Shown: positions 1-56,737 of the stretch, one piece after another | Layout: each line of letters starts with the position of its first letter | How positions within the stretch are numbered: position 1 is the first letter of the stretch | Origin: a virus | Length of the DNA: 56,737 bases | IMG/VR virus record: IMGVR_UViG_3300013099_000004 | Span: 1 to 56,737 of that record | Direction: 5' to 3' (one strand) | The notes under the pieces: generated by a model | What the model was told of the DNA's origin: nothing | The model's database searches: none | Seen by the model: the letters and a program-made list of their open reading frames with translations, nothing else | Position numbers and translations under genes: made by a program

Positions 1-123
1 TACAGCATTTAAGACTAAGGTCAAAGGTATAACTAATTTATTTAACCCATGGGTGTCAACACGTTACGGCTTTGCAGACCTTGAAGCTAAAACTGGTGTT
101 GCAGGATTACATAAAACTGCTAA
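1..123. repeat. Terminal direct repeat, left copy
   Basis: The first 123 bases are identical, in the same orientation, to the last 123. This is what an assembler leaves when it closes a circular or circularly permuted molecule. The repeat lies inside the reading frame of the giant virion protein, which stays in frame across the join, so the overlap is not a chimera. Confidence 0.97.
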
Positions 124-2455
124 GAACTTTATGTATAAGACTGGTAAGGTAGCTTATGATAGTAGTGTACGTATTAATAAAATGTTTGAAGATAACGGTA
201 TAGACCCCAGCAAGTTAGCTGACGACCCTGAAACAGTTAAACAAGTAGTAGCATGGCTTTATGAATCAAATGACGCTGAACGTGAAAAGATAGCTAGTAA
301 CATGTCTGAATATGCCTTAAGGGTAGCTAAGGTAGTAAATGATGAGCTTCAAGGGGAGACAGCTACTAATATCCGTATTGCAAGGTGGATGATGTGGCGC
401 ACTATACCAAGGGCTACACTTGATGAGTACTTACAACTATATCACAGAGTTACCAAAAATAAAGCTTCCAGGGAAGATTTTAAACGTTATGGTAAATTGC
501 AGGGATACTTTGAGTCTATACTACCCCCAGACCTAAAGCCTGAATATGGCGTAGCCAAAAGAGGTAAAGATGCACCATTAATAAAGAGAGGGCTTACACT
601 ACAAGAAGCTAAAGATTTCGTAAGTAAAGACAAGAAAGCATTTAAGATAATGCAACTTACATCAGGCATAGAAGAACTGGTAGAAGCTGATAATATCTAT
701 GAAGCCTATGGCTTGGAAGGACTTAAAGAACACTTAAGTAAGAAGACTTGGGGTACTAGAAAACACTACTATATGAGTAGCTTAGAGCTCGATGATGCAC
801 TAGAGCAATTTGTTAATAATGTTGCTAACCCTGGTGTACTAGGCAAACATACTACCCCATCAGCACGTCCTGGTACTAAAATGCGGGAAGCACATACACG
901 AGTTAATAAAGGAATACCTAAAGAAGCTGAAACATTCTTGCCCGACTTATATAATCATATACAGCGTGCAGCTATTATAGCCGACTCTGGTCTTGATATG
1001 ATTAAACTATCTGATATGTTCTTAGCTGCAATGCCTAAAACCAGAGATGCCAATAGTCAAATACGTACCTTCAAAAGATTTGTTATGAACGCTATGGGGT
1101 TTGATGAGTCCGCTCCAATAGCTGTTAAGACTGTAGAGCGTGTTAATAGGTTTTTCTGGCGTACTTACCCATTCGCTATTAGCAGACCATTATGGTACAC
1201 ATTTAGAAACCTTACACAAAATATAATGGCAGTAGGGCAACTTAATACTCCAGAGGTATTAAAAAGCATATTCCAGTTATCTGCATCAGGTACTAGCGAT
1301 ATGCTTAAACGCCATTTCTCTGCTAACTTTAAATCAGTTATATCACAGAAGTTGCCTATCTTCAGGCACTTTATGATGATGGAACATGATGTAGTTGACA
1401 AGAAGTACAAACGTAAAATGATAAGATTGCTTGATACATTAGGGCAAGTAATACCATTCTCTGATGAAGTTAACCGTATATTGCTATTCCCTGTTGTGCA
1501 TAACATAGCTGAACGTAATGTATCTGCATATAAAGACGGTAAGATTGATTTTGACACACTCGCACGTAAGACGTCGCTTAATAACTTGCACCCTCAAGAG
1601 ATATTAGATATTCAGGATTTACTTAGAGATGGGAAATATGACGAGGCTATATATGAAATATCAGCGGCTAAGGTAGCTAATACACACTTTAGATATAGGA
1701 CTGCTGAACGTGCAGGTATTGAACAGCATAGAACTGCAAGACCATTAACAGGACTTTATAACTGGCCTAGAGGGTTAGTTGAAGCTACATATTACAATGG
1801 TGTTAAGCCATTTGTAGTAGGTATGCAAACTAAGAACTACGGTATGGCATTTAGCGGATTAATGAGTATTACCAAGCTGTTGTCAAGTATGTTTGTAGCA
1901 AGAGAACTACTTAAAAAGATACTTGGGAAGAAAGATGAATATGGTGCATATGATACATTTAATACTATATTCGGGTACTCTCCTGGAAGCGCTGGATTAA
2001 ATTTAGCAATGGATATATTCGAAGACTTTAAAAGAGCGCATGATTATGCCAGAGATGGCGATATAGATAAAGCCTTTTATACCTTAATAGATAGAGCTGC
2101 ATATCACTTACCACTAGTAGCAGATGCGATAAATGTATACGAAGCTACACATGATAGACGTGGCGTAAAGATGATGAGGCTTCTTGACGCCAAATTACGT
2201 AAGGCTGCTAAAGAACCTGGTAAATCTGTTAAACGTACTACAGTTGAGAAATGGCAGCATATGCTATTTGGTACTGAGGAAATATCACAGAGTGAGACTA
2301 AGCGTAAAGAGGAAGAAAAGAAAGTACGTGAGCTTATTAGCTTTTATACCAAGATGGGCATAGAACCACCTATGCACCTTAAGATGAAGTTATCAGTGCA
2401 AGATAGATTTGATGTTGATAGACTTATAGAAAAGATTAAAAGTGGTAACTCTTAA
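2..2455 (+). CDS. Giant internal virion / ejection protein, C-terminal part (joins 54744..56737)
   Basis: This is the 3' part of the gene that starts at 54744. The phase at base 2 continues the frame that runs off the right end, giving 1,441 residues in total. The stretch here is long, mostly helical and charged, without a catalytic motif I can name. One predicted hydrophobic segment lies near base 1860 (SITKLLSSMFVARELL). By position (last gene of the late operon) and size it resembles the T7 gp16 class of internal core/ejection proteins. The GTG at 53 is not a real start. The TAA stop (2453-2455) overlaps the stop of the converging gene at 2452, and no terminator hairpin is visible between the two operons. 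Confidence 0.85.
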   Translation, partial: TAFKTKVKGITNLFNPWVSTRYGFADLEAKTGVAGLHKTAKNFMYKTGKVAYDSSVRINKMFEDNGIDPSKLADDPETVKQVVAWLYESNDAEREKIASNMSEYALRVAKVVNDELQGETATNIRIARWMMWRTIPRATLDEYLQLYHRVTKNKASREDFKRYGKLQGYFESILPPDLKPEYGVAKRGKDAPLIKRGLTLQEAKDFVSKDKKAFKIMQLTSGIEELVEADNIYEAYGLEGLKEHLSKKTWGTRKHYYMSSLELDDALEQFVNNVANPGVLGKHTTPSARPGTKMREAHTRVNKGIPKEAETFLPDLYNHIQRAAIIADSGLDMIKLSDMFLAAMPKTRDANSQIRTFKRFVMNAMGFDESAPIAVKTVERVNRFFWRTYPFAISRPLWYTFRNLTQNIMAVGQLNTPEVLKSIFQLSASGTSDMLKRHFSANFKSVISQKLPIFRHFMMMEHDVVDKKYKRKMIRLLDTLGQVIPFSDEVNRILLFPVVHNIAERNVSAYKDGKIDFDTLARKTSLNNLHPQEILDIQDLLRDGKYDEAIYEISAAKVANTHFRYRTAERAGIEQHRTARPLTGLYNWPRGLVEATYYNGVKPFVVGMQTKNYGMAFSGLMSITKLLSSMFVARELLKKILGKKDEYGAYDTFNTIFGYSPGSAGLNLAMDIFEDFKRAHDYARDGDIDKAFYTLIDRAAYHLPLVADAINVYEATHDRRGVKMMRLLDAKLRKAAKEPGKSVKRTTVEKWQHMLFGTEEISQSETKRKEEEKKVRELISFYTKMGIEPPMHLKMKLSVQDRFDVDRLIEKIKSGNS

Positions 2456-2760
2456 AATAATTCTGTACTCCCATTATATGTACTTTTATGTTTAATCATT
2501 TTATCAAGTAAACGTCTATATATACCATATGGTAAATTGTCACGCATCCATACAAATATCTTTTCCGCTTGTCTATCTAGGAATGCGGGGTTAGTAAGCT
2601 GCTCATAGGTGCTTGCCTCTACATGGATATGAATATGGAGGTCTCGTGATGGTGTAGGGCACTCACCCTTGTTATAGCCATATCTATAAGCTATATCTTT
2701 TGGCAGCTTACATAGTCCCGCAATAACTAATTCATTTCTATTTTCTGTGCTATTTAACAT
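2452..2760 (-). CDS. Conserved-looking hypothetical protein, 102 aa
   Basis: Last gene of the minus-strand operon, converging on the giant virion gene with overlapping stops. It is soluble and has a His-rich strand (DLHIHIHVEA, about residues 41-50) that could bind a metal, although no catalytic pattern is complete. An AAGGA ribosome binding site precedes the ATG. Being next to the lysozyme group could suggest a lysis-phase role, but I do not recognise the family. Confidence 0.75.
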   Translation of the reverse strand: MLNSTENRNELVIAGLCKLPKDIAYRYGYNKGECPTPSRDLHIHIHVEASTYEQLTNPAFLDRQAEKIFVWMRDNLPYGIYRRLLDKMIKHKSTYNGSTELF

Positions 2761-2770
2761 AAATCCTTAC

Positions 2771-3115
2771 TTACTTTTGTTTTATCGGCCTAATTACTTT
2801 ATATGGCTTGGTAGATTTAGTTGCCTTGTTAATACATTCATTTACTGTTTCTGCCGGAATTCCCTTCCTAGCAAGTTCCATAATTAATGCATCTTTATCT
2901 AAGTGACTACTTGATTGCTCCGCTGCGGTAAACAAGTTTGGTACTATAAGAGAATCATAGCCTAGTTTATCCATTAATACGCTAATAGATTTCTTATATT
3001 CTTTTTTAAGCTCATTATATTCTTTCTCTTTATCCGAAGCAGCCTTATATTTCTCATACAGTCTTTCAAATTCTGTACGGTCAGTATCTTTTACTTCTTG
3101 TAATCCGCTGTTCAT
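2771..3115 (-). CDS. Hypothetical coiled-coil protein, 114 aa
   Basis: The N-terminal half is a highly charged helix (about residues 10-50, rich in Glu/Lys/Tyr) predicted to form a coiled coil, and the C-terminus is basic. GGAGG precedes the ATG. It lies between the terminal hypothetical gene and the lysozyme gene, with gaps of about 10-20 bases, so it is probably cotranscribed. The family is not recognised. Confidence 0.72.
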   Translation of the reverse strand: MNSGLQEVKDTDRTEFERLYEKYKAASDKEKEYNELKKEYKKSISVLMDKLGYDSLIVPNLFTAAEQSSSHLDKDALIMELARKGIPAETVNECINKATKSTKPYKVIRPIKQK

Positions 3116-3135
3116 ATCCTGTTACCTCCATTATG

Positions 3136-3591
3136 TTAATCTTTATATACACCGTATCTTACCATGTAGGCTAATCGTTCTGCACGCTTGCCTACCTGTT
3201 TGTGCCATTTACTATCTAGCATTTCCATAGCTGCCATATCATAGTCTTTGTTTTTAAGATACTCAAGCATTCTCTTAAATGACTTTATACGTGTTCCAAG
3301 ATTAAAAGCCATATTAATAAATGCTTCTTGTCGTACATTATTAAGCTCACCCCAATGTGGTATTATATCTTTAGCTGTAAGGTATGCCTTGTATACATCG
3401 TTATATAGCATAAACTCAGCCTCACGCTGTGTGATTCCATTATCCTCTAAATTACGTCCATACCCTATTGTAGTCTTGCCTACTATATCTTTGTATGGAA
3501 ATCTCTCAAATCCTTCATCTTCCATGATAGTATTGTATAGCCGTTTACTACCAAGGTATTTTGTTGTATACACTATCGTATCTACATCCAT
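3136..3591 (-). CDS. T4-type lysozyme (muramidase, GH24 endolysin)
   Basis: Cleaves the beta-1,4 bond between N-acetylmuramic acid and N-acetylglucosamine in peptidoglycan. The T4 lysozyme catalytic triad spacing is reproduced: Glu26 in the DEG context, Asp35 in YKD, and Thr41 in TTIGYG (E-9-D-6-T, as in T4 E11/D20/T26). At 151 residues it has the usual GH24 length. No signal peptide is seen, so release should need a holin; small membrane proteins at 48446-49205 and 9150-9569 are candidates. The start has AGGAGG at good spacing. It is placed in the early-arm operon rather than next to the candidate holins. Confidence 0.93.
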   Translation of the reverse strand: MDVDTIVYTTKYLGSKRLYNTIMEDEGFERFPYKDIVGKTTIGYGRNLEDNGITQREAEFMLYNDVYKAYLTAKDIIPHWGELNNVRQEAFINMAFNLGTRIKSFKRMLEYLKNKDYDMAAMEMLDSKWHKQVGKRAERLAYMVRYGVYKD

Positions 3592-3609
3592 TATGCCCCT
3601 CCTATATTA

Positions 3610-4344
3610 TTATAATGTTATTACTGCTTCATATGTCTTACCATTTTTTACTATAGTTACTGTACTACTATTATACTTGATAGTTCCAGTAGGCTCTCCT
3701 CTTCCGTCCAGGTCTCCTGTAAATACTAGCTTGCTGTATGGGTTAATAGTGTCGAGTATTTTGAGTGTTTTACTTGACTTACCATCATTATTAGTTCCTA
3801 TATCAGGGTCTATAGTAGTTCCTTCTATCCAGTCAACTCGTTGGTTCAATATTAATGATACATCATGTATTGGGTTTGCTGTATTATTATATACTGTACA
3901 TCTGAACGTGTCGTAAATATCTGTTATTTCTATAGTTACCTTGATGTATTGTTCCTGTTTTATTTTGCTTGCTGACCGTAATACAGGTGATGATGGAGTG
4001 CCAAATACTACTATTATTGGCTTTTGTTTAATTACTACATGCACTATATTACTATATTTAGACTCATTATTGGGGTTAATAGCAGTCATTGCAAAATATG
4101 CAATTGAGTCTTGCGTATTATAAGTAATTGTATATGCAGTATCCTGTCTTGGAATACTATCCTGTAATAAACTATAGCTTCCATTACGTACTTCATATAT
4201 TCTGAAATGTGTAACTGATGAATCTGCCTTATAATGTTCAGGAGTATCTGTACGTTCAATATATTTATCCCAATTAAACTGTATAGATACCTGGCTATAT
4301 AATGGCAGATACAGCATTAATAGTATTAATAGCTTACGTATCAT
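3610..4344 (-). CDS. Exported protein with fibronectin III/Ig-like domain, 244 aa
   Basis: A clear signal peptide opens the protein: basic MIRK, then a hydrophobic core LLILLMLYLPLY, then a small-residue site near SQ (about residues 17-19). After it comes a beta-sandwich-like segment of FnIII style (about residues 20-100; FAMTAINPNNESKYSN fits the F-G region of a FnIII fold), then a second beta-rich segment (about 110-244). It is presumably exported to the periplasm or cell surface. The 4-base overlap with the upstream gene suggests translational coupling. A role in host surface modification or superinfection exclusion is possible but inferred. Confidence 0.8.
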   Translation of the reverse strand: MIRKLLILLMLYLPLYSQVSIQFNWDKYIERTDTPEHYKADSSVTHFRIYEVRNGSYSLLQDSIPRQDTAYTITYNTQDSIAYFAMTAINPNNESKYSNIVHVVIKQKPIIVVFGTPSSPVLRSASKIKQEQYIKVTIEITDIYDTFRCTVYNNTANPIHDVSLILNQRVDWIEGTTIDPDIGTNNDGKSSKTLKILDTINPYSKLVFTGDLDGRGEPTGTIKYNSSTVTIVKNGKTYEAVITL

Positions 4345-4844
4345 TTCTTGTTCTCCTTACTATTCTTTTTAGCTATAAAACACTTTGGTTTAACAGACCC
4401 AAAACTTGCTATAGGCAAGCCTGCTTTTTCTGCTTCTTTCTCAACACGTTTAGTGAGTGCCGGCCTATCGCAAATGCTGGCATCTGCACATTCTTTCCAA
4501 TAATTGCAGAATGTTACGTCTTTATAGCATATCATTTTGTTGTCCTCCTGTTTACGCTTCCAACCCCACATAAATATAATATCATCGGCTAACCTATTTA
4601 GAAACTTATTGGCTCTGCTGTATTGGCCGTCTGTAAGTATTCGTGTAGTTTCCTTGTTGTCTCTTAAGTATTTAACGAGCCAATGCCTGAACACATGCTC
4701 AGTAGTGCTATCCCATTCATGTAATAAGAACCAATCTTTGCCTTGAGAGAAGTCTATCGTATTGGGGTCAATGCCTACCATACTGCATTGCTTAGCTATT
4801 ATTGGTTGTAATACAGACGGCTTTATATCTTTAAACTTCATCAT
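4341..4844 (-). CDS. Conserved phage hypothetical protein, 167 aa
   Basis: Helical N-terminal two thirds with a Trp-rich pattern (FLLHEWDSTTEHVFRHWLVKY, then FMWGWK) that I have seen in phage proteins of unknown function. The C-terminal third contains cysteines (around CNYWKECADASICDRPAL) and then a Lys-rich tail. The start codon overlaps the stop of the preceding small basic gene as TAATG. Confidence 0.78.
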   Translation of the reverse strand: MMKFKDIKPSVLQPIIAKQCSMVGIDPNTIDFSQGKDWFLLHEWDSTTEHVFRHWLVKYLRDNKETTRILTDGQYSRANKFLNRLADDIIFMWGWKRKQEDNKMICYKDVTFCNYWKECADASICDRPALTKRVEKEAEKAGLPIASFGSVKPKCFIAKKNSKENKK

Positions 4845-4999
4845 TAAGTACCACCCCCTCTCGTTTCTTTAAGCAATTTATGCTTTTCTCTCTTAAGCCA
4901 CTTCTTATAAGCCTTATTTGTTCTAAAGCCGGCTAGCTTTGCTGCTAATCTCCTAGCCCTTCTGTATGGATTTACTAGCTCTCTAACATTAGTACTCAT
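4844..4999 (-). CDS. Small basic protein, 51 aa
   Basis: Start chosen at 4999 because AAGGAGG lies just upstream; a longer frame would run through the ribosome binding site towards the polymerase gene. The protein is very rich in Arg/Lys (YRRARRLAAKLAGFR, KWLKREKHKLLKETR) and suited to binding nucleic acid. It lies directly behind the DNA polymerase, so a replication accessory role is possible but not shown. Confidence 0.75.
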   Translation of the reverse strand: MSTNVRELVNPYRRARRLAAKLAGFRTNKAYKKWLKREKHKLLKETRGGGT

Positions 5000-5013
5000 A
5001 ATGCCCCTCCTTG

Positions 5014-7533
5014 TTATCCTAGGTCTATCCACGATTTTGCTATTGCTATATCCACCTTCATAGGCACTTTTAAGTTATAGCAACTTTCCATAGTACTCTG
5101 TATTAACATGCTAGCTTCGTCAATATGCTCGTCCTGTACCTCAAATATGAGCTCATCATGTATCTGCATTATTGGCCTCATATAACCTACTGACTGGTAT
5201 ATTGGTGTTAAATCATTCATAGCTATCTTAAGTATTCCTCCTGCTCCAGATTGTATTGGTGTATTCCTGCAATATCTTACTCCTTGCTCGTATATTCTTG
5301 GGTCCTGTGAATATATCTCAGGTATATACCGTATTCTGCCAAACATGTCTCTCACATATCCGTACCTCTTAGCATAATATACAACATTTTTCATATACAA
5401 TGCAACACCTTTATACAAGTCGAACCATTCTTTTATCAGATTTTCGCATTCAGCTTCAGACCAGTCTTTAAGTCTAGCTGCAAGCCCTTTGCCTGTTATA
5501 CCATATAATACGCCAAAGCCTACTGCTTTAGCAGGCTTACGGTGTTTCTTATCATCAAGCTGTTGTAAGGGAATCCCGAATATCTTACTTGCAGTATATG
5601 CATGTATGTCCTCGCCATTTATAAATAACTGTATTAACTTCTCATCATTAGACACATGAGCTGCAACACGCATTTCTATTTGTGAATAGTCAGCACCTAT
5701 TAATGAGTACCCTTCAGGAGCTACGAACGCACCACGTATAGCTAATCCTCTTTTAGTACGTACTGGAATATTCTGCAAGTTAGGGTTCTTACTTGCTAAT
5801 CTGCCTGTAGCAGTACGTGTAATAGTAAGCTCAGTATGTAATCTGCTACTATCATCTATCTTATATTGTAATGGAGTAGTATATGTAGACACTAGTTTAT
5901 CTATCTCCCTGTATTTTAATATCTTAGCTACTACAGGATGCCTGTCTGTTTCTGCACGTAAGTATTTATCTTCTGTAGAATGTTTGCCGCTACCCCATAA
6001 CTTTAAGTCTTGCAGTAGTTTACGTACTTGGTCACTTGAATTAGGATTAATTATTCTACCTGCTGAGCTTTCTATATCAAGTAGTATACTATACATCTCA
6101 CTACGATACTCGTCGTCAAGGGTTTTTAATACTTCCAAATCTATTAAGAAACCGGTATTAATCATGTCAGATACCATCTCAATGATGCCTAAGTCAATAC
6201 GTAATATGTTATTAAGGTCTAACTTGTCTATCTTAGCACTCAATATTTTGTGTACTTGGTAGGTAACTATAGCGTCAAGACAGGCATAATGTATAGCATT
6301 ATTAATGTCAATATCGCTTAAATCGCCAATAGGCATTTCACCTAGCTCCCGCTCAACTACAATACGTTCTGCCAACTTGATATTATGCCACCTATCATAT
6401 GGATTTGCTCCCTTACTAAATACATCATGCAAGATACGTATTGCTTTTTTCTGTATATTCTGTGGTTGCTTATAACGTATCTCACCATTCTTAGTAATTT
6501 CCATTATTTTGTCTGCATTAGGCCATTCCCTGTTAGCTACCTCGCTAAGATAGTTAACTGCTTTGTCAAATGTAGCTGGTGTAATAGTATCCATGTATGA
6601 ATCCATTTTGATATTAAGTAGCCTGTATGCTAAATCTTTAAGGCCTTGAGGTTCTGTCTGTAACAAGTATGCCATGACCATAGTATCTGTAAACTTCTTT
6701 GGGAATATACCTACTGAATGTAAGTACGGTAAATCGGCAAGAGCATTATGCATTATTATAGTGCCATCATAATTATTAAGGTAGTCTCTGGTAACTTCAA
6801 GTACCTCAGTATTGTTAACTAGTATGAAGGCAGCATCTTTACCATCTAATGTAATCTGAATAGACCATAACTTGTTATTCATAAACTCAGTATCAAGAGC
6901 CATAAAATCGCCTGTATGAGACGTTTTATATTTACTGAAGTTTTCTAAGCCTCCTATACTGCTAACGTGGAGTTCGTTGAATCTAGCCCTGTCTATGGAC
7001 GTTCTGGGTACTAATTTGCCGTCCAATACGTCTCTTATAGCAGCATAGTCATTACGTGTATGCTGCAAGAAGCGGGTAGAACCGTGAAGACTAGCTGCAG
7101 GATGATATACAGGGATTATTATTCTACCACCTTTAAGCCAGGGAATGCCATGGTCTAATACCATTTTCACTTCACGGCCCAGAAGTTCTGAAGCTGCAAG
7201 ACGGCCTACTGCCACTATTACTTTAGGGTTGACCGTGTTAATTTCATATAGTAGTCTAGGACGGCAGCAAGTTATCTCCTCTGAGCTAGGGTCTCTATTA
7301 TCCGGCGGATGGCACATAACTATGTTAGTAAGGTAGCAGTCTGACTCATCTATACCTACCTTCAAGAGGAATTGAGCTTGGTCTCTGCCAGAGTCCCCTA
7401 CAAAAGGTATTCCCATGTTAGCTTCCTGACGGCCTGGAGCTTCGCCTATTATCATAATGTCGGCATTAGGGTTGCCTCTTGGGTTAATACGTTTCCTATC
7501 GTGTAATGTGCATATATTGCACTTAGGATTCAT
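5014..7533 (-). CDS. Fused uracil-DNA glycosylase (family 4-like) / 3'-5' exonuclease / family A DNA polymerase
   Basis: Replicative polymerase of 839 residues with three parts. (1) Residues 1-170 are a family 4-type uracil-DNA glycosylase: motif GEAPGRQEA at 30-38, GIPFVG at 41-46, the HPA motif at 144-146, and four candidate Fe-S cysteines at 5, 8, 74 and 89/90. (2) Residues about 205-400 are a DnaQ-like exonuclease with MALDTEF (Asp214, Glu216). (3) The polymerase has motif A around Asp615 (ADYSQIEMR), the O-helix at about 665-678 (RKPAKAVGFGVLYG) and motif C HDE at 792-794. All metal-binding residues look intact. GGAGG precedes the start. The unusual feature is the glycosylase joined to the polymerase. 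I recall a similar architecture in some phages (SPO1-like) but did not verify it. Confidence 0.95.
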   Translation of the reverse strand: MNPKCNICTLHDRKRINPRGNPNADIMIIGEAPGRQEANMGIPFVGDSGRDQAQFLLKVGIDESDCYLTNIVMCHPPDNRDPSSEEITCCRPRLLYEINTVNPKVIVAVGRLAASELLGREVKMVLDHGIPWLKGGRIIIPVYHPAASLHGSTRFLQHTRNDYAAIRDVLDGKLVPRTSIDRARFNELHVSSIGGLENFSKYKTSHTGDFMALDTEFMNNKLWSIQITLDGKDAAFILVNNTEVLEVTRDYLNNYDGTIIMHNALADLPYLHSVGIFPKKFTDTMVMAYLLQTEPQGLKDLAYRLLNIKMDSYMDTITPATFDKAVNYLSEVANREWPNADKIMEITKNGEIRYKQPQNIQKKAIRILHDVFSKGANPYDRWHNIKLAERIVVERELGEMPIGDLSDIDINNAIHYACLDAIVTYQVHKILSAKIDKLDLNNILRIDLGIIEMVSDMINTGFLIDLEVLKTLDDEYRSEMYSILLDIESSAGRIINPNSSDQVRKLLQDLKLWGSGKHSTEDKYLRAETDRHPVVAKILKYREIDKLVSTYTTPLQYKIDDSSRLHTELTITRTATGRLASKNPNLQNIPVRTKRGLAIRGAFVAPEGYSLIGADYSQIEMRVAAHVSNDEKLIQLFINGEDIHAYTASKIFGIPLQQLDDKKHRKPAKAVGFGVLYGITGKGLAARLKDWSEAECENLIKEWFDLYKGVALYMKNVVYYAKRYGYVRDMFGRIRYIPEIYSQDPRIYEQGVRYCRNTPIQSGAGGILKIAMNDLTPIYQSVGYMRPIMQIHDELIFEVQDEHIDEASMLIQSTMESCYNLKVPMKVDIAIAKSWIDLG

Positions 7534-7744
7534 TATTAGTATCCTCCCCGCTGCTATTATATAGTATCTTACATACTAAATTATAGTCTTCTACTATGTC
7601 GCTAACACGGTCAACAAATTCTAATATATCTTCTGGACTATCGCCAGCAAATCTGTTACCATGTTCTCTAAGCAACGCTATAGATGTTAACAATAAATCT
7701 ATGAGTCTTTCTTTCGGCAACTCCATTAAACTGTTAGCCTTCAT
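7523..7744 (-). CDS. Small hypothetical protein, 73 aa
   Basis: Short acidic helical protein between the ERCC4-type nuclease and the polymerase, overlapping both neighbours by about 10 bases. GGAGGAG lies upstream of the ATG. The overlaps imply coupled translation with the replication genes. No motif recognised. Confidence 0.72.
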   Translation of the reverse strand: MKANSLMELPKERLIDLLLTSIALLREHGNRFAGDSPEDILEFVDRVSDIVEDYNLVCKILYNSSGEDTNNES

Positions 7745-8456
7745 TGTTAAGCTCCTCCACTATTCTACGTGCTATCCCTTTACCAATACCTGGTATCTGC
7801 ATATATTCATATACAGAAGCAGTTATTAAGGCTAATGGGGTCTTGAAATGTTTGGCTATCTCCATAGCTTTCTTAGCCCCTATACCAGGTAGTTGTAATG
7901 CTATACGGTAAGTCATTGGCTGCCTCGTTAACTGTATAGGTTGTATATCTTTAACATCTGCACTAGTATGTTCTTCCAGATTCTTTGATGTCCACCAATG
8001 GTGCAAGCTAATAAGATAACGTGCTGTCTCTGTCTTGCTAGTTGTACGGATTACTATAACGTTTTTAGTAACTGACAATGTATTAAGTACCCCTACTATA
8101 CGGTTGACCTTGTATGTTGTTTTACCGTAGCGTAAAGGTTGCCATGACTTACCTACTCTATGCATCATGTCACCAGTATGAAGGTCATATTTGAACATAC
8201 CTTCTAGTACTATATATACTGTATTGTAGCTGTTAAGCAGGCCAGGGAGTTGATGATTAATAAGACGGCCTGAATTAATAGACTGTATAAAGTCAGATAA
8301 GGTTTTACGTTCTATACCTACTAAATGAGGTACTCCATTATAACCCTTGCCGTCTATCATAAAGTCTGCATATTCTAAGAAATCTACCTTACATATTGCT
8401 TTAGGTAGTAACTTAGCAAACTCGACTGAGCCTACCCTGCTGTCTATAGTAATCAT
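7734..8456 (-). CDS. ERCC4-type (XPF/Mus81-like) structure-specific nuclease
   Basis: A 240-residue nuclease. The ERCC4 core shows DSR (Asp5), ADF (Asp31) and the signature GIERKTLSDF (Glu49-Arg50-Lys51, Asp55). The C-terminus has tandem helix-hairpin-helix motifs (LPGIGAKKAMEI and IPGIGKGIARRI, about 178-235) for DNA binding. The family cuts branched DNA, so it probably processes recombination or replication intermediates. The start at 8456 overlaps the stop of the RecA-like gene as TAATG and has an AGAGGA site; a longer frame to 8519 would overlap that gene by 64 bases and is less likely. Confidence 0.9.
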   Translation of the reverse strand: MITIDSRVGSVEFAKLLPKAICKVDFLEYADFMIDGKGYNGVPHLVGIERKTLSDFIQSINSGRLINHQLPGLLNSYNTVYIVLEGMFKYDLHTGDMMHRVGKSWQPLRYGKTTYKVNRIVGVLNTLSVTKNVIVIRTTSKTETARYLISLHHWWTSKNLEEHTSADVKDIQPIQLTRQPMTYRIALQLPGIGAKKAMEIAKHFKTPLALITASVYEYMQIPGIGKGIARRIVEELNNEG

Positions 8457-9178
8457 TACTGCCAATCCTCTGGTGATGTATCTGGGAATACTAATGACGC
8501 AAGCATAGGGAACGAACACAGTTCACCAGATAATATTTCACCTTCAAGAGTTGGGTCTTTCCTTGATTTTATTACTTTGATAGAGAAGTCGTTATCTTCA
8601 TTTTTGAAGTGCTTTACTTCTACTTGTACAAGGAAGCCAGTATCTTTGTATCCGGCCCTTACATATAAGCCTGTTGCCCTGTCATTAATATACTCAGGTT
8701 TTACCTTACTTATTAAGATGACGTTCTTGTCAAACTGTAAGGCTTCATGTATCATAGCATTCATTTGGCTATTAACCTTAGAGTAATAAAAGGGTAATAC
8801 CTTTTCTAGTTTGCCAAACTCTGCTAACCGAACAAGGTCATACATTTCAGTCCATGTATCGCAGACTATTGTACGTAACTTCTCGGTATGTAGTGCATCG
8901 TAGAAGTCGTCTTTGGCGTTGTTCCATACCCGAATATACTCATCAGTATCACCTATATCCTTATTGAAGATATAGTCTTGGTACATTATTACTTTATCAC
9001 TGAATTTATCTACTATTCCTTCAAGCCCCATATCAATATTAAGTACTGCGATTGGCCCTGGCGCAGTCAAAGCAAAATGTGTTTTACCTTTGCCTTCTTG
9101 CCCTATAGAACTCATAACTAATCTGCGTTTTACTTCAATATCGCTTGCTTTACTGAACCTGCTCATTATGTCTGACAT
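8456..9178 (-). CDS. RecA-like P-loop ATPase (Sak4-like recombination/replication protein)
   Basis: 240 residues with Walker A GQEGKGKT at 26-33 and a Walker B-like strand (TIVCDTWTE, about 101-109). The layout fits the short phage AAA_24/Sak4 group of ATPases, which act in single-strand annealing. Start chosen at 9178 because AGGAGG sits immediately upstream. It is coupled by a start/stop overlap to the ERCC4-type nuclease and lies near a PD-(D/E)XK exonuclease, so together they form a recombination module. The Sak4 assignment is by motif and context only. Confidence 0.86.
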   Translation of the reverse strand: MSDIMSRFSKASDIEVKRRLVMSSIGQEGKGKTHFALTAPGPIAVLNIDMGLEGIVDKFSDKVIMYQDYIFNKDIGDTDEYIRVWNNAKDDFYDALHTEKLRTIVCDTWTEMYDLVRLAEFGKLEKVLPFYYSKVNSQMNAMIHEALQFDKNVILISKVKPEYINDRATGLYVRAGYKDTGFLVQVEVKHFKNEDNDFSIKVIKSRKDPTLEGEILSGELCSFPMLASLVFPDTSPEDWQ

Positions 9179-9569
9179 GTTCTCCTCCTTTATTACTGTT
9201 GAATTTAATTGTATTAATGATATCAAGTATATCCTTTTTAAGTTCGTCTTTGACGTCTATTGTGGCGTTACGTACTTTATGTAACATATTAGGCGTAATT
9301 TGCTTAGTTATATATATCTGAATCATAGTATTACGGGTTGGTATAATAATGCTAAGTAGCACAAATGCCATAGATATTATAAACGCCTTTACTACTTTAT
9401 TACCATTAAAGGAGCTACTTCCGTCATAATAGTCTTCTAACCAATTATATAACCAAGAGATTAGTGCGATTACACCCGCTATAGTACTTGGCACAAGTAT
9501 AAAATATCTAACCAATGGTACTACTTGTAATAAATATATAAAAAGCGGGCTTACAATAGGGTCATCCAT
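9150..9569 (-). CDS. Membrane protein with two or three transmembrane segments, 139 aa
   Basis: Hydrophobic segments occur at about residues 8-20 (PLFIYLLQVVPLV, weak), 22-41 (FILVPSTIAGVIALISWLY) and 60-78 (VVKAFIISMAFVLLSIIIP), followed by a polar C-terminal domain. AAGGAGA precedes the start. Its 3' end overlaps the start of the RecA-like gene by 29 bases. A membrane anchor for replication or a holin are both possible; nothing in the sequence decides between them. Confidence 0.8.
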   Translation of the reverse strand: MDDPIVSPLFIYLLQVVPLVRYFILVPSTIAGVIALISWLYNWLEDYYDGSSSFNGNKVVKAFIISMAFVLLSIIIPTRNTMIQIYITKQITPNMLHKVRNATIDVKDELKKDILDIINTIKFNSNKGGEHVRHNEQVQ

Positions 9570-9596
9570 TACAGTTTCTCCTTATAATTATTTAGG

Positions 9597-9803
9597 TTAT
9601 TCTTTCTGACTATTGTTGTTACGATTTTTCTCGCATAGCTTTATATAGTAGTCTGGCTGCTCTCCACAATATGGACTACAACACCCAATAGGTATAAACC
9701 CCTCTTGTGATAACCGCATAAACTTATCATCATGTTTAGTTACCATACTTAAATCCAATAGTGGGTGTCCACAATATGGGCATAGTGGCAATAATGGTTT
9801 CAT
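9597..9803 (-). CDS. Zinc-ribbon small protein, 68 aa
   Basis: Two cysteine knuckles, CPYCG (residues 8-12) and CCSPYCGEQ (about 41-49), fit a small zinc ribbon. The start has GAGGAGG. It overlaps the 3' end of the PD-(D/E)XK nuclease gene by 4 bases (ATGA-type), suggesting coupled expression. A DNA- or protein-binding accessory role is inferred. Confidence 0.78.
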   Translation of the reverse strand: MKPLLPLCPYCGHPLLDLSMVTKHDDKFMRLSQEGFIPIGCCSPYCGEQPDYYIKLCEKNRNNNSQKE

Positions 9804-10375
9804 TCTTTTGCCTCCTCGTCATTACACTCAAACATATTATGTTGTTTGGCATAATTGACTATCATTTCCCAGTTGTCTTTAAGCTCTTGCTCTCCAAACT
9901 GAATACGATATACTCTGTATATACGTTTATATGGTCTAGTGTAGTCCCCGTTGTAATGTAGTACGTGAAACTCAGCAGTATCAGTACCTACCGCATAACA
10001 GTAAGATGATGTTTGTAATAACCAACGCTGTACATCAAGAGGGGACTTATTAGATGATATAGATGTAAATTTGTATTCCTCTACTATTAGCTTGTTGCCA
10101 TCAAACTTTATACCGTCAGGGGATAGTGCTATACCATCAACTATAAGTTCGCCAGGGCGCATACCTAACATATAACGCCATGCAAGACTTAATGCTTCTT
10201 CCCACATAAAGCCAGCTTCCATAGCCAGCTTTGTTTGCTCATCAATAGGACGTTCCTTATTACCATACAGGTCATTAAGAAGTCTATGTATAACTTCACT
10301 TACATGCACTCCTTCAGAACGCCATATCTGTGGGCGGAATGGGAATTGCTTGTCTATTAATTCCATAGTAGGCAT
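9800..10375 (-). CDS. PD-(D/E)XK exonuclease (RecB/Cas4-like)
   Basis: 191 residues with the expected nuclease core: a conserved helix with Glu59-Glu60 (GFMWEEALSLAW), Asp87 in LSPDGI, and Glu100-x-Lys102 in IVEEYKF, followed by a helix with Gln (QRWLLQTSSYCYAVG) typical of RecB/lambda exonuclease-like folds. It lacks the cysteine cluster of true Cas4. It probably resects DNA ends for recombination or host DNA breakdown. AAGGAGG precedes the start, and it lies near the RecA-like ATPase and a candidate ssDNA-binding-like gene. Confidence 0.85.
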   Translation of the reverse strand: MPTMELIDKQFPFRPQIWRSEGVHVSEVIHRLLNDLYGNKERPIDEQTKLAMEAGFMWEEALSLAWRYMLGMRPGELIVDGIALSPDGIKFDGNKLIVEEYKFTSISSNKSPLDVQRWLLQTSSYCYAVGTDTAEFHVLHYNGDYTRPYKRIYRVYRIQFGEQELKDNWEMIVNYAKQHNMFECNDEEAKE

Positions 10376-10377
10376 GT

Positions 10378-10731
10378 TTATTCCTCCTTCTTAGTTGGAA
10401 GCAAACATAATGTGTCACTACTATCTTTTACTATTTCCCAATGGTAGCTATCATTAAGGAAAAACGCTTTACCATTATACTCTCCTGCAACCCTTATCTG
10501 GATAGCATCCCCATATACAAATCCTGCATCCTTTGAAGATTCGCTTGAGAATATACCACATCTAATACACTTGCAGTCTGACTCAAGCGGCTTTAATCTT
10601 GTTAAATCAAAATATTTATTACTAGCAACTTTCTTACTTACTGCTTCACTAATCTGTTCAAACAGTTCTGGTTCTCCTTTCTTACATACTTCCAGGAACT
10701 TATCAAGTAATGCTTTAAAATCATTATTCAT
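10378..10731 (-). CDS. Hypothetical protein with CxxC pair, 117 aa
   Basis: Start at 10731 is set by AGGAGG just upstream; an upstream extension has no ribosome binding site. The N-terminus is helical; the middle has CKCIRCG (about residues 69-75), a possible zinc knuckle, then a beta-rich C-terminus. It sits downstream of the poly-C/hairpin leader described at 10765-10850. Not recognised. Confidence 0.73.
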   Translation of the reverse strand: MNNDFKALLDKFLEVCKKGEPELFEQISEAVSKKVASNKYFDLTRLKPLESDCKCIRCGIFSSESSKDAGFVYGDAIQIRVAGEYNGKAFFLNDSYHWEIVKDSSDTLCLLPTKKEE

Positions 10732-10764
10732 TTTGTCGCCTCCTGTCTTACAGTTTTTATTATG

Positions 10765-10850
10765 GGCGGAAAGGAACACACGCCCTTGAAGCTTAAGTTT
10801 GTGTGTCCCTTTTGTATATTATTCCGCCGTTTTTGTGTGGGGGGGGGGGG
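10765..10850 (-). promoter_or_regulatory. Nested inverted repeats and 12-base homopolymer in an intergenic leader
   Basis: Outer arms of 7 bases (GGCGGAA at 10765-10771 and TTCCGCC at 10822-10828) enclose inner arms (GGAACACAC at 10773-10781 and GTGTGTCCC at 10801-10809, one G-U pair). Twelve G residues follow at 10839-10850, read as poly-C on the transcribed minus strand. It could be a terminator/attenuator or a leader structure for the gene at 10378. The role is inferred. Confidence 0.6.
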
Positions 10851-10860
10851 TCATTTACTT

Positions 10861-11574
10861 TTATGCAGATACTGTTCCCTTCTTATATGACCATGCTAAC
10901 TCAGATGATAAGAACTCTTCATCGAGCATACGTTTCATAATAGCATTTCTGTTAGGCTCTGCCTTGAAATCTTTGTTTGCCATAAGAGCTGCTGCAATGC
11001 CAGACTTTTTGACATCACCTTTTTCTGCAAGAAGCATAGTCAAATAGGCAACCGCTGCATCATCTACATTGCTATTACTTGAAGAAGAAGATGTGTTAGA
11101 CTCGCCAGGAAGTGACACTACTGAAGATAATATTATGATAGTCTTATCATAGCCTTTCTCATTCTTCTGGTCAATACTACGTTTAGGTGCATACTGTACC
11201 CATACTCCTTTAAGTCCTTCAACTGCCGATATATCAGCCCCAAGTAATTCAGGTGGTACGCCATTATCCTTGAGCGAGTTAATCCATATACCGAAGTTAG
11301 ATGATGCCCTGACTTTCATACCTTCCGGGCCGTCAAGGGATTTACCATTGTCTGTTATCTTGCATGCTTGTTGTATTGTCTTACCAGGGGAGTAATGCTG
11401 CTTATATTCTTCGCCTTCTTCATCAGTATATACTACTTCTGCAAAGATAGCAGAACCATAATTACCTTTGCCATTATAATCCCATTCTACCCATCTTGCT
11501 TTAGTAATCTCCGCCACTACATTGTTAAGGATTCCGCCTGTGCTTTCTTGGGTGTCACCAATATTAAGTTTCAT
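10861..11574 (-). CDS. Candidate ssDNA-binding-like recombination protein, 237 aa
   Basis: Beta-rich N-terminal domain (about 1-150) with features I associate with a phage family found beside Cas4-like exonucleases and RecA-like ATPases (SSNFGIWINSL and LGADISAVEGLKGVWVQ). A Ser/Asn-rich linker follows (about 160-170), then a small helical, winged-helix-like C-terminal domain. The family role is not firmly known; an OB-fold or ssDNA-binding function is inferred from neighbours. AAAGGAG precedes the ATG. Confidence 0.7.
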   Translation of the reverse strand: MKLNIGDTQESTGGILNNVVAEITKARWVEWDYNGKGNYGSAIFAEVVYTDEEGEEYKQHYSPGKTIQQACKITDNGKSLDGPEGMKVRASSNFGIWINSLKDNGVPPELLGADISAVEGLKGVWVQYAPKRSIDQKNEKGYDKTIIILSSVVSLPGESNTSSSSSNSNVDDAAVAYLTMLLAEKGDVKKSGIAAALMANKDFKAEPNRNAIMKRMLDEEFLSSELAWSYKKGTVSA

Positions 11575-11642
11575 ATTAAAACTCCTTTCATTAGTTATTA
11601 ATTGTTCTCTGTTTGCTCTGAAAATAGGTTAAAATACTATGT

Positions 11643-11657
11643 CATAACACCTCCTTT
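11643..11657 (-). promoter_or_regulatory. Strong ribosome binding site with two-codon mini-ORF
   Basis: On the minus strand AAAGGAGGTGTT is followed by ATG ACA TAG, a start codon, one codon and a stop. It lies about 60 bases upstream of the real start at 11574. It might be a regulatory minimal ORF or a remnant. Confidence 0.4.
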
Positions 11658-11660
11658 CTA

Positions 11661-11965
11661 TAACGTAAAATGACGTTAAAAATGACAGAAATGACAGATA
11701 TGACGTAAAAAATGAAAACCTCTCTATATATTTAATATTTAGCTAAAAGGTATAAAAAGTTTGTCATGTCTGTCATTGGTTTTGGAACTTGCTGTTTTTA
11801 TTGACTTTAAGTTATGACAGACGTTTGTCATTTTTGCGATTTGAATGTCATTCGGGTACTTAGCACCACAAAAAGTGTTCAATTTCTGAACACTTTCGAG
11901 TGACAAACGGCTTAGAGTTTTGTCACTAATGACGTAGAATGACAAATGTTTGTCACTGTCTGTCA
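11661..11965. repeat. TGACA/TGTCA-rich repeat region (candidate replication origin or operator cluster)
   Basis: TGACA, TGACG or the reverse complement TGTCA occur about fifteen times in 305 bases. The left end has tandem 9-mers: AATGACAGA at 11681-11689 and 11690-11698, then TATGACGTA at 11699-11707. Paired inverted copies occur at 11815-11830 and 11940-11955. A perfect 10-bp inverted repeat (AAAGTGTTCA / TGAACACTTT, 11872-11881 and 11887-11896) lies in the middle, and TGTCTGTCAT is repeated at 11767 and 11957. The density is iteron-like. It lies in the replication/recombination part of the operon. Confidence 0.65.
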
Positions 11966-11966
11966 T
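11739..11966 (-). CDS. Doubtful small ORF inside the TGACA repeat region, 75 aa
   Basis: Open frame with a good AAAGGAGG motif 12 bases upstream of its ATG, slightly far. The whole frame lies within the repeat-rich region, so much of its peptide is dictated by TGACA words. Codon choice differs somewhat from neighbours. It may be translated, or be a chance frame over a regulatory or origin sequence. Confidence 0.35.
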   Translation of the reverse strand: MTDSDKHLSFYVISDKTLSRLSLESVQKLNTFCGAKYPNDIQIAKMTNVCHNLKSIKTASSKTNDRHDKLFIPFS

Positions 11967-11986
11967 AGCCTGTTTTTACCTCCTTT

Positions 11987-12229
11987 TTAGCCCTTTATAA
12001 CGTCAAACATTTCACGTGTCCAGAACCACGTTCCTCGGTCAATTGTCATAAAATATCGTACCTTTTCGGGGAATCTTTTGCCGTGTATTACTGACATTAT
12101 AGTAGTATCTTTACCGGCGTAAGACTTCATGTCTGTAGATATTAATACCTTGTTACTGTCCATATCCATTTTACGTATTTCAGGTTTAATGCGTACTCTA
12201 GTACCTGCCTCAATGTGTTCAGTAGTCAT
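11987..12229 (-). CDS. Small conserved-looking protein, SH3-like, 80 aa
   Basis: The pattern AGTRVRIKPEI ... YAGKDTTIMSV ... YFMTIDRGTWFWTREMFD resembles small SH3/KOW-like barrels seen in phages. The start overlaps the stop of the upstream gene as TAATG. Function not known. Confidence 0.72.
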   Translation of the reverse strand: MTTEHIEAGTRVRIKPEIRKMDMDSNKVLISTDMKSYAGKDTTIMSVIHGKRFPEKVRYFMTIDRGTWFWTREMFDVIKG

Positions 12230-12420
12230 TATGCAGCGTCCTCCATGAATGCAAACTCTAGCTGCTTGGAGTCTGTTGCAGTGTCAGTGTCTTGAATATA
12301 CTGATTATTTTTTAATAAGTCAATAGCTGATTTTAGTGCAGTATTCCACATTATTTTTGCTATGTCGTACTTAGTTAACTCGTCAAGGTCAAGACTGTTA
12401 AATGCGGTGCGGAACGTCAT
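12229..12420 (-). CDS. Small helical hypothetical protein, 63 aa
   Basis: Acidic, mainly helical. GGGAGG precedes the ATG, and the stop overlaps the next start as TAATG, so translation is coupled to the 80-residue gene. Not recognised. Confidence 0.68.
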   Translation of the reverse strand: MTFRTAFNSLDLDELTKYDIAKIMWNTALKSAIDLLKNNQYIQDTDTATDSKQLEFAFMEDAA

Positions 12421-12465
12421 GTCGCCTCCCTTCTATATTAATATATGCAGTTATGCAATTTAGTA

Positions 12466-12690
12466 CTAGTATATTGCATCTAATGCACGCTTAATAGATT
12501 CACCTGTCTCATATGCCTTTCTATTATTCATAGTATATACTTCCGTGTCTATAATGATACGTGCTACCATACTTAATGTTCTAGCTAGGGCTTCGATAGT
12601 ATTAGTATCTATGTCAGGTGCTGTAACTGCATTGTTAAGAGCTTTTGCCGTATTGTCGAATAGCTCCTTCAGGTTTTCTGTAACTATCAT
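12466..12690 (-). CDS. Small helical hypothetical protein, 74 aa
   Basis: Predicted all-helical, with no motif. It begins 4 bases after the stop of the 52-residue gene and has only a weak AAGAAG site, so translation is probably coupled to that gene. Confidence 0.65.
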   Translation of the reverse strand: MIVTENLKELFDNTAKALNNAVTAPDIDTNTIEALARTLSMVARIIIDTEVYTMNNRKAYETGESIKRALDAIY

Positions 12691-12694
12691 ACTG

Positions 12695-12853
12695 CTAGTC
12701 TTCTTTATAGTCTTTTATAATATTGTATGTTTCTATTACTGTATTAAGTAATATACTACTTCTATTAACATCCGTCTTATCACCAAGTATTTCTTCCTGT
12801 AGTTTGTTGACAGCAAAATCAAATAACCGCTTAATATTGTCTGGTGCTTCCAT
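12695..12853 (-). CDS. Small hypothetical protein, 52 aa
   Basis: A short gene: MEAPDNIKRLF at the N-terminus, helical throughout, ending KDYKED with a TAG stop. An excellent AAGGAGGTG site precedes the ATG. It fills the gap between neighbours with typical spacing. Confidence 0.7.
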   Translation of the reverse strand: MEAPDNIKRLFDFAVNKLQEEILGDKTDVNRSSILLNTVIETYNIIKDYKED

Positions 12854-12876
12854 AATTTGCTCACCTCCTTTTCTTG

Positions 12877-13101
12877 TTATTTTACATATTTCTTTTCTGC
12901 CTTATCGGGGTCATCCCAATATTCTTGTAAGGCTTTTGATACTTTGTTCCACGTTTCTGCTACAAATGTCTTGCAGCCTACCTTGATTACGAAGCCATTA
13001 CTTACCTTGTCTATATGTACTCTGTAGTAGGTTGGATGTTATGGTTCTGGCAAGCCAGTATTATTAGCATACAATGTGGGGTTAACATAGTCTGGGTTCA
13101 T
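12877..13101 (-). pseudogene. Small gene with an in-frame TAA stop after codon 20
   Basis: A strong AAGGAGGTGA site precedes an ATG encoding 20 residues (ending TGLPEP), then TAA (13039-13041). The same frame continues for 53 residues with clear coding character: YYRVHIDKVSNGFVIKVGC and later EYWDDPDKAEKKYVK, to a normal TAA at 12877. The second part resembles small phage proteins that read GFV-x-GC-TFV then a DPE-KAEKKY end. It is either a recent nonsense mutation, a sequencing error or stop readthrough. Confidence 0.7.
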
Positions 13102-13108
13102 ATTACGT

Positions 13109-13393
13109 TCACCTCCTTTCTTCATCATCAAGTTTCTTCTTACGCCTTATCTTGGTATAGTCATCTAAGGCACTTACTACCTCTCTTTCTTCTACTAGCT
13201 GGTTAACTATGCTATCTACAATATGCCATATCTCGCTACGTTCACTATATGGTATCTTAGACTGTTGATAGTTATACTGCATTAACGTATTAATCTCATT
13301 ACTAGTAAGCTCTATCGTGTATTCATATGACTTGTCATTAAGTCCTAACGTGTTATCTGTTTCTCCTGGTGGCAAATTACTTGGTCTGTTCAT
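13109..13393 (-). CDS. Conserved-looking phage hypothetical protein, 94 aa
   Basis: Begins MNRPSNLPPGETDNTLGL, an opening similar to small phage proteins with an NLPPG start, followed by a helical, strongly charged region ending in RRKKKLDDEERR. AAGGAGA precedes the ATG. Function unknown. Confidence 0.72.
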   Translation of the reverse strand: MNRPSNLPPGETDNTLGLNDKSYEYTIELTSNEINTLMQYNYQQSKIPYSERSEIWHIVDSIVNQLVEEREVVSALDDYTKIRRKKKLDDEERR

Positions 13394-13414
13394 TCTTATT
13401 GTTCTCCTTCACTA

Positions 13415-13564
13415 TTAAGAGTATTCAATTCCTATTGTATTACATAATTCTGTAAGCCATTCTAGGTATTCTTCCTCTTCGGCAGATAAAGTATCCGATT
13501 CAAATACACCAGTAGTATATAGCTCATTAAGCTTATTATATACTTCTTCTATCTTACTTTGCAT
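13415..13564 (-). CDS. Small acidic protein, 49 aa
   Basis: ATG overlaps the stop of the upstream gene as TAATG, with GGAGGA upstream. The protein is acidic and helical (SAEEEEYLEWLTELC). Typical spacing on both sides supports it as a real small gene. Confidence 0.68.
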   Translation of the reverse strand: MQSKIEEVYNKLNELYTTGVFESDTLSAEEEEYLEWLTELCNTIGIEYS

Positions 13565-13821
13565 TATTCGCTATCCTCCTTGTTATCATTAATATTGAGG
13601 GTGAGTACTGTACGCCAAGACTGTAAGTCGCACTTATCACCTATTGTATCATACTTGATAGCCTCGTTAATCTCCTTATGTATAGTTTGCTGCATATAGG
13701 TGGGTAGTTCATCCCAATTACTTATTATCTCGTTAACTATAAAACTTACTATGTATGTTCTTCTACCAAGTGCATATCTGAATGCACACATTAATACTAG
13801 CTTGTCGTCTGAGAATTTCAT
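13564..13821 (-). CDS. Conserved phage hypothetical protein, 85 aa
   Basis: Helical, with a conserved-looking core (ALGRRTYIVSFIVNEIISNW, then LPTYMQQTIHKEI) that I have seen in phage proteins of unknown role. It overlaps the upstream gene by 4 bases (ATGA). Confidence 0.74.
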   Translation of the reverse strand: MKFSDDKLVLMCAFRYALGRRTYIVSFIVNEIISNWDELPTYMQQTIHKEINEAIKYDTIGDKCDLQSWRTVLTLNINDNKEDSE

Positions 13822-14606
13822 TGTGCTGCCCTCCTTCCAACTTCATTACGGCTCATCTTGTTAGCTGTAGTACGTATCTCTTTAGCAGATACAGGAGCTA
13901 TTGTGTAATTTACTGATGAACCCATGTGCGTAGCTACCACTATCTTGATTTGGTTGGTACAATGTACACCACTTATTACTATCCTATGCGTTGGGGGGAA
14001 GTATACATGCACATAGTCATCAAGTAACCCGATTAAGCTTACTACTTGGTGTAGTACAGTGGTAGCTATACGCACCTTGCTGGGCTTAAAGAGCACTAAC
14101 GGAGTAACATCTTCTATAGTGCTTGTATTATCTAATGTAAAGTGTCTGCCTGACATAGTTATATCATATAACTCTTTAACTGAATATATATAGCTATCAA
14201 CATTATGGGTATTTTCTGATAGTAATGATACCACTTTATTAAGCTCAGGTTTATAGTCCTCTGGAGGTAGCTTCTTATTGTCCTTAGTAAGTACATATAT
14301 GCCGTCAGATATAGGAGCAGTATCTACAGCAGCAACAATATGATTATTACAAGCTATCATCATGTTGTTTCTTGCTAGTATGCCATTACTTATCTTGCTA
14401 TAACTGTTTACTATGTCAAACATTCTTTTGCGTACAAACTTAATAGCTTTGTTAATGTCCTTTTCCGGCTTGAGCTTGGTATCATGTAATATAGGTAGCA
14501 TGCCTACATCAGTAAGAGTTAATCCGGCTTTACGTAATGCCCTTACACGCTTAGCTTTACGTATCTTGATGTTCTTGAAGTCTTCTATTATTTTTTCTTT
14601 GTCCAT
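13818..14606 (-). CDS. Hypothetical protein, possible clamp-like fold, 262 aa
   Basis: Start at 14606 follows AAGGAGG; a longer frame would overlap the next gene. The N-terminus is basic and helical (RKAKRVRALRKAGLTLTD), then mixed alpha/beta. The pattern of strands near the end (YVHVYFPPTHRIVISGV then IKIVVATHM) recalls the last domain of beta-clamp-like proteins, where a strand carrying an I/M-P motif ends the fold. This is weak; function unassigned. Confidence 0.6.
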   Translation of the reverse strand: MDKEKIIEDFKNIKIRKAKRVRALRKAGLTLTDVGMLPILHDTKLKPEKDINKAIKFVRKRMFDIVNSYSKISNGILARNNMMIACNNHIVAAVDTAPISDGIYVLTKDNKKLPPEDYKPELNKVVSLLSENTHNVDSYIYSVKELYDITMSGRHFTLDNTSTIEDVTPLVLFKPSKVRIATTVLHQVVSLIGLLDDYVHVYFPPTHRIVISGVHCTNQIKIVVATHMGSSVNYTIAPVSAKEIRTTANKMSRNEVGRRAAQ

Positions 14607-14608
14607 AA

Positions 14609-14842
14609 CTATTGTACCTCCTTGCCCGCTAAATGCTCTTGCCAATCTTTATGTTCATCCATGAATACACTTACTATAGTATTAAGTCTTATTAAAGCTT
14701 TAGTTATGGTATCTCCGTCTGCTATGAAATACCCCTCACCAAGCTTAGGTATACTTGCTACTATCATGCTATCTATTACACTAATCTCGATGACTGCTCG
14801 ACTTACTTGTAATAACTTGGTAAGCTTATCTTCATATATCAT
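14609..14842 (-). CDS. Small hypothetical protein, 77 aa
   Basis: Mixed alpha/beta protein with the phrase GYFIADGDTITKALIRLN. GGAGGATA precedes the ATG; the next gene starts 2 bases after its stop. Not recognised. Confidence 0.7.
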   Translation of the reverse strand: MIYEDKLTKLLQVSRAVIEISVIDSMIVASIPKLGEGYFIADGDTITKALIRLNTIVSVFMDEHKDWQEHLAGKEVQ

Positions 14843-14858
14843 ATCTATTTATCCTCCA

Positions 14859-15140
14859 TTACAAGTTGTTGTCTATTACTTCGTTCATAGCTGCAATACA
14901 TTCTTTTAATGTATAAGGATTACAGTTAAGGTCTGCTGCTACTTGGTTAATCTCTTCTTCGTCAAGGTCTTTGACACTCCAGTAATCTAGTTCCGTAGGA
15001 TAGTAGAAAGTATTATTGTATGGAATGAATCTAAACTTGTCGCTATAACCTATTACCATAATGTAACTATAATGCGTCATATCACCAGGCTCTGACTCTA
15101 TCTGGTATATTCTGTCATATACTTCCTTGATTACACGCAT
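14859..15140 (-). CDS. Small hypothetical protein, 93 aa
   Basis: Alpha/beta protein; N-terminal strands, acidic helix near DLDEEEINQVAADL. Good GGGAG site. No known motif. Confidence 0.7.
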   Translation of the reverse strand: MRVIKEVYDRIYQIESEPGDMTHYSYIMVIGYSDKFRFIPYNNTFYYPTELDYWSVKDLDEEEINQVAADLNCNPYTLKECIAAMNEVIDNNL

Positions 15141-15164
15141 TGTTATCTCCCTTCTTTTAAAGTA

Positions 15165-15368
15165 TTAATCATTATCAAGCTTCCATTCCTCTATATCCCA
15201 ACTTGGAAACTCACTCTTCATACCTCCATAATACCATCTGGCTATATGTAACAATCTACGGTTATTACGCATTGATTTCTCATATAGTCTTGCTTGTCCT
15301 GAAGCTGCTATTACAGCCATACCTATTATACCTATTATAGTTCCTATTGTAAGCCCTATAAGTAACAT
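15165..15368 (-). CDS. Single-pass membrane protein, DUF3789-like, 67 aa
   Basis: The N-terminus is one hydrophobic helix (LLIGLTIGTIIGIIGMAVIAA) followed by a short charged cytoplasmic tail, the layout of the small phage/firmicute family DUF3789. Start at 15368 is set by GGGAGGTGA. The gene starts inside the 3' end of none of its neighbours but sits directly behind the phosphoesterase gene. Confidence 0.72.
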   Translation of the reverse strand: MLLIGLTIGTIIGIIGMAVIAASGQARLYEKSMRNNRRLLHIARWYYGGMKSEFPSWDIEEWKLDND

Positions 15369-15393
15369 AACAAGCTCACCTCCCTTCATATAG

Positions 15394-16434
15394 CTATTTA
15401 ACATATACTTGGTGTACACCTGTTTTTCCCATTGTCTTTTCCAGGAATATCAGGGTCTGGGACGGCTCTCTATATATGGCTTTCGCTTTCTTGATAGCAA
15501 ATAAATTGTAGCCTATTAAGCTGCCATTACTTATCCATATATCGCCGTCGAAATGTTGATGATAATGTCCAAACACATCTAAGAATGCTGGTATACTCTG
15601 ATTCCATGCCTTTACAGCCTTATTAGCCGGTATAAATATACCTCCAGTGCCACCATTATACCGTATTCCGTCACCATGATGCATACGTATAGTCCTACCG
15701 TATACATCTATATAGCCATGATAACCATTCTCTACTTGGATATTAACCTCTTTAGTATCTTTATAGTGCTGCTTAATATGTTGATACATTAGCCATTCAT
15801 AACTGTTCTTATAGCCTAGCTTAACACGTGCTTGCTCAGTAGTCCTGCCATGGTTACCAAATAAGCATATTACATGTATTTTCTTAAAGTTGCCGTTATT
15901 AAGAAGAAAGTCAATACCTGATATAATGCGGCGCTCCACCCATATAATAGCTTCGGTAGGTGACATAAAGTTACTCTCATTAAAATCCTTATGTATATAA
16001 CCATTAATCATATCACCAAGTATGCCTATCACTAAGTTATTTATCTTAGTATCTTTACGCCATATATCTATTAGTTTCATAGCTCTTGGGAATAACTTTT
16101 TAATACGGTCGTCGGCAATGTCAGGCGTATATTCATTAAGCCTATTAACAGTGCTAGGCTCTATATGTTCCTCTACATGCCAATCACTCAGTATTAATAG
16201 TGGGGTAGTCTCAGACTTACTGGTTGCCCTCAATGGTTTAATGCGTATTGGCTTAACTGTCTTATTTAATGATGTTAATACAGCTAATCTGTCATCAGCT
16301 AGCTTGCTCTGATGTTGCCAATACTTAGTACTTAGTTTTTGTTCCCGTAGTAATTCCTTAATAGATAGTAGGCTATCTTCAAGACGTATTATCTTTTCTT
16401 GCTCTGGGGTTACTAATAGTTTTTCTTTCTTCAT
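15394..16434 (-). CDS. Calcineurin-like metallophosphoesterase, 346 aa
   Basis: The dimetal phosphoesterase motifs appear in order: LSDWHVEE (about 82), GDMINGY (about 140), GNHGR (about 193), HHGD (about 253) and GHYHQ (about 291). An N-terminal coiled-coil helix (1-70) precedes the catalytic domain. Family members hydrolyse phosphoesters, including nucleic acids (Mre11/SbcD-like) and small molecules; the substrate cannot be fixed here. AAGGG lies upstream of the start. Position in the replication arm suggests a DNA- or RNA-processing role. Confidence 0.88.
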   Translation of the reverse strand: MKKEKLLVTPEQEKIIRLEDSLLSIKELLREQKLSTKYWQHQSKLADDRLAVLTSLNKTVKPIRIKPLRATSKSETTPLLILSDWHVEEHIEPSTVNRLNEYTPDIADDRIKKLFPRAMKLIDIWRKDTKINNLVIGILGDMINGYIHKDFNESNFMSPTEAIIWVERRIISGIDFLLNNGNFKKIHVICLFGNHGRTTEQARVKLGYKNSYEWLMYQHIKQHYKDTKEVNIQVENGYHGYIDVYGRTIRMHHGDGIRYNGGTGGIFIPANKAVKAWNQSIPAFLDVFGHYHQHFDGDIWISNGSLIGYNLFAIKKAKAIYREPSQTLIFLEKTMGKTGVHQVYVK

Positions 16435-16447
16435 AGCATGTTGTCCC

Positions 16448-16975
16448 TTATCTTATTAACTTCTTATCTACTTCTGTAAACATTATTTGTCTTGGTAACA
16501 CGTTACTGCATATATATACAGAGCTGAACGGCGGATTTAGTGCAGGTTTATCATCCATGTAGCTTCTAAGATAACTAACACGTTTATCCATATACATAAT
16601 TTCAAACTTATTGTTTTTGAACATGTTAAACCTATGTTTACTTTCGAATAACCCTACTACACCTACTAACATAGCAAATGGAGTACCTATACCGAATAGT
16701 CTTTCAAGTACCTCCGTCTTTCTAGAGTAAGGCGGATTACTTATTATATAGTCACAGTCAATGTCAGTATTAAAGAAGTCTATACCGTATTGTATATGTG
16801 TATTTATTACGGTATGCCCAAGCTCTGTAAAGACCTTTACATATAACGATTCATCTATGTCAAATGGACACCATATAATGCTATTCGGTTTTATGTATGG
16901 TGTTATTGGCAATATTGCGTATAATGGTGTATAGAATTCGTCGTTTTTGCTTGATGCCACTATGTCCATCTTCAT
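16448..16975 (-). CDS. N6-adenine DNA methyltransferase
   Basis: 175 residues with the catalytic motif IV NPPY at residues 80-83, a SAM-binding-like start (IIWCPFDIDES, about 33-43), and an acidic strand (YGIDFF, about 63-68). The size is short but has the essential parts. It most likely modifies phage DNA against host restriction; the target site is unknown. GGGA plus spacing precedes the ATG. No partner restriction enzyme is seen. Confidence 0.82.
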   Translation of the reverse strand: MKMDIVASSKNDEFYTPLYAILPITPYIKPNSIIWCPFDIDESLYVKVFTELGHTVINTHIQYGIDFFNTDIDCDYIISNPPYSRKTEVLERLFGIGTPFAMLVGVVGLFESKHRFNMFKNNKFEIMYMDKRVSYLRSYMDDKPALNPPFSSVYICSNVLPRQIMFTEVDKKLIR

Positions 16976-17006
16976 AACTTGTTATCCCTTATCTTAATAT
17001 GTCGGG

Positions 17007-17084
17007 TTACCTATCATCCCCTATATCATCAATTACAATAATCAATACAATAAGCATGATTATAATTATTACACGTATATCTAT
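17007..17084 (-). CDS. Candidate tiny transmembrane peptide, possibly ATA-initiated (25 aa, or 16 aa from internal ATG)
   Basis: An AAGGAG site overlaps the stop of the upstream gene. About 9 bases later comes ATA and then an open frame: IDIRVIIIIMLIVLIIVIDD and a short acidic tail. The only ATG (17057) is internal, leaving 16 residues. The hydrophobic helix plus acidic tail resembles the 34-residue gene at 18104. ATA initiation is rare, so a mutated ATG is also possible. Confidence 0.4.
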   Translation of the reverse strand: MDIRVIIIIMLIVLIIVIDDIGDDR

Positions 17085-17090
17085 AACTTG

Positions 17091-17603
17091 CTACTCCTTA
17101 TATGTACGTAAGACGTACTCTGCAAACTCTTTAATACTCTCGAAGCAATATACCTCGTAATCTGGGTCATATAGTCTGTCTATGATTGACCTCCTAATAC
17201 TGTCTTCAATGTCTCCGGTAATGGTACTATAGTCATTACCTCCATAGAATTCTTGCAGATTAACCCATTGGATAGTATTTGTACTATATCTTCTGTGGAG
17301 TATATAATATGTATCAGTAGGTTTATTGTAAGCTACTATAATATACTTGTCATGCTTATACCTATACCCATTAGGTCCGATTAGTTCAGATACCACTTCA
17401 TCTAATGTAATAGTCTCAGTCACATTTCTGTTAATGATTATTCTTTTCATAACTTGTTTCCTCCATAATATGTTATTAGTGCCTAGCCTGGCGGACTTAG
17501 TCATCAAATTATTATATAGCTTATAACCAATACTGAAATGCCAGACAAAGAAGTTTACTATACTGCCTAATGTGTAGTAAAAGTACACTTTAAACTTGTT
17601 CAT
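17091..17603 (-). CDS. Membrane-anchored protein, apparent in-frame fusion with internal start, 170 aa
   Basis: Residues 1-50 have a hydrophobic segment (YFYYTLGSIVNFFVWHF) and a Trp-Arg-Lys end that looks like a small stand-alone phage membrane protein. Residues 52-170 form a soluble alpha/beta domain with its own GGAGGAAACAAGTT site and ATG at 17450. The two are joined in frame without a stop, so either a real fusion with two products (170 and 119 residues), or a lost stop codon. Confidence 0.7.
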   Translation of the reverse strand: MNKFKVYFYYTLGSIVNFFVWHFSIGYKLYNNLMTKSARLGTNNILWRKQVMKRIIINRNVTETITLDEVVSELIGPNGYRYKHDKYIIVAYNKPTDTYYILHRRYSTNTIQWVNLQEFYGGNDYSTITGDIEDSIRRSIIDRLYDPDYEVYCFESIKEFAEYVLRTYKE

Positions 17604-17618
17604 TATTCCCTCACCATG

Positions 17619-17846
17619 TTAGATGTTTTGTTCCCTTACCCACTTAATAACTTTTTTACATCCGAATACCCTATACTTCCTGGTTTTATAGTTATAATCA
17701 TCGCCTATAGCTGAAGCCAGGTCATCCGATTTGAAGTTAAAGCCATACTCTTTAAGCTCGCCAACTGTAAATACCTCATCTGGGTGTTCGTCAAGGAACT
17801 TCTTAAGCAGATTAATACTTGTACTTTTTAATGTGTCTATCTTCAT
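17619..17846 (-). CDS. Small hypothetical protein, 75 aa
   Basis: Helical N-terminus with a possible winged-helix pattern (VFTVGELKEYGFNF, then KYRVFGCKKVIKW). GGAGG precedes the ATG. Could be a small DNA-binding protein; unproven. Confidence 0.68.
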   Translation of the reverse strand: MKIDTLKSTSINLLKKFLDEHPDEVFTVGELKEYGFNFKSDDLASAIGDDYNYKTRKYRVFGCKKVIKWVREQNI

Positions 17847-17876
17847 GTAGTGTTATCCTCCCCTACTATTCTTCAA

Positions 17877-18074
17877 TTACATCATCCTTTCATTCTCTGT
17901 TCTTATAACTTTCAACCTCTGACCACAATTATGACATCTAAATACTTCAACGGTCCGGCAAATGTTAGCCCCTTGCATAGTTGTTTTACAGGTTGGGCAA
18001 GTATATACGGCATATGTATACACTGTTTCTTTATAAACTATTTTTACCGGCTTTGCTTTTTTAGTTACCTTCAT
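17877..18074 (-). CDS. Zinc-ribbon protein, 65 aa
   Basis: Start at 18074 follows AAAGGAG. Two knuckles, CPTC (about residues 26-29) and CHNC (about 47-50), plus a basic N-terminus, fit a zinc ribbon. Nucleic-acid binding is inferred. Confidence 0.75.
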   Translation of the reverse strand: MKVTKKAKPVKIVYKETVYTYAVYTCPTCKTTMQGANICRTVEVFRCHNCGQRLKVIRTENERMM

Positions 18075-18103
18075 ATTACTTAACTCCTTTCTCTCCTTGT
18101 TAT

Positions 18104-18208
18104 CTAACAAAATGGTGGCAAATCTTGACTGTCGTCATCATTAGTATCTTCTATTGCTATTATTAACAATACTATTATACCAATTATTAATGTTATTATC
18201 ATTACCAT
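18104..18208 (-). CDS. Tiny transmembrane peptide, 34 aa
   Basis: AAAGGAGA and a short spacer precede ATG. One hydrophobic helix (residues 3-19, MIITLIIGIIVLLIIAI), then an acidic stretch (EDTNDDDSQD). Convincing ribosome binding site and stop placement. Role unknown; small single-pass peptides often modulate membrane complexes. Confidence 0.65.
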   Translation of the reverse strand: MVMIITLIIGIIVLLIIAIEDTNDDDSQDLPPFC

Positions 18209-18227
18209 TTTATTCTCCTTTGCTATA

Positions 18228-18363
18228 GGGGCAACGGGCTACTATTTGGGAATTACTATCAATTCTCCAAAGTCATAGGGCTTTTATGGATAAACCATTT
18301 GCGGTAGCCCGACACACTCGATAGCGGTATGCAGCATAACCGTCAATTTTTACACGTTGCCCC
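18228..18363 (-). ncRNA. Structured RNA element with tRNA-like terminal stem
   Basis: 136 bases bounded by GGGGCAACG and CGTTGCCCC (18228-18236, 18355-18363). A second stem, GGGCTAC (18236-18242) with GTAGCCC (18304-18310), is directly adjacent, giving a coaxial pair. Hairpins inside include CGGTTATG/CATACCG and GAATT/AATTC arms. Its terminal stem matches that of the tRNA-like element at 19162-19281, with one C-G to T-G substitution. The strand is inferred from the surrounding genes. Confidence 0.55.
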
Positions 18364-18370
18364 GATATTA

Positions 18371-18667
18371 TTATTTTCCTTTATTCTTAACATAATAACT
18401 ATATACCCATTTTGGAAAACCTGGTTGCCATGCTGTATCTAATTTTATTATGCCTCTATCTATTAAGTTACAATCATACATCTCTTTAAGTAATCTCATG
18501 GCTTTATATACAGGCTGACATCCCCAATTAGTTTCTTTTCTCTTTCCTTTGAACATAGAATAAAATCTTTCATGAAAAACAGAATCTACCACAGAAGTTT
18601 CCTGGTATTCTAAAAGATACTCTAATATCCAATCTATCATTATTTGCTTTTTTCTATTCATTTTCAT
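18371..18667 (-). CDS. Hypothetical protein, 98 aa
   Basis: Basic, mainly helical, C-terminus aromatic (FPKWVYSYYV). The start at 18667 overlaps the upstream stop as ATGA; a second ATG at 18661 is also possible and is better spaced from GAGAGAAG. Not recognised. Confidence 0.7.
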   Translation of the reverse strand: MKMNRKKQIMIDWILEYLLEYQETSVVDSVFHERFYSMFKGKRKETNWGCQPVYKAMRLLKEMYDCNLIDRGIIKLDTAWQPGFPKWVYSYYVKNKGK

Positions 18668-18867
18668 CTTCTCTCATATTCATACTCATCTTCTATAATG
18701 TCTCTTAGGCTAACTAATTTAAAATATACATCTGGTACTTTTTTATCTTTAAGTAGTTCAAATCTGTTACTCTTATTCTCCAACTCGTGCATATCCTTAT
18801 ACATACATTTTTCTATTATTTCAATTATATCATATAACATTTCAACTGATATACTACAACTTTTCAT
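18664..18867 (-). CDS. Small hypothetical protein, 67 aa
   Basis: Charged helical protein ending EDEYEYERR. GGAG precedes the ATG across an A-run. Coupled to the next gene by a 4-base overlap. Not recognised. Confidence 0.65.
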   Translation of the reverse strand: MKSCSISVEMLYDIIEIIEKCMYKDMHELENKSNRFELLKDKKVPDVYFKLVSLRDIIEDEYEYERR

Positions 18868-18944
18868 TTTTTTTTCTCCATTTTTGTAAATGCCATTTTA
18901 CCCTCCGAATTTTGCGCCCATCCAATAAGCCGTATAAACTTATG

Positions 18945-19136
18945 TTAACTGGTTTTATCAGTATGCGGCTTTGTAATAGTTATTTGCCTGCGGCTGTATG
19001 TATCATATTCATCCATAGCCCATTTCATAACTTCTTTTAAAGTTGCTGTTTCAGGGAATATCTTTGTTTCTTGCCACATTTCACCAACAGTATCATTCCC
19101 TGCGCTTTTGTCAATTATTACTACATATTGTTCCAT
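18945..19136 (-). CDS. Small hypothetical protein, 63 aa
   Basis: Start set at 19136 by AAAGGAAA. Alpha/beta pattern: a strand (YVVIIDKSAG), then helix and a second strand (QITITKP). Lies directly downstream of the tRNA-like element on the same strand. Confidence 0.65.
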   Translation of the reverse strand: MEQYVVIIDKSAGNDTVGEMWQETKIFPETATLKEVMKWAMDEYDTYSRRQITITKPHTDKTS

Positions 19137-19161
19137 TTTATAATTTCCTTTCATATTTTAC

Positions 19162-19281
19162 GGGGCAACGGCAAGGACTCGAACCTTGCATTACATTTCC
19201 CGGTAGGCTAGAAGTCACCCTGCATGCATAGGCTGTAATCTGCTTCTAGTCAGTGCGTCTGCCGTTCCGCCACATTGCCCC
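19162..19281 (-). tRNA. tRNA-like element, atypical (amino acid not assignable)
   Basis: Reading the minus strand from 19281: a 9-bp closing stem GGGGCAATG/CGTTGCCCC (one T-G pair), a D-arm typical of Leu/Ser tRNAs (GCG, loop GAACGGCAGA, CGC), and a canonical T-arm (CAAGG TTCGAGT CCTTG, extendable to 6 bp). Between them no normal anticodon stem forms. There is a 3-bp CTG/CAG stem with 8-base loop ACTAGAAG, or a 7-bp CTAGAAG/CTTCTAG stem, plus ATTACA/TGTAAT closing about 50 bases next to the T-arm. No CCA is encoded. It could be a degraded tRNA, a tRNA with an insertion, or a tRNA mimic. Confidence 0.6.
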
Positions 19282-19309
19282 AATTACTTATCCAGCTATA
19301 CATTCTTTG

Positions 19310-19552
19310 TTATCCATTAATTTTTATTATATATATATTTTTTTTTTCATCAAAATATTTCTCGCATTCATTTGCAAATTTTTCCAGTTTATGAAAAATT
19401 CTTTCGTGCTCTTCGTTCATTTCAGGACCAAAATAAAATTCGCCAAGATGAATAAAATACCCATCAACATCTAACCCTAATTCTACAATTTCATAGGGGC
19501 CTGCACTCTCGCAAAATCCAATTCTCGCTCCTTTAATCTTTCTTACGTCCAT
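19310..19552 (-). CDS. Small hypothetical protein, 80 aa
   Basis: Alpha/beta protein, acidic in the middle (FGPEMNEEHERIFH). AGGAGA precedes the ATG. First gene upstream of the tRNA-like element. Not recognised. Confidence 0.68.
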   Translation of the reverse strand: MDVRKIKGARIGFCESAGPYEIVELGLDVDGYFIHLGEFYFGPEMNEEHERIFHKLEKFANECEKYFDEKKNIYIIKING

Positions 19553-19569
19553 CTTTTATGTCTCCTATA

Positions 19570-19698
19570 TTACTTACTTACTATTTCACGTATTGCCGAA
19601 ATAGCACCTTCCAATTTATTGCAACGATATTCTAATGCTATTAGTTTTCCGTTATCGACTTCTCTATCAAAATATTTTTTATCTATCTTACCTTTTAT
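19570..19698 (-). pseudogene. Start-less partial copy of the gene at 19980-20183
   Basis: A 42-residue frame without ATG, GTG or TTG ends in KKYFDREVDN...ALEYRCNKLE...IREIVSK. The gene at 19980 ends in KKYFNEKVDK...ALEYHCNHLE...IRKIVGK, so the two are homologous. It lies just downstream of the 19688-19909 gene in the +1 frame and could be reached by a +1 shift at AGG TAA, but is more simply a truncated duplicate. Confidence 0.6.
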
Positions 19699-19909
19699 TC
19701 ATTATTCGCCTTACATTAATAAAATGTTTATCTTCTTTTATCTCTCCTCTACACATTGGATAGTAATACTCATCCAATAATTTAATAGCTTTTTCTTGCC
19801 CTATCTGTGATTCTACCAGCCACATAAGTTCCTCAACGGCTTCGTAAGCGTCTCCCATATTCTCGATTAATGCCCATCCATCTAATACATGTTCATAACT
19901 ACCCGCCAT
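19688..19909 (-). CDS. Conserved-looking small phage protein, 73 aa
   Basis: Helical protein with the phrase LDGWALIENMGD...EAVEELMWLVESQIG, a pattern I have seen in phage hypothetical proteins. AAGGAG precedes the ATG. Function unknown. Confidence 0.7.
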   Translation of the reverse strand: MAGSYEHVLDGWALIENMGDAYEAVEELMWLVESQIGQEKAIKLLDEYYYPMCRGEIKEDKHFINVRRIMNKR

Positions 19910-19979
19910 AATTTAACTCCTTCTTTTACTTTCTTCACTTTCTTGCGTTTACCATTTCACCATGTTCCTCTGATAATAT

Positions 19980-20183
19980 TTATTTACCTACTATCTTACG
20001 TATTGTTTCAATAGTACTTTCTAAATGATTGCAGTGATATTCTAATGCTTCTAACATTCTTTTATCAACCTTTTCATTAAAATATTTTTTAGTACAGATT
20101 ACAATATCTCCGTCTATAGCATATTCAATTTTCCCCTGTCTGCACATGTCTATTGCTTTAATTGTTGTTTCATCTTCAAACAT
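19980..20183 (-). CDS. Small hypothetical protein, 67 aa
   Basis: Start at 20183 is set by AAAGGAGA. The last 36 residues have a truncated paralogue at 19570. Helical C-terminus with two cysteines. Not recognised. Confidence 0.68.
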   Translation of the reverse strand: MFEDETTIKAIDMCRQGKIEYAIDGDIVICTKKYFNEKVDKRMLEALEYHCNHLESTIETIRKIVGK

Positions 20184-20187
20184 TATT

Positions 20188-20361
20188 TTATATCTCCTTT
20201 GCCTGTTCTTGATTATACCAACTCTTAATAAATATATCGAAGGCAACGTTGTTCACTATAGCAAACTTGTCGTATTTTATGAAAAGCGGCGTATTACTTT
20301 GTAGGCTGTCGCCCATCATGCTTAACCATTCCTCTATTTCTGTCTTAGTATTCGTGTCCAT
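20188..20361 (-). CDS. Small hypothetical protein, 57 aa
   Basis: Start at 20361 follows AAGGAGG. The same frame is open well upstream, to about 20540, and encodes a coding-looking peptide without a start codon (see findings). Helical, no motif. Confidence 0.62.
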   Translation of the reverse strand: MDTNTKTEIEEWLSMMGDSLQSNTPLFIKYDKFAIVNNVAFDIFIKSWYNQEQAKEI

Positions 20362-20486
20362 ACTACTTGCCTCCTTTTCTATCTGCCCCCGCTCTTTACG
20401 TTTGGCATTCGGTTTTAACGTCTTCGCTGACGGTAAACTCAATCCTGTTATTTTATTTGTCAGAAAGAACGTCAGGGCATTATCTC

Positions 20487-20642
20487 CTAATGATATACAT
20501 ATCCAATAAAGTAATTGGTAAACGTCAATTGCTCTAGCGTGTATATAGCCTCACTGATAGGATAATTAAGTATGACAATCATTATGTTTATAACGAGTAA
20601 TTGCTCAGTACTAACAGGTATGTATATCTTTTCATTAACCAT
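20487..20642 (-). CDS. Small hypothetical protein, 51 aa
   Basis: GGAG precedes ATG. Contains one moderately hydrophobic stretch (LLVINIMIVILNYPI). Its 3' part overlaps a second open frame that leads into the next gene, so an indel is possible here. Confidence 0.5.
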   Translation of the reverse strand: MVNEKIYIPVSTEQLLVINIMIVILNYPISEAIYTLEQLTFTNYFIGYVYH

Positions 20643-20683
20643 TATAGTCTCCGTACGTAATATAACTTATTAAATTGTTAATG

Positions 20684-21127
20684 TCAAGGGTTTTCTGTCT
20701 TGCTAATACCCTTTAAAGCGTTTATTGCCTCATCGTTATAGGATGTTTTCTTCTTAATATATTCAGCAAGCTTAACAATCCACTCATTCAATGTCCTACC
20801 TAATGTCCGTAAGCCTGTTGATGTTATATAATGTCCGACCTTATTAAAGTCCCCATCAACATAAAATTCGCAGTCTAAATCACTAACCTTATTAGGTATA
20901 AACCACCCATTTAATGTTATCCACAATGCTGAATCACTTGTCCCAAAAAAGTAAATCCCCTTATAAGTGAAGTCAAGTAGTACTGCCCTATCTACTTCTT
21001 TTACTGCATTAAGTATCTTTGCCTCAGTGTCGTTGACTATCTTAAGAAGTTCTGCAAGTTTGTTATTATACCTAGTACTTACACCTTCTAATTTTGTGAT
21101 GTTTGTGTCAATAATATTACGTTTCAT
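20684..21127 (-). CDS. Hypothetical protein, 147 aa
   Basis: N-terminal helical region that may form a coiled coil (residues 10-45), then a beta-rich middle (YKGIYFFGTSDSALWITLNGW) and a helical C-terminus. GGAGG precedes the ATG. Not recognised. Confidence 0.75.
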   Translation of the reverse strand: MKRNIIDTNITKLEGVSTRYNNKLAELLKIVNDTEAKILNAVKEVDRAVLLDFTYKGIYFFGTSDSALWITLNGWFIPNKVSDLDCEFYVDGDFNKVGHYITSTGLRTLGRTLNEWIVKLAEYIKKKTSYNDEAINALKGISKTENP

Positions 21128-21148
21128 TTTACTTTCCTCCTTGTTAAG

Positions 21149-21547
21149 TTATTGTTCAATATAAAGCTCTTCATAGTAGTCAGCAAGCCACTCAGCCCAA
21201 TCCTCGCCGGTTATGTCTATCCCGATTCCTATAAACCAATCCAGGAATACATATTCAATCGTTCTATTGTCACCAGGATATATACGTATTTCATCACTGG
21301 GGCCCCCATAAGATATCTGATAACGTATATAAGCGGCTTGCTTACCATCTTGCTCAACAAAATCAACTGATAAAGGATACTCATAGAATGTACCGTATTC
21401 TTCAGTGTTATTGTCGAGGTCGTCTAAGTTCATAAAGGTAGTTATTGCTTTTTCTGTTGCATTTAACCTCTTTTTAGCTCTCTCAATAAGCGTATCCTTC
21501 TCGTCGTCACCTACATTAAGAAATGTTATGTTGTTTTTAATATCCAT
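21149..21547 (-). CDS. Conserved phage hypothetical protein, 132 aa
   Basis: Acidic protein with a motif I have seen in phages: AAYIRYQISYGGPSDEIRIY (about residues 70-90), followed by EYVFLDWFIG. The DNA-mimic-like acidity (especially the C-terminal EDWAEWLADYYEELYIEQ) would fit an inhibitor of a host DNA-binding enzyme, but that is speculative. AAGGAGA site. Confidence 0.75.
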   Translation of the reverse strand: MDIKNNITFLNVGDDEKDTLIERAKKRLNATEKAITTFMNLDDLDNNTEEYGTFYEYPLSVDFVEQDGKQAAYIRYQISYGGPSDEIRIYPGDNRTIEYVFLDWFIGIGIDITGEDWAEWLADYYEELYIEQ

Positions 21548-21620
21548 TGTATTATCTCCTTATATCTTGTTAATATGTTAGCATATAATAGGTTATATGA
21601 CCTATATTGTAATAGCGTTA

Positions 21621-22970
21621 TTACTCATCTTCCAGGTTACTAAGCACTATCTTACTGGCTATACCAATGCCACGCCAGAATCGTTCTTTGCTACTACGTG
21701 CTTGAGTTATACCATGTCTTGCCATAATTAACTTGCTAAAGCTACGCTTATCAACAGGCTTTTCCATATTAGCCTTGCAGTACTCTAAATACTTTTCATA
21801 TAATAGCTTGATAGGCACGGTAGCTTCAGGATGTATAAAGCAAGTATCCTGCAAGAAGGGGCCGATAATATCCATCTCTTCTTGGTATTCTCTGGTCGCT
21901 ATAGCAATTTCTTCTGGAGTATTTAAGCCTTCGGATTGCCATATAAGACAGCCTTCAACAGCCCATCTTAATATACCTTCAAGCTCCTCCCTAAGAAGCT
22001 CTCTCATGTTAGCTACCTTATTAGCTCCTTTGAATGTGGCATCAAATGGAATAAGTATCATCCTTCTCCATATACCATAATCTATACCCTCGATAATAGG
22101 GCGGTGATTAGTACTCAGCCATACTTTCCAAGTAGGTCTAAACTCAATATTTTCAGAATACAAGTACCTGGCTGTAATTACATCATCCCCTGTTATTTGC
22201 TTTATCATAGTCTCATCAAGCTTGCCCTTGCCGGATGTCTCTACTGCACTTACAAATCTACTGCCTTGTAATCGAGCAAGGTCATTACGTATAGCACCGC
22301 CAGCTTGTACCATTAAAGTCTTAGGATTACTGGCCTTACTGTACGTACCTAATAAGTCTCTGATAATTTCTATAAAGGTAGTCTTGCCATTAGCCCCTGA
22401 ACCATACATAATAAACATTACTTGCTCTTCTACGGAGGCAGTCAACGTGTAGCCTATTGCTTTTTGTAAGAATGATACTAGAGATTTACGACTACACATA
22501 ATATCATCTAAGAATTTTAACCATCTTGTACAAGTAGCCCTGGTATCATAACGTATAGGTATTATATTTGTTGCGTAATCCTTTACGTTATGTGGTCTTA
22601 ACGTGCCGGTTTCTAAATCAACAACCCCATTAAGTACATTAAGCTTCATCTTGTCATCAGGGTTAAAATCAGTAAGATGACGTACTACCTTGTTGTCTAA
22701 CTTGGCAAGTGATAGCATGGCATCTATAGCTTGCTTTGATTCGCTATGATAAGCCCACTTTCTGGCTTCAGGACTATTAGCCGTGCTATGCAATTTATTA
22801 ATAACTTCCTTTACTACTAACTTAAGTACTCCAGTATCTTTTACCCATTGTTTGCCATTATAGCTATACCAAGTACCTGATTTACCCATATCAGGGCAGT
22901 ATAGTAATCTGTCTTTAGCTATATCTGCAAATAATTGCGAGTTACCTAAGTCAGTAAGATTATAGCTCAT
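21621..22970 (-). CDS. SF3 (D5-type) replicative helicase, 449 aa
   Basis: A D5_N region (about 1-150, TWYSYNGKQWVKDTG) is followed by a superfamily 3 helicase: Walker A GSGANGKT at 190-197, sensor strand LSTNHRP, and an arginine-finger region WRRMILIPF. A winged-helix-like C-terminus follows. The family unwinds DNA ahead of the polymerase. In many relatives a primase domain is fused at the N-terminus; it is absent here, and no separate primase was recognised. Start chosen at 22970 because CGGAGG lies upstream. Confidence 0.9.
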   Translation of the reverse strand: MSYNLTDLGNSQLFADIAKDRLLYCPDMGKSGTWYSYNGKQWVKDTGVLKLVVKEVINKLHSTANSPEARKWAYHSESKQAIDAMLSLAKLDNKVVRHLTDFNPDDKMKLNVLNGVVDLETGTLRPHNVKDYATNIIPIRYDTRATCTRWLKFLDDIMCSRKSLVSFLQKAIGYTLTASVEEQVMFIMYGSGANGKTTFIEIIRDLLGTYSKASNPKTLMVQAGGAIRNDLARLQGSRFVSAVETSGKGKLDETMIKQITGDDVITARYLYSENIEFRPTWKVWLSTNHRPIIEGIDYGIWRRMILIPFDATFKGANKVANMRELLREELEGILRWAVEGCLIWQSEGLNTPEEIAIATREYQEEMDIIGPFLQDTCFIHPEATVPIKLLYEKYLEYCKANMEKPVDKRSFSKLIMARHGITQARSSKERFWRGIGIASKIVLSNLEDE

Positions 22971-22983
22971 TATCAAACCTCCG

Positions 22984-23361
22984 TTAAAGTAATCTTATTG
23001 TAGCATCATCATCATATACACTATATGCCAACACCCAAAACTCGTTATCTCTGAAGTATATATCATATATATACTCTTCACCGCAATCTTTACTGCCTGT
23101 TGGTAATACCTCACACCCACTTATTTTCTGTATATAAGCCATTAATTGTACCGCCATAGTGCCGGCTCTATTGAATGTAATACTTCTATCTTGATCTAGC
23201 GTAATACCATTTACAAGCTTTTTGCCGTCGAGCCATTTTGCCAAGTCAGCACCATGACCTTCAGGATAGCCATTATGGTGTCTGTAAAATGTACATATAA
23301 TTTCTTCGGTAGGGTCTAAGCTTTTCATTTCGTGTATATGCGTTATACATCTTGTGCTCAT
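22984..23361 (-). CDS. Conserved phage protein of unknown function (STRC-start family), 125 aa
   Basis: Begins MSTRCITHIHE and has FYRHHNGYPEGHGADLAKWL, a very common signature of small phage/prophage proteins of unknown role. Good AGGA site; the upstream clamp-like gene ends 2 bases away. Confidence 0.8.
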   Translation of the reverse strand: MSTRCITHIHEMKSLDPTEEIICTFYRHHNGYPEGHGADLAKWLDGKKLVNGITLDQDRSITFNRAGTMAVQLMAYIQKISGCEVLPTGSKDCGEEYIYDIYFRDNEFWVLAYSVYDDDATIRLL

Positions 23362-23363
23362 AG

Positions 23364-24002
23364 TTATTCCTCCTTGCTATCTTCATTATTGTTGCTAAAC
23401 CCTGTATCAGGGTCTCTTATAGGCATTATAACTCCGCTTAATCCTTCAGTAGTTTTAAATAGCATAGCTCTATCAGGAGCTAACAGTTTGAACTGTACAA
23501 TAGAAGTATTCTTATCGTAGTTTCGGCCTTTACGTAATGCAGATAACAATTTATACATCAAATCTATACTAAATGCTATCGTAATGACTGCATCTTCACC
23601 AGATGGTATAACAGGGTCTATATCAGGGTACGTTACATTATCAGTAATAACGCTTTTATTGTGGTCAGTATATAAGTACACATTGTCATCGTTAATGTTT
23701 TCTTTAAAGGCATACACTGTTTTAAGTACTTTATGTATATTCTTACCCTTAGGCAATGTCTTTTCTAACTTGTTAAGTGTATTAATAGGTACTTTAAATC
23801 CATGTTCAACCTTATTAGTGTCATATACATCATCAGGTAATGGAAAATCTTCGGTATTTACTTCGGGGTAAGGTACTTTAATTAATATGTGACCATCAGT
23901 AGTAACGGTCTCATTTTCTCTGAATAATATAACCTGGGTGTAAGGTCTTAACTCATCCTGCTCATTTACAATCGCTTTGATATTATGTTTGTCGATTAAC
24001 AT
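23364..24002 (-). CDS. Candidate sliding clamp (DnaN-like fold), 212 aa
   Basis: Beta-rich protein; residues 35-50 (TTDGHILIKVPYP) and the end (LSGVIMPIRDPDTGF) match the look of beta-clamp domains, which finish in a strand with an I/V-M-P-I/M-R motif. At 212 residues it has roughly two clamp domains, as expected for a small processivity factor. It sits next to the helicase gene. Assignment is by pattern; a structure prediction would settle it. Confidence 0.6.
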   Translation of the reverse strand: MLIDKHNIKAIVNEQDELRPYTQVILFRENETVTTDGHILIKVPYPEVNTEDFPLPDDVYDTNKVEHGFKVPINTLNKLEKTLPKGKNIHKVLKTVYAFKENINDDNVYLYTDHNKSVITDNVTYPDIDPVIPSGEDAVITIAFSIDLMYKLLSALRKGRNYDKNTSIVQFKLLAPDRAMLFKTTEGLSGVIMPIRDPDTGFSNNNEDSKEE

Positions 24003-24043
24003 GATTTAATCCTCCTTGTTATACTCCATGCTTTTTACATCAT

Positions 24044-24487
24044 CTAACGCCCTATTGTCATTTTAAGCTCATCCAGTAAACTCAGTAACCGTTCCAGTTC
24101 TGCCTTATTATTACTTCGTCGTAGTATCTTTTCAATTTTATCGAAATATACACTTGTGTCGCCAATCTTAAGGCGTACTACCGCCTTTGCAAATGCTCCG
24201 ATAGTACGAAACCATTGCATCTCATCTATATTACTTTTGACCTTTTCCATTACCTCATTTATTGTGTATTCCCCAACAAGGTTATTGCCGTAATTAGGGT
24301 AGTCGATAGATATAAACTTATAATTTCTATTTTCTGGTATACTAGTATAATGTGTTGCGTGGAGTATATACACGGCATCATCATTAAACCAAGCAAGTAT
24401 TCCTCTTACGCTTTTATCAGTCAGTTTTTCCCTTAGTTGTTTAAGTGTTATTACAGCTTCTGGCTTACCGTCTTTTACTATTTTCAT
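24044..24487 (-). CDS. Hypothetical protein with DEMQWF module, 147 aa
   Basis: Alpha/beta protein. Residues about 90-110 (NIDEMQWFRTIGAFAKAVVR) match a start-less fragment at 26779-26928, suggesting a mobile or repeated domain. AAGGAGG precedes the ATG. Not recognised further. Confidence 0.7.
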   Translation of the reverse strand: MKIVKDGKPEAVITLKQLREKLTDKSVRGILAWFNDDAVYILHATHYTSIPENRNYKFISIDYPNYGNNLVGEYTINEVMEKVKSNIDEMQWFRTIGAFAKAVVRLKIGDTSVYFDKIEKILRRSNNKAELERLLSLLDELKMTIGR

Positions 24488-24490
24488 TGT

Positions 24491-24739
24491 TTAGTCCTCC
24501 TTGTTATTACTTATTAAGTCACTAACATGCTTAATTATTAGGTCTTTTGCTGCACCTTTTGGCAAGTCGCCAATTAACGTATCAAATGCATATAGTAACA
24601 TTCCAATGCCATCTTCACCTGATACTTTTAATGAGGCACTGTACTCCTCATCTTCAAGTATTGACGTTATCAAGATATAGTTAATATCTGAATCAGTAAG
24701 TTCATTTGTTATCTCTTTAATCTTATTATTATTCATCAT
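24491..24739 (-). CDS. Small hypothetical protein, 82 aa
   Basis: Helical, with a pattern (GIGMLLYAFDTLIGDLPKGA) partly similar to the protein at 24896. AAGGAGG precedes the first ATG, which overlaps the upstream stop. Not recognised. Confidence 0.68.
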   Translation of the reverse strand: MMNNNKIKEITNELTDSDINYILITSILEDEEYSASLKVSGEDGIGMLLYAFDTLIGDLPKGAAKDLIIKHVSDLISNNKED

Positions 24740-24912
24740 GTAGCCTCCTTATAGTTTAATTTGCTATAATCTGTTATTTCAATTATGTCAACAGCTCCCT
24801 TTAACGTCTTATACCCATACTGATCAACTATTAGCAATATATTCTTATTATCAGGATCATTATAAGATGCAATAACTCTGCCATTGACAAAGTCACTAAC
24901 TCTTATTGTCAT
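24736..24912 (-). CDS. Small beta-rich hypothetical protein, 58 aa
   Basis: Start at 24912 chosen for GGAGGTGAG upstream. Predicted small beta barrel (MTIRVSDFVNGRVIASY, NILLIVDQYGYKTLKG). Overlaps both neighbours. Not recognised. Confidence 0.65.
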   Translation of the reverse strand: MTIRVSDFVNGRVIASYNDPDNKNILLIVDQYGYKTLKGAVDIIEITDYSKLNYKEAT

Positions 24913-25153
24913 CCGACTCACCTCCTTCAGACTGAATACTCATTGCTAACCCTATTGCAATTAAAGGGTTATTTTCAGCCATTTTAAACAGCTTACTCTG
25001 TACAGCAATTAATACATGTAGGCCGTCTATACCTTTAATATTTCCGGCAATTACTACGTCGTCAGTGTCTTCAGGTTTAGCAGCTAACAAGAATTGCACA
25101 TCTTCTTTATCTGCTAACCTGTTAAATAATGCTCTTATTTCGTTTGCGGTCAT
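24896..25153 (-). CDS. Small hypothetical protein, 85 aa
   Basis: Helical/beta protein with similarity in style to the 82-residue protein (repeats of a hydrophobic helix after a GID/DGI strand), so possibly a paralogue. TGGAGGA precedes the ATG. It overlaps the next start by 17 bases. Confidence 0.68.
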   Translation of the reverse strand: MTANEIRALFNRLADKEDVQFLLAAKPEDTDDVVIAGNIKGIDGLHVLIAVQSKLFKMAENNPLIAIGLAMSIQSEGGESDDNKS

Positions 25154-25170
25154 AGCTTGCTATCCTCCAT

Positions 25171-25599
25171 TTAAGGTATTATTATATTAATTTCAGGCTC
25201 AGGCCTTTTGCCGGCAGCCTTTAATGCCTTTTCCCGTTCCTTCATTACTTTCTTGAGCTTGTTTATCTCACTATCCAGATATTTCCGTGACATGTTATAA
25301 GCTTCTTTCCATGTATCGGCAGTAAATACTTTAACAAGGTATCTGTAACCACCTTCAAGCTCAGGCATAGGGTCGATAATATTATAACCCCATGCAGATG
25401 ACAATGTACAACCCATTAATTCACATTCAGCCTCATAACATAAATTCTTGTCAAGCTGTATACCATCTTCGTTATCAGGCTCGCCACGCAGAAATATACA
25501 GGCTTGTACCCCTACCTTACTTCTTTCTCTTGACAACTGTTGATATAACGGCTTGATTACAGTTGCTACTAATGGCCTGTTATGTTGTTTCTCACTCAT
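25171..25599 (-). CDS. Hypothetical protein, 142 aa
   Basis: Two cysteines in the N-terminal half (YEAECELMGC), a charged helix in the C-terminal half (SEINKLKKVMKEREKALKAA) and a proline/isoleucine end. GGAGGAAA precedes the ATG. Not recognised. Confidence 0.7.
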   Translation of the reverse strand: MSEKQHNRPLVATVIKPLYQQLSRERSKVGVQACIFLRGEPDNEDGIQLDKNLCYEAECELMGCTLSSAWGYNIIDPMPELEGGYRYLVKVFTADTWKEAYNMSRKYLDSEINKLKKVMKEREKALKAAGKRPEPEINIIIP

Positions 25600-25624
25600 A
25601 ATAATTTCCTCCTTAAAATTAATG

Positions 25625-25762
25625 TTAATAATTCAATACCTTGCTTACCTTAATATCAACATCAACAATATTATTAAGTATAAGCTTCCCAATAGCTTCT
25701 TCCAAGCTATCGGTATTGGGTACTATATAACGTTTACCCTGATAATCTATTACCACTGTCAT
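25625..25762 (-). CDS. Small hypothetical protein, 45 aa
   Basis: ATG overlaps the upstream stop as ATGA and AAAAGGA is nearby. Beta-helix-like small protein (MTVVIDYQGKRYIVP). Coupling to the 197-residue gene supports it. Confidence 0.6.
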   Translation of the reverse strand: MTVVIDYQGKRYIVPNTDSLEEAIGKLILNNIVDVDIKVSKVLNY

Positions 25763-26352
25763 CTTGGTATCCTTTTCATGTTATGAATGTAAGATATTGC
25801 TTCTTCTCTGTTATTAAATTCTGGCATATCAATATCTGGTTTATACTTAAATGTAGGTTTATACTTCTTATTACGATGATTAATGATTATTGACTCTTGC
25901 AAGGTAGTATAATATATCTCGTCATAGTCATAATGATAAATGCTAAGGGTATCTAATCTTAATATCTTGCCAGAAATACGTGGTGTCGGTATTACAAATG
26001 TCTCTGCTACACATGTACACGAGCCAAACGTCTGTATTTTATCTGGAGGTATTAATACAGGGATAGTTATCTCTGCTATATTACGAGTTAAACTCATAAA
26101 GCTTAAATAGATATGGTATCCCATACAACCACTTACTGGTGTTGGCGATGATGTATCTGCAATTGTCTGTACTTGGTTACAAGGATATACAGGTAATCCA
26201 TCTGTAATTTCTTCACCTATTACATACCTTCCATCTTGGTAGTATGGGTGAAGTATTTTACGCTTAACCTTAAACTTTTTATACCCAACAAGATATGTCT
26301 TATATATCTTTGGGTGTATTGCTGTCACATCTTCTGATACATATAAACACAT
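25759..26352 (-). CDS. Hypothetical protein, 197 aa
   Basis: Begins MCLYVSEDVTAIHPKIYKTYLVGYKKFKVKR, i.e. beta-rich with two cysteines in the middle (GSCTC). I recall short phage proteins with a similar MCLY opening, but no function. AAAAGGGAGATAAGC precedes the ATG. Confidence 0.72.
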   Translation of the reverse strand: MCLYVSEDVTAIHPKIYKTYLVGYKKFKVKRKILHPYYQDGRYVIGEEITDGLPVYPCNQVQTIADTSSPTPVSGCMGYHIYLSFMSLTRNIAEITIPVLIPPDKIQTFGSCTCVAETFVIPTPRISGKILRLDTLSIYHYDYDEIYYTTLQESIIINHRNKKYKPTFKYKPDIDMPEFNNREEAISYIHNMKRIPR

Positions 26353-26381
26353 AGCTTATCTCCCTTTTCCTTGTTATTAAG

Positions 26382-26528
26382 TTAAAACTCCACTACCCTA
26401 TAATCATGTATGCAGTTATTACTTGCATACTCTGAAGCCTCGTCTTGTGTACTAAATACTGCTGGTGTGCCGTCTTCACTTAATAATATGTTAAAGTTTA
26501 CGGTATCATACTCAACAATGATAAACAT
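26382..26528 (-). CDS. Small hypothetical protein, 48 aa
   Basis: GGAGGATA precedes the ATG. Pattern of a beta strand pair and a helix (MFIIVEYDTVNF then ALSEYASNN-like helix). Real spacing on both sides; function unknown. Confidence 0.65.
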   Translation of the reverse strand: MFIIVEYDTVNFNILLSEDGTPAVFSTQDEASEYASNNCIHDYRVVEF

Positions 26529-26555
26529 AATAATATCCTCCTTCGTTTAACAAGA

Positions 26556-26756
26556 TTATACTAAGCCATTGTAACAAGGTATTAGCTTCTCATCTTCATA
26601 CTTATAGTTGGTATTTATGAAGCTAACTACATCGTTTTCTTTATAGGCATTATTCAACCCAAGGTTATAAAAACTGTCACGTTTCCGGTATTGCCATACT
26701 CCGCCGGAACGTTCTAACTTGTAGCCCTTACTAAGCAGTATTTGATGAGTGCTCAT
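26556..26756 (-). CDS. Small hypothetical protein, 66 aa
   Basis: Aromatic-rich beta protein (GGVWQYRKRDSFYNLGLN). GGAGTAATATT before ATG. Not recognised. Confidence 0.65.
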   Translation of the reverse strand: MSTHQILLSKGYKLERSGGVWQYRKRDSFYNLGLNNAYKENDVVSFINTNYKYEDEKLIPCYNGLV

Positions 26757-26778
26757 AATATTACTCCTCCTTACTTAA

Positions 26779-26928
26779 TTAATTTTTCTTTTTAAACCGT
26801 ATTACTTCTTCGGCAAAGTCCTCAATGGTATCAAACCATTGCATCTCGTCGATACACTCCTTTATTCTCTTAGCCAGAGTGTCAATATCATATACATGTG
26901 CAATATCTCTCCGTCTTTTTTTTTTAAT
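26779..26928 (-). pseudogene. Orphan C-terminal domain lacking a start (DEMQWF module)
   Basis: Open frame encoding a basic start then DIAHVYDIDTLAKRIKECIDEMQWFDTIEDFAEEVIRFKKKN. The IDEMQWF-x-TI-x-xFA core matches the protein at 24044. No start codon or ribosome site exists; a run of ten A's lies just before it on the transcribed strand, behind the stop of the octapeptide-repeat gene, in the +1 frame. It may be a remnant or be reached by frameshifting. Confidence 0.5.
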
Positions 26929-26929
26929 T

Positions 26930-27610
26930 TTAAATGATTGTTGCAGATTCTGCATTTTTTATTATTGCACGTCCTGCATGCTTTATTAATGCATGTCCTG
27001 CATTTTCTATTATTGCAAATTCTGCATATTCTATTTTAGCATATTCTGCGTTTTCTATTGTAGCATATTCTGCAATTTCTATTTTAGCATATCTTGCATT
27101 TTCTATTTTAGCAGAACCTGCATATTCTATTATTGCAGAATCTGCACTTCTTATTGTAGCACAATTTGCATTTTGTATTAATGCATTATCTGCATATTCT
27201 ATTAATGCGTATCCCGCATTTTCTATTTTAGCAGAACCTGCATGCTTTATTAATGCATAATTAGCATATTCTATTGTAACATTGTCTTTCAATATATATA
27301 ATCCGAGAGGCAATATATGCACATCCTCTTTGATAATATATTTATTAATAATAGCTTTCATTCTCTTTATAACTTGTACTTTCATCCCTTCTGTAAACCA
27401 TTCCGGGATTATTACCTCGTCTATGTGTAATTCATAGCTTGCCAAATCAGCTTCTTTCCCCTGTATAGGCCTGTACTCAATTCGTACTAAGTTACCTAAC
27501 TTAGTATCGTTTAATTTGTAATAATTAATAATATCCTCATGGGAATCTATCCCATCCAAATGGTAAATGTTACCGTTTGGCGTGACTACTGCCGATTTAA
27601 AGTTGCACAT
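26930..27610 (-). CDS. Octapeptide-repeat (beta-helix-like) protein, 226 aa
   Basis: N-terminal domain (about 1-110; begins MCNFKSAVVTPNGNIYHLDG) is followed by about 13-14 tandem 8-residue repeats of the form xAxIxxAx (YALIKHAG, SAKIENAG, YATIENAE), with Ala fixed at positions 2 and 7. Such periodicity builds a solenoid or beta-helix. The architecture resembles a phage family whose C-terminus carries 8-residue repeats (SSTV-type). Function unknown. AAGGAGGATTTGCA precedes the ATG. In DNA the repeats form a 24-bp tandem array (about 26933-27290). Confidence 0.83.
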   Translation of the reverse strand: MCNFKSAVVTPNGNIYHLDGIDSHEDIINYYKLNDTKLGNLVRIEYRPIQGKEADLASYELHIDEVIIPEWFTEGMKVQVIKRMKAIINKYIIKEDVHILPLGLYILKDNVTIEYANYALIKHAGSAKIENAGYALIEYADNALIQNANCATIRSADSAIIEYAGSAKIENARYAKIEIAEYATIENAEYAKIEYAEFAIIENAGHALIKHAGRAIIKNAESATII

Positions 27611-27652
27611 TGCAAATCCTCCTTTTTTTTTTACTCTTACAGTTTAGTACGT

Positions 27653-27756
27653 CTTAATGTTACCCTGCTAAGCTCTTATTGTTAGCATGTTAAACCTGTT
27701 CTTAATGTTAACGCCTTATTGGTAATGACTTACTGGTAATAACTTACTGGTAAAAA
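27653..27756. repeat. Array of six 14-bp iteron-like repeats
   Basis: CTTAWTGKTAA-like words start at 27653, 27675, 27701, 27715, 27729 and 27743. The last four are contiguous 14-mers (CTTAATGTTAACGC, CTTATTGGTAATGA, CTTACTGGTAATAA, CTTACTGGTAAAAA). They lie in a 219-base non-coding gap (27611-27829), next to a 10-bp inverted repeat. The arrangement is typical of initiator-binding iterons or an operator array. Confidence 0.72.
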
Positions 27757-27771
27757 ACCGGCCAGTTAAGT

Positions 27772-27811
27772 ATGCAAGTATATGAATATCTATATATCTG
27801 AATACTTGCAT
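27772..27811. repeat. Perfect 10-bp inverted repeat with A+T-rich loop
   Basis: ATGCAAGTAT (27772-27781) and ATACTTGCAT (27802-27811) are exact reverse complements flanking a 20-base, almost entirely A+T loop that is itself partly palindromic. With the iterons on one side it fits an origin unwinding or protein-binding element; it could also act as a cruciform or terminator hairpin. Confidence 0.68.
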
Positions 27812-27829
27812 TGTTACATGATACGGTTG

Positions 27830-27997
27830 TTATGGCGTGGTAAATTTACGGATAATTACACCTAACTGGTCTGTGTTGACAGAGTGCGTACATGTACCCT
27901 GCACCTTATCCTTGTCGTACCATACCATGCCACATCGGGTACATATATACACTCGATGACCGCTAAGGTCGTTAATTTTAATGATGTTATGTTCCAT
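27830..27997 (-). CDS. Small zinc-binding protein, 55 aa
   Basis: GAGGAATC precedes the ATG. CTRC (residues 19-22) and CTH (36-38) give a C2CH-type knuckle suited to zinc. The gene is more G+C-rich than most of the genome. Function unknown; it lies beside the iteron array, so a regulatory or replication role is possible but unproven. Confidence 0.68.
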   Translation of the reverse strand: MEHNIIKINDLSGHRVYICTRCGMVWYDKDKVQGTCTHSVNTDQLGVIIRKFTTP

Positions 27998-28026
27998 GAC
28001 TGATTCCTCTATATTTGGTTAAAGTA

Positions 28027-28055
28027 AAGCCGGAGCGTTGTAATAACTCCGGCTT
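28027..28055 (-). terminator. Stable hairpin between small genes
   Basis: AAGCCGGAG (28027-28035) and CTCCGGCTT (28047-28055) form a 9-bp perfect stem with an 11-base loop. No clear U-run follows, so it may stabilise or partially terminate transcript rather than be a classical terminator. Confidence 0.45.
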
Positions 28056-28088
28056 GTTGAACGATTTTAGCCCGATTGACCGGGTGTA

Positions 28089-28259
28089 CTACAGTGGTAA
28101 GGATAGTGACATATCATGCCCGCTTGCTTGCAGTTCCCTTAACTGGTCGTAATCGTACCGGGTAAGCGGCTTGTGTACTATCTGCATACAATCCCTGCAA
28201 TACGTTACTATACGGCCGCTCGGGAATGTAATCTGTCTTGTATGTTTATGTTTGCACAT
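28089..28259 (-). CDS. Small zinc-binding protein, 56 aa
   Basis: AAAGGAATC precedes the ATG. MCKHKH at the start and CRDC (about residues 26-29) make a probable zinc knuckle; the rest is polar. Belongs to a G+C-rich group of small genes (27830-28708). Not recognised. Confidence 0.68.
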   Translation of the reverse strand: MCKHKHTRQITFPSGRIVTYCRDCMQIVHKPLTRYDYDQLRELQASGHDMSLSLPL

Positions 28260-28280
28260 GCTTGATTCCTTTCCTGTTTG

Positions 28281-28327
28281 CCTGCCTTACAAGGCAGGAC
28301 GCCGGCACTGCATAAGCAATACCGGCG
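28281..28327. repeat. Two adjacent hairpins
   Basis: CCTGCCTT/AAGGCAGG (28281-28288, 28291-28298) and CGCCGG/CCGGCG (28300-28305, 28322-28327) lie back to back between two minus-strand genes. Likely transcript-processing or attenuation structures; no U-run. Confidence 0.45.
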
Positions 28328-28363
28328 CTTGATGATTGAATTGATCAGGTGTGCTAAAGCGGT

Positions 28364-28708
28364 TTAAATATAGTCAGCTGGATTGAAGCCCTCTGGCTTC
28401 ACCGTGCCGGTTTTGAATTTGCCGGCGTCAAGTTTTTCATATTCCTTGATAGCTTTTGTCAAGAGTTCGTGGATTGCCTTTGCCTTGTTCAGTTTTAGCC
28501 GCAAGAGTGTCTTCGTGTACGGCCTATCCTCGATCATCGAGGGGAACATATCGAACAGCACGATTTTCGGTGTTGTCTCGTCGTAGCTCCGAATATTGCA
28601 GGCCGTAACACCCCCGTTTTGATAGGTTTCCTTGAAGCCTATCGACTTGAGAACGACGTCAAGGTCTGGCTTGTAGTTACTCTGCTTCTTTGTTTTGCTC
28701 TTTGCCAT
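28364..28708 (-). CDS. Hypothetical protein of different base composition, 114 aa
   Basis: AAGGAGACAG precedes the ATG. Basic N-terminus, alpha/beta body (TPKIVLFDMFP), helical C-terminus. The gene is distinctly richer in G and C than its neighbours (many GCC, CTC, GGC codons), suggesting recent acquisition. Not recognised. Confidence 0.75.
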   Translation of the reverse strand: MAKSKTKKQSNYKPDLDVVLKSIGFKETYQNGGVTACNIRSYDETTPKIVLFDMFPSMIEDRPYTKTLLRLKLNKAKAIHELLTKAIKEYEKLDAGKFKTGTVKPEGFNPADYI

Positions 28709-28785
28709 CTTTCTGTCTCCTTATGTTTGTTACCCGGTCTGTTTTCCGTATATGCGTAACCGGTATATAGCATATACGTATATTA

Positions 28786-28941
28786 TTATTCAGCTATTAT
28801 CAATACACCAGTTGCAGTATTGTTATTAACATGTTTAATATCAACAGTAACTTTGCTATAATCAATAGCTTTACTGTTTAAATATCTTGCAATATCATTA
28901 ACTACTTTGTCAACACTGCCTTTAAATAATATACGTTTCAT
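28786..28941 (-). CDS. Small hypothetical protein, 51 aa; first gene of the early arm
   Basis: AGGGGATAATATT precedes the ATG at 28941. Beta-alpha-beta pattern (MKRILFKGSVDKVVNDIARY ... VTVDIKH). First reading frame reached from the divergent control region, so it should be transcribed early. Confidence 0.68.
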   Translation of the reverse strand: MKRILFKGSVDKVVNDIARYLNSKAIDYSKVTVDIKHVNNNTATGVLIIAE

Positions 28942-29534
28942 AATATTATCCCCTTATGTTATTATACCTATTATGCCCTGTCCGCTCTGGACACGCCTGT
29001 CTATACAGCAAACGCCGTGCCAGACTTTTCAGCCCAGCTCTAACATCAATAAAAACAACACGTTAGCCCTTTATTACCTGCATGCAATCTTGCCATCCAG
29101 CTGGTCGATATCCGTACACCCTGTCCAGAAATCGGCCATGCCTATTTATCCACTCCGAACTAATATAGCAGGCTGGAACTCAACCGGCTCATGCCTGCCA
29201 GCATGCCTGCCCGGTATTCATTCAACCAGACTGGCCGGAAATTTACCGGCGCTAAGTTCAATAAAAAGAAGGCTTTATGATTTTTAACTAAAAACTTATA
29301 TACGAAATCCCAATTTTACGGGGGCGGGCGTTTGTATGGTATATACCTCTTTTAAAACAAACGTACTTTTCGTATTCCGTATAACAACATATCATTACGC
29401 AAGATATTGTCTTGCCTTATCTTGCTATTATACATATATTATGTTGTGGATAACAACCTACTGTCTATAATTTGTATAGCAGTAACCATTAACCATGTAG
29501 AAGTGGAAAAGAAAAACAAGGAGGATAATATATC
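28942..29534. promoter_or_regulatory. Divergent control region between the two arms
   Basis: 593 bases without a convincing gene, separating minus-strand early genes from plus-strand late genes. The left half is G+C-richer, with a palindrome TGTCC/GGACA around 28977-28993 and a TATAAT-like box on the minus strand at 28961-28966. The right half is A+T-rich and holds the best plus-strand promoter. Confidence 0.65.
29444..29471 (+). promoter_or_regulatory. Candidate sigma-70 promoter for the late arm
   Basis: TTGTGG (29444-29449), 16-base spacer, TATAAT (29466-29471). GTTGT/ACAAC palindromic arms cover the -35 box and could be an operator. The first late gene begins 64 bases downstream. Prediction only. 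Confidence 0.5.
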
Positions 29535-29885
29535 ATGCTTACTTCATTATTAATACTTGCCGTGTTATTTATATTGGTAGCTATAGCAGGCTGTTTTGAT
29601 AGCTTTAAGTTTTCCAATGATACGCTAGAGTTTACCGGGGATAAGCTCCAGCATGCTATTGGCTCTATTGCACTGTTCGTGTTGCTTGTTAGCATTATGC
29701 ATATCGGCACGTTGATTGCATATCAGTTAGTGTTTATTCTGGGCACACTATGGGAGATTAAAGACGGCTTCATGGATTACAAGAAATATGGTTGGATAGG
29801 GGGCGATGGTTTCTCTTATAACGATATTGCTTATGATATGCTTGGCGTCAGTCTGGTAATACTGATTAGCTATATAATGCACTAA
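29535..29885 (+). CDS. Membrane protein, DUF2279/VanZ-like, 116 aa
   Basis: Four hydrophobic stretches (about 2-19, 43-60, 62-74, 98-114). Polar motifs DKLQHAIGS (about 36-44), then WEIKDGFMDYKK and GDGFSYNDIAYDMLG (about 89-103) match the D-K-x-x-H, K-E/D-x-x-D, S-x-x-D-x-x-x-D-x-x-G pattern of DUF2279-like membrane proteins. AAGGAGGATAA site. First gene of the late arm, ahead of terminase; a holin-like role is conceivable but unproven. Confidence 0.72.
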   Translation: MLTSLLILAVLFILVAIAGCFDSFKFSNDTLEFTGDKLQHAIGSIALFVLLVSIMHIGTLIAYQLVFILGTLWEIKDGFMDYKKYGWIGGDGFSYNDIAYDMLGVSLVILISYIMH

Positions 29886-29897
29886 TAGGGGCAAGCT

Positions 29898-30635
29898 ATG
29901 TACACTAAGAGGATAAAGGGCGAGCTGAACTATATATTTGACAGTGTTGATGAGTTTGTACAACATTTCAGCCCTGATGTACCAGAGCTATGGGATAACT
30001 GGCGTGATGCCCCAGCCGGTGCTTGGGTTAAGTCAGATGACGGTAGAATATGCCAAATACTCTACAAAGGCACACTAGGTCGTCATACAGTAATACGTAC
30101 TATACTAGGTATGTATAACTGCACCTCTAAGACAGAATATTTGGATACTGACCCTAAACTACATAGAGACAGGTTCAGCTTTGGGCGTGCTAAATATGAA
30201 AAGGATTATATAACTGCTGCCGAAAAACGTTGGGTACACTTTATGATGAACGGCGCAGAGCCCATAGTAGCATATAAGATGGCTTTCCCTAAAGCTAAAT
30301 CAGAGAAGTATATACATAAAAGGGTGCATAACTTATTAACATCAAGGAGATTTAAAATGGCTATGAAACGTGAGGCTAAAGAGGCAGCTGATAAACTTGG
30401 CGTAAGTGCCGAATATGTAATAAAAGGCTTTAAGAAAATGCACGAACAAGCCACTAACGAAAAATATAGATTAGACGCACTTAAAGAGCTTGCCAAGATA
30501 GCTGACATATATCCTGACGAACCTATAACTAAAGGACTTCCTATACCCCAAGGAGGTATAATAGACGCAGTAGAACTTGACAATATTAATAATGAAATGA
30601 TAACTGCCCCTGAAGCCCCGAAGCTAACATCATAA
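29898..30635 (+). CDS. Terminase small subunit-like protein, 245 aa
   Basis: The N-terminal half is unique. The C-terminal half (about 110-205) has the helical, HTH-like body found in phage small terminases (AEKRWVHFMMNGAEPIVAYK, then RFKMAMKREAKEAADKLGVSAEY). It precedes the large subunit by one small gene, the usual order. It would bind phage DNA at the packaging site and regulate the motor. Confidence 0.8.
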   Translation: MYTKRIKGELNYIFDSVDEFVQHFSPDVPELWDNWRDAPAGAWVKSDDGRICQILYKGTLGRHTVIRTILGMYNCTSKTEYLDTDPKLHRDRFSFGRAKYEKDYITAAEKRWVHFMMNGAEPIVAYKMAFPKAKSEKYIHKRVHNLLTSRRFKMAMKREAKEAADKLGVSAEYVIKGFKKMHEQATNEKYRLDALKELAKIADIYPDEPITKGLPIPQGGIIDAVELDNINNEMITAPEAPKLTS

Positions 30636-30660
30636 CTTATTATATGAAGGGAGGCTTATC

Positions 30661-30831
30661 ATGCCTAAGAAGTTAGAACGTAAACTTAAAAAGGAAGCCA
30701 AGAAGAAAGGGCTTACTGGCAAACGTGCAGACAGATACGTATATGGTACTATGCGTAAACTTGGTTGGAAGCCTAGCAGAGAGAAGAAACAAACAAGAAA
30801 GCATGTTAAAAAAGCACGCAGAAAGAAATAA
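30661..30831 (+). CDS. Small highly basic protein, 56 aa
   Basis: GGGAGG precedes ATG at 30661, the stop overlaps the large terminase start as TAATG. Almost half the residues are Lys/Arg (KKLERKLKKEAKKKGL, RKHVKKARRKK). Probably nucleic-acid binding; its position between terminase subunits suggests a packaging accessory. Confidence 0.78.
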   Translation: MPKKLERKLKKEAKKKGLTGKRADRYVYGTMRKLGWKPSREKKQTRKHVKKARRKK

Positions 30832-32474
30832 TGGTAAGCACTTTCAACATAATTGCCCCGCCAAGGCAACTAGCCCAGGAAGAACAAGTATTAGAAACTG
30901 GCCGTAGTAACCTTATTGCATTCGGCAAGCTATTCCTACCTGGCGACTTCAAGAAAACTAAAACCCCGTTCTTCCACTACGAGATAGGCGAAGCATATAT
31001 AGATAATACTATACGCCAACTTGCGGTAATAATAGCTCGTGGCCATGGCAAAACAGTACTTACTAAAGCATTCCTACTGCATACAATAGTCTATTATAGT
31101 CAAAAAGACGGACCTCCTCCACTAATGGCCTGGATAGCAGATACCATAGATAAAGTCTATAATAACATGGACTATATCGATAAACAAATACGCTTTAACC
31201 CTAGAATACGCCGTTACTTTGGTGACCTGTCAGGTAAGAAGCGAGGGCTTAAATGGTCAGAACACTATAAAGAGTTTACAAATGGTATAGCCTTAATATC
31301 ACGTTCTAATACAAAAGGAGTACGTGGTGAATCTAAAGGTAACATGCTAGGAGGTTCAGAGCGTTTCCATCTTATTGTACTTGACGATATAGAGAATGAA
31401 AAGAATACTATAACCCATGAAGCTCGTGAATACATTAAGCGTGAAGTTACTAATGCTATATTCCCTGCACTAGAACCTAATAAGGGTCGTCTTATTTTTA
31501 ACGGAACTCCAGTACATAATGACTCTCTGTGCCAGAACATTCTCGATGGTTGGAACAAGTCAATCCGTGACGGTACAACAGACAGCTACTCCTGGAAAGT
31601 AATTACTTATAGTGCTACCCAGCCTAATATGCCTGGCGGGGTATTATGGCCTGACTATTTCCCAAAAGAACGTCTTGAAGAACGTCGTAAATTCTATATA
31701 GATACAGTAGGCTCAGATGCAGGCTACTACCAGGAATATGAGCTTAAAGTGGTTAGTGACGCTACTCGCATCTGGAGTAGAGACCATTACAAGATACATA
31801 ATACTACGTACTATTATGATGACGAATTACAACATTCATTCCTTCTTACAGAATTAGGTGTAAAGATACCAGTCAATTGCTTCTTAGGTTGTGACCCAGC
31901 TACGGATATAACTACTAACGATAGTGACCTTAGCTCCATACTAGTAATAGCTGTAGATAGTAGTACGAATATTTACGTACTGGAATACAAGGCAGAGCTT
32001 GGAATGAAGGAAGTAGCAATATATGACATTGAAGGAAACAAGCTAACAGACAATGGAGTAGTGGAAACCATAGTCTCTTTATATGACTCTTACCATTGTA
32101 TAAACGGCACGTTAGAAGATGTAGGCATGACACGTGGTGTATGGACAAACCTTGACGCCTACAAAGTACGTAATAACAGGTTCGACCTGACTATAATACC
32201 TGAAGCTCCACAAGGCAGAGAAAAACTTAGTAAGATACAAGCAGGCTTAGGGCCTCATTTCTCTCATCGCCGTATATTCTTAAGAGAAGATATGTATGAC
32301 TTAAGGGAGCAGATAGAATCATTTGGTAAGTCAATGGCCCATGACGACATAATAGAGTCTTTATACTTTGCATGCAAAAATATGTATCCACCTAAAGACC
32401 TTGAATATAAAAATGGTGTATTCCGCCGTAAACGCACCTTCTTTAAACGTCGTAAATCATGGATAACTTTATAA
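30831..32474 (+). CDS. Terminase large subunit, 547 aa
   Basis: ATPase Walker A (IIARGHGKTVLTKAF, about 68-82), Walker B (HLIVLDDIENE, about 178-188) and a C-terminal RNase H-like nuclease domain starting with GCDPATDI (about 352) and ending with further acidic residues (LEDVGM around 427, SMAHDDIIESL around 504). This motor translocates DNA into the head and cuts the concatemer. Length and motif order are normal. Confidence 0.95.
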   Translation: MVSTFNIIAPPRQLAQEEQVLETGRSNLIAFGKLFLPGDFKKTKTPFFHYEIGEAYIDNTIRQLAVIIARGHGKTVLTKAFLLHTIVYYSQKDGPPPLMAWIADTIDKVYNNMDYIDKQIRFNPRIRRYFGDLSGKKRGLKWSEHYKEFTNGIALISRSNTKGVRGESKGNMLGGSERFHLIVLDDIENEKNTITHEAREYIKREVTNAIFPALEPNKGRLIFNGTPVHNDSLCQNILDGWNKSIRDGTTDSYSWKVITYSATQPNMPGGVLWPDYFPKERLEERRKFYIDTVGSDAGYYQEYELKVVSDATRIWSRDHYKIHNTTYYYDDELQHSFLLTELGVKIPVNCFLGCDPATDITTNDSDLSSILVIAVDSSTNIYVLEYKAELGMKEVAIYDIEGNKLTDNGVVETIVSLYDSYHCINGTLEDVGMTRGVWTNLDAYKVRNNRFDLTIIPEAPQGREKLSKIQAGLGPHFSHRRIFLREDMYDLREQIESFGKSMAHDDIIESLYFACKNMYPPKDLEYKNGVFRRKRTFFKRRKSWITL

Positions 32475-32492
32475 TATGAAAGGAGATTAGTA

Positions 32493-34766
32493 ATGCCTGA
32501 AAAGAAGAAAAATACCAAGAGGGATAAGGCTATGTCTAACTATACCTTATTCCAAAGGTTACGTAGTGGGGCATGGGTAAAATGGCGTAGAGACAGCCAA
32601 CAGTCTTATGACTTCTCACTAGGAGACCAGCTTACTAAACAGGAGCTTGACGACTTAAAACACGCAGGTATGCCTACCTTTACAGTAGATAAGATAAGCC
32701 AGTCTATAGAAGTCTTAAAGTACTTTATAACAGCTAATAACCCTGAGTTCCAAGCTATAGGTACTGAACTTAGTGATGACCGTTTAGCTAAAGTACATCA
32801 AGCTGTCTTAAAGCATATCATGTATATATCTGGTTTTAAAGGTGTATTTGGCAATGTGGTCAATGACGCACTTACTAAGTCAGTCGGCTTCCTGATGTGC
32901 TATATAGACCCAGACCTTGATAATGGTAATGGTGAAGTAGTCATTAAAAGCCTTAACCCATGGGATGTATATGTTGACCCCTCAACAGTTGACATTATGT
33001 ATCGTGATGCAGAATACATATTAATACATAAAGTATTTACCAAGAATACCCTTGTCAACATGCTACCTCAGTTTAAGAGTAAAATACTAAATGCAAAACA
33101 CGGCTCTATCTATTATAGCGATTACTCAGGCAAGGATTCTGACAATAGTAACTCAATACAGCCATGGGAAATATCAAATATAGTAGATAAAGAGGGTTCT
33201 ACTGAAGAACGTATAGACTATTACGAGAAATACTTTAAAAAACGTGTACAGTACTGGACTATTACTTTACGTGAGCAGCTTGATGAAACTCAAATGGAAC
33301 GTGTAAATAAGCAGATAGAAGCAGACCTTGCAGAATATCAGCAAGCCTTAGCCTCTGATGTTGAAGATAAGTCTATAGAAATAAATGATGCCCTTAAACG
33401 TGGTGATATATCAAAGGAACGTGCTCAGTTTGAGCTTAAAAAGCTACAAGAGCAAGCAGCTAAGGCAGTAGAGCAACGACGTAATGAGCTTGTTAATCAA
33501 GTAATTGCAGCAGTAAGTAAAACAGAAATACGTGTTGTAAGCGATGACGAATATAAAATACTAATCAAGAACAAAGACATCAAAGAACGTATAGTAAATG
33601 CAGTACAGTATTGGGAAACACGTATAGGAGTAATAGCTTCAGTAGGCGGAGATACATTCCTGTATGAAGCTACCTTGCCGATAAGTGAGTATCCTATAGT
33701 GCCTGTACCTTATACCCATACCGGTACTCCATATCCGATGTCAGCAGTACGTAAAGTCGTTGGTAAACAGCAGGAAGTAAATAAGACTCACCAGCTTATG
33801 GTATATAATGCAACATTAGGCTCGTCATTAAGATGGCTTCACGAAAAGGGAGCTATACCTAACGAGGATGAGTGGGACGCAACAGCTTCAATACCAGGTT
33901 CAAGGCTTGAATATAATAAAGGCTTTACTCCGCCAGTGCCAGTTCAGCCTATGCAGCTTAGTACTGCATTCTATGAAATAGCTACTAAAGGCGAACGTGA
34001 TATAGAGGAAGGGCTTGGGGTATCTCCATTCAGTATGGGTACTGAAGTACCAGCTCATATACCATATCGTGGTATGCTGCAATGGGATGAAGCTTCAACA
34101 CGTAGAATACGTGCTTGGGTAACTAATACATTAGAGCCAGCCCTTGAACACTTTGGCAAGGTAGTTACTCAGCTTGCCCAATACCACTACGACACAGAAA
34201 AAGTAATACGTCTTGTTGACCCAGATACAAACAACGTAGAAGAGTATAAGATAAACGTACCTGTTTATGACTCATTAGGCTCAGTAGTATCACGTTATAA
34301 TGATTACCAGTCAACACGCTTTGATATTCGTATAGTATCAGGTTCTACCTTGCCGAGGAATAGACGTATGGAAGCTGCCGAAGTAATGGAATATTACAAG
34401 CTAGGTGCGGTTGACGATATAGCATTACTTACTACATCTACGATACCTGACAAGGAAGCTATTATAGCAAGGAAGTCTATGTATGCTCACCTTAAAGGTA
34501 TTAATGACGCCCTTGAAAAACAGGTAAAAGAGATGGCCGGTACTATAGAAACCCTTAAACGACAGCTTGTACAAGCCGGCATTAAGGTTAAAGTTAAAGA
34601 AGTTGACGCTGAGCTTAGCAAGATAGTATCTGACCATAAGGCAGCCTTGAGAGCAGCCGAAGCTCGTTATCGTATGGAACTACGTGCTGCCGGAGCTGAA
34701 GCTAAACATAATGCTAAAAATAAGGAGGTAGAAGAAAAGGCTAAAAAGACAAGTAACAATAAATAA
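32493..34766 (+). CDS. Portal protein, 757 aa
   Basis: AAAGGAG precedes the ATG. Follows the terminase and precedes scaffold and capsid, the standard place. N-terminal basic domain, then the conserved alpha/beta core (LNPWDVYVDPS, about 150), long central helices (about 260-350), a crown-like helical C-terminus with coiled-coil character (about 660-757). The layout resembles P22-type portals. It forms the ring at the unique vertex. Confidence 0.9.
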   Translation: MPEKKKNTKRDKAMSNYTLFQRLRSGAWVKWRRDSQQSYDFSLGDQLTKQELDDLKHAGMPTFTVDKISQSIEVLKYFITANNPEFQAIGTELSDDRLAKVHQAVLKHIMYISGFKGVFGNVVNDALTKSVGFLMCYIDPDLDNGNGEVVIKSLNPWDVYVDPSTVDIMYRDAEYILIHKVFTKNTLVNMLPQFKSKILNAKHGSIYYSDYSGKDSDNSNSIQPWEISNIVDKEGSTEERIDYYEKYFKKRVQYWTITLREQLDETQMERVNKQIEADLAEYQQALASDVEDKSIEINDALKRGDISKERAQFELKKLQEQAAKAVEQRRNELVNQVIAAVSKTEIRVVSDDEYKILIKNKDIKERIVNAVQYWETRIGVIASVGGDTFLYEATLPISEYPIVPVPYTHTGTPYPMSAVRKVVGKQQEVNKTHQLMVYNATLGSSLRWLHEKGAIPNEDEWDATASIPGSRLEYNKGFTPPVPVQPMQLSTAFYEIATKGERDIEEGLGVSPFSMGTEVPAHIPYRGMLQWDEASTRRIRAWVTNTLEPALEHFGKVVTQLAQYHYDTEKVIRLVDPDTNNVEEYKINVPVYDSLGSVVSRYNDYQSTRFDIRIVSGSTLPRNRRMEAAEVMEYYKLGAVDDIALLTTSTIPDKEAIIARKSMYAHLKGINDALEKQVKEMAGTIETLKRQLVQAGIKVKVKEVDAELSKIVSDHKAALRAAEARYRMELRAAGAEAKHNAKNKEVEEKAKKTSNNK

Positions 34767-34775
34767 AATAGTTAC

Positions 34776-34803
34776 TTGACATACAGTAATATATACATAT
34801 ATT
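34776..34803 (+). promoter_or_regulatory. Candidate sigma-70 promoter before scaffold and capsid genes
   Basis: Consensus TTGACA (34776-34781), 16-base spacer and TATATT (34798-34803) in the short gap after the portal gene. It could boost scaffold and capsid expression. Prediction only. Confidence 0.55.
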
Positions 34804-34833
34804 GATTTTAGAATTTAACAATAGGAGGTAATT

Positions 34834-35730
34834 ATGTCAGACTTTACAACGGATAAAGGTACAGCCCAAAAGGATGTATCTCCCGTAGCCACAGTTTCTG
34901 GTGATAATGACACCAAAAGTGTTACTACTATAACACCAGAACCTGTTGATGACAACAAAAGACAGGATAAGTACACAACAGAGGAACTGTTAAAGCTCTA
35001 TTCCGAATCTTCTAAGGAAGGTAAAAGATTACATGCTTTAACTAAAGAGCAGGAAGCCCGAATAAAGGAACTAGAAGATACTGTTAATACTTTATCAACT
35101 AAGTATCAGGAAGTTGAACCTTGGGCAAAAGCTCTTGAAAATCCAGATTTTGTTAGGTACATCAGTAACTATGACCCCCAAAAGGGGAGTGCTGATACCA
35201 CAACTAACAGTAACGATTACGGTTTAGGGGATAATTTCGAGGACTTTGAACCTCGTGATATGTTTAATCCCAACACTCCATCAGGAAAGTTCTTTGCAGA
35301 TATTGTATCACAGCAGGTAAAAACAGTTCTTAACAAAGAATTGTCTGTGCGTGACCAACAGATGCAACAGAAAGAACTACAGGAAAAGGCTGCTATGGAA
35401 ATAGAACGTCAAATTAATGACTTCATTAAGGACAACCCACATATTAACCGAGAAGAAGTAGAAGCTGCTTTAGAAGCTGCCAAAAGCAGACCTCTTACAG
35501 TAGCTGACATTTACTACACAATTAACAGGGATAAAATTAATGAAGATATAAGGCGTTCTACATTAGAGGAAATACAGAATAAACGTCAAAAGACTATTTC
35601 TACTCCTTATCCATTAGCAGTGAGTGCTTCAAGTGATGATGGCAGTGCAGATAAAGACCCCTCTGACCGTATGTATGACATACTCTCAAGGAATTTGAAT
35701 GTACTCGGTATTGTACCTGAAGCTACGTAA
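34834..35730 (+). CDS. Scaffold protein, 298 aa
   Basis: Acidic, low-complexity N-terminus, central coiled coil (about 45-95, EARIKELEDTVNTLSTKYQE), second helical region (about 170-250) and polar end, all typical of scaffolds. It sits directly before the major capsid gene. AGGAGG precedes ATG. It should drive procapsid assembly and be absent from virions. Confidence 0.85.
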   Translation: MSDFTTDKGTAQKDVSPVATVSGDNDTKSVTTITPEPVDDNKRQDKYTTEELLKLYSESSKEGKRLHALTKEQEARIKELEDTVNTLSTKYQEVEPWAKALENPDFVRYISNYDPQKGSADTTTNSNDYGLGDNFEDFEPRDMFNPNTPSGKFFADIVSQQVKTVLNKELSVRDQQMQQKELQEKAAMEIERQINDFIKDNPHINREEVEAALEAAKSRPLTVADIYYTINRDKINEDIRRSTLEEIQNKRQKTISTPYPLAVSASSDDGSADKDPSDRMYDILSRNLNVLGIVPEAT

Positions 35731-35743
35731 TCTAATACGATAG

Positions 35744-35771
35744 CCTCCTGTACAGTACTATATTAAGGAGG
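35744..35771 (+). promoter_or_regulatory. Anti-Shine-Dalgarno hairpin before the capsid gene
   Basis: CCTCCT (35744-35749) can pair with AGGAGG (35766-35771), the ribosome binding site of the capsid gene, with a 16-base loop. The start codon is at 35777. The pairing would mask the site unless opened by translation or a factor. Confidence 0.5.
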
Positions 35772-35776
35772 TTAAT

Positions 35777-37309
35777 ATGACTACACCTTACACTGCTTCT
35801 GATTTTAACGTAACTGATAACGATAGTACGTTAAACGTTGGCGACCTTCGGCGTGGTTACGCATTTACGTCATCTAAGCTTGCTACTCTCAATGTAGCAC
35901 AGGATAGACTGTTCCATATTTTGGCTACTATGCGTAACGAGCCTACACCTGATTCTCAGTTTAAGATTACTGAGGAGCGCCCCTTTCACTGGCGTAGATA
36001 TGGGTTTGTAACAGGATGGAAAACATGGAGTGGTTCAGGTAGCGTACCTGTAACAGGCTATACTGAAGACTCTTCTGATATATCTTCACTTGCACCGCAG
36101 ACCCAGGGTTCTTACATGGCATTTAAAGTAGGAACTGACTATAAATCTGAAGGTAATGTAGGAAACGTATTTGGTCAGTCCAACAACGAAATTACTATAG
36201 GGGATAATGGAACTTGTCCTATCTTCTTTACTAAGAATCAGATAGTTAAAATCTGTACTTCAAGTGCAGTAACTGATAAACTCCCCGACGATTATTTCAC
36301 AGCTAAAATACTTGATGTTCAGACATCTGGTAATTATGCCTATATAGGAGTCGAGGTAGTAAGACCACTTACCGCTGCTGCAAATAAGCACTTATGCTCC
36401 TTTGTTGCAGCCGATACCCCAATATCTGAGACTTATACTTACGCCCACGGTACTACTGTAGGCGATACAAAGAAAATATTGGACGGTATGAAGATTACTG
36501 TAGTGGGTAACGCATATGCCCCTGGAAGTGGTCTTCCTGATTACTACAATGACCAGCCTTTCAGTACTCGTTATGGCTATACTATGATTCTTAAGTGTGC
36601 TTACGGTATGGATAATACTGCTCGTGCAACAGAATACAAGATAGTTAAGAACGAGTTTGAGCGTAACTGGACTAGAACCCTTATGGCCTTTAAGTGGGAT
36701 ATAGCTCAGGAAATCTACTTCTCCTCATTATACAGAGAATCTGATGGTACACAGCATACACAGGGTATTGTGGACTGGGCAATTAACTATGGTAATGTAT
36801 TCTCTATGGATTCTACCAAGTCTGAAGACGACTTCTTAGAGGACTTCTCTACACTTCTTGACCCAAGGTTTAATCCTATTAGTAATTACCTGTTTGTAGT
36901 ACCTACTTACTGGTTTAACTTCTTCTTCAAGCTTGGCAGTGGCGGATACCATTATAATACTCTCATGCTTGGTAATGCTACAGATAACCGTGGTGCTCTC
37001 TATGGTATTAACTTCGCAGGTAAAGCAAGAATAGGTAATGCTCAGATATTCCAGTATTCAACATATCATGGTACTATTAACGTTATGGAAGACATCCATC
37101 TTAATGGTACTCCTATAAAGATGCTTGCTATTCCTATGAACAATATCAAGTATCGTCCTCTTAAGGGCAATGGAATTGACCGTGACGTTTACATTATAGA
37201 AGGAATACAGACCTTAGAGAAAACAGGTATTGATGCATTTGTAAACCATGGTATTGTCGAGTTTGGTATTGAAACCACACTGCCTGAAACTTGGGGAATT
37301 TGGTTATAA
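35777..37309 (+). CDS. Major capsid protein, 510 aa
   Basis: Large, abundant-looking protein (balanced composition, frequent GGT/ACT/CTT codons, strong AAGGAGG site) placed after scaffold. Mixed alpha/beta without cysteine clusters, consistent with an HK97-fold capsid subunit. The loop-rich centre (about 100-260) may be an insertion domain. No protease or processing motif seen. Identification rests on order and character rather than a sequence motif. Confidence 0.85.
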   Translation: MTTPYTASDFNVTDNDSTLNVGDLRRGYAFTSSKLATLNVAQDRLFHILATMRNEPTPDSQFKITEERPFHWRRYGFVTGWKTWSGSGSVPVTGYTEDSSDISSLAPQTQGSYMAFKVGTDYKSEGNVGNVFGQSNNEITIGDNGTCPIFFTKNQIVKICTSSAVTDKLPDDYFTAKILDVQTSGNYAYIGVEVVRPLTAAANKHLCSFVAADTPISETYTYAHGTTVGDTKKILDGMKITVVGNAYAPGSGLPDYYNDQPFSTRYGYTMILKCAYGMDNTARATEYKIVKNEFERNWTRTLMAFKWDIAQEIYFSSLYRESDGTQHTQGIVDWAINYGNVFSMDSTKSEDDFLEDFSTLLDPRFNPISNYLFVVPTYWFNFFFKLGSGGYHYNTLMLGNATDNRGALYGINFAGKARIGNAQIFQYSTYHGTINVMEDIHLNGTPIKMLAIPMNNIKYRPLKGNGIDRDVYIIEGIQTLEKTGIDAFVNHGIVEFGIETTLPETWGIWL

Positions 37310-37336
37310 CAATAAAGCCCTTTAAGGAGGTTAATT

Positions 37337-37735
37337 ATGGGTAACGTTTATCTTGATGGAAAGAATGGGTTTGCCATAGATGAGGATAGGCTAGCTGCTT
37401 TTACAGTCTGCCCTATTGTCAGCGATGAGGTTGACCTTCATGTAGCTGCTACCACGACTTGTGTTGAAGTACCGCCTGGAAGTATAGTTACCAAGGTAGC
37501 AATATGGAATAACAGTGATACTGATGTGGGTGGTTCTGGTGATATTGATGTTGGAACTTCTGGTGACACAGACAAGTTTATTGATGGCTTATCTGAACTT
37601 GTAGCCGGCGATGTTTCAATATCTACAGTTGGAACGTATTTAGCTGATGGCGGTGCAGTTGTAATTAAAGTCAACGACACTAATGGTGCGGACGGTTCTA
37701 CAGCTAAGCTATTAGTATGGTACACTACATTATAA
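37337..37735 (+). CDS. Candidate capsid accessory/decoration protein, 132 aa
   Basis: Ser/Gly/Asp-rich beta protein (DTDVGGSGDIDVGTSGDTD, about 61-79) directly behind the capsid gene with AGGAGG before ATG. Its composition fits a head-decoration or head-tail accessory protein; no direct motif. The gene at 48128 is a similar small beta-rich protein. Confidence 0.65.
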   Translation: MGNVYLDGKNGFAIDEDRLAAFTVCPIVSDEVDLHVAATTTCVEVPPGSIVTKVAIWNNSDTDVGGSGDIDVGTSGDTDKFIDGLSELVAGDVSISTVGTYLADGGAVVIKVNDTNGADGSTAKLLVWYTTL

Positions 37736-37757
37736 CGTATTGTAATGAATATGGCAC

Positions 37758-37865
37758 GTATGGCATACAATATCTGTTGCATTATTGCAACTGGCGGAGG
37801 TGGACTCCATTGAACCCGTTTAAAACGGTAACCACATATAAATAAAAAGGTACTGTATGCCATAC
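37758..37865 (+). ncRNA. Structured intergenic element (11-bp stem enclosing three hairpins)
   Basis: GTATGGCATAC (37758-37768) and GTATGCCATAC (37855-37865) are exact reverse complements, enclosing hairpins GTTGCA/TGCAAC, GGAG/CTCC and CCGTTT/AAACGG. This makes a four-way-junction, cloverleaf-like fold in an otherwise non-coding 155-base gap. The downstream start (37891) has only a weak ribosome site, so control of the giant coiled-coil gene is a possibility. Confidence 0.6.
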
Positions 37866-37890
37866 TGCTACTAACTTAATAGGCCAAGAT

Positions 37891-40800
37891 ATGAGTGTTA
37901 GTTTAGATACAAGAGTACAGCAGTTATCAGGTGATATAGTAGTAGACGAGGGAGTGCTACACCATTGGTATGAAGATGGTGGTATTGATATATTTAACCG
38001 TATAAAGATAATTAATCCTAACTTATTGCCTGAATTTAGTACTACTACCCGTGATATAACGGGCGCATTAGGTATAAGTATAGAACAGACAGGGTCAGAA
38101 TATGGTTCACTAGGTATAGCTTATGTAGAACGTGACGGATACCCATGTACTGAGATACCACAGTATCTGGCTTCTAAAGCAGCAGACCCCAACTCTATAT
38201 ATTATGCTACTAAGAAACATCCCGTATATTATATTGCAAGAGGGTATATATATATACTTCCTACTCCAAGTACTGATGAAACTGGTCATGTGTATACATA
38301 TGCATCACCTAGATATATGTCTATATCGTCTGAAGATGATTTAATGTACTTCCCCTCAAAGTACAATCATCTAGTAGTATTATATGCAGCTATGCAAAAT
38401 GTACTTAGTAAAATAAGTAATATATCAATACCCCAGGATGTAGTTATACCTGCTGTTCCAGTGTTCGACGGTTTATCTTCAGTAAGCCAATCTCTGCCTA
38501 CATTCGAGACAGTTGACCAATTAACACTGCCTACTGTACCTTCTATAGATGATATAGACTTTAGTAGTATTGACTATATACCTGTATTCGTACATCCTGT
38601 ATCTATCTCATTACCTGACTTATCATTAGGTAGTGACCTTGACATAAGCTCGTTTACTCAGTCAACGTCAGCCCCTACACCACCTAGCATATCAATAGGT
38701 GACGGCAATGTTGCTACTTTTGGTACTCCCCCTACTTTTGTAGCTCCCACACTTACACTGGAAACTCTTAGTACCCCAGAAGGTATTACATTACCAGCAG
38801 TCCCTACTATGGGTGAATTTATATCAGTAACTGAATCATTGCCTGTTTGGGATACCGTAGATGCAATTACATTACCTACTCCGCCTACGGATGCTAATAT
38901 AGATTTTTCGGATGTTGACTATATTCCTGTGTTTGTGTATCCAATATCAATATCTTTGCCTGAACTGGATTTAGGTAATGACCTTAATATAAGTTCATTT
39001 ACTCAAACAATTACTCCGCCTACACCACCTGACATATCAATCAGTGATGGGTCTATCGCAACGTTTTCTACAGCTCCTACATATAGTGCTCCTAGTTTAA
39101 CACTCTCAGATGCACCAACTACATCTGAGCTTGTTTTACCAGATGCCCCTACAATAGACTCCTACATTACTGTAAGTGAAACACTGCCTACATGGACTAC
39201 AGTAAGTTCACCTTCTCTACCGACAGCTCCATCAGACACTAATATAGACTTCTCGTCAGTACTAAGTGCTCCTGCATTTAATCCGCCATCATTACTAGTT
39301 CTTCCGGCTGTGCCTGATATTGACGTAACATTGTCCAAGTCTTTATCTGATATACCTGCTATAAGTGATATTAGTTTACCTACATTGACTCTGCCTTCAG
39401 CACCTACTATACCGGACCTTACTATATCAGCTACTCCACCTACTGCTCCTTCAGCACCTTCATACCATTCTAACACGGTATCTATAGGTATTCCGCTGCC
39501 TACATACACACATACTAACCCATGGATTTCATTTACTACGATATTAAGTGATATATCTACATATATAGATACTGATGAGGACGTCGAGTTAGCATCAGCC
39601 AAATTGCAGCAAATGAAGCTTGATATAGATGCAATGCTTGCAGAGATTCAGGACGAGCTGAACTCCTTTAATAGCAATATAAGCAATTATAAGGCAGAAC
39701 TCGAGAAACAGATAGCTGAATACAAGTATATACTTGATGTAGATAATAGTGAATATATAGCAGAACTTCAAAGATATAATGCTCAGATAAATGATTATGC
39801 AGCTCAAGTAAATACCGAGGTTGCAGAATATGTAAACACATATATCAATACTGACCTTAGAGTATGGGAAATACAGGTACAATCAGCTATAGCAGAATAC
39901 CAAGCTAAATCCGGAGCTGAAATCCAGAAATACATAGCTTCTACTAAAGCAGGGGTATCTGAAGCTGAAGCCCTAGTATATAGCACAGAGCTTCAGAAGG
40001 TTTCCTTGGAGAACAATCTTAAGTTGCAAAAGTACTCTGAAGTGGTAGCCTCAAAGGTTAACGAATACAAGGTAGAACTAGATAAGGCAGTACAAGACTA
40101 TACTGCTGACTTTAAGGTATGGGAAACCGAGATTACTAAAGCTATTAACACTTACCAAGCTGAAACTGGTTATGACCTTAATAAGTACGTAGCTGAAGTA
40201 CAGGCAGTTCTTGGTGAACATACAGCTAATCTTAATAATGAAGCTCAGCAATTTAAGAGCAATCTTGACAAGTATATAGCTAACTTACAGTATGTAAATG
40301 CTACTAATGACAGAGTACTTAATAAATATATAGCAGATATTAACAAGTATAATGCAGAAGCAAGCGTTGCAATACAGGAATGGACATTAACTAATATACA
40401 AGATGCCCAAACTTACTGGTTGCATACACGTCAAACAGACATCAGCAAGTATCAGCTCGATATTCAAAATGCGCTAAACGAATTTAACAAGCTGAACACC
40501 GAGTATCAAGCAGATATACAGAAGAAGATAACTGAAGCTAGTAACTTACTAAGTAGTGACGCTGAAACCGCTAGAGCGGAACTCCAAAAGTACGCACATC
40601 AGCTGTCTCAGTATCAAATAGATGTGAATACTGAAGTACAGGAGTATTTGCAAAAAGAAGTTCAAGCAGCATTAACTATATGGATTGAAAAGCGTAAAGA
40701 TTTATTAAGCGAATTTAAAATTAAATCCGATAACGTAATAAATAAATATAATAGTGAGCTTAATGAAGCAATAAGTAAATTCCAATCAGATATACAAATA

Positions 40801-41889
40801 TGGGCTAAGCAAATAGATAAAGCTATAGAAAGCTATACCGGAGAAAAGTCAATAGCTATAAACCGTTATCAAGCTGAAGTACAGGCTATTATAGAAAATT
40901 ACAATAGTGATATTAATAACTCTAATTCTAAATTTAATGCCGAACTTAATAAGTATATTGCTAATGTACAATATGTTAATAACTACAACAATCAAGTATT
41001 AAATACGTACATCAACGATATTAACCGGTATAATGCTGAGGTTAATGCTGTTCTACAGAAGTGGTCTTTAGAAAATATTCAGCTTGCACAAGCTAAATGG
41101 ATTGCTACCAGGCAAACTGATATTAGTAAGTATCAGCTTGATATACAGAGTGCACTTAATAAGTTTAATGAAGCTAATACTGAATATCAGGCAGACATTC
41201 AAAAGAAAATACTTGAAGCTACTAACTCTTTAACTAGTGACATAGAGACTGTAAAGGCCGAGCTTAACAAGTATTCTGAGCAGTTAGCGCAATACCAGAT
41301 AGACGTAAATACAGAAATTCAAGAATACTTACAGAAGGATGTACAAGCAGAACTTACAGAATGGGTAGAAAAACGTAGGAACTTACTTGAAGAGTTTAAG
41401 ATTAAGTCAGATAATGTTATTAACAGATATAATAGTGAAGTAAATGAGGCAATAAACAAATACCAGTTAGACATTCAGATATGGTCAAAACAGATAGACC
41501 AGATATTAACTGAGTATAACTTAAAGACCGGCTTTGATGTAGAAGCTTATAAGTCAGAAGTACAGGCTCTAATAGGTAAATATACCGAAGATATTAATAA
41601 TGCAGCAGCTACATTTAATGCTGGGCTTTCTAACTACCAAGCTGAAGTAGATAAGGTAAACTCAGAAAACAATGGTAAGTTAGCTGAATACAGTGCAGAT
41701 ATTCAATTATTCAACTCACAAGTAAATGCGGAAATCAGTAAAGCTCAAGTAAACTTACAGAAAGTAAGTATTGAGCAGAACAAATATGTGGAGTTATATA
41801 AGTCATTACGTACACAGTATGAACAAGGCTTCTTGCCATTCCAGATACGTAATGATAGAGGTTATCAGTCTATAAACCCAATAATATAA
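37891..41889 (+). CDS. Large coiled-coil tail protein with tail-adaptor-like N-terminus, 1332 aa
   Basis: Residues about 1-180 look like a structural adaptor domain (YYATKKHPVYYIARGYIYILPTPS). Residues about 185-545 are Pro/Ser/Thr-rich with a 114-residue tandem repeat (VFVHPVSISLPDL / VFVYPISISLPEL). Residues about 565-1310 are continuous coiled coil with a 227-residue tandem repeat (copies share ISKYQLDIQ and EFKIKSDNVIN). Long coiled coils with an adaptor domain suggest a tail-fibre/needle or tail-sheath-like extension. The start has only a weak ribosome site. Confidence 0.82.
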   Translation: MSVSLDTRVQQLSGDIVVDEGVLHHWYEDGGIDIFNRIKIINPNLLPEFSTTTRDITGALGISIEQTGSEYGSLGIAYVERDGYPCTEIPQYLASKAADPNSIYYATKKHPVYYIARGYIYILPTPSTDETGHVYTYASPRYMSISSEDDLMYFPSKYNHLVVLYAAMQNVLSKISNISIPQDVVIPAVPVFDGLSSVSQSLPTFETVDQLTLPTVPSIDDIDFSSIDYIPVFVHPVSISLPDLSLGSDLDISSFTQSTSAPTPPSISIGDGNVATFGTPPTFVAPTLTLETLSTPEGITLPAVPTMGEFISVTESLPVWDTVDAITLPTPPTDANIDFSDVDYIPVFVYPISISLPELDLGNDLNISSFTQTITPPTPPDISISDGSIATFSTAPTYSAPSLTLSDAPTTSELVLPDAPTIDSYITVSETLPTWTTVSSPSLPTAPSDTNIDFSSVLSAPAFNPPSLLVLPAVPDIDVTLSKSLSDIPAISDISLPTLTLPSAPTIPDLTISATPPTAPSAPSYHSNTVSIGIPLPTYTHTNPWISFTTILSDISTYIDTDEDVELASAKLQQMKLDIDAMLAEIQDELNSFNSNISNYKAELEKQIAEYKYILDVDNSEYIAELQRYNAQINDYAAQVNTEVAEYVNTYINTDLRVWEIQVQSAIAEYQAKSGAEIQKYIASTKAGVSEAEALVYSTELQKVSLENNLKLQKYSEVVASKVNEYKVELDKAVQDYTADFKVWETEITKAINTYQAETGYDLNKYVAEVQAVLGEHTANLNNEAQQFKSNLDKYIANLQYVNATNDRVLNKYIADINKYNAEASVAIQEWTLTNIQDAQTYWLHTRQTDISKYQLDIQNALNEFNKLNTEYQADIQKKITEASNLLSSDAETARAELQKYAHQLSQYQIDVNTEVQEYLQKEVQAALTIWIEKRKDLLSEFKIKSDNVINKYNSELNEAISKFQSDIQIWAKQIDKAIESYTGEKSIAINRYQAEVQAIIENYNSDINNSNSKFNAELNKYIANVQYVNNYNNQVLNTYINDINRYNAEVNAVLQKWSLENIQLAQAKWIATRQTDISKYQLDIQSALNKFNEANTEYQADIQKKILEATNSLTSDIETVKAELNKYSEQLAQYQIDVNTEIQEYLQKDVQAELTEWVEKRRNLLEEFKIKSDNVINRYNSEVNEAINKYQLDIQIWSKQIDQILTEYNLKTGFDVEAYKSEVQALIGKYTEDINNAAATFNAGLSNYQAEVDKVNSENNGKLAEYSADIQLFNSQVNAEISKAQVNLQKVSIEQNKYVELYKSLRTQYEQGFLPFQIRNDRGYQSINPII

Positions 41890-41899
41890 TGAGGTTATC

Positions 41900-42400
41900 A
41901 TGTCAGATGTAGTAAGATATAGTATAAGTGTTGAACCGAGAGAAGAGCTTACTAATGAAAATGGCGGTACTAAAGTAGTACTTGCTAGTGAAGTTAATAA
42001 GATACTTGGGGGTGATGGTAGCGCTATAGTAACTGATTATTCAGCTACCCCTACCTTGCAAGGATACAAAGACGGTTCAGTTATATACTTAGAATGTACT
42101 GACAATACCAGTGTACACTTAACTGCCGAAGCTACAGCGTCATTTGTATTTATTAAGAATACCGGTTATACTTATAGTTCAGCTACAGAGTTAGGCTCGC
42201 CTTCCTCTAATAGCGTTAAAGTCACAGTAGTGAATAGTGGTACTACATTACTAAGTATTCTTGACGCCGGTGAGTGTATAGTCCTAAAAGACGATAATGC
42301 CGGTATAGATGCTAGTAAGATATATGTACAAACAGTAACAAGCTCTGGTGGAGCAGTTACTGACGACCATCTTGCAGTAGAATATTTGGTAGTAGATTAA
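41900..42400 (+). CDS. Beta-rich virion protein, paralogue 1, 166 aa
   Basis: Shares architecture and phrases with the next gene: ASEVNKIL, FIKNTGYTYSSATELGS, GECIVLKDDNAGIDASKIYV. Rich in Ser/Thr and strands, no transmembrane part. Located between the coiled-coil protein and the receptor-binding protein, so probably a tail or baseplate component. Good AGG site. Confidence 0.72.
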   Translation: MSDVVRYSISVEPREELTNENGGTKVVLASEVNKILGGDGSAIVTDYSATPTLQGYKDGSVIYLECTDNTSVHLTAEATASFVFIKNTGYTYSSATELGSPSSNSVKVTVVNSGTTLLSILDAGECIVLKDDNAGIDASKIYVQTVTSSGGAVTDDHLAVEYLVVD

Positions 42401-42409
42401 GAGGCAATA

Positions 42410-42964
42410 ATGAGTAGTGGCGTAAGAGCTAAAATAGGCGTATATCCTGTAGAAATACTTGCTGACCATGATAGTAATACGCACGAAGTAATAGCTAGTG
42501 AAGTACTAAGTAAGTTATCTGGTGAGCTTGACGTACCTATATGCTACCCTTTTAGCGGTATGCAATATAAGCAAGGATACCAAGATGGTAACCCGTATTA
42601 TGTTGAAGCTACTAGTACTTCATATACTTCGCCTTTGCTTGAAGACACTGCGTCATCAGTACTTATTATTAATACAGGTATGACATATAGTAGTAACTCT
42701 GAGCTAGGAGAACTTAATGATAATACCTTGTTAGAAGTCAGAATAGATAACGTGGTAATAGCAAGACTTGCTAAAGGCGAGCCTATACTGCTCAAAGACG
42801 CAAATGCTACAATAAACTGTAACAATATATCTCTAAGAACGGTAAAATCAGACGGGACTATAGATACGTCATTATCGTCGTTAGCAGTAGAGTTCTTAGC
42901 TACTCATGTATCTGATGGTATATATGGACTTGTTGAGACAATACTTCTTGAATTAGGAGCTTAA
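42410..42964 (+). CDS. Beta-rich virion protein, paralogue 2, 184 aa
   Basis: Paralogue of the preceding protein (ASEVLSKL, IINTGMTYSSNSELGE, GEPILLKDANATINCNNISL), with an extended C-terminus. Gene duplication within the tail module is likely. Weak ribosome site (AGAGGCAATAATG); coupling with the previous gene is plausible. Confidence 0.72.
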   Translation: MSSGVRAKIGVYPVEILADHDSNTHEVIASEVLSKLSGELDVPICYPFSGMQYKQGYQDGNPYYVEATSTSYTSPLLEDTASSVLIINTGMTYSSNSELGELNDNTLLEVRIDNVVIARLAKGEPILLKDANATINCNNISLRTVKSDGTIDTSLSSLAVEFLATHVSDGIYGLVETILLELGA

Positions 42965-42983
42965 AAATTTAGAGGTTTAAGAT

Positions 42984-45900
42984 ATGGCAACATGGAATAA
43001 AGATAACGTAGTAATACCTGTAGTATCGACCTTACTACCTTCAGCAGTAAAGATAGTACGAGAGGACTTATCATATCCTGGGGATGCAGTATCTTGTACT
43101 CAGACTACTAAATCTGTTAGTAGGTGGATACCTAATAGTAACCTTGATACTGAATACGAGTATGTTGTATATGCTGACGATATTGAGATAGGACGTATTA
43201 GAGGCTCTGATGCTACCGAGATATTCCGCCATGATGTAGCTATATATGGCGACCTTACTGTATCAGGAACTATTAATGGTGACTCAGTAGGATTACCATA
43301 TATAGGTTCGGCTACTTATACTGATTTACATGACTGGTGGAATACTACCCAGTCAGCCGGCAAGCTTACCGGTGGCACAATAACAGATAATGGAAATGGT
43401 TCTGCTACTGTTGCAGCCGGTAGTGGTATTATTAAAACCACTAATAATGATATTGGTGAAAGTAAATTCTTCAACTGGGCTGAAAACACGAATGTATCAT
43501 TAACTGATAATTCAATTAATTATATTTATGTAGAGTACAATTCAGGCAACCCTCAAATTGCAGTAGCTACTTCAAATCCTACTGACAAGAACACAAACGT
43601 TCTACTTGGCATGGTCTATAGAGAAGGTACAGACTTACATATTACAACAGCAGGACAATACGTTGCTAATTATGCCAAGAACGATTTTTGGAAAGACATT
43701 GACGTCAACGGCAAATTGCAGTGGTCGTCTGGTATAAAACCCTCTGAGAGTGGAACACGTTACCTTGCTCTTACTGAAGGCAAGATTTATGCAGGCTTGA
43801 CACCTGTTACTTTCAATGCGTTTAATAGTTCTGCCACGGCAATGACAGGATATTATTCTGATGGCGGAAGTGGTTGGACTTCAACATCTGTTAACCAGAT
43901 TGACAACCAGTACTATGATGACGGTTCTGGGGCACTTGCCTCATTGACTAATAATAACTACACTTGTAGATACATATACATTGATAGCGATAATCATGTG
44001 TATATGGTTTATGGCACTTCTGAATACAACAAACTTGGTGATGCAATAGAGGAAGAGCCACCAGATAGTGTTCCTATCATGTTATCCTCAATTGGGATGT
44101 TAGTCTCTAAGGTTATCATCAAGCAAGGACAGACAAACTTTGAGCGGGTATATTCATACTTCGGTATAGACCGCCCTGCCGGTACAGTTATCAATCATGA
44201 CGAGCTTGGCAATATACTCGGCTCTGGGGCTTATCATTTATCTGAGAGTGAGCATACCGAGCTGACAGAATGGATGGATGATGTTACTCTGTCAGACGGC
44301 GGGGAAGCTGACCTTAGCAATAATTATATTACCTCCCTCCAGAATACCACAGACGCCGGAGCTGGGATAGTAGGGAATTATTATAGCTTTGATGGGGTGG
44401 ATGATTATGGAACAGTTTCTAACTGTGCAGATATAGCTGATGATGTTTCAAGAACAATAAGTTTTTGGTTTAAAGCTCCGAGTGGGCAATCAATTGAGAA
44501 TCCAAGACTTTTTGAAAAGAAACAGGAATACTTTTGTTACACGTATGATTATGGCAATAGTTCAGACGTTACAGTATTTGGTATCTATGATGATAGCCCA
44601 CATTCAATAGAGATAAGTAATTCGAGAATATTTACTAATAACTGGATAAAAATAGATTTTATTATTGACCGTGAAAATAATTATATGTATGTATATATTA
44701 ATGGAGTTTTAGAAGGTAGCCTTGATATAAGTAGTATAAATGACATAGAAAGCAGTTATAATTTATTTATTGGTGCAAAAGAGGGGATTTCTTATTATAT
44801 TAATGCTGAATATGCTAAATTCCAAATATTCAACACCGCCCTCACCGCAGACGAAGTAAAAGCTTTATACTCAGGTGCTTCTGTTCCGTTTAAACATCAA
44901 GGAGCGAGTCAGGCAGCCTTTACTTCTGGAACGCTTACAATCGGCTATGAATATATTATAGATACTTATGTTTCTGGAGATGACTTTACTAATGTTGGGG
45001 CTTCTTCAAATGCGAGCGGTGAGGTGTTTACTGCAACAGGCACAACACCGACTGATTGGAGTAATGGTAGTTCGCTGAGACATACCGGCTGTGTCCTCAA
45101 CCTTAACAAATCCAAAACAACCGATACATGGTACGATGAAAGCAGTAACAACTTAGACGCTACCATGCACGGAGCTACCTTAGTAAGTAATAACAAGTAT
45201 GGTTATTTTGAGAGAGGACTTATGACTGATGGAGATATAAAGCAGGAAGTTCATACCTCCAATGTAAGTAATCCTCCCACAGACGCAGAACTTGACGCTT
45301 TATTTACAAGTCCTTCAAGTAAAGGTGCAGGCTGGACAGCTTACGTGAAAGACTCAGATACTGACAGCATGTACCAAATTACCTCAGACGGTACTAACTG
45401 GCAGATAGTAGCTATGACACCCGCAGACGCTACTGCAAATAGCTCATCTACTGCAACATCTAATATAGCATTTACTGAAAATAACGAGTTCCCAGCTAAC
45501 ATGGTCTTAATACGTAATGAAGAGCTAAATAATACATTAAGTACATCAACAGGTACTCCTATTACTGTAAGCAGTATAGATACAGGAGCTAATACTATAA
45601 CACTTAGTTGGTTACCCTATATACCAAGTATATGGAATCCTGGTTCTGGTCGTAAGTGGGCTTTAAAGAATGTAACACATTCAGGCAACGGTTTATTGAT
45701 AGACAGTGGTACATATTCTACAAGGGTATTAAACTACACAACTGTTTGGGGAGATGATGCTAATTGGTCAGTAGGTGATAAGGTAGTACTATATAACCCT
45801 TATCGTTCTAATATAGAATTCTATGACGGCAATCCAGTATTCTTACAAGATTCTGGGGGTATTTATACGTTATATGCTAATCCTGGTGGTGGTTTCTATC

Positions 45901-46820
45901 ATAGTGATGGCTCTTATATATTGTTAGTAAATGCATCTACCGCACATAGTGAGGGTACGGTAGGGGCGTATAAATCTGACGGTAGTAATTGGTTTTCGTG
46001 GTCTCAGATTAATGGCGGTGCTACAATATTTGATAAATCCGAAGTTGCTTCTGACTGGCGTGAGGATAAAATAGTTAATGCGAACGTGATAAAACTTCCA
46101 ACAGAAGATAGATATATAGGTTATTTTTCAGGATATAGCAGCACTGATGCTAAATGGCGTATAAGCTATGTTAAGTTTGACGAAGACTTCTCATCCGGTA
46201 GCATGGAATATGCTGACAGTGAGATTATTGACAGCTCATCAAGTTCAAATGGTTTAGAGCTAGGCTCAGTAATCTATTATGGTGGTAAATGGCGTATGAT
46301 ATATGTTGACAGGGCTGATGGTACATTAACCAACTGGTCTATAAAAGAGGCATTCTCTGATACCCCTGAAGGTCCATTTACAGCTTCCGGTACTACTATA
46401 GTTTCGGGCGGTAGTACTAATGATGGTGTATTCTATTCGTCACATCCTGATGGTGCTTACTACTTTATATGGAAGGGTAGATTATATACGTGGATAGCCG
46501 GTACTGCTTCAGGCGCTTATTACACGTCTGGTACATCTGACAATAGAGTATTCGGCCTATGGTATTTTGATGAGCTAAGTGGGACTGATGCTTGGGTAGA
46601 AATTAAGTATAACCCAGTATTTATTAACCCAATGGAAGGGCAGTACTTCTGGCCTGGAGTAGACAATTGGATGGATGACCACTTTGGACGTAACATCTCA
46701 ATGGCTCTTAATAATTATGATGGTAAGCTATATATATTCTTTAATGGGGGATACACAACAGACACATATCAAGGCGGTATAGCCACAATGGACTTACCGT
46801 CATTACTTGAACATTATTAA
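42984..46820 (+). CDS. Receptor-binding/tail-spike protein with LamG and beta-propeller domains, 1278 aa
   Basis: N-terminal attachment region; residues about 465-635 form a LamG/concanavalin A-like jelly roll (YYSFDGVDDYGTV, ISFWFKAPSG, FIIDRENNYMYVYINGVLEG, LTADEVKALYSG). Residues about 970-1278 resemble a five-bladed beta-propeller of the GH43-like type (ISYVKFDEDFSSGSMEY, KWRMIYVDRADG, WKGRLYTWIAG). The codon choice in the LamG segment differs from the flanks (many AAA, TTT, GAA), suggesting a swapped module. It should bind or cut host surface sugar. Confidence 0.85.
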   Translation: MATWNKDNVVIPVVSTLLPSAVKIVREDLSYPGDAVSCTQTTKSVSRWIPNSNLDTEYEYVVYADDIEIGRIRGSDATEIFRHDVAIYGDLTVSGTINGDSVGLPYIGSATYTDLHDWWNTTQSAGKLTGGTITDNGNGSATVAAGSGIIKTTNNDIGESKFFNWAENTNVSLTDNSINYIYVEYNSGNPQIAVATSNPTDKNTNVLLGMVYREGTDLHITTAGQYVANYAKNDFWKDIDVNGKLQWSSGIKPSESGTRYLALTEGKIYAGLTPVTFNAFNSSATAMTGYYSDGGSGWTSTSVNQIDNQYYDDGSGALASLTNNNYTCRYIYIDSDNHVYMVYGTSEYNKLGDAIEEEPPDSVPIMLSSIGMLVSKVIIKQGQTNFERVYSYFGIDRPAGTVINHDELGNILGSGAYHLSESEHTELTEWMDDVTLSDGGEADLSNNYITSLQNTTDAGAGIVGNYYSFDGVDDYGTVSNCADIADDVSRTISFWFKAPSGQSIENPRLFEKKQEYFCYTYDYGNSSDVTVFGIYDDSPHSIEISNSRIFTNNWIKIDFIIDRENNYMYVYINGVLEGSLDISSINDIESSYNLFIGAKEGISYYINAEYAKFQIFNTALTADEVKALYSGASVPFKHQGASQAAFTSGTLTIGYEYIIDTYVSGDDFTNVGASSNASGEVFTATGTTPTDWSNGSSLRHTGCVLNLNKSKTTDTWYDESSNNLDATMHGATLVSNNKYGYFERGLMTDGDIKQEVHTSNVSNPPTDAELDALFTSPSSKGAGWTAYVKDSDTDSMYQITSDGTNWQIVAMTPADATANSSSTATSNIAFTENNEFPANMVLIRNEELNNTLSTSTGTPITVSSIDTGANTITLSWLPYIPSIWNPGSGRKWALKNVTHSGNGLLIDSGTYSTRVLNYTTVWGDDANWSVGDKVVLYNPYRSNIEFYDGNPVFLQDSGGIYTLYANPGGGFYHSDGSYILLVNASTAHSEGTVGAYKSDGSNWFSWSQINGGATIFDKSEVASDWREDKIVNANVIKLPTEDRYIGYFSGYSSTDAKWRISYVKFDEDFSSGSMEYADSEIIDSSSSSNGLELGSVIYYGGKWRMIYVDRADGTLTNWSIKEAFSDTPEGPFTASGTTIVSGGSTNDGVFYSSHPDGAYYFIWKGRLYTWIAGTASGAYYTSGTSDNRVFGLWYFDELSGTDAWVEIKYNPVFINPMEGQYFWPGVDNWMDDHFGRNISMALNNYDGKLYIFFNGGYTTDTYQGGIATMDLPSLLEHY

Positions 46821-46836
46821 TAAGGAGGACAGGAAC

Positions 46837-47064
46837 ATGAAAGATTTAACAAGCAAAGTAAAAAGGAGATTAGAATACTTGTCTAAACGTAAGGAAGAGA
46901 TAGTACAGTCAGTACATAGTATGGAAGAGCAGATGGTACAGTTACGTACCGAATATCTTACTGTAGTAGCTTCTTTAGAAGAACTTAGTAAGCTTATAGA
47001 GAATAACGATAAGCCTAAAGAACCAAAGCCGGAATCAGAGGCTAATAACACGGAGAGTAAGTAA
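46837..47064 (+). CDS. Small coiled-coil protein, 75 aa
   Basis: Start at 46837 set by AAGGAGGACAGGAAC. The middle is a charged coiled coil (SKRKEEIVQSVHSMEEQMVQL), the end a Pro/Lys/Glu-rich tail. The stop overlaps the next start as TAATG. Possible chaperone or tail assembly component. Confidence 0.72.
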   Translation: MKDLTSKVKRRLEYLSKRKEEIVQSVHSMEEQMVQLRTEYLTVVASLEELSKLIENNDKPKEPKPESEANNTESK

Positions 47065-47723
47065 TGTCTTATACTGTTGACAATATTATGGAGCGTGTAG
47101 GGAGTAATGAGCCTGGTAAGGTAATTGCATACATTAAGGATTACTTTACGCTCTTAGCTAAACGAGGTAAACTTGATAACAGAGTATATAAGCAAGACAT
47201 CAAGGAAGATGTATTACGATACGTATTACCTTCTAACATGATACGTATTAATGGAGTATCTACCTTATATGTATCTGAATCATCAGAACTATTAACTAGT
47301 GAAGACCAGACTTTAGAGACTGGAACTAACTGGACTAATGACGACTTTGCATCATTCTCTGCTTCAGGCACACTTAATGTAACTGCCGACTCAGCTAACC
47401 AATCATGTTATCTTGATGATGACGGAATTACTGAAGGCTTACAGTACAACTTACGTTATGATGCTACTATAAGTTCCGGTACTTTCAGGCTTGTTACATA
47501 TACTAATGGCTACACACTAGGAACATTTGAGTCTAATCTTAATAGTGTAATGACATTTACTGCACCAGAAAGTAGTAAGCTTAGGATAATCTGTGTATCT
47601 GATAGTGGCACTGCTGCATTTGATAACTTCAGCCTTAAGCAAGCTAACCTTGACAAGTATAAGGAGATAGGCTATCTTAAAGGCAGCATGCCAACTAATT
47701 ACTTTGACGATGAGATAACATAA
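47064..47723 (+). CDS. Virion neck/tail protein with inserted carbohydrate-binding-like domain, 219 aa
   Basis: N-terminal helical part (VIAYIKDYFTLLAKRGK, VLRYVLPSNMIRINGVSTL) resembles a small structural protein of podoviruses. Residues about 73-195 form a jelly-roll-like domain (TLETGTNWTNDDFASFSASG, then FTAPESSKLRIICVSDSGTAAFDNFSL) of the carbohydrate-binding type, inserted before the C-terminal YKEIGYLKGSMPTNYFDDE. Confidence 0.72.
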   Translation: MSYTVDNIMERVGSNEPGKVIAYIKDYFTLLAKRGKLDNRVYKQDIKEDVLRYVLPSNMIRINGVSTLYVSESSELLTSEDQTLETGTNWTNDDFASFSASGTLNVTADSANQSCYLDDDGITEGLQYNLRYDATISSGTFRLVTYTNGYTLGTFESNLNSVMTFTAPESSKLRIICVSDSGTAAFDNFSLKQANLDKYKEIGYLKGSMPTNYFDDEIT

Positions 47724-47735
47724 TGGAGTACAATA

Positions 47736-48119
47736 ATGTCAACTACATATGACCACTTATTTACATACGTTATAAAAGGTAAGTACTTATATCTTTATGA
47801 GATAGATGAATACAATAATTTTGTACCACCAACAGTAGATATTACTGACGGCTTGAAGATAGAATACTTATCTAACGAAGATGTATTTATTGATACTAAC
47901 GGCAATCCAGTAAGCTCACCTGATGAAGATAGTATACTAAATATTAATGACGCATACATAGAATCCTTAGTAGAATACATTAAGTCTAAGCTTACTGACG
48001 ACGTTAACTTAAAAGAGTATTATAAAAGAAATACTGAGACTGAGCTTGCTGAAGCTAATAGCGCTACTAAAGCTTCGCCTAAGCGAGTAATTTCAGTATA
48101 TCCATATGCAATACGATAG
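47736..48119 (+). CDS. Small virion protein, 127 aa
   Basis: Partner of the preceding gene in many podovirus-like clusters: begins TTYDHLFTYVIKGKYLYLYE and has KIEYLSNEDVFIDTNG, a pattern of small structural proteins following the neck protein. AGTACAATA before ATG, weak. Probable head-tail or tail component. Confidence 0.7.
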   Translation: MSTTYDHLFTYVIKGKYLYLYEIDEYNNFVPPTVDITDGLKIEYLSNEDVFIDTNGNPVSSPDEDSILNINDAYIESLVEYIKSKLTDDVNLKEYYKRNTETELAEANSATKASPKRVISVYPYAIR

Positions 48120-48127
48120 GAGGTAAT

Positions 48128-48430
48128 ATGAAATTATGGAGTGTATACAGTACTACAACTGCTACAGTAGCTGCTGATAGTAATAAACGTCATGCAATAC
48201 ACACAGCTACATTTTTAAGTGATACAGCAGGTGATTGTACTATAGCTACTTCTTCCGCTACTTTATGGAAGGGAAAAGTTGAAGCTAATGTAACATTGCA
48301 TGTAACATTTCCAGGCGGTACGTTACGCACACCTCCTGGTGAAAGCGTAACTGCTTTTTTGGGGGCTGGAACTACTAAATATATCACATTGACAGGAACT
48401 ACATACAGTAGTATTGAAGGTACTGATTAA
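48128..48430 (+). CDS. Small beta-rich virion protein, 100 aa
   Basis: Ser/Thr/Ala-rich beta protein (TATFLSDTAGDCTIATSSATLW). AGGAGG precedes ATG at 48128. Composition like the decoration protein at 37337. Probably a virion surface protein. Confidence 0.65.
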   Translation: MKLWSVYSTTTATVAADSNKRHAIHTATFLSDTAGDCTIATSSATLWKGKVEANVTLHVTFPGGTLRTPPGESVTAFLGAGTTKYITLTGTTYSSIEGTD

Positions 48431-48445
48431 AATATGGAGGTAATC

Positions 48446-48664
48446 ATGGCTTGGAAAGAGGCTGCTAACTTTATAGCTGCACCTGTTGTTGCTGCTGCAC
48501 TTGGCGTTTATCACAAATATATTGTATCACCTACACAGAATAGAGTATATAGACTTATTGACGATATGGGTAGCCTCAAACAGGACATGATTGAGGTTAA
48601 AACAGATATTAAATGGATAGTCCGTGCAATGAAGAATAACGGCTATAAGGAGGAGCAAAAATGA
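48446..48664 (+). CDS. Small membrane protein with coiled coil (holin/XhlA-like candidate), 72 aa
   Basis: Start at 48446 chosen because GGAGG lies upstream; an earlier ATG lies inside that site. Hydrophobic stretch (AANFIAAPVVAAALGVY), then a charged helix (IDDMGSLKQDMIEVKTDIKWIV) suggestive of a coiled coil. First of three adjacent membrane genes; could be part of the lysis system. Confidence 0.62.
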   Translation: MAWKEAANFIAAPVVAAALGVYHKYIVSPTQNRVYRLIDDMGSLKQDMIEVKTDIKWIVRAMKNNGYKEEQK

Positions 48665-48846
48665 AAGTAGTAGGCTCACGTAAACTTATTATGTGTGTAT
48701 TAGGCCTCTCAGTATTCTTAATAATATCATTAAGTACTAAGAGGGTTAACTATTTATCATTAGGCAGTGGTATATTAATGGTTATTGGTCCTGCCGTGAT
48801 AGCCAATTTTGGTGAATATTTATACTCATTAAGGAAGAAGCTATGA
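48661..48846 (+). CDS. Two-transmembrane protein (holin candidate), 61 aa
   Basis: Hydrophobic helices at about 10-24 and 33-50 (LIMCVLGLSVFLIIS; YLSLGSGILMVIGPAVIANF) with a basic tail. Size and topology are typical of class II holins. Overlaps neighbours at both ends by 4 bases. The lysozyme is encoded elsewhere (3136-3591). Confidence 0.62.
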   Translation: MKVVGSRKLIMCVLGLSVFLIISLSTKRVNYLSLGSGILMVIGPAVIANFGEYLYSLRKKL

Positions 48847-49205
48847 GCCGTATAATAACTATACTTATAATAGGTATCTTAATAGGATTTATACTTGCTG
48901 AGTATCTTATTAACCCAGAGCCTATAATAGCTAGTAAACCTGTTATAGTTAATAAGGTTATAGCACGTATAGATACTGTATATGTATATAAGGATAAACC
49001 TGCTATAGTAGCTTCAGCAGATACCATGCTAGGCCGTTGGGGCTTATTGCATGCTAAATATTACTTTCCTCCCAATAATTACTTCAACTTTAGGTTTGAC
49101 CCTAACCCTAACGCATGTAAACTAAGGTGGTATCAAACAAGGACCTTCGGGTTTATAACAGGTGTAGCTACTACAGCTTTAATAATAGGACTTGCTAAAC
49201 GATGA
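48843..49205 (+). CDS. Membrane protein, possible spanin, 120 aa
   Basis: N-terminal transmembrane helix (ITILIIGILIGFILAEYL, about 4-21), Pro-rich periplasmic-looking middle, then a second hydrophobic stretch near the end (FGFITGVATTALIIGL). An Rz-like inner membrane spanin would fit the first part, but the C-terminal helix is atypical. Function inferred from neighbours. Confidence 0.58.
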   Translation: MSRIITILIIGILIGFILAEYLINPEPIIASKPVIVNKVIARIDTVYVYKDKPAIVASADTMLGRWGLLHAKYYFPPNNYFNFRFDPNPNACKLRWYQTRTFGFITGVATTALIIGLAKR

Positions 49206-49258
49206 TAACTGCCGTATATTATAATACCCCTTCTCTGTTCGCTCTCCTGTCTCCTCCA

Positions 49259-49291
49259 GCGTGCCGATTGGGCTTATCTCGGTCGGCACGC
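49259..49291 (+). terminator. Strong hairpin before the tail nozzle gene
   Basis: GCGTGCCGA (49259-49267) and TCGGCACGC (49283-49291) form a 9-bp stem. CCTTCCTC follows rather than a U-run, so it is more an RNA stability/attenuation structure than a classical terminator. A pyrimidine-rich run around it could pair with the downstream AGGAGGG. Confidence 0.5.
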
Positions 49292-49313
49292 CCTTCCTCT
49301 ATAGGAGGGTATC

Positions 49314-52025
49314 ATGCCTAAACAGAGCAAAGTATATAAAGACTTCTATGGTGGCAGATGTACTGGTATCGAAAAAGCCAAACTCCCTGATAGCTGTTTA
49401 GCAGATATGTTTAATACAATGGTTAAATCTGATGGTACTATTGATGTAATGTATCAACTTAAAACACATAGTACATTTACTGACGATATATCATCATATA
49501 GTTCAGATGTAGATAACAATGGCGGTTTATATATATTTAACCATAATAGGAACATAATAGATGATAGGCTTACTATATCATCTATTTCAAGTAGTAGCGG
49601 TACTGTATATAATACGTCAACTGCACACGGACTTAGTGTTGGTGATATAGTATTCCATGCTGGGTTTACTGTAAATGCCCATAACGGCAAAAAGACTATA
49701 ACTAGTGTGCCTTCGTCTACATCATATAAGACAGGTGATACCAATACAACTGCTGATAGCGGATATGCATACAAACTAAGTGGTTTAGACCCAGTAGATG
49801 GGGTTGACTTACTATTTGCGGATTCAAATAATAAAATACATCTTCTTGACATTGAGAATAATACCGTGCTTAAAGATTTTATTGATATAGGGTACTCTAC
49901 TGCAACAGATACAGGAATAAGATATTATACTGCTAATAATACATTGTATGTTAGCAGTTTTAATGCACAATCTTCTATCAGTGGTGCTAAGTATAAACAT
50001 ACATATATACATAATACTATCTGTGGTGTTGATACACATGATGCTTGGTATTTAGTAAATGCTGCAACAATACAACCTGAGTATTCTGTTATAAGTTCAT
50101 ACCCATCATCGTTTTCTTACAGATACCACGACACAGTTGATACAGGAAGTAGTACTACTACTAAATTAGTATCCTCCGAATTAGAAGATTACGGTATTGG
50201 GAGTTCTCCTACTGAAACATATCATATATTTTATAAAGACTATGATGGATATGGTATTGTGAGTAACGACGGATTTGTCGATATTGTTTCCCAAGGTGCG
50301 TCACCTTACTCTATAACAACTAACACATTATCTATCAATTGGAACACAGTTAAGCAGTATCTAGTATTACCCCCTGCTGGAAAAGGTATAGGAGTAAACA
50401 TATATAGTACTGGGGGCAGTGTTTATGACAAAGATGGTACGTGGGATATAGGTTACTACGAATTTGCAACTACATTTGTGTATGTTGATGGACACGAATC
50501 TTTACCGTGTAGAATACCGGGTGGTAACAAGATAGAGGTTACAGCATCTAATGATGTATTAGCCGTACTTATTACAGCATCATTACCTTATAGGGATGAT
50601 ATAGTTGGTAGTAGAGTATATTATAGGTCATTTAATACATCTGATGAGTGGAAACTATTTGTAGATATTGATTTTGCTAAAGGCTACAGACTTACAACTT
50701 ATGACGAATTTTCAGGTGGTTGGCATAGTATCGGAACATCAGGTAGTGATGACTTCGCTGAATTACTTACAGATAGTATTTATGATACAGCAGATAGATT
50801 AATACCAGTATATGACCCCTCACCAGAAACATATCGTAGTATTAATGGCTACCTACAAGACGAAAATTCAATAGATATTTACTATAATACAGTTACTACA
50901 GGTGAAGGGCGTGCATGGTTTGGTGACGTTATAACAAAAGATGATAATGGCAATCTTGTAAGATATAATGACAGACTGATGTATAGTCCTGTAGGCAAAT
51001 ACTGTATAGCTCCATCATCGTATTACGTAGATATAGTACCATCTGATGGTAAGGCTATTACAGCAGTACAATACTATGAAGGCAAAATACTTGTATTTAA
51101 AGGGGTTAACATATATGTAATTGACGTATCTCAAGGTAACCCAGCTAACTGGTATATTGAACAACAATTTAACTGTGGTGGGGATAACTTAATAAAAGAC
51201 AATAACATAGTAGTTACTGATGCCGGGGTTGTTTGGGCTTGTAATACTGGGTGCTTTATATACAGTAATGGGAACATATCTAACTTACTTTATAAGCGGT
51301 TTGGTACTGAGGGCGGAGGTAATATAACCGTAAATACACAGGCAGACTGGGAGACATATGTAGCTGCTCCCACATGTAGAGTAGGTTATGACCGTAATAG
51401 CAGACAAATTATTGTAGTAGGCTCATATCTTACTAGTACTTCTAATGGAGCTATTACATACGTTTACAATGTAGATACTGGTACATGGAGCAGGGGGGAC
51501 ACTACATATGCTAACCCAGATATTACAAGTACCGACAAGATTACTAACTTTGTTACTACAGAGAATAGCTTGCTTACTGTGTATAGCAACAATAATGCCT
51601 CAGATGGTATATACTTAAAAACATGGGAATATGACACTTTAAATAGGTACAGAGATACTTATGTATATACTAAGATGGATGACTTTGGATTTCCTGGTAG
51701 AATTAAGCACATATATGGTATAGCAGTTAAGTATAAGGCTGGTAACTGGACATTAGAAGGAGATGATATAACACACAGCTTACGCTATAGGACCATAGAC
51801 AGCGATGGAAACCTCGGCTCTTGGCAAGTATTAGCATTTACATTACACAACACAAGTTCTTATCGATATGATATATATAAGTTTTCGGGTACTGATATAT
51901 TGTCAGCTCAAGCACTACAAGTAGCAGTTAATGTTACTGCTAACCCTAATACTGCATATTACTATAGTATAGCCGAAATTAAGATTATATATAGGCCTAT
52001 CCTTAAACGAGCGCCAACTGATTAG
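49314..52025 (+). CDS. Tail nozzle/stabilisation-like protein, 903 aa
   Basis: Large beta-rich protein. The N-terminus (YKDFYGGRCTGIEKAKLPDSCLADMFNTMVKSDGTIDVMY) and the mid region (YIVDVSQGNPANWYIEQQF, TDAGVVWACNTGCFIY) resemble T7 gp12/P22 gp10-like nozzle proteins of short-tailed phages. It ends in a jelly-roll-like domain. GGAGG precedes ATG. It probably plugs or builds the distal tail tube. Confidence 0.78.
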   Translation: MPKQSKVYKDFYGGRCTGIEKAKLPDSCLADMFNTMVKSDGTIDVMYQLKTHSTFTDDISSYSSDVDNNGGLYIFNHNRNIIDDRLTISSISSSSGTVYNTSTAHGLSVGDIVFHAGFTVNAHNGKKTITSVPSSTSYKTGDTNTTADSGYAYKLSGLDPVDGVDLLFADSNNKIHLLDIENNTVLKDFIDIGYSTATDTGIRYYTANNTLYVSSFNAQSSISGAKYKHTYIHNTICGVDTHDAWYLVNAATIQPEYSVISSYPSSFSYRYHDTVDTGSSTTTKLVSSELEDYGIGSSPTETYHIFYKDYDGYGIVSNDGFVDIVSQGASPYSITTNTLSINWNTVKQYLVLPPAGKGIGVNIYSTGGSVYDKDGTWDIGYYEFATTFVYVDGHESLPCRIPGGNKIEVTASNDVLAVLITASLPYRDDIVGSRVYYRSFNTSDEWKLFVDIDFAKGYRLTTYDEFSGGWHSIGTSGSDDFAELLTDSIYDTADRLIPVYDPSPETYRSINGYLQDENSIDIYYNTVTTGEGRAWFGDVITKDDNGNLVRYNDRLMYSPVGKYCIAPSSYYVDIVPSDGKAITAVQYYEGKILVFKGVNIYVIDVSQGNPANWYIEQQFNCGGDNLIKDNNIVVTDAGVVWACNTGCFIYSNGNISNLLYKRFGTEGGGNITVNTQADWETYVAAPTCRVGYDRNSRQIIVVGSYLTSTSNGAITYVYNVDTGTWSRGDTTYANPDITSTDKITNFVTTENSLLTVYSNNNASDGIYLKTWEYDTLNRYRDTYVYTKMDDFGFPGRIKHIYGIAVKYKAGNWTLEGDDITHSLRYRTIDSDGNLGSWQVLAFTLHNTSSYRYDIYKFSGTDILSAQALQVAVNVTANPNTAYYYSIAEIKIIYRPILKRAPTD

Positions 52026-52044
52026 ACATATAGGAGTTATAAAT

Positions 52045-52266
52045 ATGACACTATATTCAGACACAATGCATAATGCACAACAGTTGATGACTAAAAGGCT
52101 TAGACGTACGAAGCAAGATAATATTGTTATAAGTGATTCTCCTCCACATAACAAGGATTTAGGAGAGGGTGGAATGATATTAGCATTTGACAGCGGGGAC
52201 TTATATATGTATATTAAGGTAAAGGGCGTGATATATAGGAGCAACGCCTTTATGAAAATAAAATAG
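52045..52266 (+). CDS. Small late protein, 73 aa
   Basis: Basic N-terminus (MTKRLRRTKQDN) then beta-rich part. AGGAG precedes ATG at 52045. Lies between the nozzle-like and internal virion genes. Not recognised. Confidence 0.66.
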   Translation: MTLYSDTMHNAQQLMTKRLRRTKQDNIVISDSPPHNKDLGEGGMILAFDSGDLYMYIKVKGVIYRSNAFMKIK

Positions 52267-52276
52267 GAGTAATACT

Positions 52277-52798
52277 ATGGCTTCAGCATCAGCATATAAC
52301 AAGTTAAGTACTGCTTACGCTAGTTACTCTAAACTACGTCGTGATACTAGTAAAGAGCTATCTACACGTATTGCAGACATAAAGCGTAAGATTAAAGAGG
52401 ATGAGGAGAGATTTAAAGAGTTACAGTTAATGGCTGTAGCGGGGGTTGCTTTAGCTTCAGTAGCTTCAGCACGTGCTGAACGTAGTAAGGATTATGTTGC
52501 CGGACTTGAAAATATTGGTGCAGGCGACGAAGCTAAACTAAGTATATTAGATAAGCTCGGTATTACATCTGCTGTGCCTAAAAACAATACTATTATTAAT
52601 GATATTAGACTTACTGGCGATATAGTACGTGAGGGTGCACCATCAAGTATGCGTATGGCTTCAATACAACCAGTATACAGTGTTAATACTGGATTAGTAA
52701 GGTCATACGGCCGAGCACTACGACAAAATAATCCACTATCATCTATACTCAGGGAACAAGTATTTAGAACAGCTAATCCATTAGACCAATATAAATAA
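52277..52798 (+). CDS. Internal virion protein-like, 173 aa
   Basis: N-terminal charged helix (RRDTSKELSTRIADIKRKIKEDEERFKEL) and a hydrophobic Ala/Val segment (MAVAGVALASVASA), then basic C-terminus. First of a run of four genes in the position of T7 gp14-16-like internal proteins; likely part of the ejection apparatus. Confidence 0.66.
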   Translation: MASASAYNKLSTAYASYSKLRRDTSKELSTRIADIKRKIKEDEERFKELQLMAVAGVALASVASARAERSKDYVAGLENIGAGDEAKLSILDKLGITSAVPKNNTIINDIRLTGDIVREGAPSSMRMASIQPVYSVNTGLVRSYGRALRQNNPLSSILREQVFRTANPLDQYK

Positions 52799-52810
52799 GA
52801 GGATATAATA

Positions 52811-53470
52811 ATGGGACTTAGTTTAAATTATACAGCCTCTACCGCAGTTACTGGTAACCCATATATAATAGGTGCTGCATTTGTAGCTGACATAGTTACA
52901 TCTATATTAGGTGATAGGGCTAAAGCAAAGAGAGAACGTCAATTACAACAGTCCTATATGGATGCTTTCAAGTCTTTGTTTGGCGCTGAGAAACCATTAG
53001 AGGAAATGTATTCTGCACGTAAAGATATTATATCAAGTCAACGTACTAGCACTCTATCACAACTTGTAGAAAGTACAGGTTATAGTATGTATGATACGCT
53101 AAGCGCTATAAGTAACCGTTCTGGTGTTGGTGGCTTCGCTGATTCTGGTATTACAAGAGTAATGCGTGAAGATGCAGCAGAGCGTCTTGGTGCTGAATAC
53201 ATGTATAACAGAGGCAGCATGATAGACCGGTTTAATGAGCAGATTTTAAGTGCTTCACAGGAGTACCAGGATAGACTTAGTGAGTTAGCTGCACAGAGGG
53301 CAAAGCTACAAGCTCAATATGTAGCTGCTGGCGGAAACGCTGATGCCTTTGACAAAGAAATGGAGCGGTATAATTATGAACAAAGTACATTACATAATGC
53401 AACTAATATAAGTATAGATACATTGGATTATGGATTTAGCATCGATAACTACAAGTTTAGGATTATGTAA
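52811..53470 (+). CDS. Internal virion protein (T7 gp14-like position), 219 aa
   Basis: Ala/Gly-rich hydrophobic start (IIGAAFVADIVTSILG, about 20-35), then a helical, coiled-coil body with Gln/Glu/Arg (LQAQYVAAGG) and a short C-terminus. Compatible with a channel-forming ejection protein; no homology can be checked here. Confidence 0.68.
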   Translation: MGLSLNYTASTAVTGNPYIIGAAFVADIVTSILGDRAKAKRERQLQQSYMDAFKSLFGAEKPLEEMYSARKDIISSQRTSTLSQLVESTGYSMYDTLSAISNRSGVGGFADSGITRVMREDAAERLGAEYMYNRGSMIDRFNEQILSASQEYQDRLSELAAQRAKLQAQYVAAGGNADAFDKEMERYNYEQSTLHNATNISIDTLDYGFSIDNYKFRIM

Positions 53471-53487
53471 CATATAAGGAGTATATT

Positions 53488-54744
53488 ATGGCTTTAGGAG
53501 CAGCAGCACACGCAGCAGAAGTAATGCAAGCTATAGCTGAGATAGGCAAAATAAGTAATAGAGCTGCTGATATAAAAGATGAAAGAGCATTTCAGACAGC
53601 TCTCACGATATATACACAGCAAGCCGAATCTAAAAGGCGGGCATATGAAATGCAGCTTGCTAATGCCTTAAATGAGTATAACAGTATACAAGCTCAAAAG
53701 CGTGAAGCTTTAAAGTCTTTAAGCCGTATTGGCTTAATGGATAAGGCTAAAGGCTTACTTGAAACTACTACTACTGACTTTAATACTATACTCAATAATG
53801 AAGTAAATAAGCATGAGCTTAAGCTTGATACCCTAGCTGAGCAGGAATCATTTTATAAAGGTAAGATAGACGCAGTATCACAGCTTATAAGTAGTGAAGA
53901 AGCTAAACTTAATAAAGCTTTTAGTATATACAATAGGTATAGTAAAGGTACTACAAGTCCATTACTCGGTGAAGCTTTAAAGATTGCAGAAGCTGATAAG
54001 GACTTTAATATGAATGCCCAAGAGGCTGACGCTATACGTAAAATGCTTGAAGGTAGAGAATATTCAGAAGAGGCAATACAAGGTGTATTTGACAAGTTAC
54101 CTGAATTACTGCAACAAGATAGAGCTACAAGTCTTGAAGAGCGTAAACTTGATATTTATAGTGCAGATGTGGCTTCAAAGACTAGGTCTAATGAGTTAGT
54201 TGCATTTGACAATATGCGTAAATTGGCTTATACCATGTTGGAGGCTAAGCTCCATACCATAGATGGCGAAGACCCAAAAGCTGTAGCTGGTGCATATAAA
54301 GAATGGTATGACTGGACCAATGAGCTATATAAGCAGTATGGCTATTCTGGTATTCCTAGCGGATTAATTAATATACCCCCTCCTGAAGAAGTAGCTAAGA
54401 AGCCTGGGCTTATTAAGCGTGTAGTTGAAACATTGTTTGATAAAGAACGTTTGTATGGTAACCTACCTGAGTACCCCAATCCGCTTGTAAGAAGTACTGC
54501 ACCTAGTGCTGGCGGAGGTGGAGCTGGTTATACTAAACAGCCGAAAACTACTACTACTAAACGTAGCAAGCCTACATCTAATAAAAAGACTACTACTAAG
54601 AAAACTACTGCTAAAAAGACAGCTACACCAACTAAGGCTTCTGCACCTAGTAATACAGCTAACAGTATCAAGCAATTCTTAGCAGGAGCGGGAATCAGGT
54701 ATTCAAGAAACAAGCATAGCAGAAATGAGTGGAATACATTTTAA
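53488..54744 (+). CDS. Internal virion protein (T7 gp15-like position) with Lys/Thr-rich tail, 418 aa
   Basis: Long helical protein (about 1-330). After a Gly-rich turn (SAGGGGAG), residues about 345-390 are a low-complexity run of TTTKRSKPTSNKKTTTKKTT and TATPTKASAP, as in histone H1-like tails, before a short conserved-looking end. It suggests DNA binding during ejection or packaging. The stop overlaps the next ATG as TAATG. Confidence 0.72.
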   Translation: MALGAAAHAAEVMQAIAEIGKISNRAADIKDERAFQTALTIYTQQAESKRRAYEMQLANALNEYNSIQAQKREALKSLSRIGLMDKAKGLLETTTTDFNTILNNEVNKHELKLDTLAEQESFYKGKIDAVSQLISSEEAKLNKAFSIYNRYSKGTTSPLLGEALKIAEADKDFNMNAQEADAIRKMLEGREYSEEAIQGVFDKLPELLQQDRATSLEERKLDIYSADVASKTRSNELVAFDNMRKLAYTMLEAKLHTIDGEDPKAVAGAYKEWYDWTNELYKQYGYSGIPSGLINIPPPEEVAKKPGLIKRVVETLFDKERLYGNLPEYPNPLVRSTAPSAGGGGAGYTKQPKTTTTKRSKPTSNKKTTTKKTTAKKTATPTKASAPSNTANSIKQFLAGAGIRYSRNKHSRNEWNTF

Positions 54745-56737
54745 TGGCTTACAATGATAACATGATAAACCCTAATAAGTTATTAGACCATGCAGTAGCT
54801 GGTTATGATTACTATCATAGGCGATATGCTCCAGATAGGTCATTATTCACTGATGCATTTAACACTATTGCGTCAGGTGGTTTAGACTCAATTGAAATGG
54901 TAGCGAAAGCTTTAACAGCAGCAGGTATCCCAGCTGATGGTGTTGTAAGCTCTATACGTAAATACAAAGCATCAGTAAGCTGGGATGACCCTTCTAGAAA
55001 GTATTACGAAGATGGTGCAAGGCGCACTATAATGGATATATTAAGGTCAACAGCACAGAGTCTTGGTACTAGAAGCCTTGGTATAATAGCTGGTGGGGCT
55101 ATTGGGTTAGCCACTGGCGGTCCGGCAGGTATGATAGCAGGCGCTGCTGTAGGAGCTACTATTACAGGTGGTCCTATCTATGGCTTATCTACTTATTACG
55201 ACTTTATGGAAGACGCACGTAATCATGGTATTCCAGATAGTACAGTACGTAATGATGCTATTCTAGCTGCTGTAAGTGAAGGCGGGTTAGAAATGGCTTC
55301 AGACCTTATATTTGGTAGACTTATGGGCTTATTCGGCTCTGGTAAAGAAGCCACTAAATCGTTCATGAAATCACTTGCAGAAAAGACTACAGTAGGTCAA
55401 TTTACTAAAAAGTTTATGGTATCATATCTTAAGACCGCTGCTGAAGAGATCCCTACCGAACTAGCCCAAGATTATTTTAGCTATCATATCAGGAAGAATG
55501 CAGGATTACCTGTACCTCCGGACCTTGAAGAATCATTAAAGAATACTGCAATAGTTACGGCCGGTACATCAGCATTGTTTGCTCTTGGTGGTCTTGGTGG
55601 TTCAGAACTTCGTAAACGATACTTAAAGGCTAAACTAGATGCAGCTACCTTGTTAACGGAAATACAAAGTAATAATCCTGACTTCGATATAAACGATATT
55701 AACAAGATAGAACTTACTGAAGAGCAAGTAAATAAGGCCAGAGAAATTAATGATACCATGATGCTCGGTTATGATGAGTATATGAAATACATGGAGGATA
55801 TCGAGAAAGGAAGAAGAACCTTAGCTGATATGGTTGCTATAGCTAGTAGGTTTGGGCCTGTAATATTGTGGAATACAGATAAAACATTACGTAATCAAGA
55901 AGGAAGAGCAGTATTAGGCTCTGCATTTAAAGGGAGGGGGACTGTAGGAATACCGCACCCACTTATAATAGGGCATGAATTAGGACACCACCTCATATAC
56001 CATAACTTTATTAACTATAAAGGATTAGGGATACCTAAAAGCGAAATAATAGCTATAAGTAAGTTACACAGACGTAATGTATATAAGGCTAAGTACCCAA
56101 ACCTTAGCGATAAAGACCTTGATAAGGCTGTTGAAGAAGAAGCCTACAATGGCCAGAACGACTGGAAGTATGTAAAAGAGGGCTTAAGCGACTTTGTAGG
56201 ATTGTATTTATATAACCCTGATATAGTACGCAAATTAGCGCCTAGGGCATCTAGCTTAATAGGGGAACAAATAGACAGGATAACAAGAGACCCACAAGAT
56301 ACAGCTGAGGTTACTGCTCTACTTACTGCCTATAGTTCATTACAACATAAAACATATAGTAAATTTATGCAAGCCGATAAGCAAGGTAAAATTACTACTG
56401 ATAATATGGCTGTTCCTGATGTTGGCCCTGAAGCTTTAATGAATGACACAGCTACTGAGTTTGAAGATGTAATGAATATCTTAAAGAACGAGTACAATGT
56501 AGCTGACGACGCAACTGCTGGCTTTATGACTAACATAATATTAAGACGTGGCGGCTTACCAGAAGAACCTACTGCACGTAACAGATACATAGAACTGGTG
56601 AAGTGGTCAACAGATACAGCATTTAAGACTAAGGTCAAAGGTATAACTAATTTATTTAACCCATGGGTGTCAACACGTTACGGCTTTGCAGACCTTGAAG
56701 CTAAAACTGGTGTTGCAGGATTACATAAAACTGCTAA
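54744..56737 (+). CDS. Giant internal virion protein, N-terminal part with HExxH metalloprotease motif (joins 2..2455)
   Basis: Open to the end of the window; continues in frame through the repeat to base 2455 (1,441 residues). Residues about 112-145 and 271-290 are Gly/Ala-rich hydrophobic segments (GGAIGLATGGPAGMIAGAAV; TSALFALGGLGG) that could insert in membranes. Residues 411-416 are HELGHH, the HExxH zinc ligand motif (His411, Glu412, His415). A later acidic segment (Glu479, Asp483 in EGLSDFVGLYLYNP) could supply the third ligand. It is the last gene of the late operon and resembles phage polyvalent ejection proteins. Confidence 0.88.
   Translation, partial: MAYNDNMINPNKLLDHAVAGYDYYHRRYAPDRSLFTDAFNTIASGGLDSIEMVAKALTAAGIPADGVVSSIRKYKASVSWDDPSRKYYEDGARRTIMDILRSTAQSLGTRSLGIIAGGAIGLATGGPAGMIAGAAVGATITGGPIYGLSTYYDFMEDARNHGIPDSTVRNDAILAAVSEGGLEMASDLIFGRLMGLFGSGKEATKSFMKSLAEKTTVGQFTKKFMVSYLKTAAEEIPTELAQDYFSYHIRKNAGLPVPPDLEESLKNTAIVTAGTSALFALGGLGGSELRKRYLKAKLDAATLLTEIQSNNPDFDINDINKIELTEEQVNKAREINDTMMLGYDEYMKYMEDIEKGRRTLADMVAIASRFGPVILWNTDKTLRNQEGRAVLGSAFKGRGTVGIPHPLIIGHELGHHLIYHNFINYKGLGIPKSEIIAISKLHRRNVYKAKYPNLSDKDLDKAVEEEAYNGQNDWKYVKEGLSDFVGLYLYNPDIVRKLAPRASSLIGEQIDRITRDPQDTAEVTALLTAYSSLQHKTYSKFMQADKQGKITTDNMAVPDVGPEALMNDTATEFEDVMNILKNEYNVADDATAGFMTNIILRRGGLPEEPTARNRYIELVKWSTDTAFKTKVKGITNLFNPWVSTRYGFADLEAKTGVAGLHKTA
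56615..56737. repeat. Terminal direct repeat, right copy
   Basis: Exact copy of the first 123 bases. Removing one copy gives a 56,614-bp unit. The sequence cannot say whether the virion DNA has true short terminal repeats, is circularly permuted, or whether this is only assembly overlap. Confidence 0.97.

Follow-up and report, generated by a model that had tools for sequence, protein, structure and literature searches.

The stretch of DNA analysed here, referred to as the window, is a 56,737-nucleotide viral sequence (IMG/VR record IMGVR_UViG_3300013099_000004) that carries a 123-bp direct terminal repeat at its ends (1-123 and 56615-56737), and it is therefore probably a complete genome. It encodes a D5-type primase-helicase, a P22-like portal and an SU10-like capsid protein, together with a family A DNA polymerase that is fused to an N-terminal uracil-DNA glycosylase (UDG) superfamily domain in a single open reading frame (ORF; 5014-7533, minus strand). 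Shine-Dalgarno-like sites and relatives among Firmicutes phages indicate that the host is probably bacterial, and the phage could be linked neither to a named host nor to a named defence system. Within a cluster of small minus-strand genes, the spacer between an upstream ORF of 80 amino acids (19310-19552) and a downstream ORF of 69 amino acids (18945-19154), both on the minus strand and neither assigned to a family, holds a 120-nt element at 19162-19281. A preliminary description of this DNA had placed a tRNA-like element without a standard anticodon arm at this position, which is confirmed here for the minus strand.

In the 5' to 3' direction, the element consists of GGGGCAAUG-UG-GCGGAACGGCAGACGC, a middle, and GCAAGG-UUCGAGU-CCUUGC-CGUUGCCCC. 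The acceptor stem is formed by GGGGCAAUG (19273-19281) and CGUUGCCCC (19162-19170) over 9 bp, UG precedes a Leu-type D-arm that contains the D-loop GG (19255-19270), and the T-arm (19171-19189) combines a 6-bp stem with a standard T-loop. All of these parts lie on the minus strand, and the acceptor, D- and T-arms of a canonical tRNA are thus present. Recognisable arms and an unusually long acceptor plus T-stem had both been proposed from the sequence, and both hold, as the acceptor and the T-stem GCAAGG/CCUUGC form a continuous 15-bp stack. The nucleotide that follows the acceptor, at tRNA position 73, is G, and CCA is not encoded. The D-arm and the T-arm are 66 nt apart, and this interval lacks an anticodon arm, in which a 5-bp stem would close a 7-nt loop that bears U33. 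ARAGORN calls no tRNA at the element and an Rfam search gives no family match; neither program calls a tmRNA, no tag ORF was recognised, the UCA anticodon and extended D-stem of tRNA-Sec are absent, and no Rfam covariance model of a group I intron core matches. Since these searches are blank and the minimum free energy of the fold is by itself ordinary (z=-0.45), the case for the element rests on comparison.

Two helices can be drawn in the middle of the window element, again on the minus strand. Helix P2 pairs CUAGAAG (19243-19249) with its 7-bp complement CUUCUAG (19208-19214), and a second helix, which abuts the T-stem, pairs AUUACA (19234-19239), located within the P2 loop, with UGUAAU (19190-19195), the last U of which occupies the position of tRNA nucleotide 48. 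The two helices cross each other, and their joint occurrence has a p of about 0.009 against shuffled sequences, with about 0.10 for each alone. The second helix lies at an offset of 0 from the T-stem, where an offset of 2 is common in the class described below, and the middle of the nearest relative is unalignable as a comparison. The preliminary description had the anticodon stem replaced by a mini-stem with an 8-base loop; a 3-bp CUG/CAG stem closing the 8-nt loop ACUAGAAG is present at 19240-19253, however, it is not conserved in the nearest relative, therefore CUG(ACUAGAAG)CAG is probably not the real structure. A guide RNA directed at the phage's own genome was also considered for the middle and rejected, as its longest exact match elsewhere is 11 nt, the same as for shuffles.

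The nearest relative of the window phage (L002), the primase of which is 88% identical at the protein level, carries its element at the equivalent site, with 2 kb between it and the primase gene. The D-arm is identical at every one of the 15 nt that run from GGCGG to AGAC, and the T-arm together with the 3' half of the acceptor at 28/29 nt (97%), including an identical T-stem; the GCAAGG stem also occurs in L057. The acceptor differences between the two elements preserve pairing (A-U to G.U and U.G to C-G); if the D-stem is read as GCG/CGC, one of its pairs is lost. The middle of L002 is similar in length to that of the window, yet it is wholly different and unalignable, and it contains a second T-arm-like hairpin, GAUGG-UUCGACU-CCAUC. 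The flanking ORFs also differ, neither of the two that border the window element being shared with L002. Arms that are kept around a replaced middle are the opposite of decay. A degraded tRNA-Leu gene, one of the readings proposed earlier, would account for the Leu-type D-arm and for the resemblance of the loop ACUAGAAG to an altered Leu(UAG) anticodon loop, but a decaying gene would not be expected to retain the D-arm and the 15-bp stack in both phages alike. In addition, many lineages keep the arms with compensatory changes around a long, structured middle, and the layout recurs across many phages without the arms decaying, which contradicts this reading and makes it highly improbable.

Equally early, a functional tRNA with an intron had been suggested, and the spacing between the D- and T-arms is indeed about 30 nt too long for a tRNA. 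However, no cut that was considered leaves a 5-bp anticodon stem with a 7-nt loop, a group I intron would be much longer than the insert, the probable host is a bacterium, and the middles of close relatives are unrelated, so that this explanation is unsupported and least likely of all, alongside one further reading taken up below.

Exact patterns of the window T-arm and acceptor, or of the 5' half, found no homologue besides L002, and a blast search of the window element against phages returned no homologue of the element. A comparable element, in which the acceptor/T stack has the normal 7+5 pairs, is found in a more distant terminase relative (L009), and it gave the class pattern of a Leu-type D-arm, 46-76 nt and a T-arm. 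This pattern occurs in at least 120 IMG/VR contigs. In all, 123 elements were extracted and dereplicated to 102, of which the 94 with a clean T-stem were used for counts among the matches listed: 79 of the 94 have 7/7 acceptor pairs and 85 have U at nucleotide 48, while among the 84 elements with at least 6 acceptor pairs, 64 carry A at nucleotide 73. The D-arm positions are invariant in the class alignment (A9). Among the sampled IMG/VR elements the middle is 41-71 nt long, with a wider spread in Firmicutes members. With its Leu-type D-arm and T-arm, paired acceptor and over-long middle, the window element has the defining features of the class.

A covariance model (R1) was built from 25 members with the window and L002 left out, using only the acceptor, D- and T-pairs. 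Where Rfam and ARAGORN are blank, R1 finds the window element over a span of 117 nt with 45.3 bits (E=1.6e-9), and it finds the L002 element with 35.8 bits; no further significant match was obtained in the window or the L002 genome. Ordinary tRNA-Leu and tRNA-Ser are recognised by R1 as well, the matches listed from 31 cellular genomes spanning about 76-90 nt, therefore membership requires the long middle besides the score. Taken together, the structure and class membership of the window element are well supported, and judged from sequence comparison it very probably belongs to a class of anticodon-less tRNA-like RNAs.

Not all members are equally remote from tRNAs. Some exceed the RF00005 gathering score as a tRNA with a long insert (41.3 bits for L009), ARAGORN calls a few as odd tRNAs (e.g., L060 and L067), and a minority of the class may be unusual but functional tRNAs. 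Certain members sit within phage tRNA clusters, and some contigs with an element also bear many ordinary tRNAs, tRNA-Leu included, which indicates that the elements are additional to these. Apart from the members that score as tRNA, no Rfam 15 family describes the class, and no description of it was found in the open-licence literature, although it may have been described elsewhere. In cellular genomes the extended-gap pattern was found in 0/61, and a strict UGCAAAU extended-gap pattern, aimed at prophage copies, in 0/398 genomes of one phylum (that of a Ruminococcus MAG, which may exclude the Bacillus/Lactobacillus lineage). Candidates with other D-arm types are present in L038, L063 and L034.

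The preliminary description had named arms kept with compensatory changes in related phages as a supporting sign, and such changes were found, in the acceptor for SPP1/SPG24. They also occur in the helix that abuts the T-stem, with three compensatory pairs in L061/L142, two in L113/L143, and one each in H1-Guo/zrk29-2 and in the phi3T/Goe/SBSphiJ set, where three sequences stand each way; for the sets with only two sequences, sliding provides a more informative control than shuffling, which is weak. Furthermore, a helix with its 3' strand ending exactly 2 nt before the T-stem is enriched across the class, with 19 cases observed against 1.6 expected from shuffles at the strict threshold and 26 against 3.6 at the middle one. 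In L055/L063/L054 the T-stem-abutting helix and the crossing helix both covary, which supports a pseudoknot there. As a class-wide rule the pseudoknot was rejected, the crossing helix P2 not being enriched overall (median p 0.5), and UAAG was likewise dropped as a shared motif (38 against 32 expected). At the level of sequence, these comparisons show a paired acceptor that carries a tRNA elbow, composed of the Leu-type D-arm and the T-arm, and a variable domain in place of the anticodon and variable arms. They also show within this domain a T-stem-abutting helix that in some subfamilies forms half of a pseudoknot, and a pattern of change that marks the elbow and acceptor as under selection and the middle as structured and fast-changing. 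The middles have no common sequence across the class, hence a single shared function is not proven.

Matches to the D-arm led to members in named phages, where the element carries no tRNA annotation. These include SPP1 (between genes 9 and 11), phi3T, SPG24, BSP10, BSP9, SBSphiJ, Goe3/Goe24/Goe27, 010DV004, Leuconostoc Ln-9, Lactiplantibacillus H1-Guo, Enterococcus EG-TP1, Lacticaseibacillus R24.2, Bacillus KLEB27-1 and BUCT082, and Hujiaoplasma zrk29-2. The element has gone unannotated in SPP1, SPbeta-like phages, Herelleviridae of B. subtilis and many uncultured phages because tRNA finders skip or misname such genes. Members from Firmicutes phages typically have a 6-bp T-stem, the T-loop UGCAAAU, a 13-bp stack and a variable nucleotide 73, and the 15-bp stack was seen in the window and L002 only. 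The elements of SPP1 and Herelleviridae are 83-86% identical across about 88% of their length, which points to transfer between unrelated phages.

These settings bear on two further explanations. Integrases often use tRNA genes, and an integrase lies near the element in KLEB27-1 and in cyanophage SS120-1, as would be expected if the element were a phage attachment site that stems from the tRNA gene of a host. However, both halves of the element are present and paired with each other, acceptor sequences vary among phages with the pairing kept, and the B. subtilis Herelleviridae have the element, so that an attachment site is as improbable as the intron. A cis-acting processing or leader element, in which a tRNA-shaped site for RNase P and RNase Z would split a polycistronic mRNA and set the expression of the next gene, is unlikely but deserves more weight. 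RNase P and RNase Z require mainly the acceptor plus the T-arm, and the element lies between same-strand genes, the next listed start being 7 nt downstream in the window. Conservation of the D-arm, nucleotide 48 and the internal helices nevertheless goes beyond the needs of such a site, members are also found in tRNA clusters or in spacers without a close downstream gene, and the neighbours in L002 differ.

Among known RNAs, the class resembles bacterial tRNA-Leu (class II, RF00005) in U8, the Leu-type D-arm, U at nucleotide 48, the T-arm, a 7-bp acceptor and often A73, but it lacks the 5-bp anticodon stem with a 7-nt loop and the normal variable arm, and the window element has a 15-bp stack. 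An acceptor plus T-stem above 12 bp is shared with tRNA-Sec (selC; 13 bp, as in the Firmicutes members), which differs in its UCA anticodon and long D-stem and from the 15 bp of the window. Similarly to the class, tmRNA (ssrA) has a tRNA-like domain without an anticodon arm and contains pseudoknots; in contrast, the class has no recognised tag ORF, about one third of the length and a true tRNA-type D-arm. RNAs of tRNA-like shape without an anticodon arm are therefore already known from tmRNA. Species 1 RNA of phage T4 (rnaC; L158:1409-1547) is an unexplained stable RNA encoded in the tRNA cluster of that phage. Its T-arm is perfect and R1 matches it weakly (24.2 bits), but by eye it has no recognisable D-arm or good acceptor pairing. 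On the D-arm and acceptor, T4 rnaC and rnaD were rejected as members, and rnaC is perhaps a distant analogue.

The likeness to tmRNA is also what speaks for an RNA charged at its end, probably with leucine, that would be used by the ribosome or by a non-ribosomal transferase without codon reading. A73 is the main LeuRS determinant in bacteria, and it accompanies the Leu-type D-arm in the 64 of 84 IMG/VR members counted above among the matches listed. On the other hand, Firmicutes-type members vary at nucleotide 73 and have the T-loop UGCAAAU, nucleotide 73 of the window element is G, a tag ORF was not recognised, and neither Rfam nor ARAGORN calls a tmRNA, which leaves a charged RNA about as improbable as the cis-acting site.

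The earlier reading of the element as a tRNA mimic is supported by homologues that keep the D-, T- and acceptor arms, and the breadth of the class suggests a widespread, undescribed family of tRNA mimics in phages. The best explanation of the window element, held tentatively, is a non-coding RNA gene of this class whose product may mimic a tRNA and thereby engage a protein of the host. The element would be transcribed as part of its operon and, as with a tRNA, the host enzymes RNase P and RNase Z would excise it, so that it would build up as a stable free RNA. This RNA could then occupy a host protein that binds class II tRNAs through their elbow, acceptor or variable region, for instance a tRNA-cleaving defence effector. 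Such a mimic would present neither an anticodon nor a normal variable loop for cleavage, and an arms race would be consistent with the quick turnover of the middle. It is uncertain whether processing occurs at the predicted ends, given G73, the missing CCA and a 15-bp stack in place of the 12 bp expected by RNase P and EF-Tu. As far as sequence allows a choice, a decoy for a host tRNA-binding factor is favoured among the functions considered, although in absolute terms it is somewhat unlikely. For the class as a whole, it is conceivable, at a likelihood short of even, that an undescribed and very common type of phage non-coding RNA combines anticodon-less mimicry with a fast-evolving structured domain, acting as decoys against tRNA-targeting immunity or redirecting host translation factors. 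Phage tRNAs that evade tRNA-cutting defences are decoding tRNAs (PMC11555353, PMC13096335); they resemble the element in being phage-encoded, tRNA-shaped and associated with tRNA-rich regions, and differ in that the window element has no anticodon arm with which to decode. The occurrence of the class in tractable model phages makes non-decoding roles of phage 'tRNAs', including counter-defence, directly testable.

Several smaller observations accompany these results. In L002, positions 14913-14951 hold a second T-arm and acceptor 3' half (GCAAAATTCGAGTCTTTGCCGTTGCCCC) without its 5' half, and GGGGCAACGTG at about 15219-15233, some 270 nt downstream and in swapped order, resembles the missing half; the two are possibly a rearranged duplicate. 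A tRNA-like gene in L063 (6302-6421) has an insert with the T-arm-like GAGAGTTCGAGTCTCTC, comparable to the double T-arm of L002. Just downstream of position 1605 in SPP1 (L153) there is a second small structure with the T-arm GCGGGTTCAATTCCCGG inside an ACGGAC/GTCCGT stem, which is a T-arm-only tRNA-like hairpin. A CRISPR direct repeat (RF01320, 38.3 bits) is found at 38-74 of L009, 1 kb from its tRNA-like element. Finally, the related contigs L024-L028 and L030-L032 contain a 5' half of tRNA-Cys (GCA), made up of the acceptor strand, the D-arm and the anticodon arm. No T-arm follows, and this half is perhaps an attachment site.
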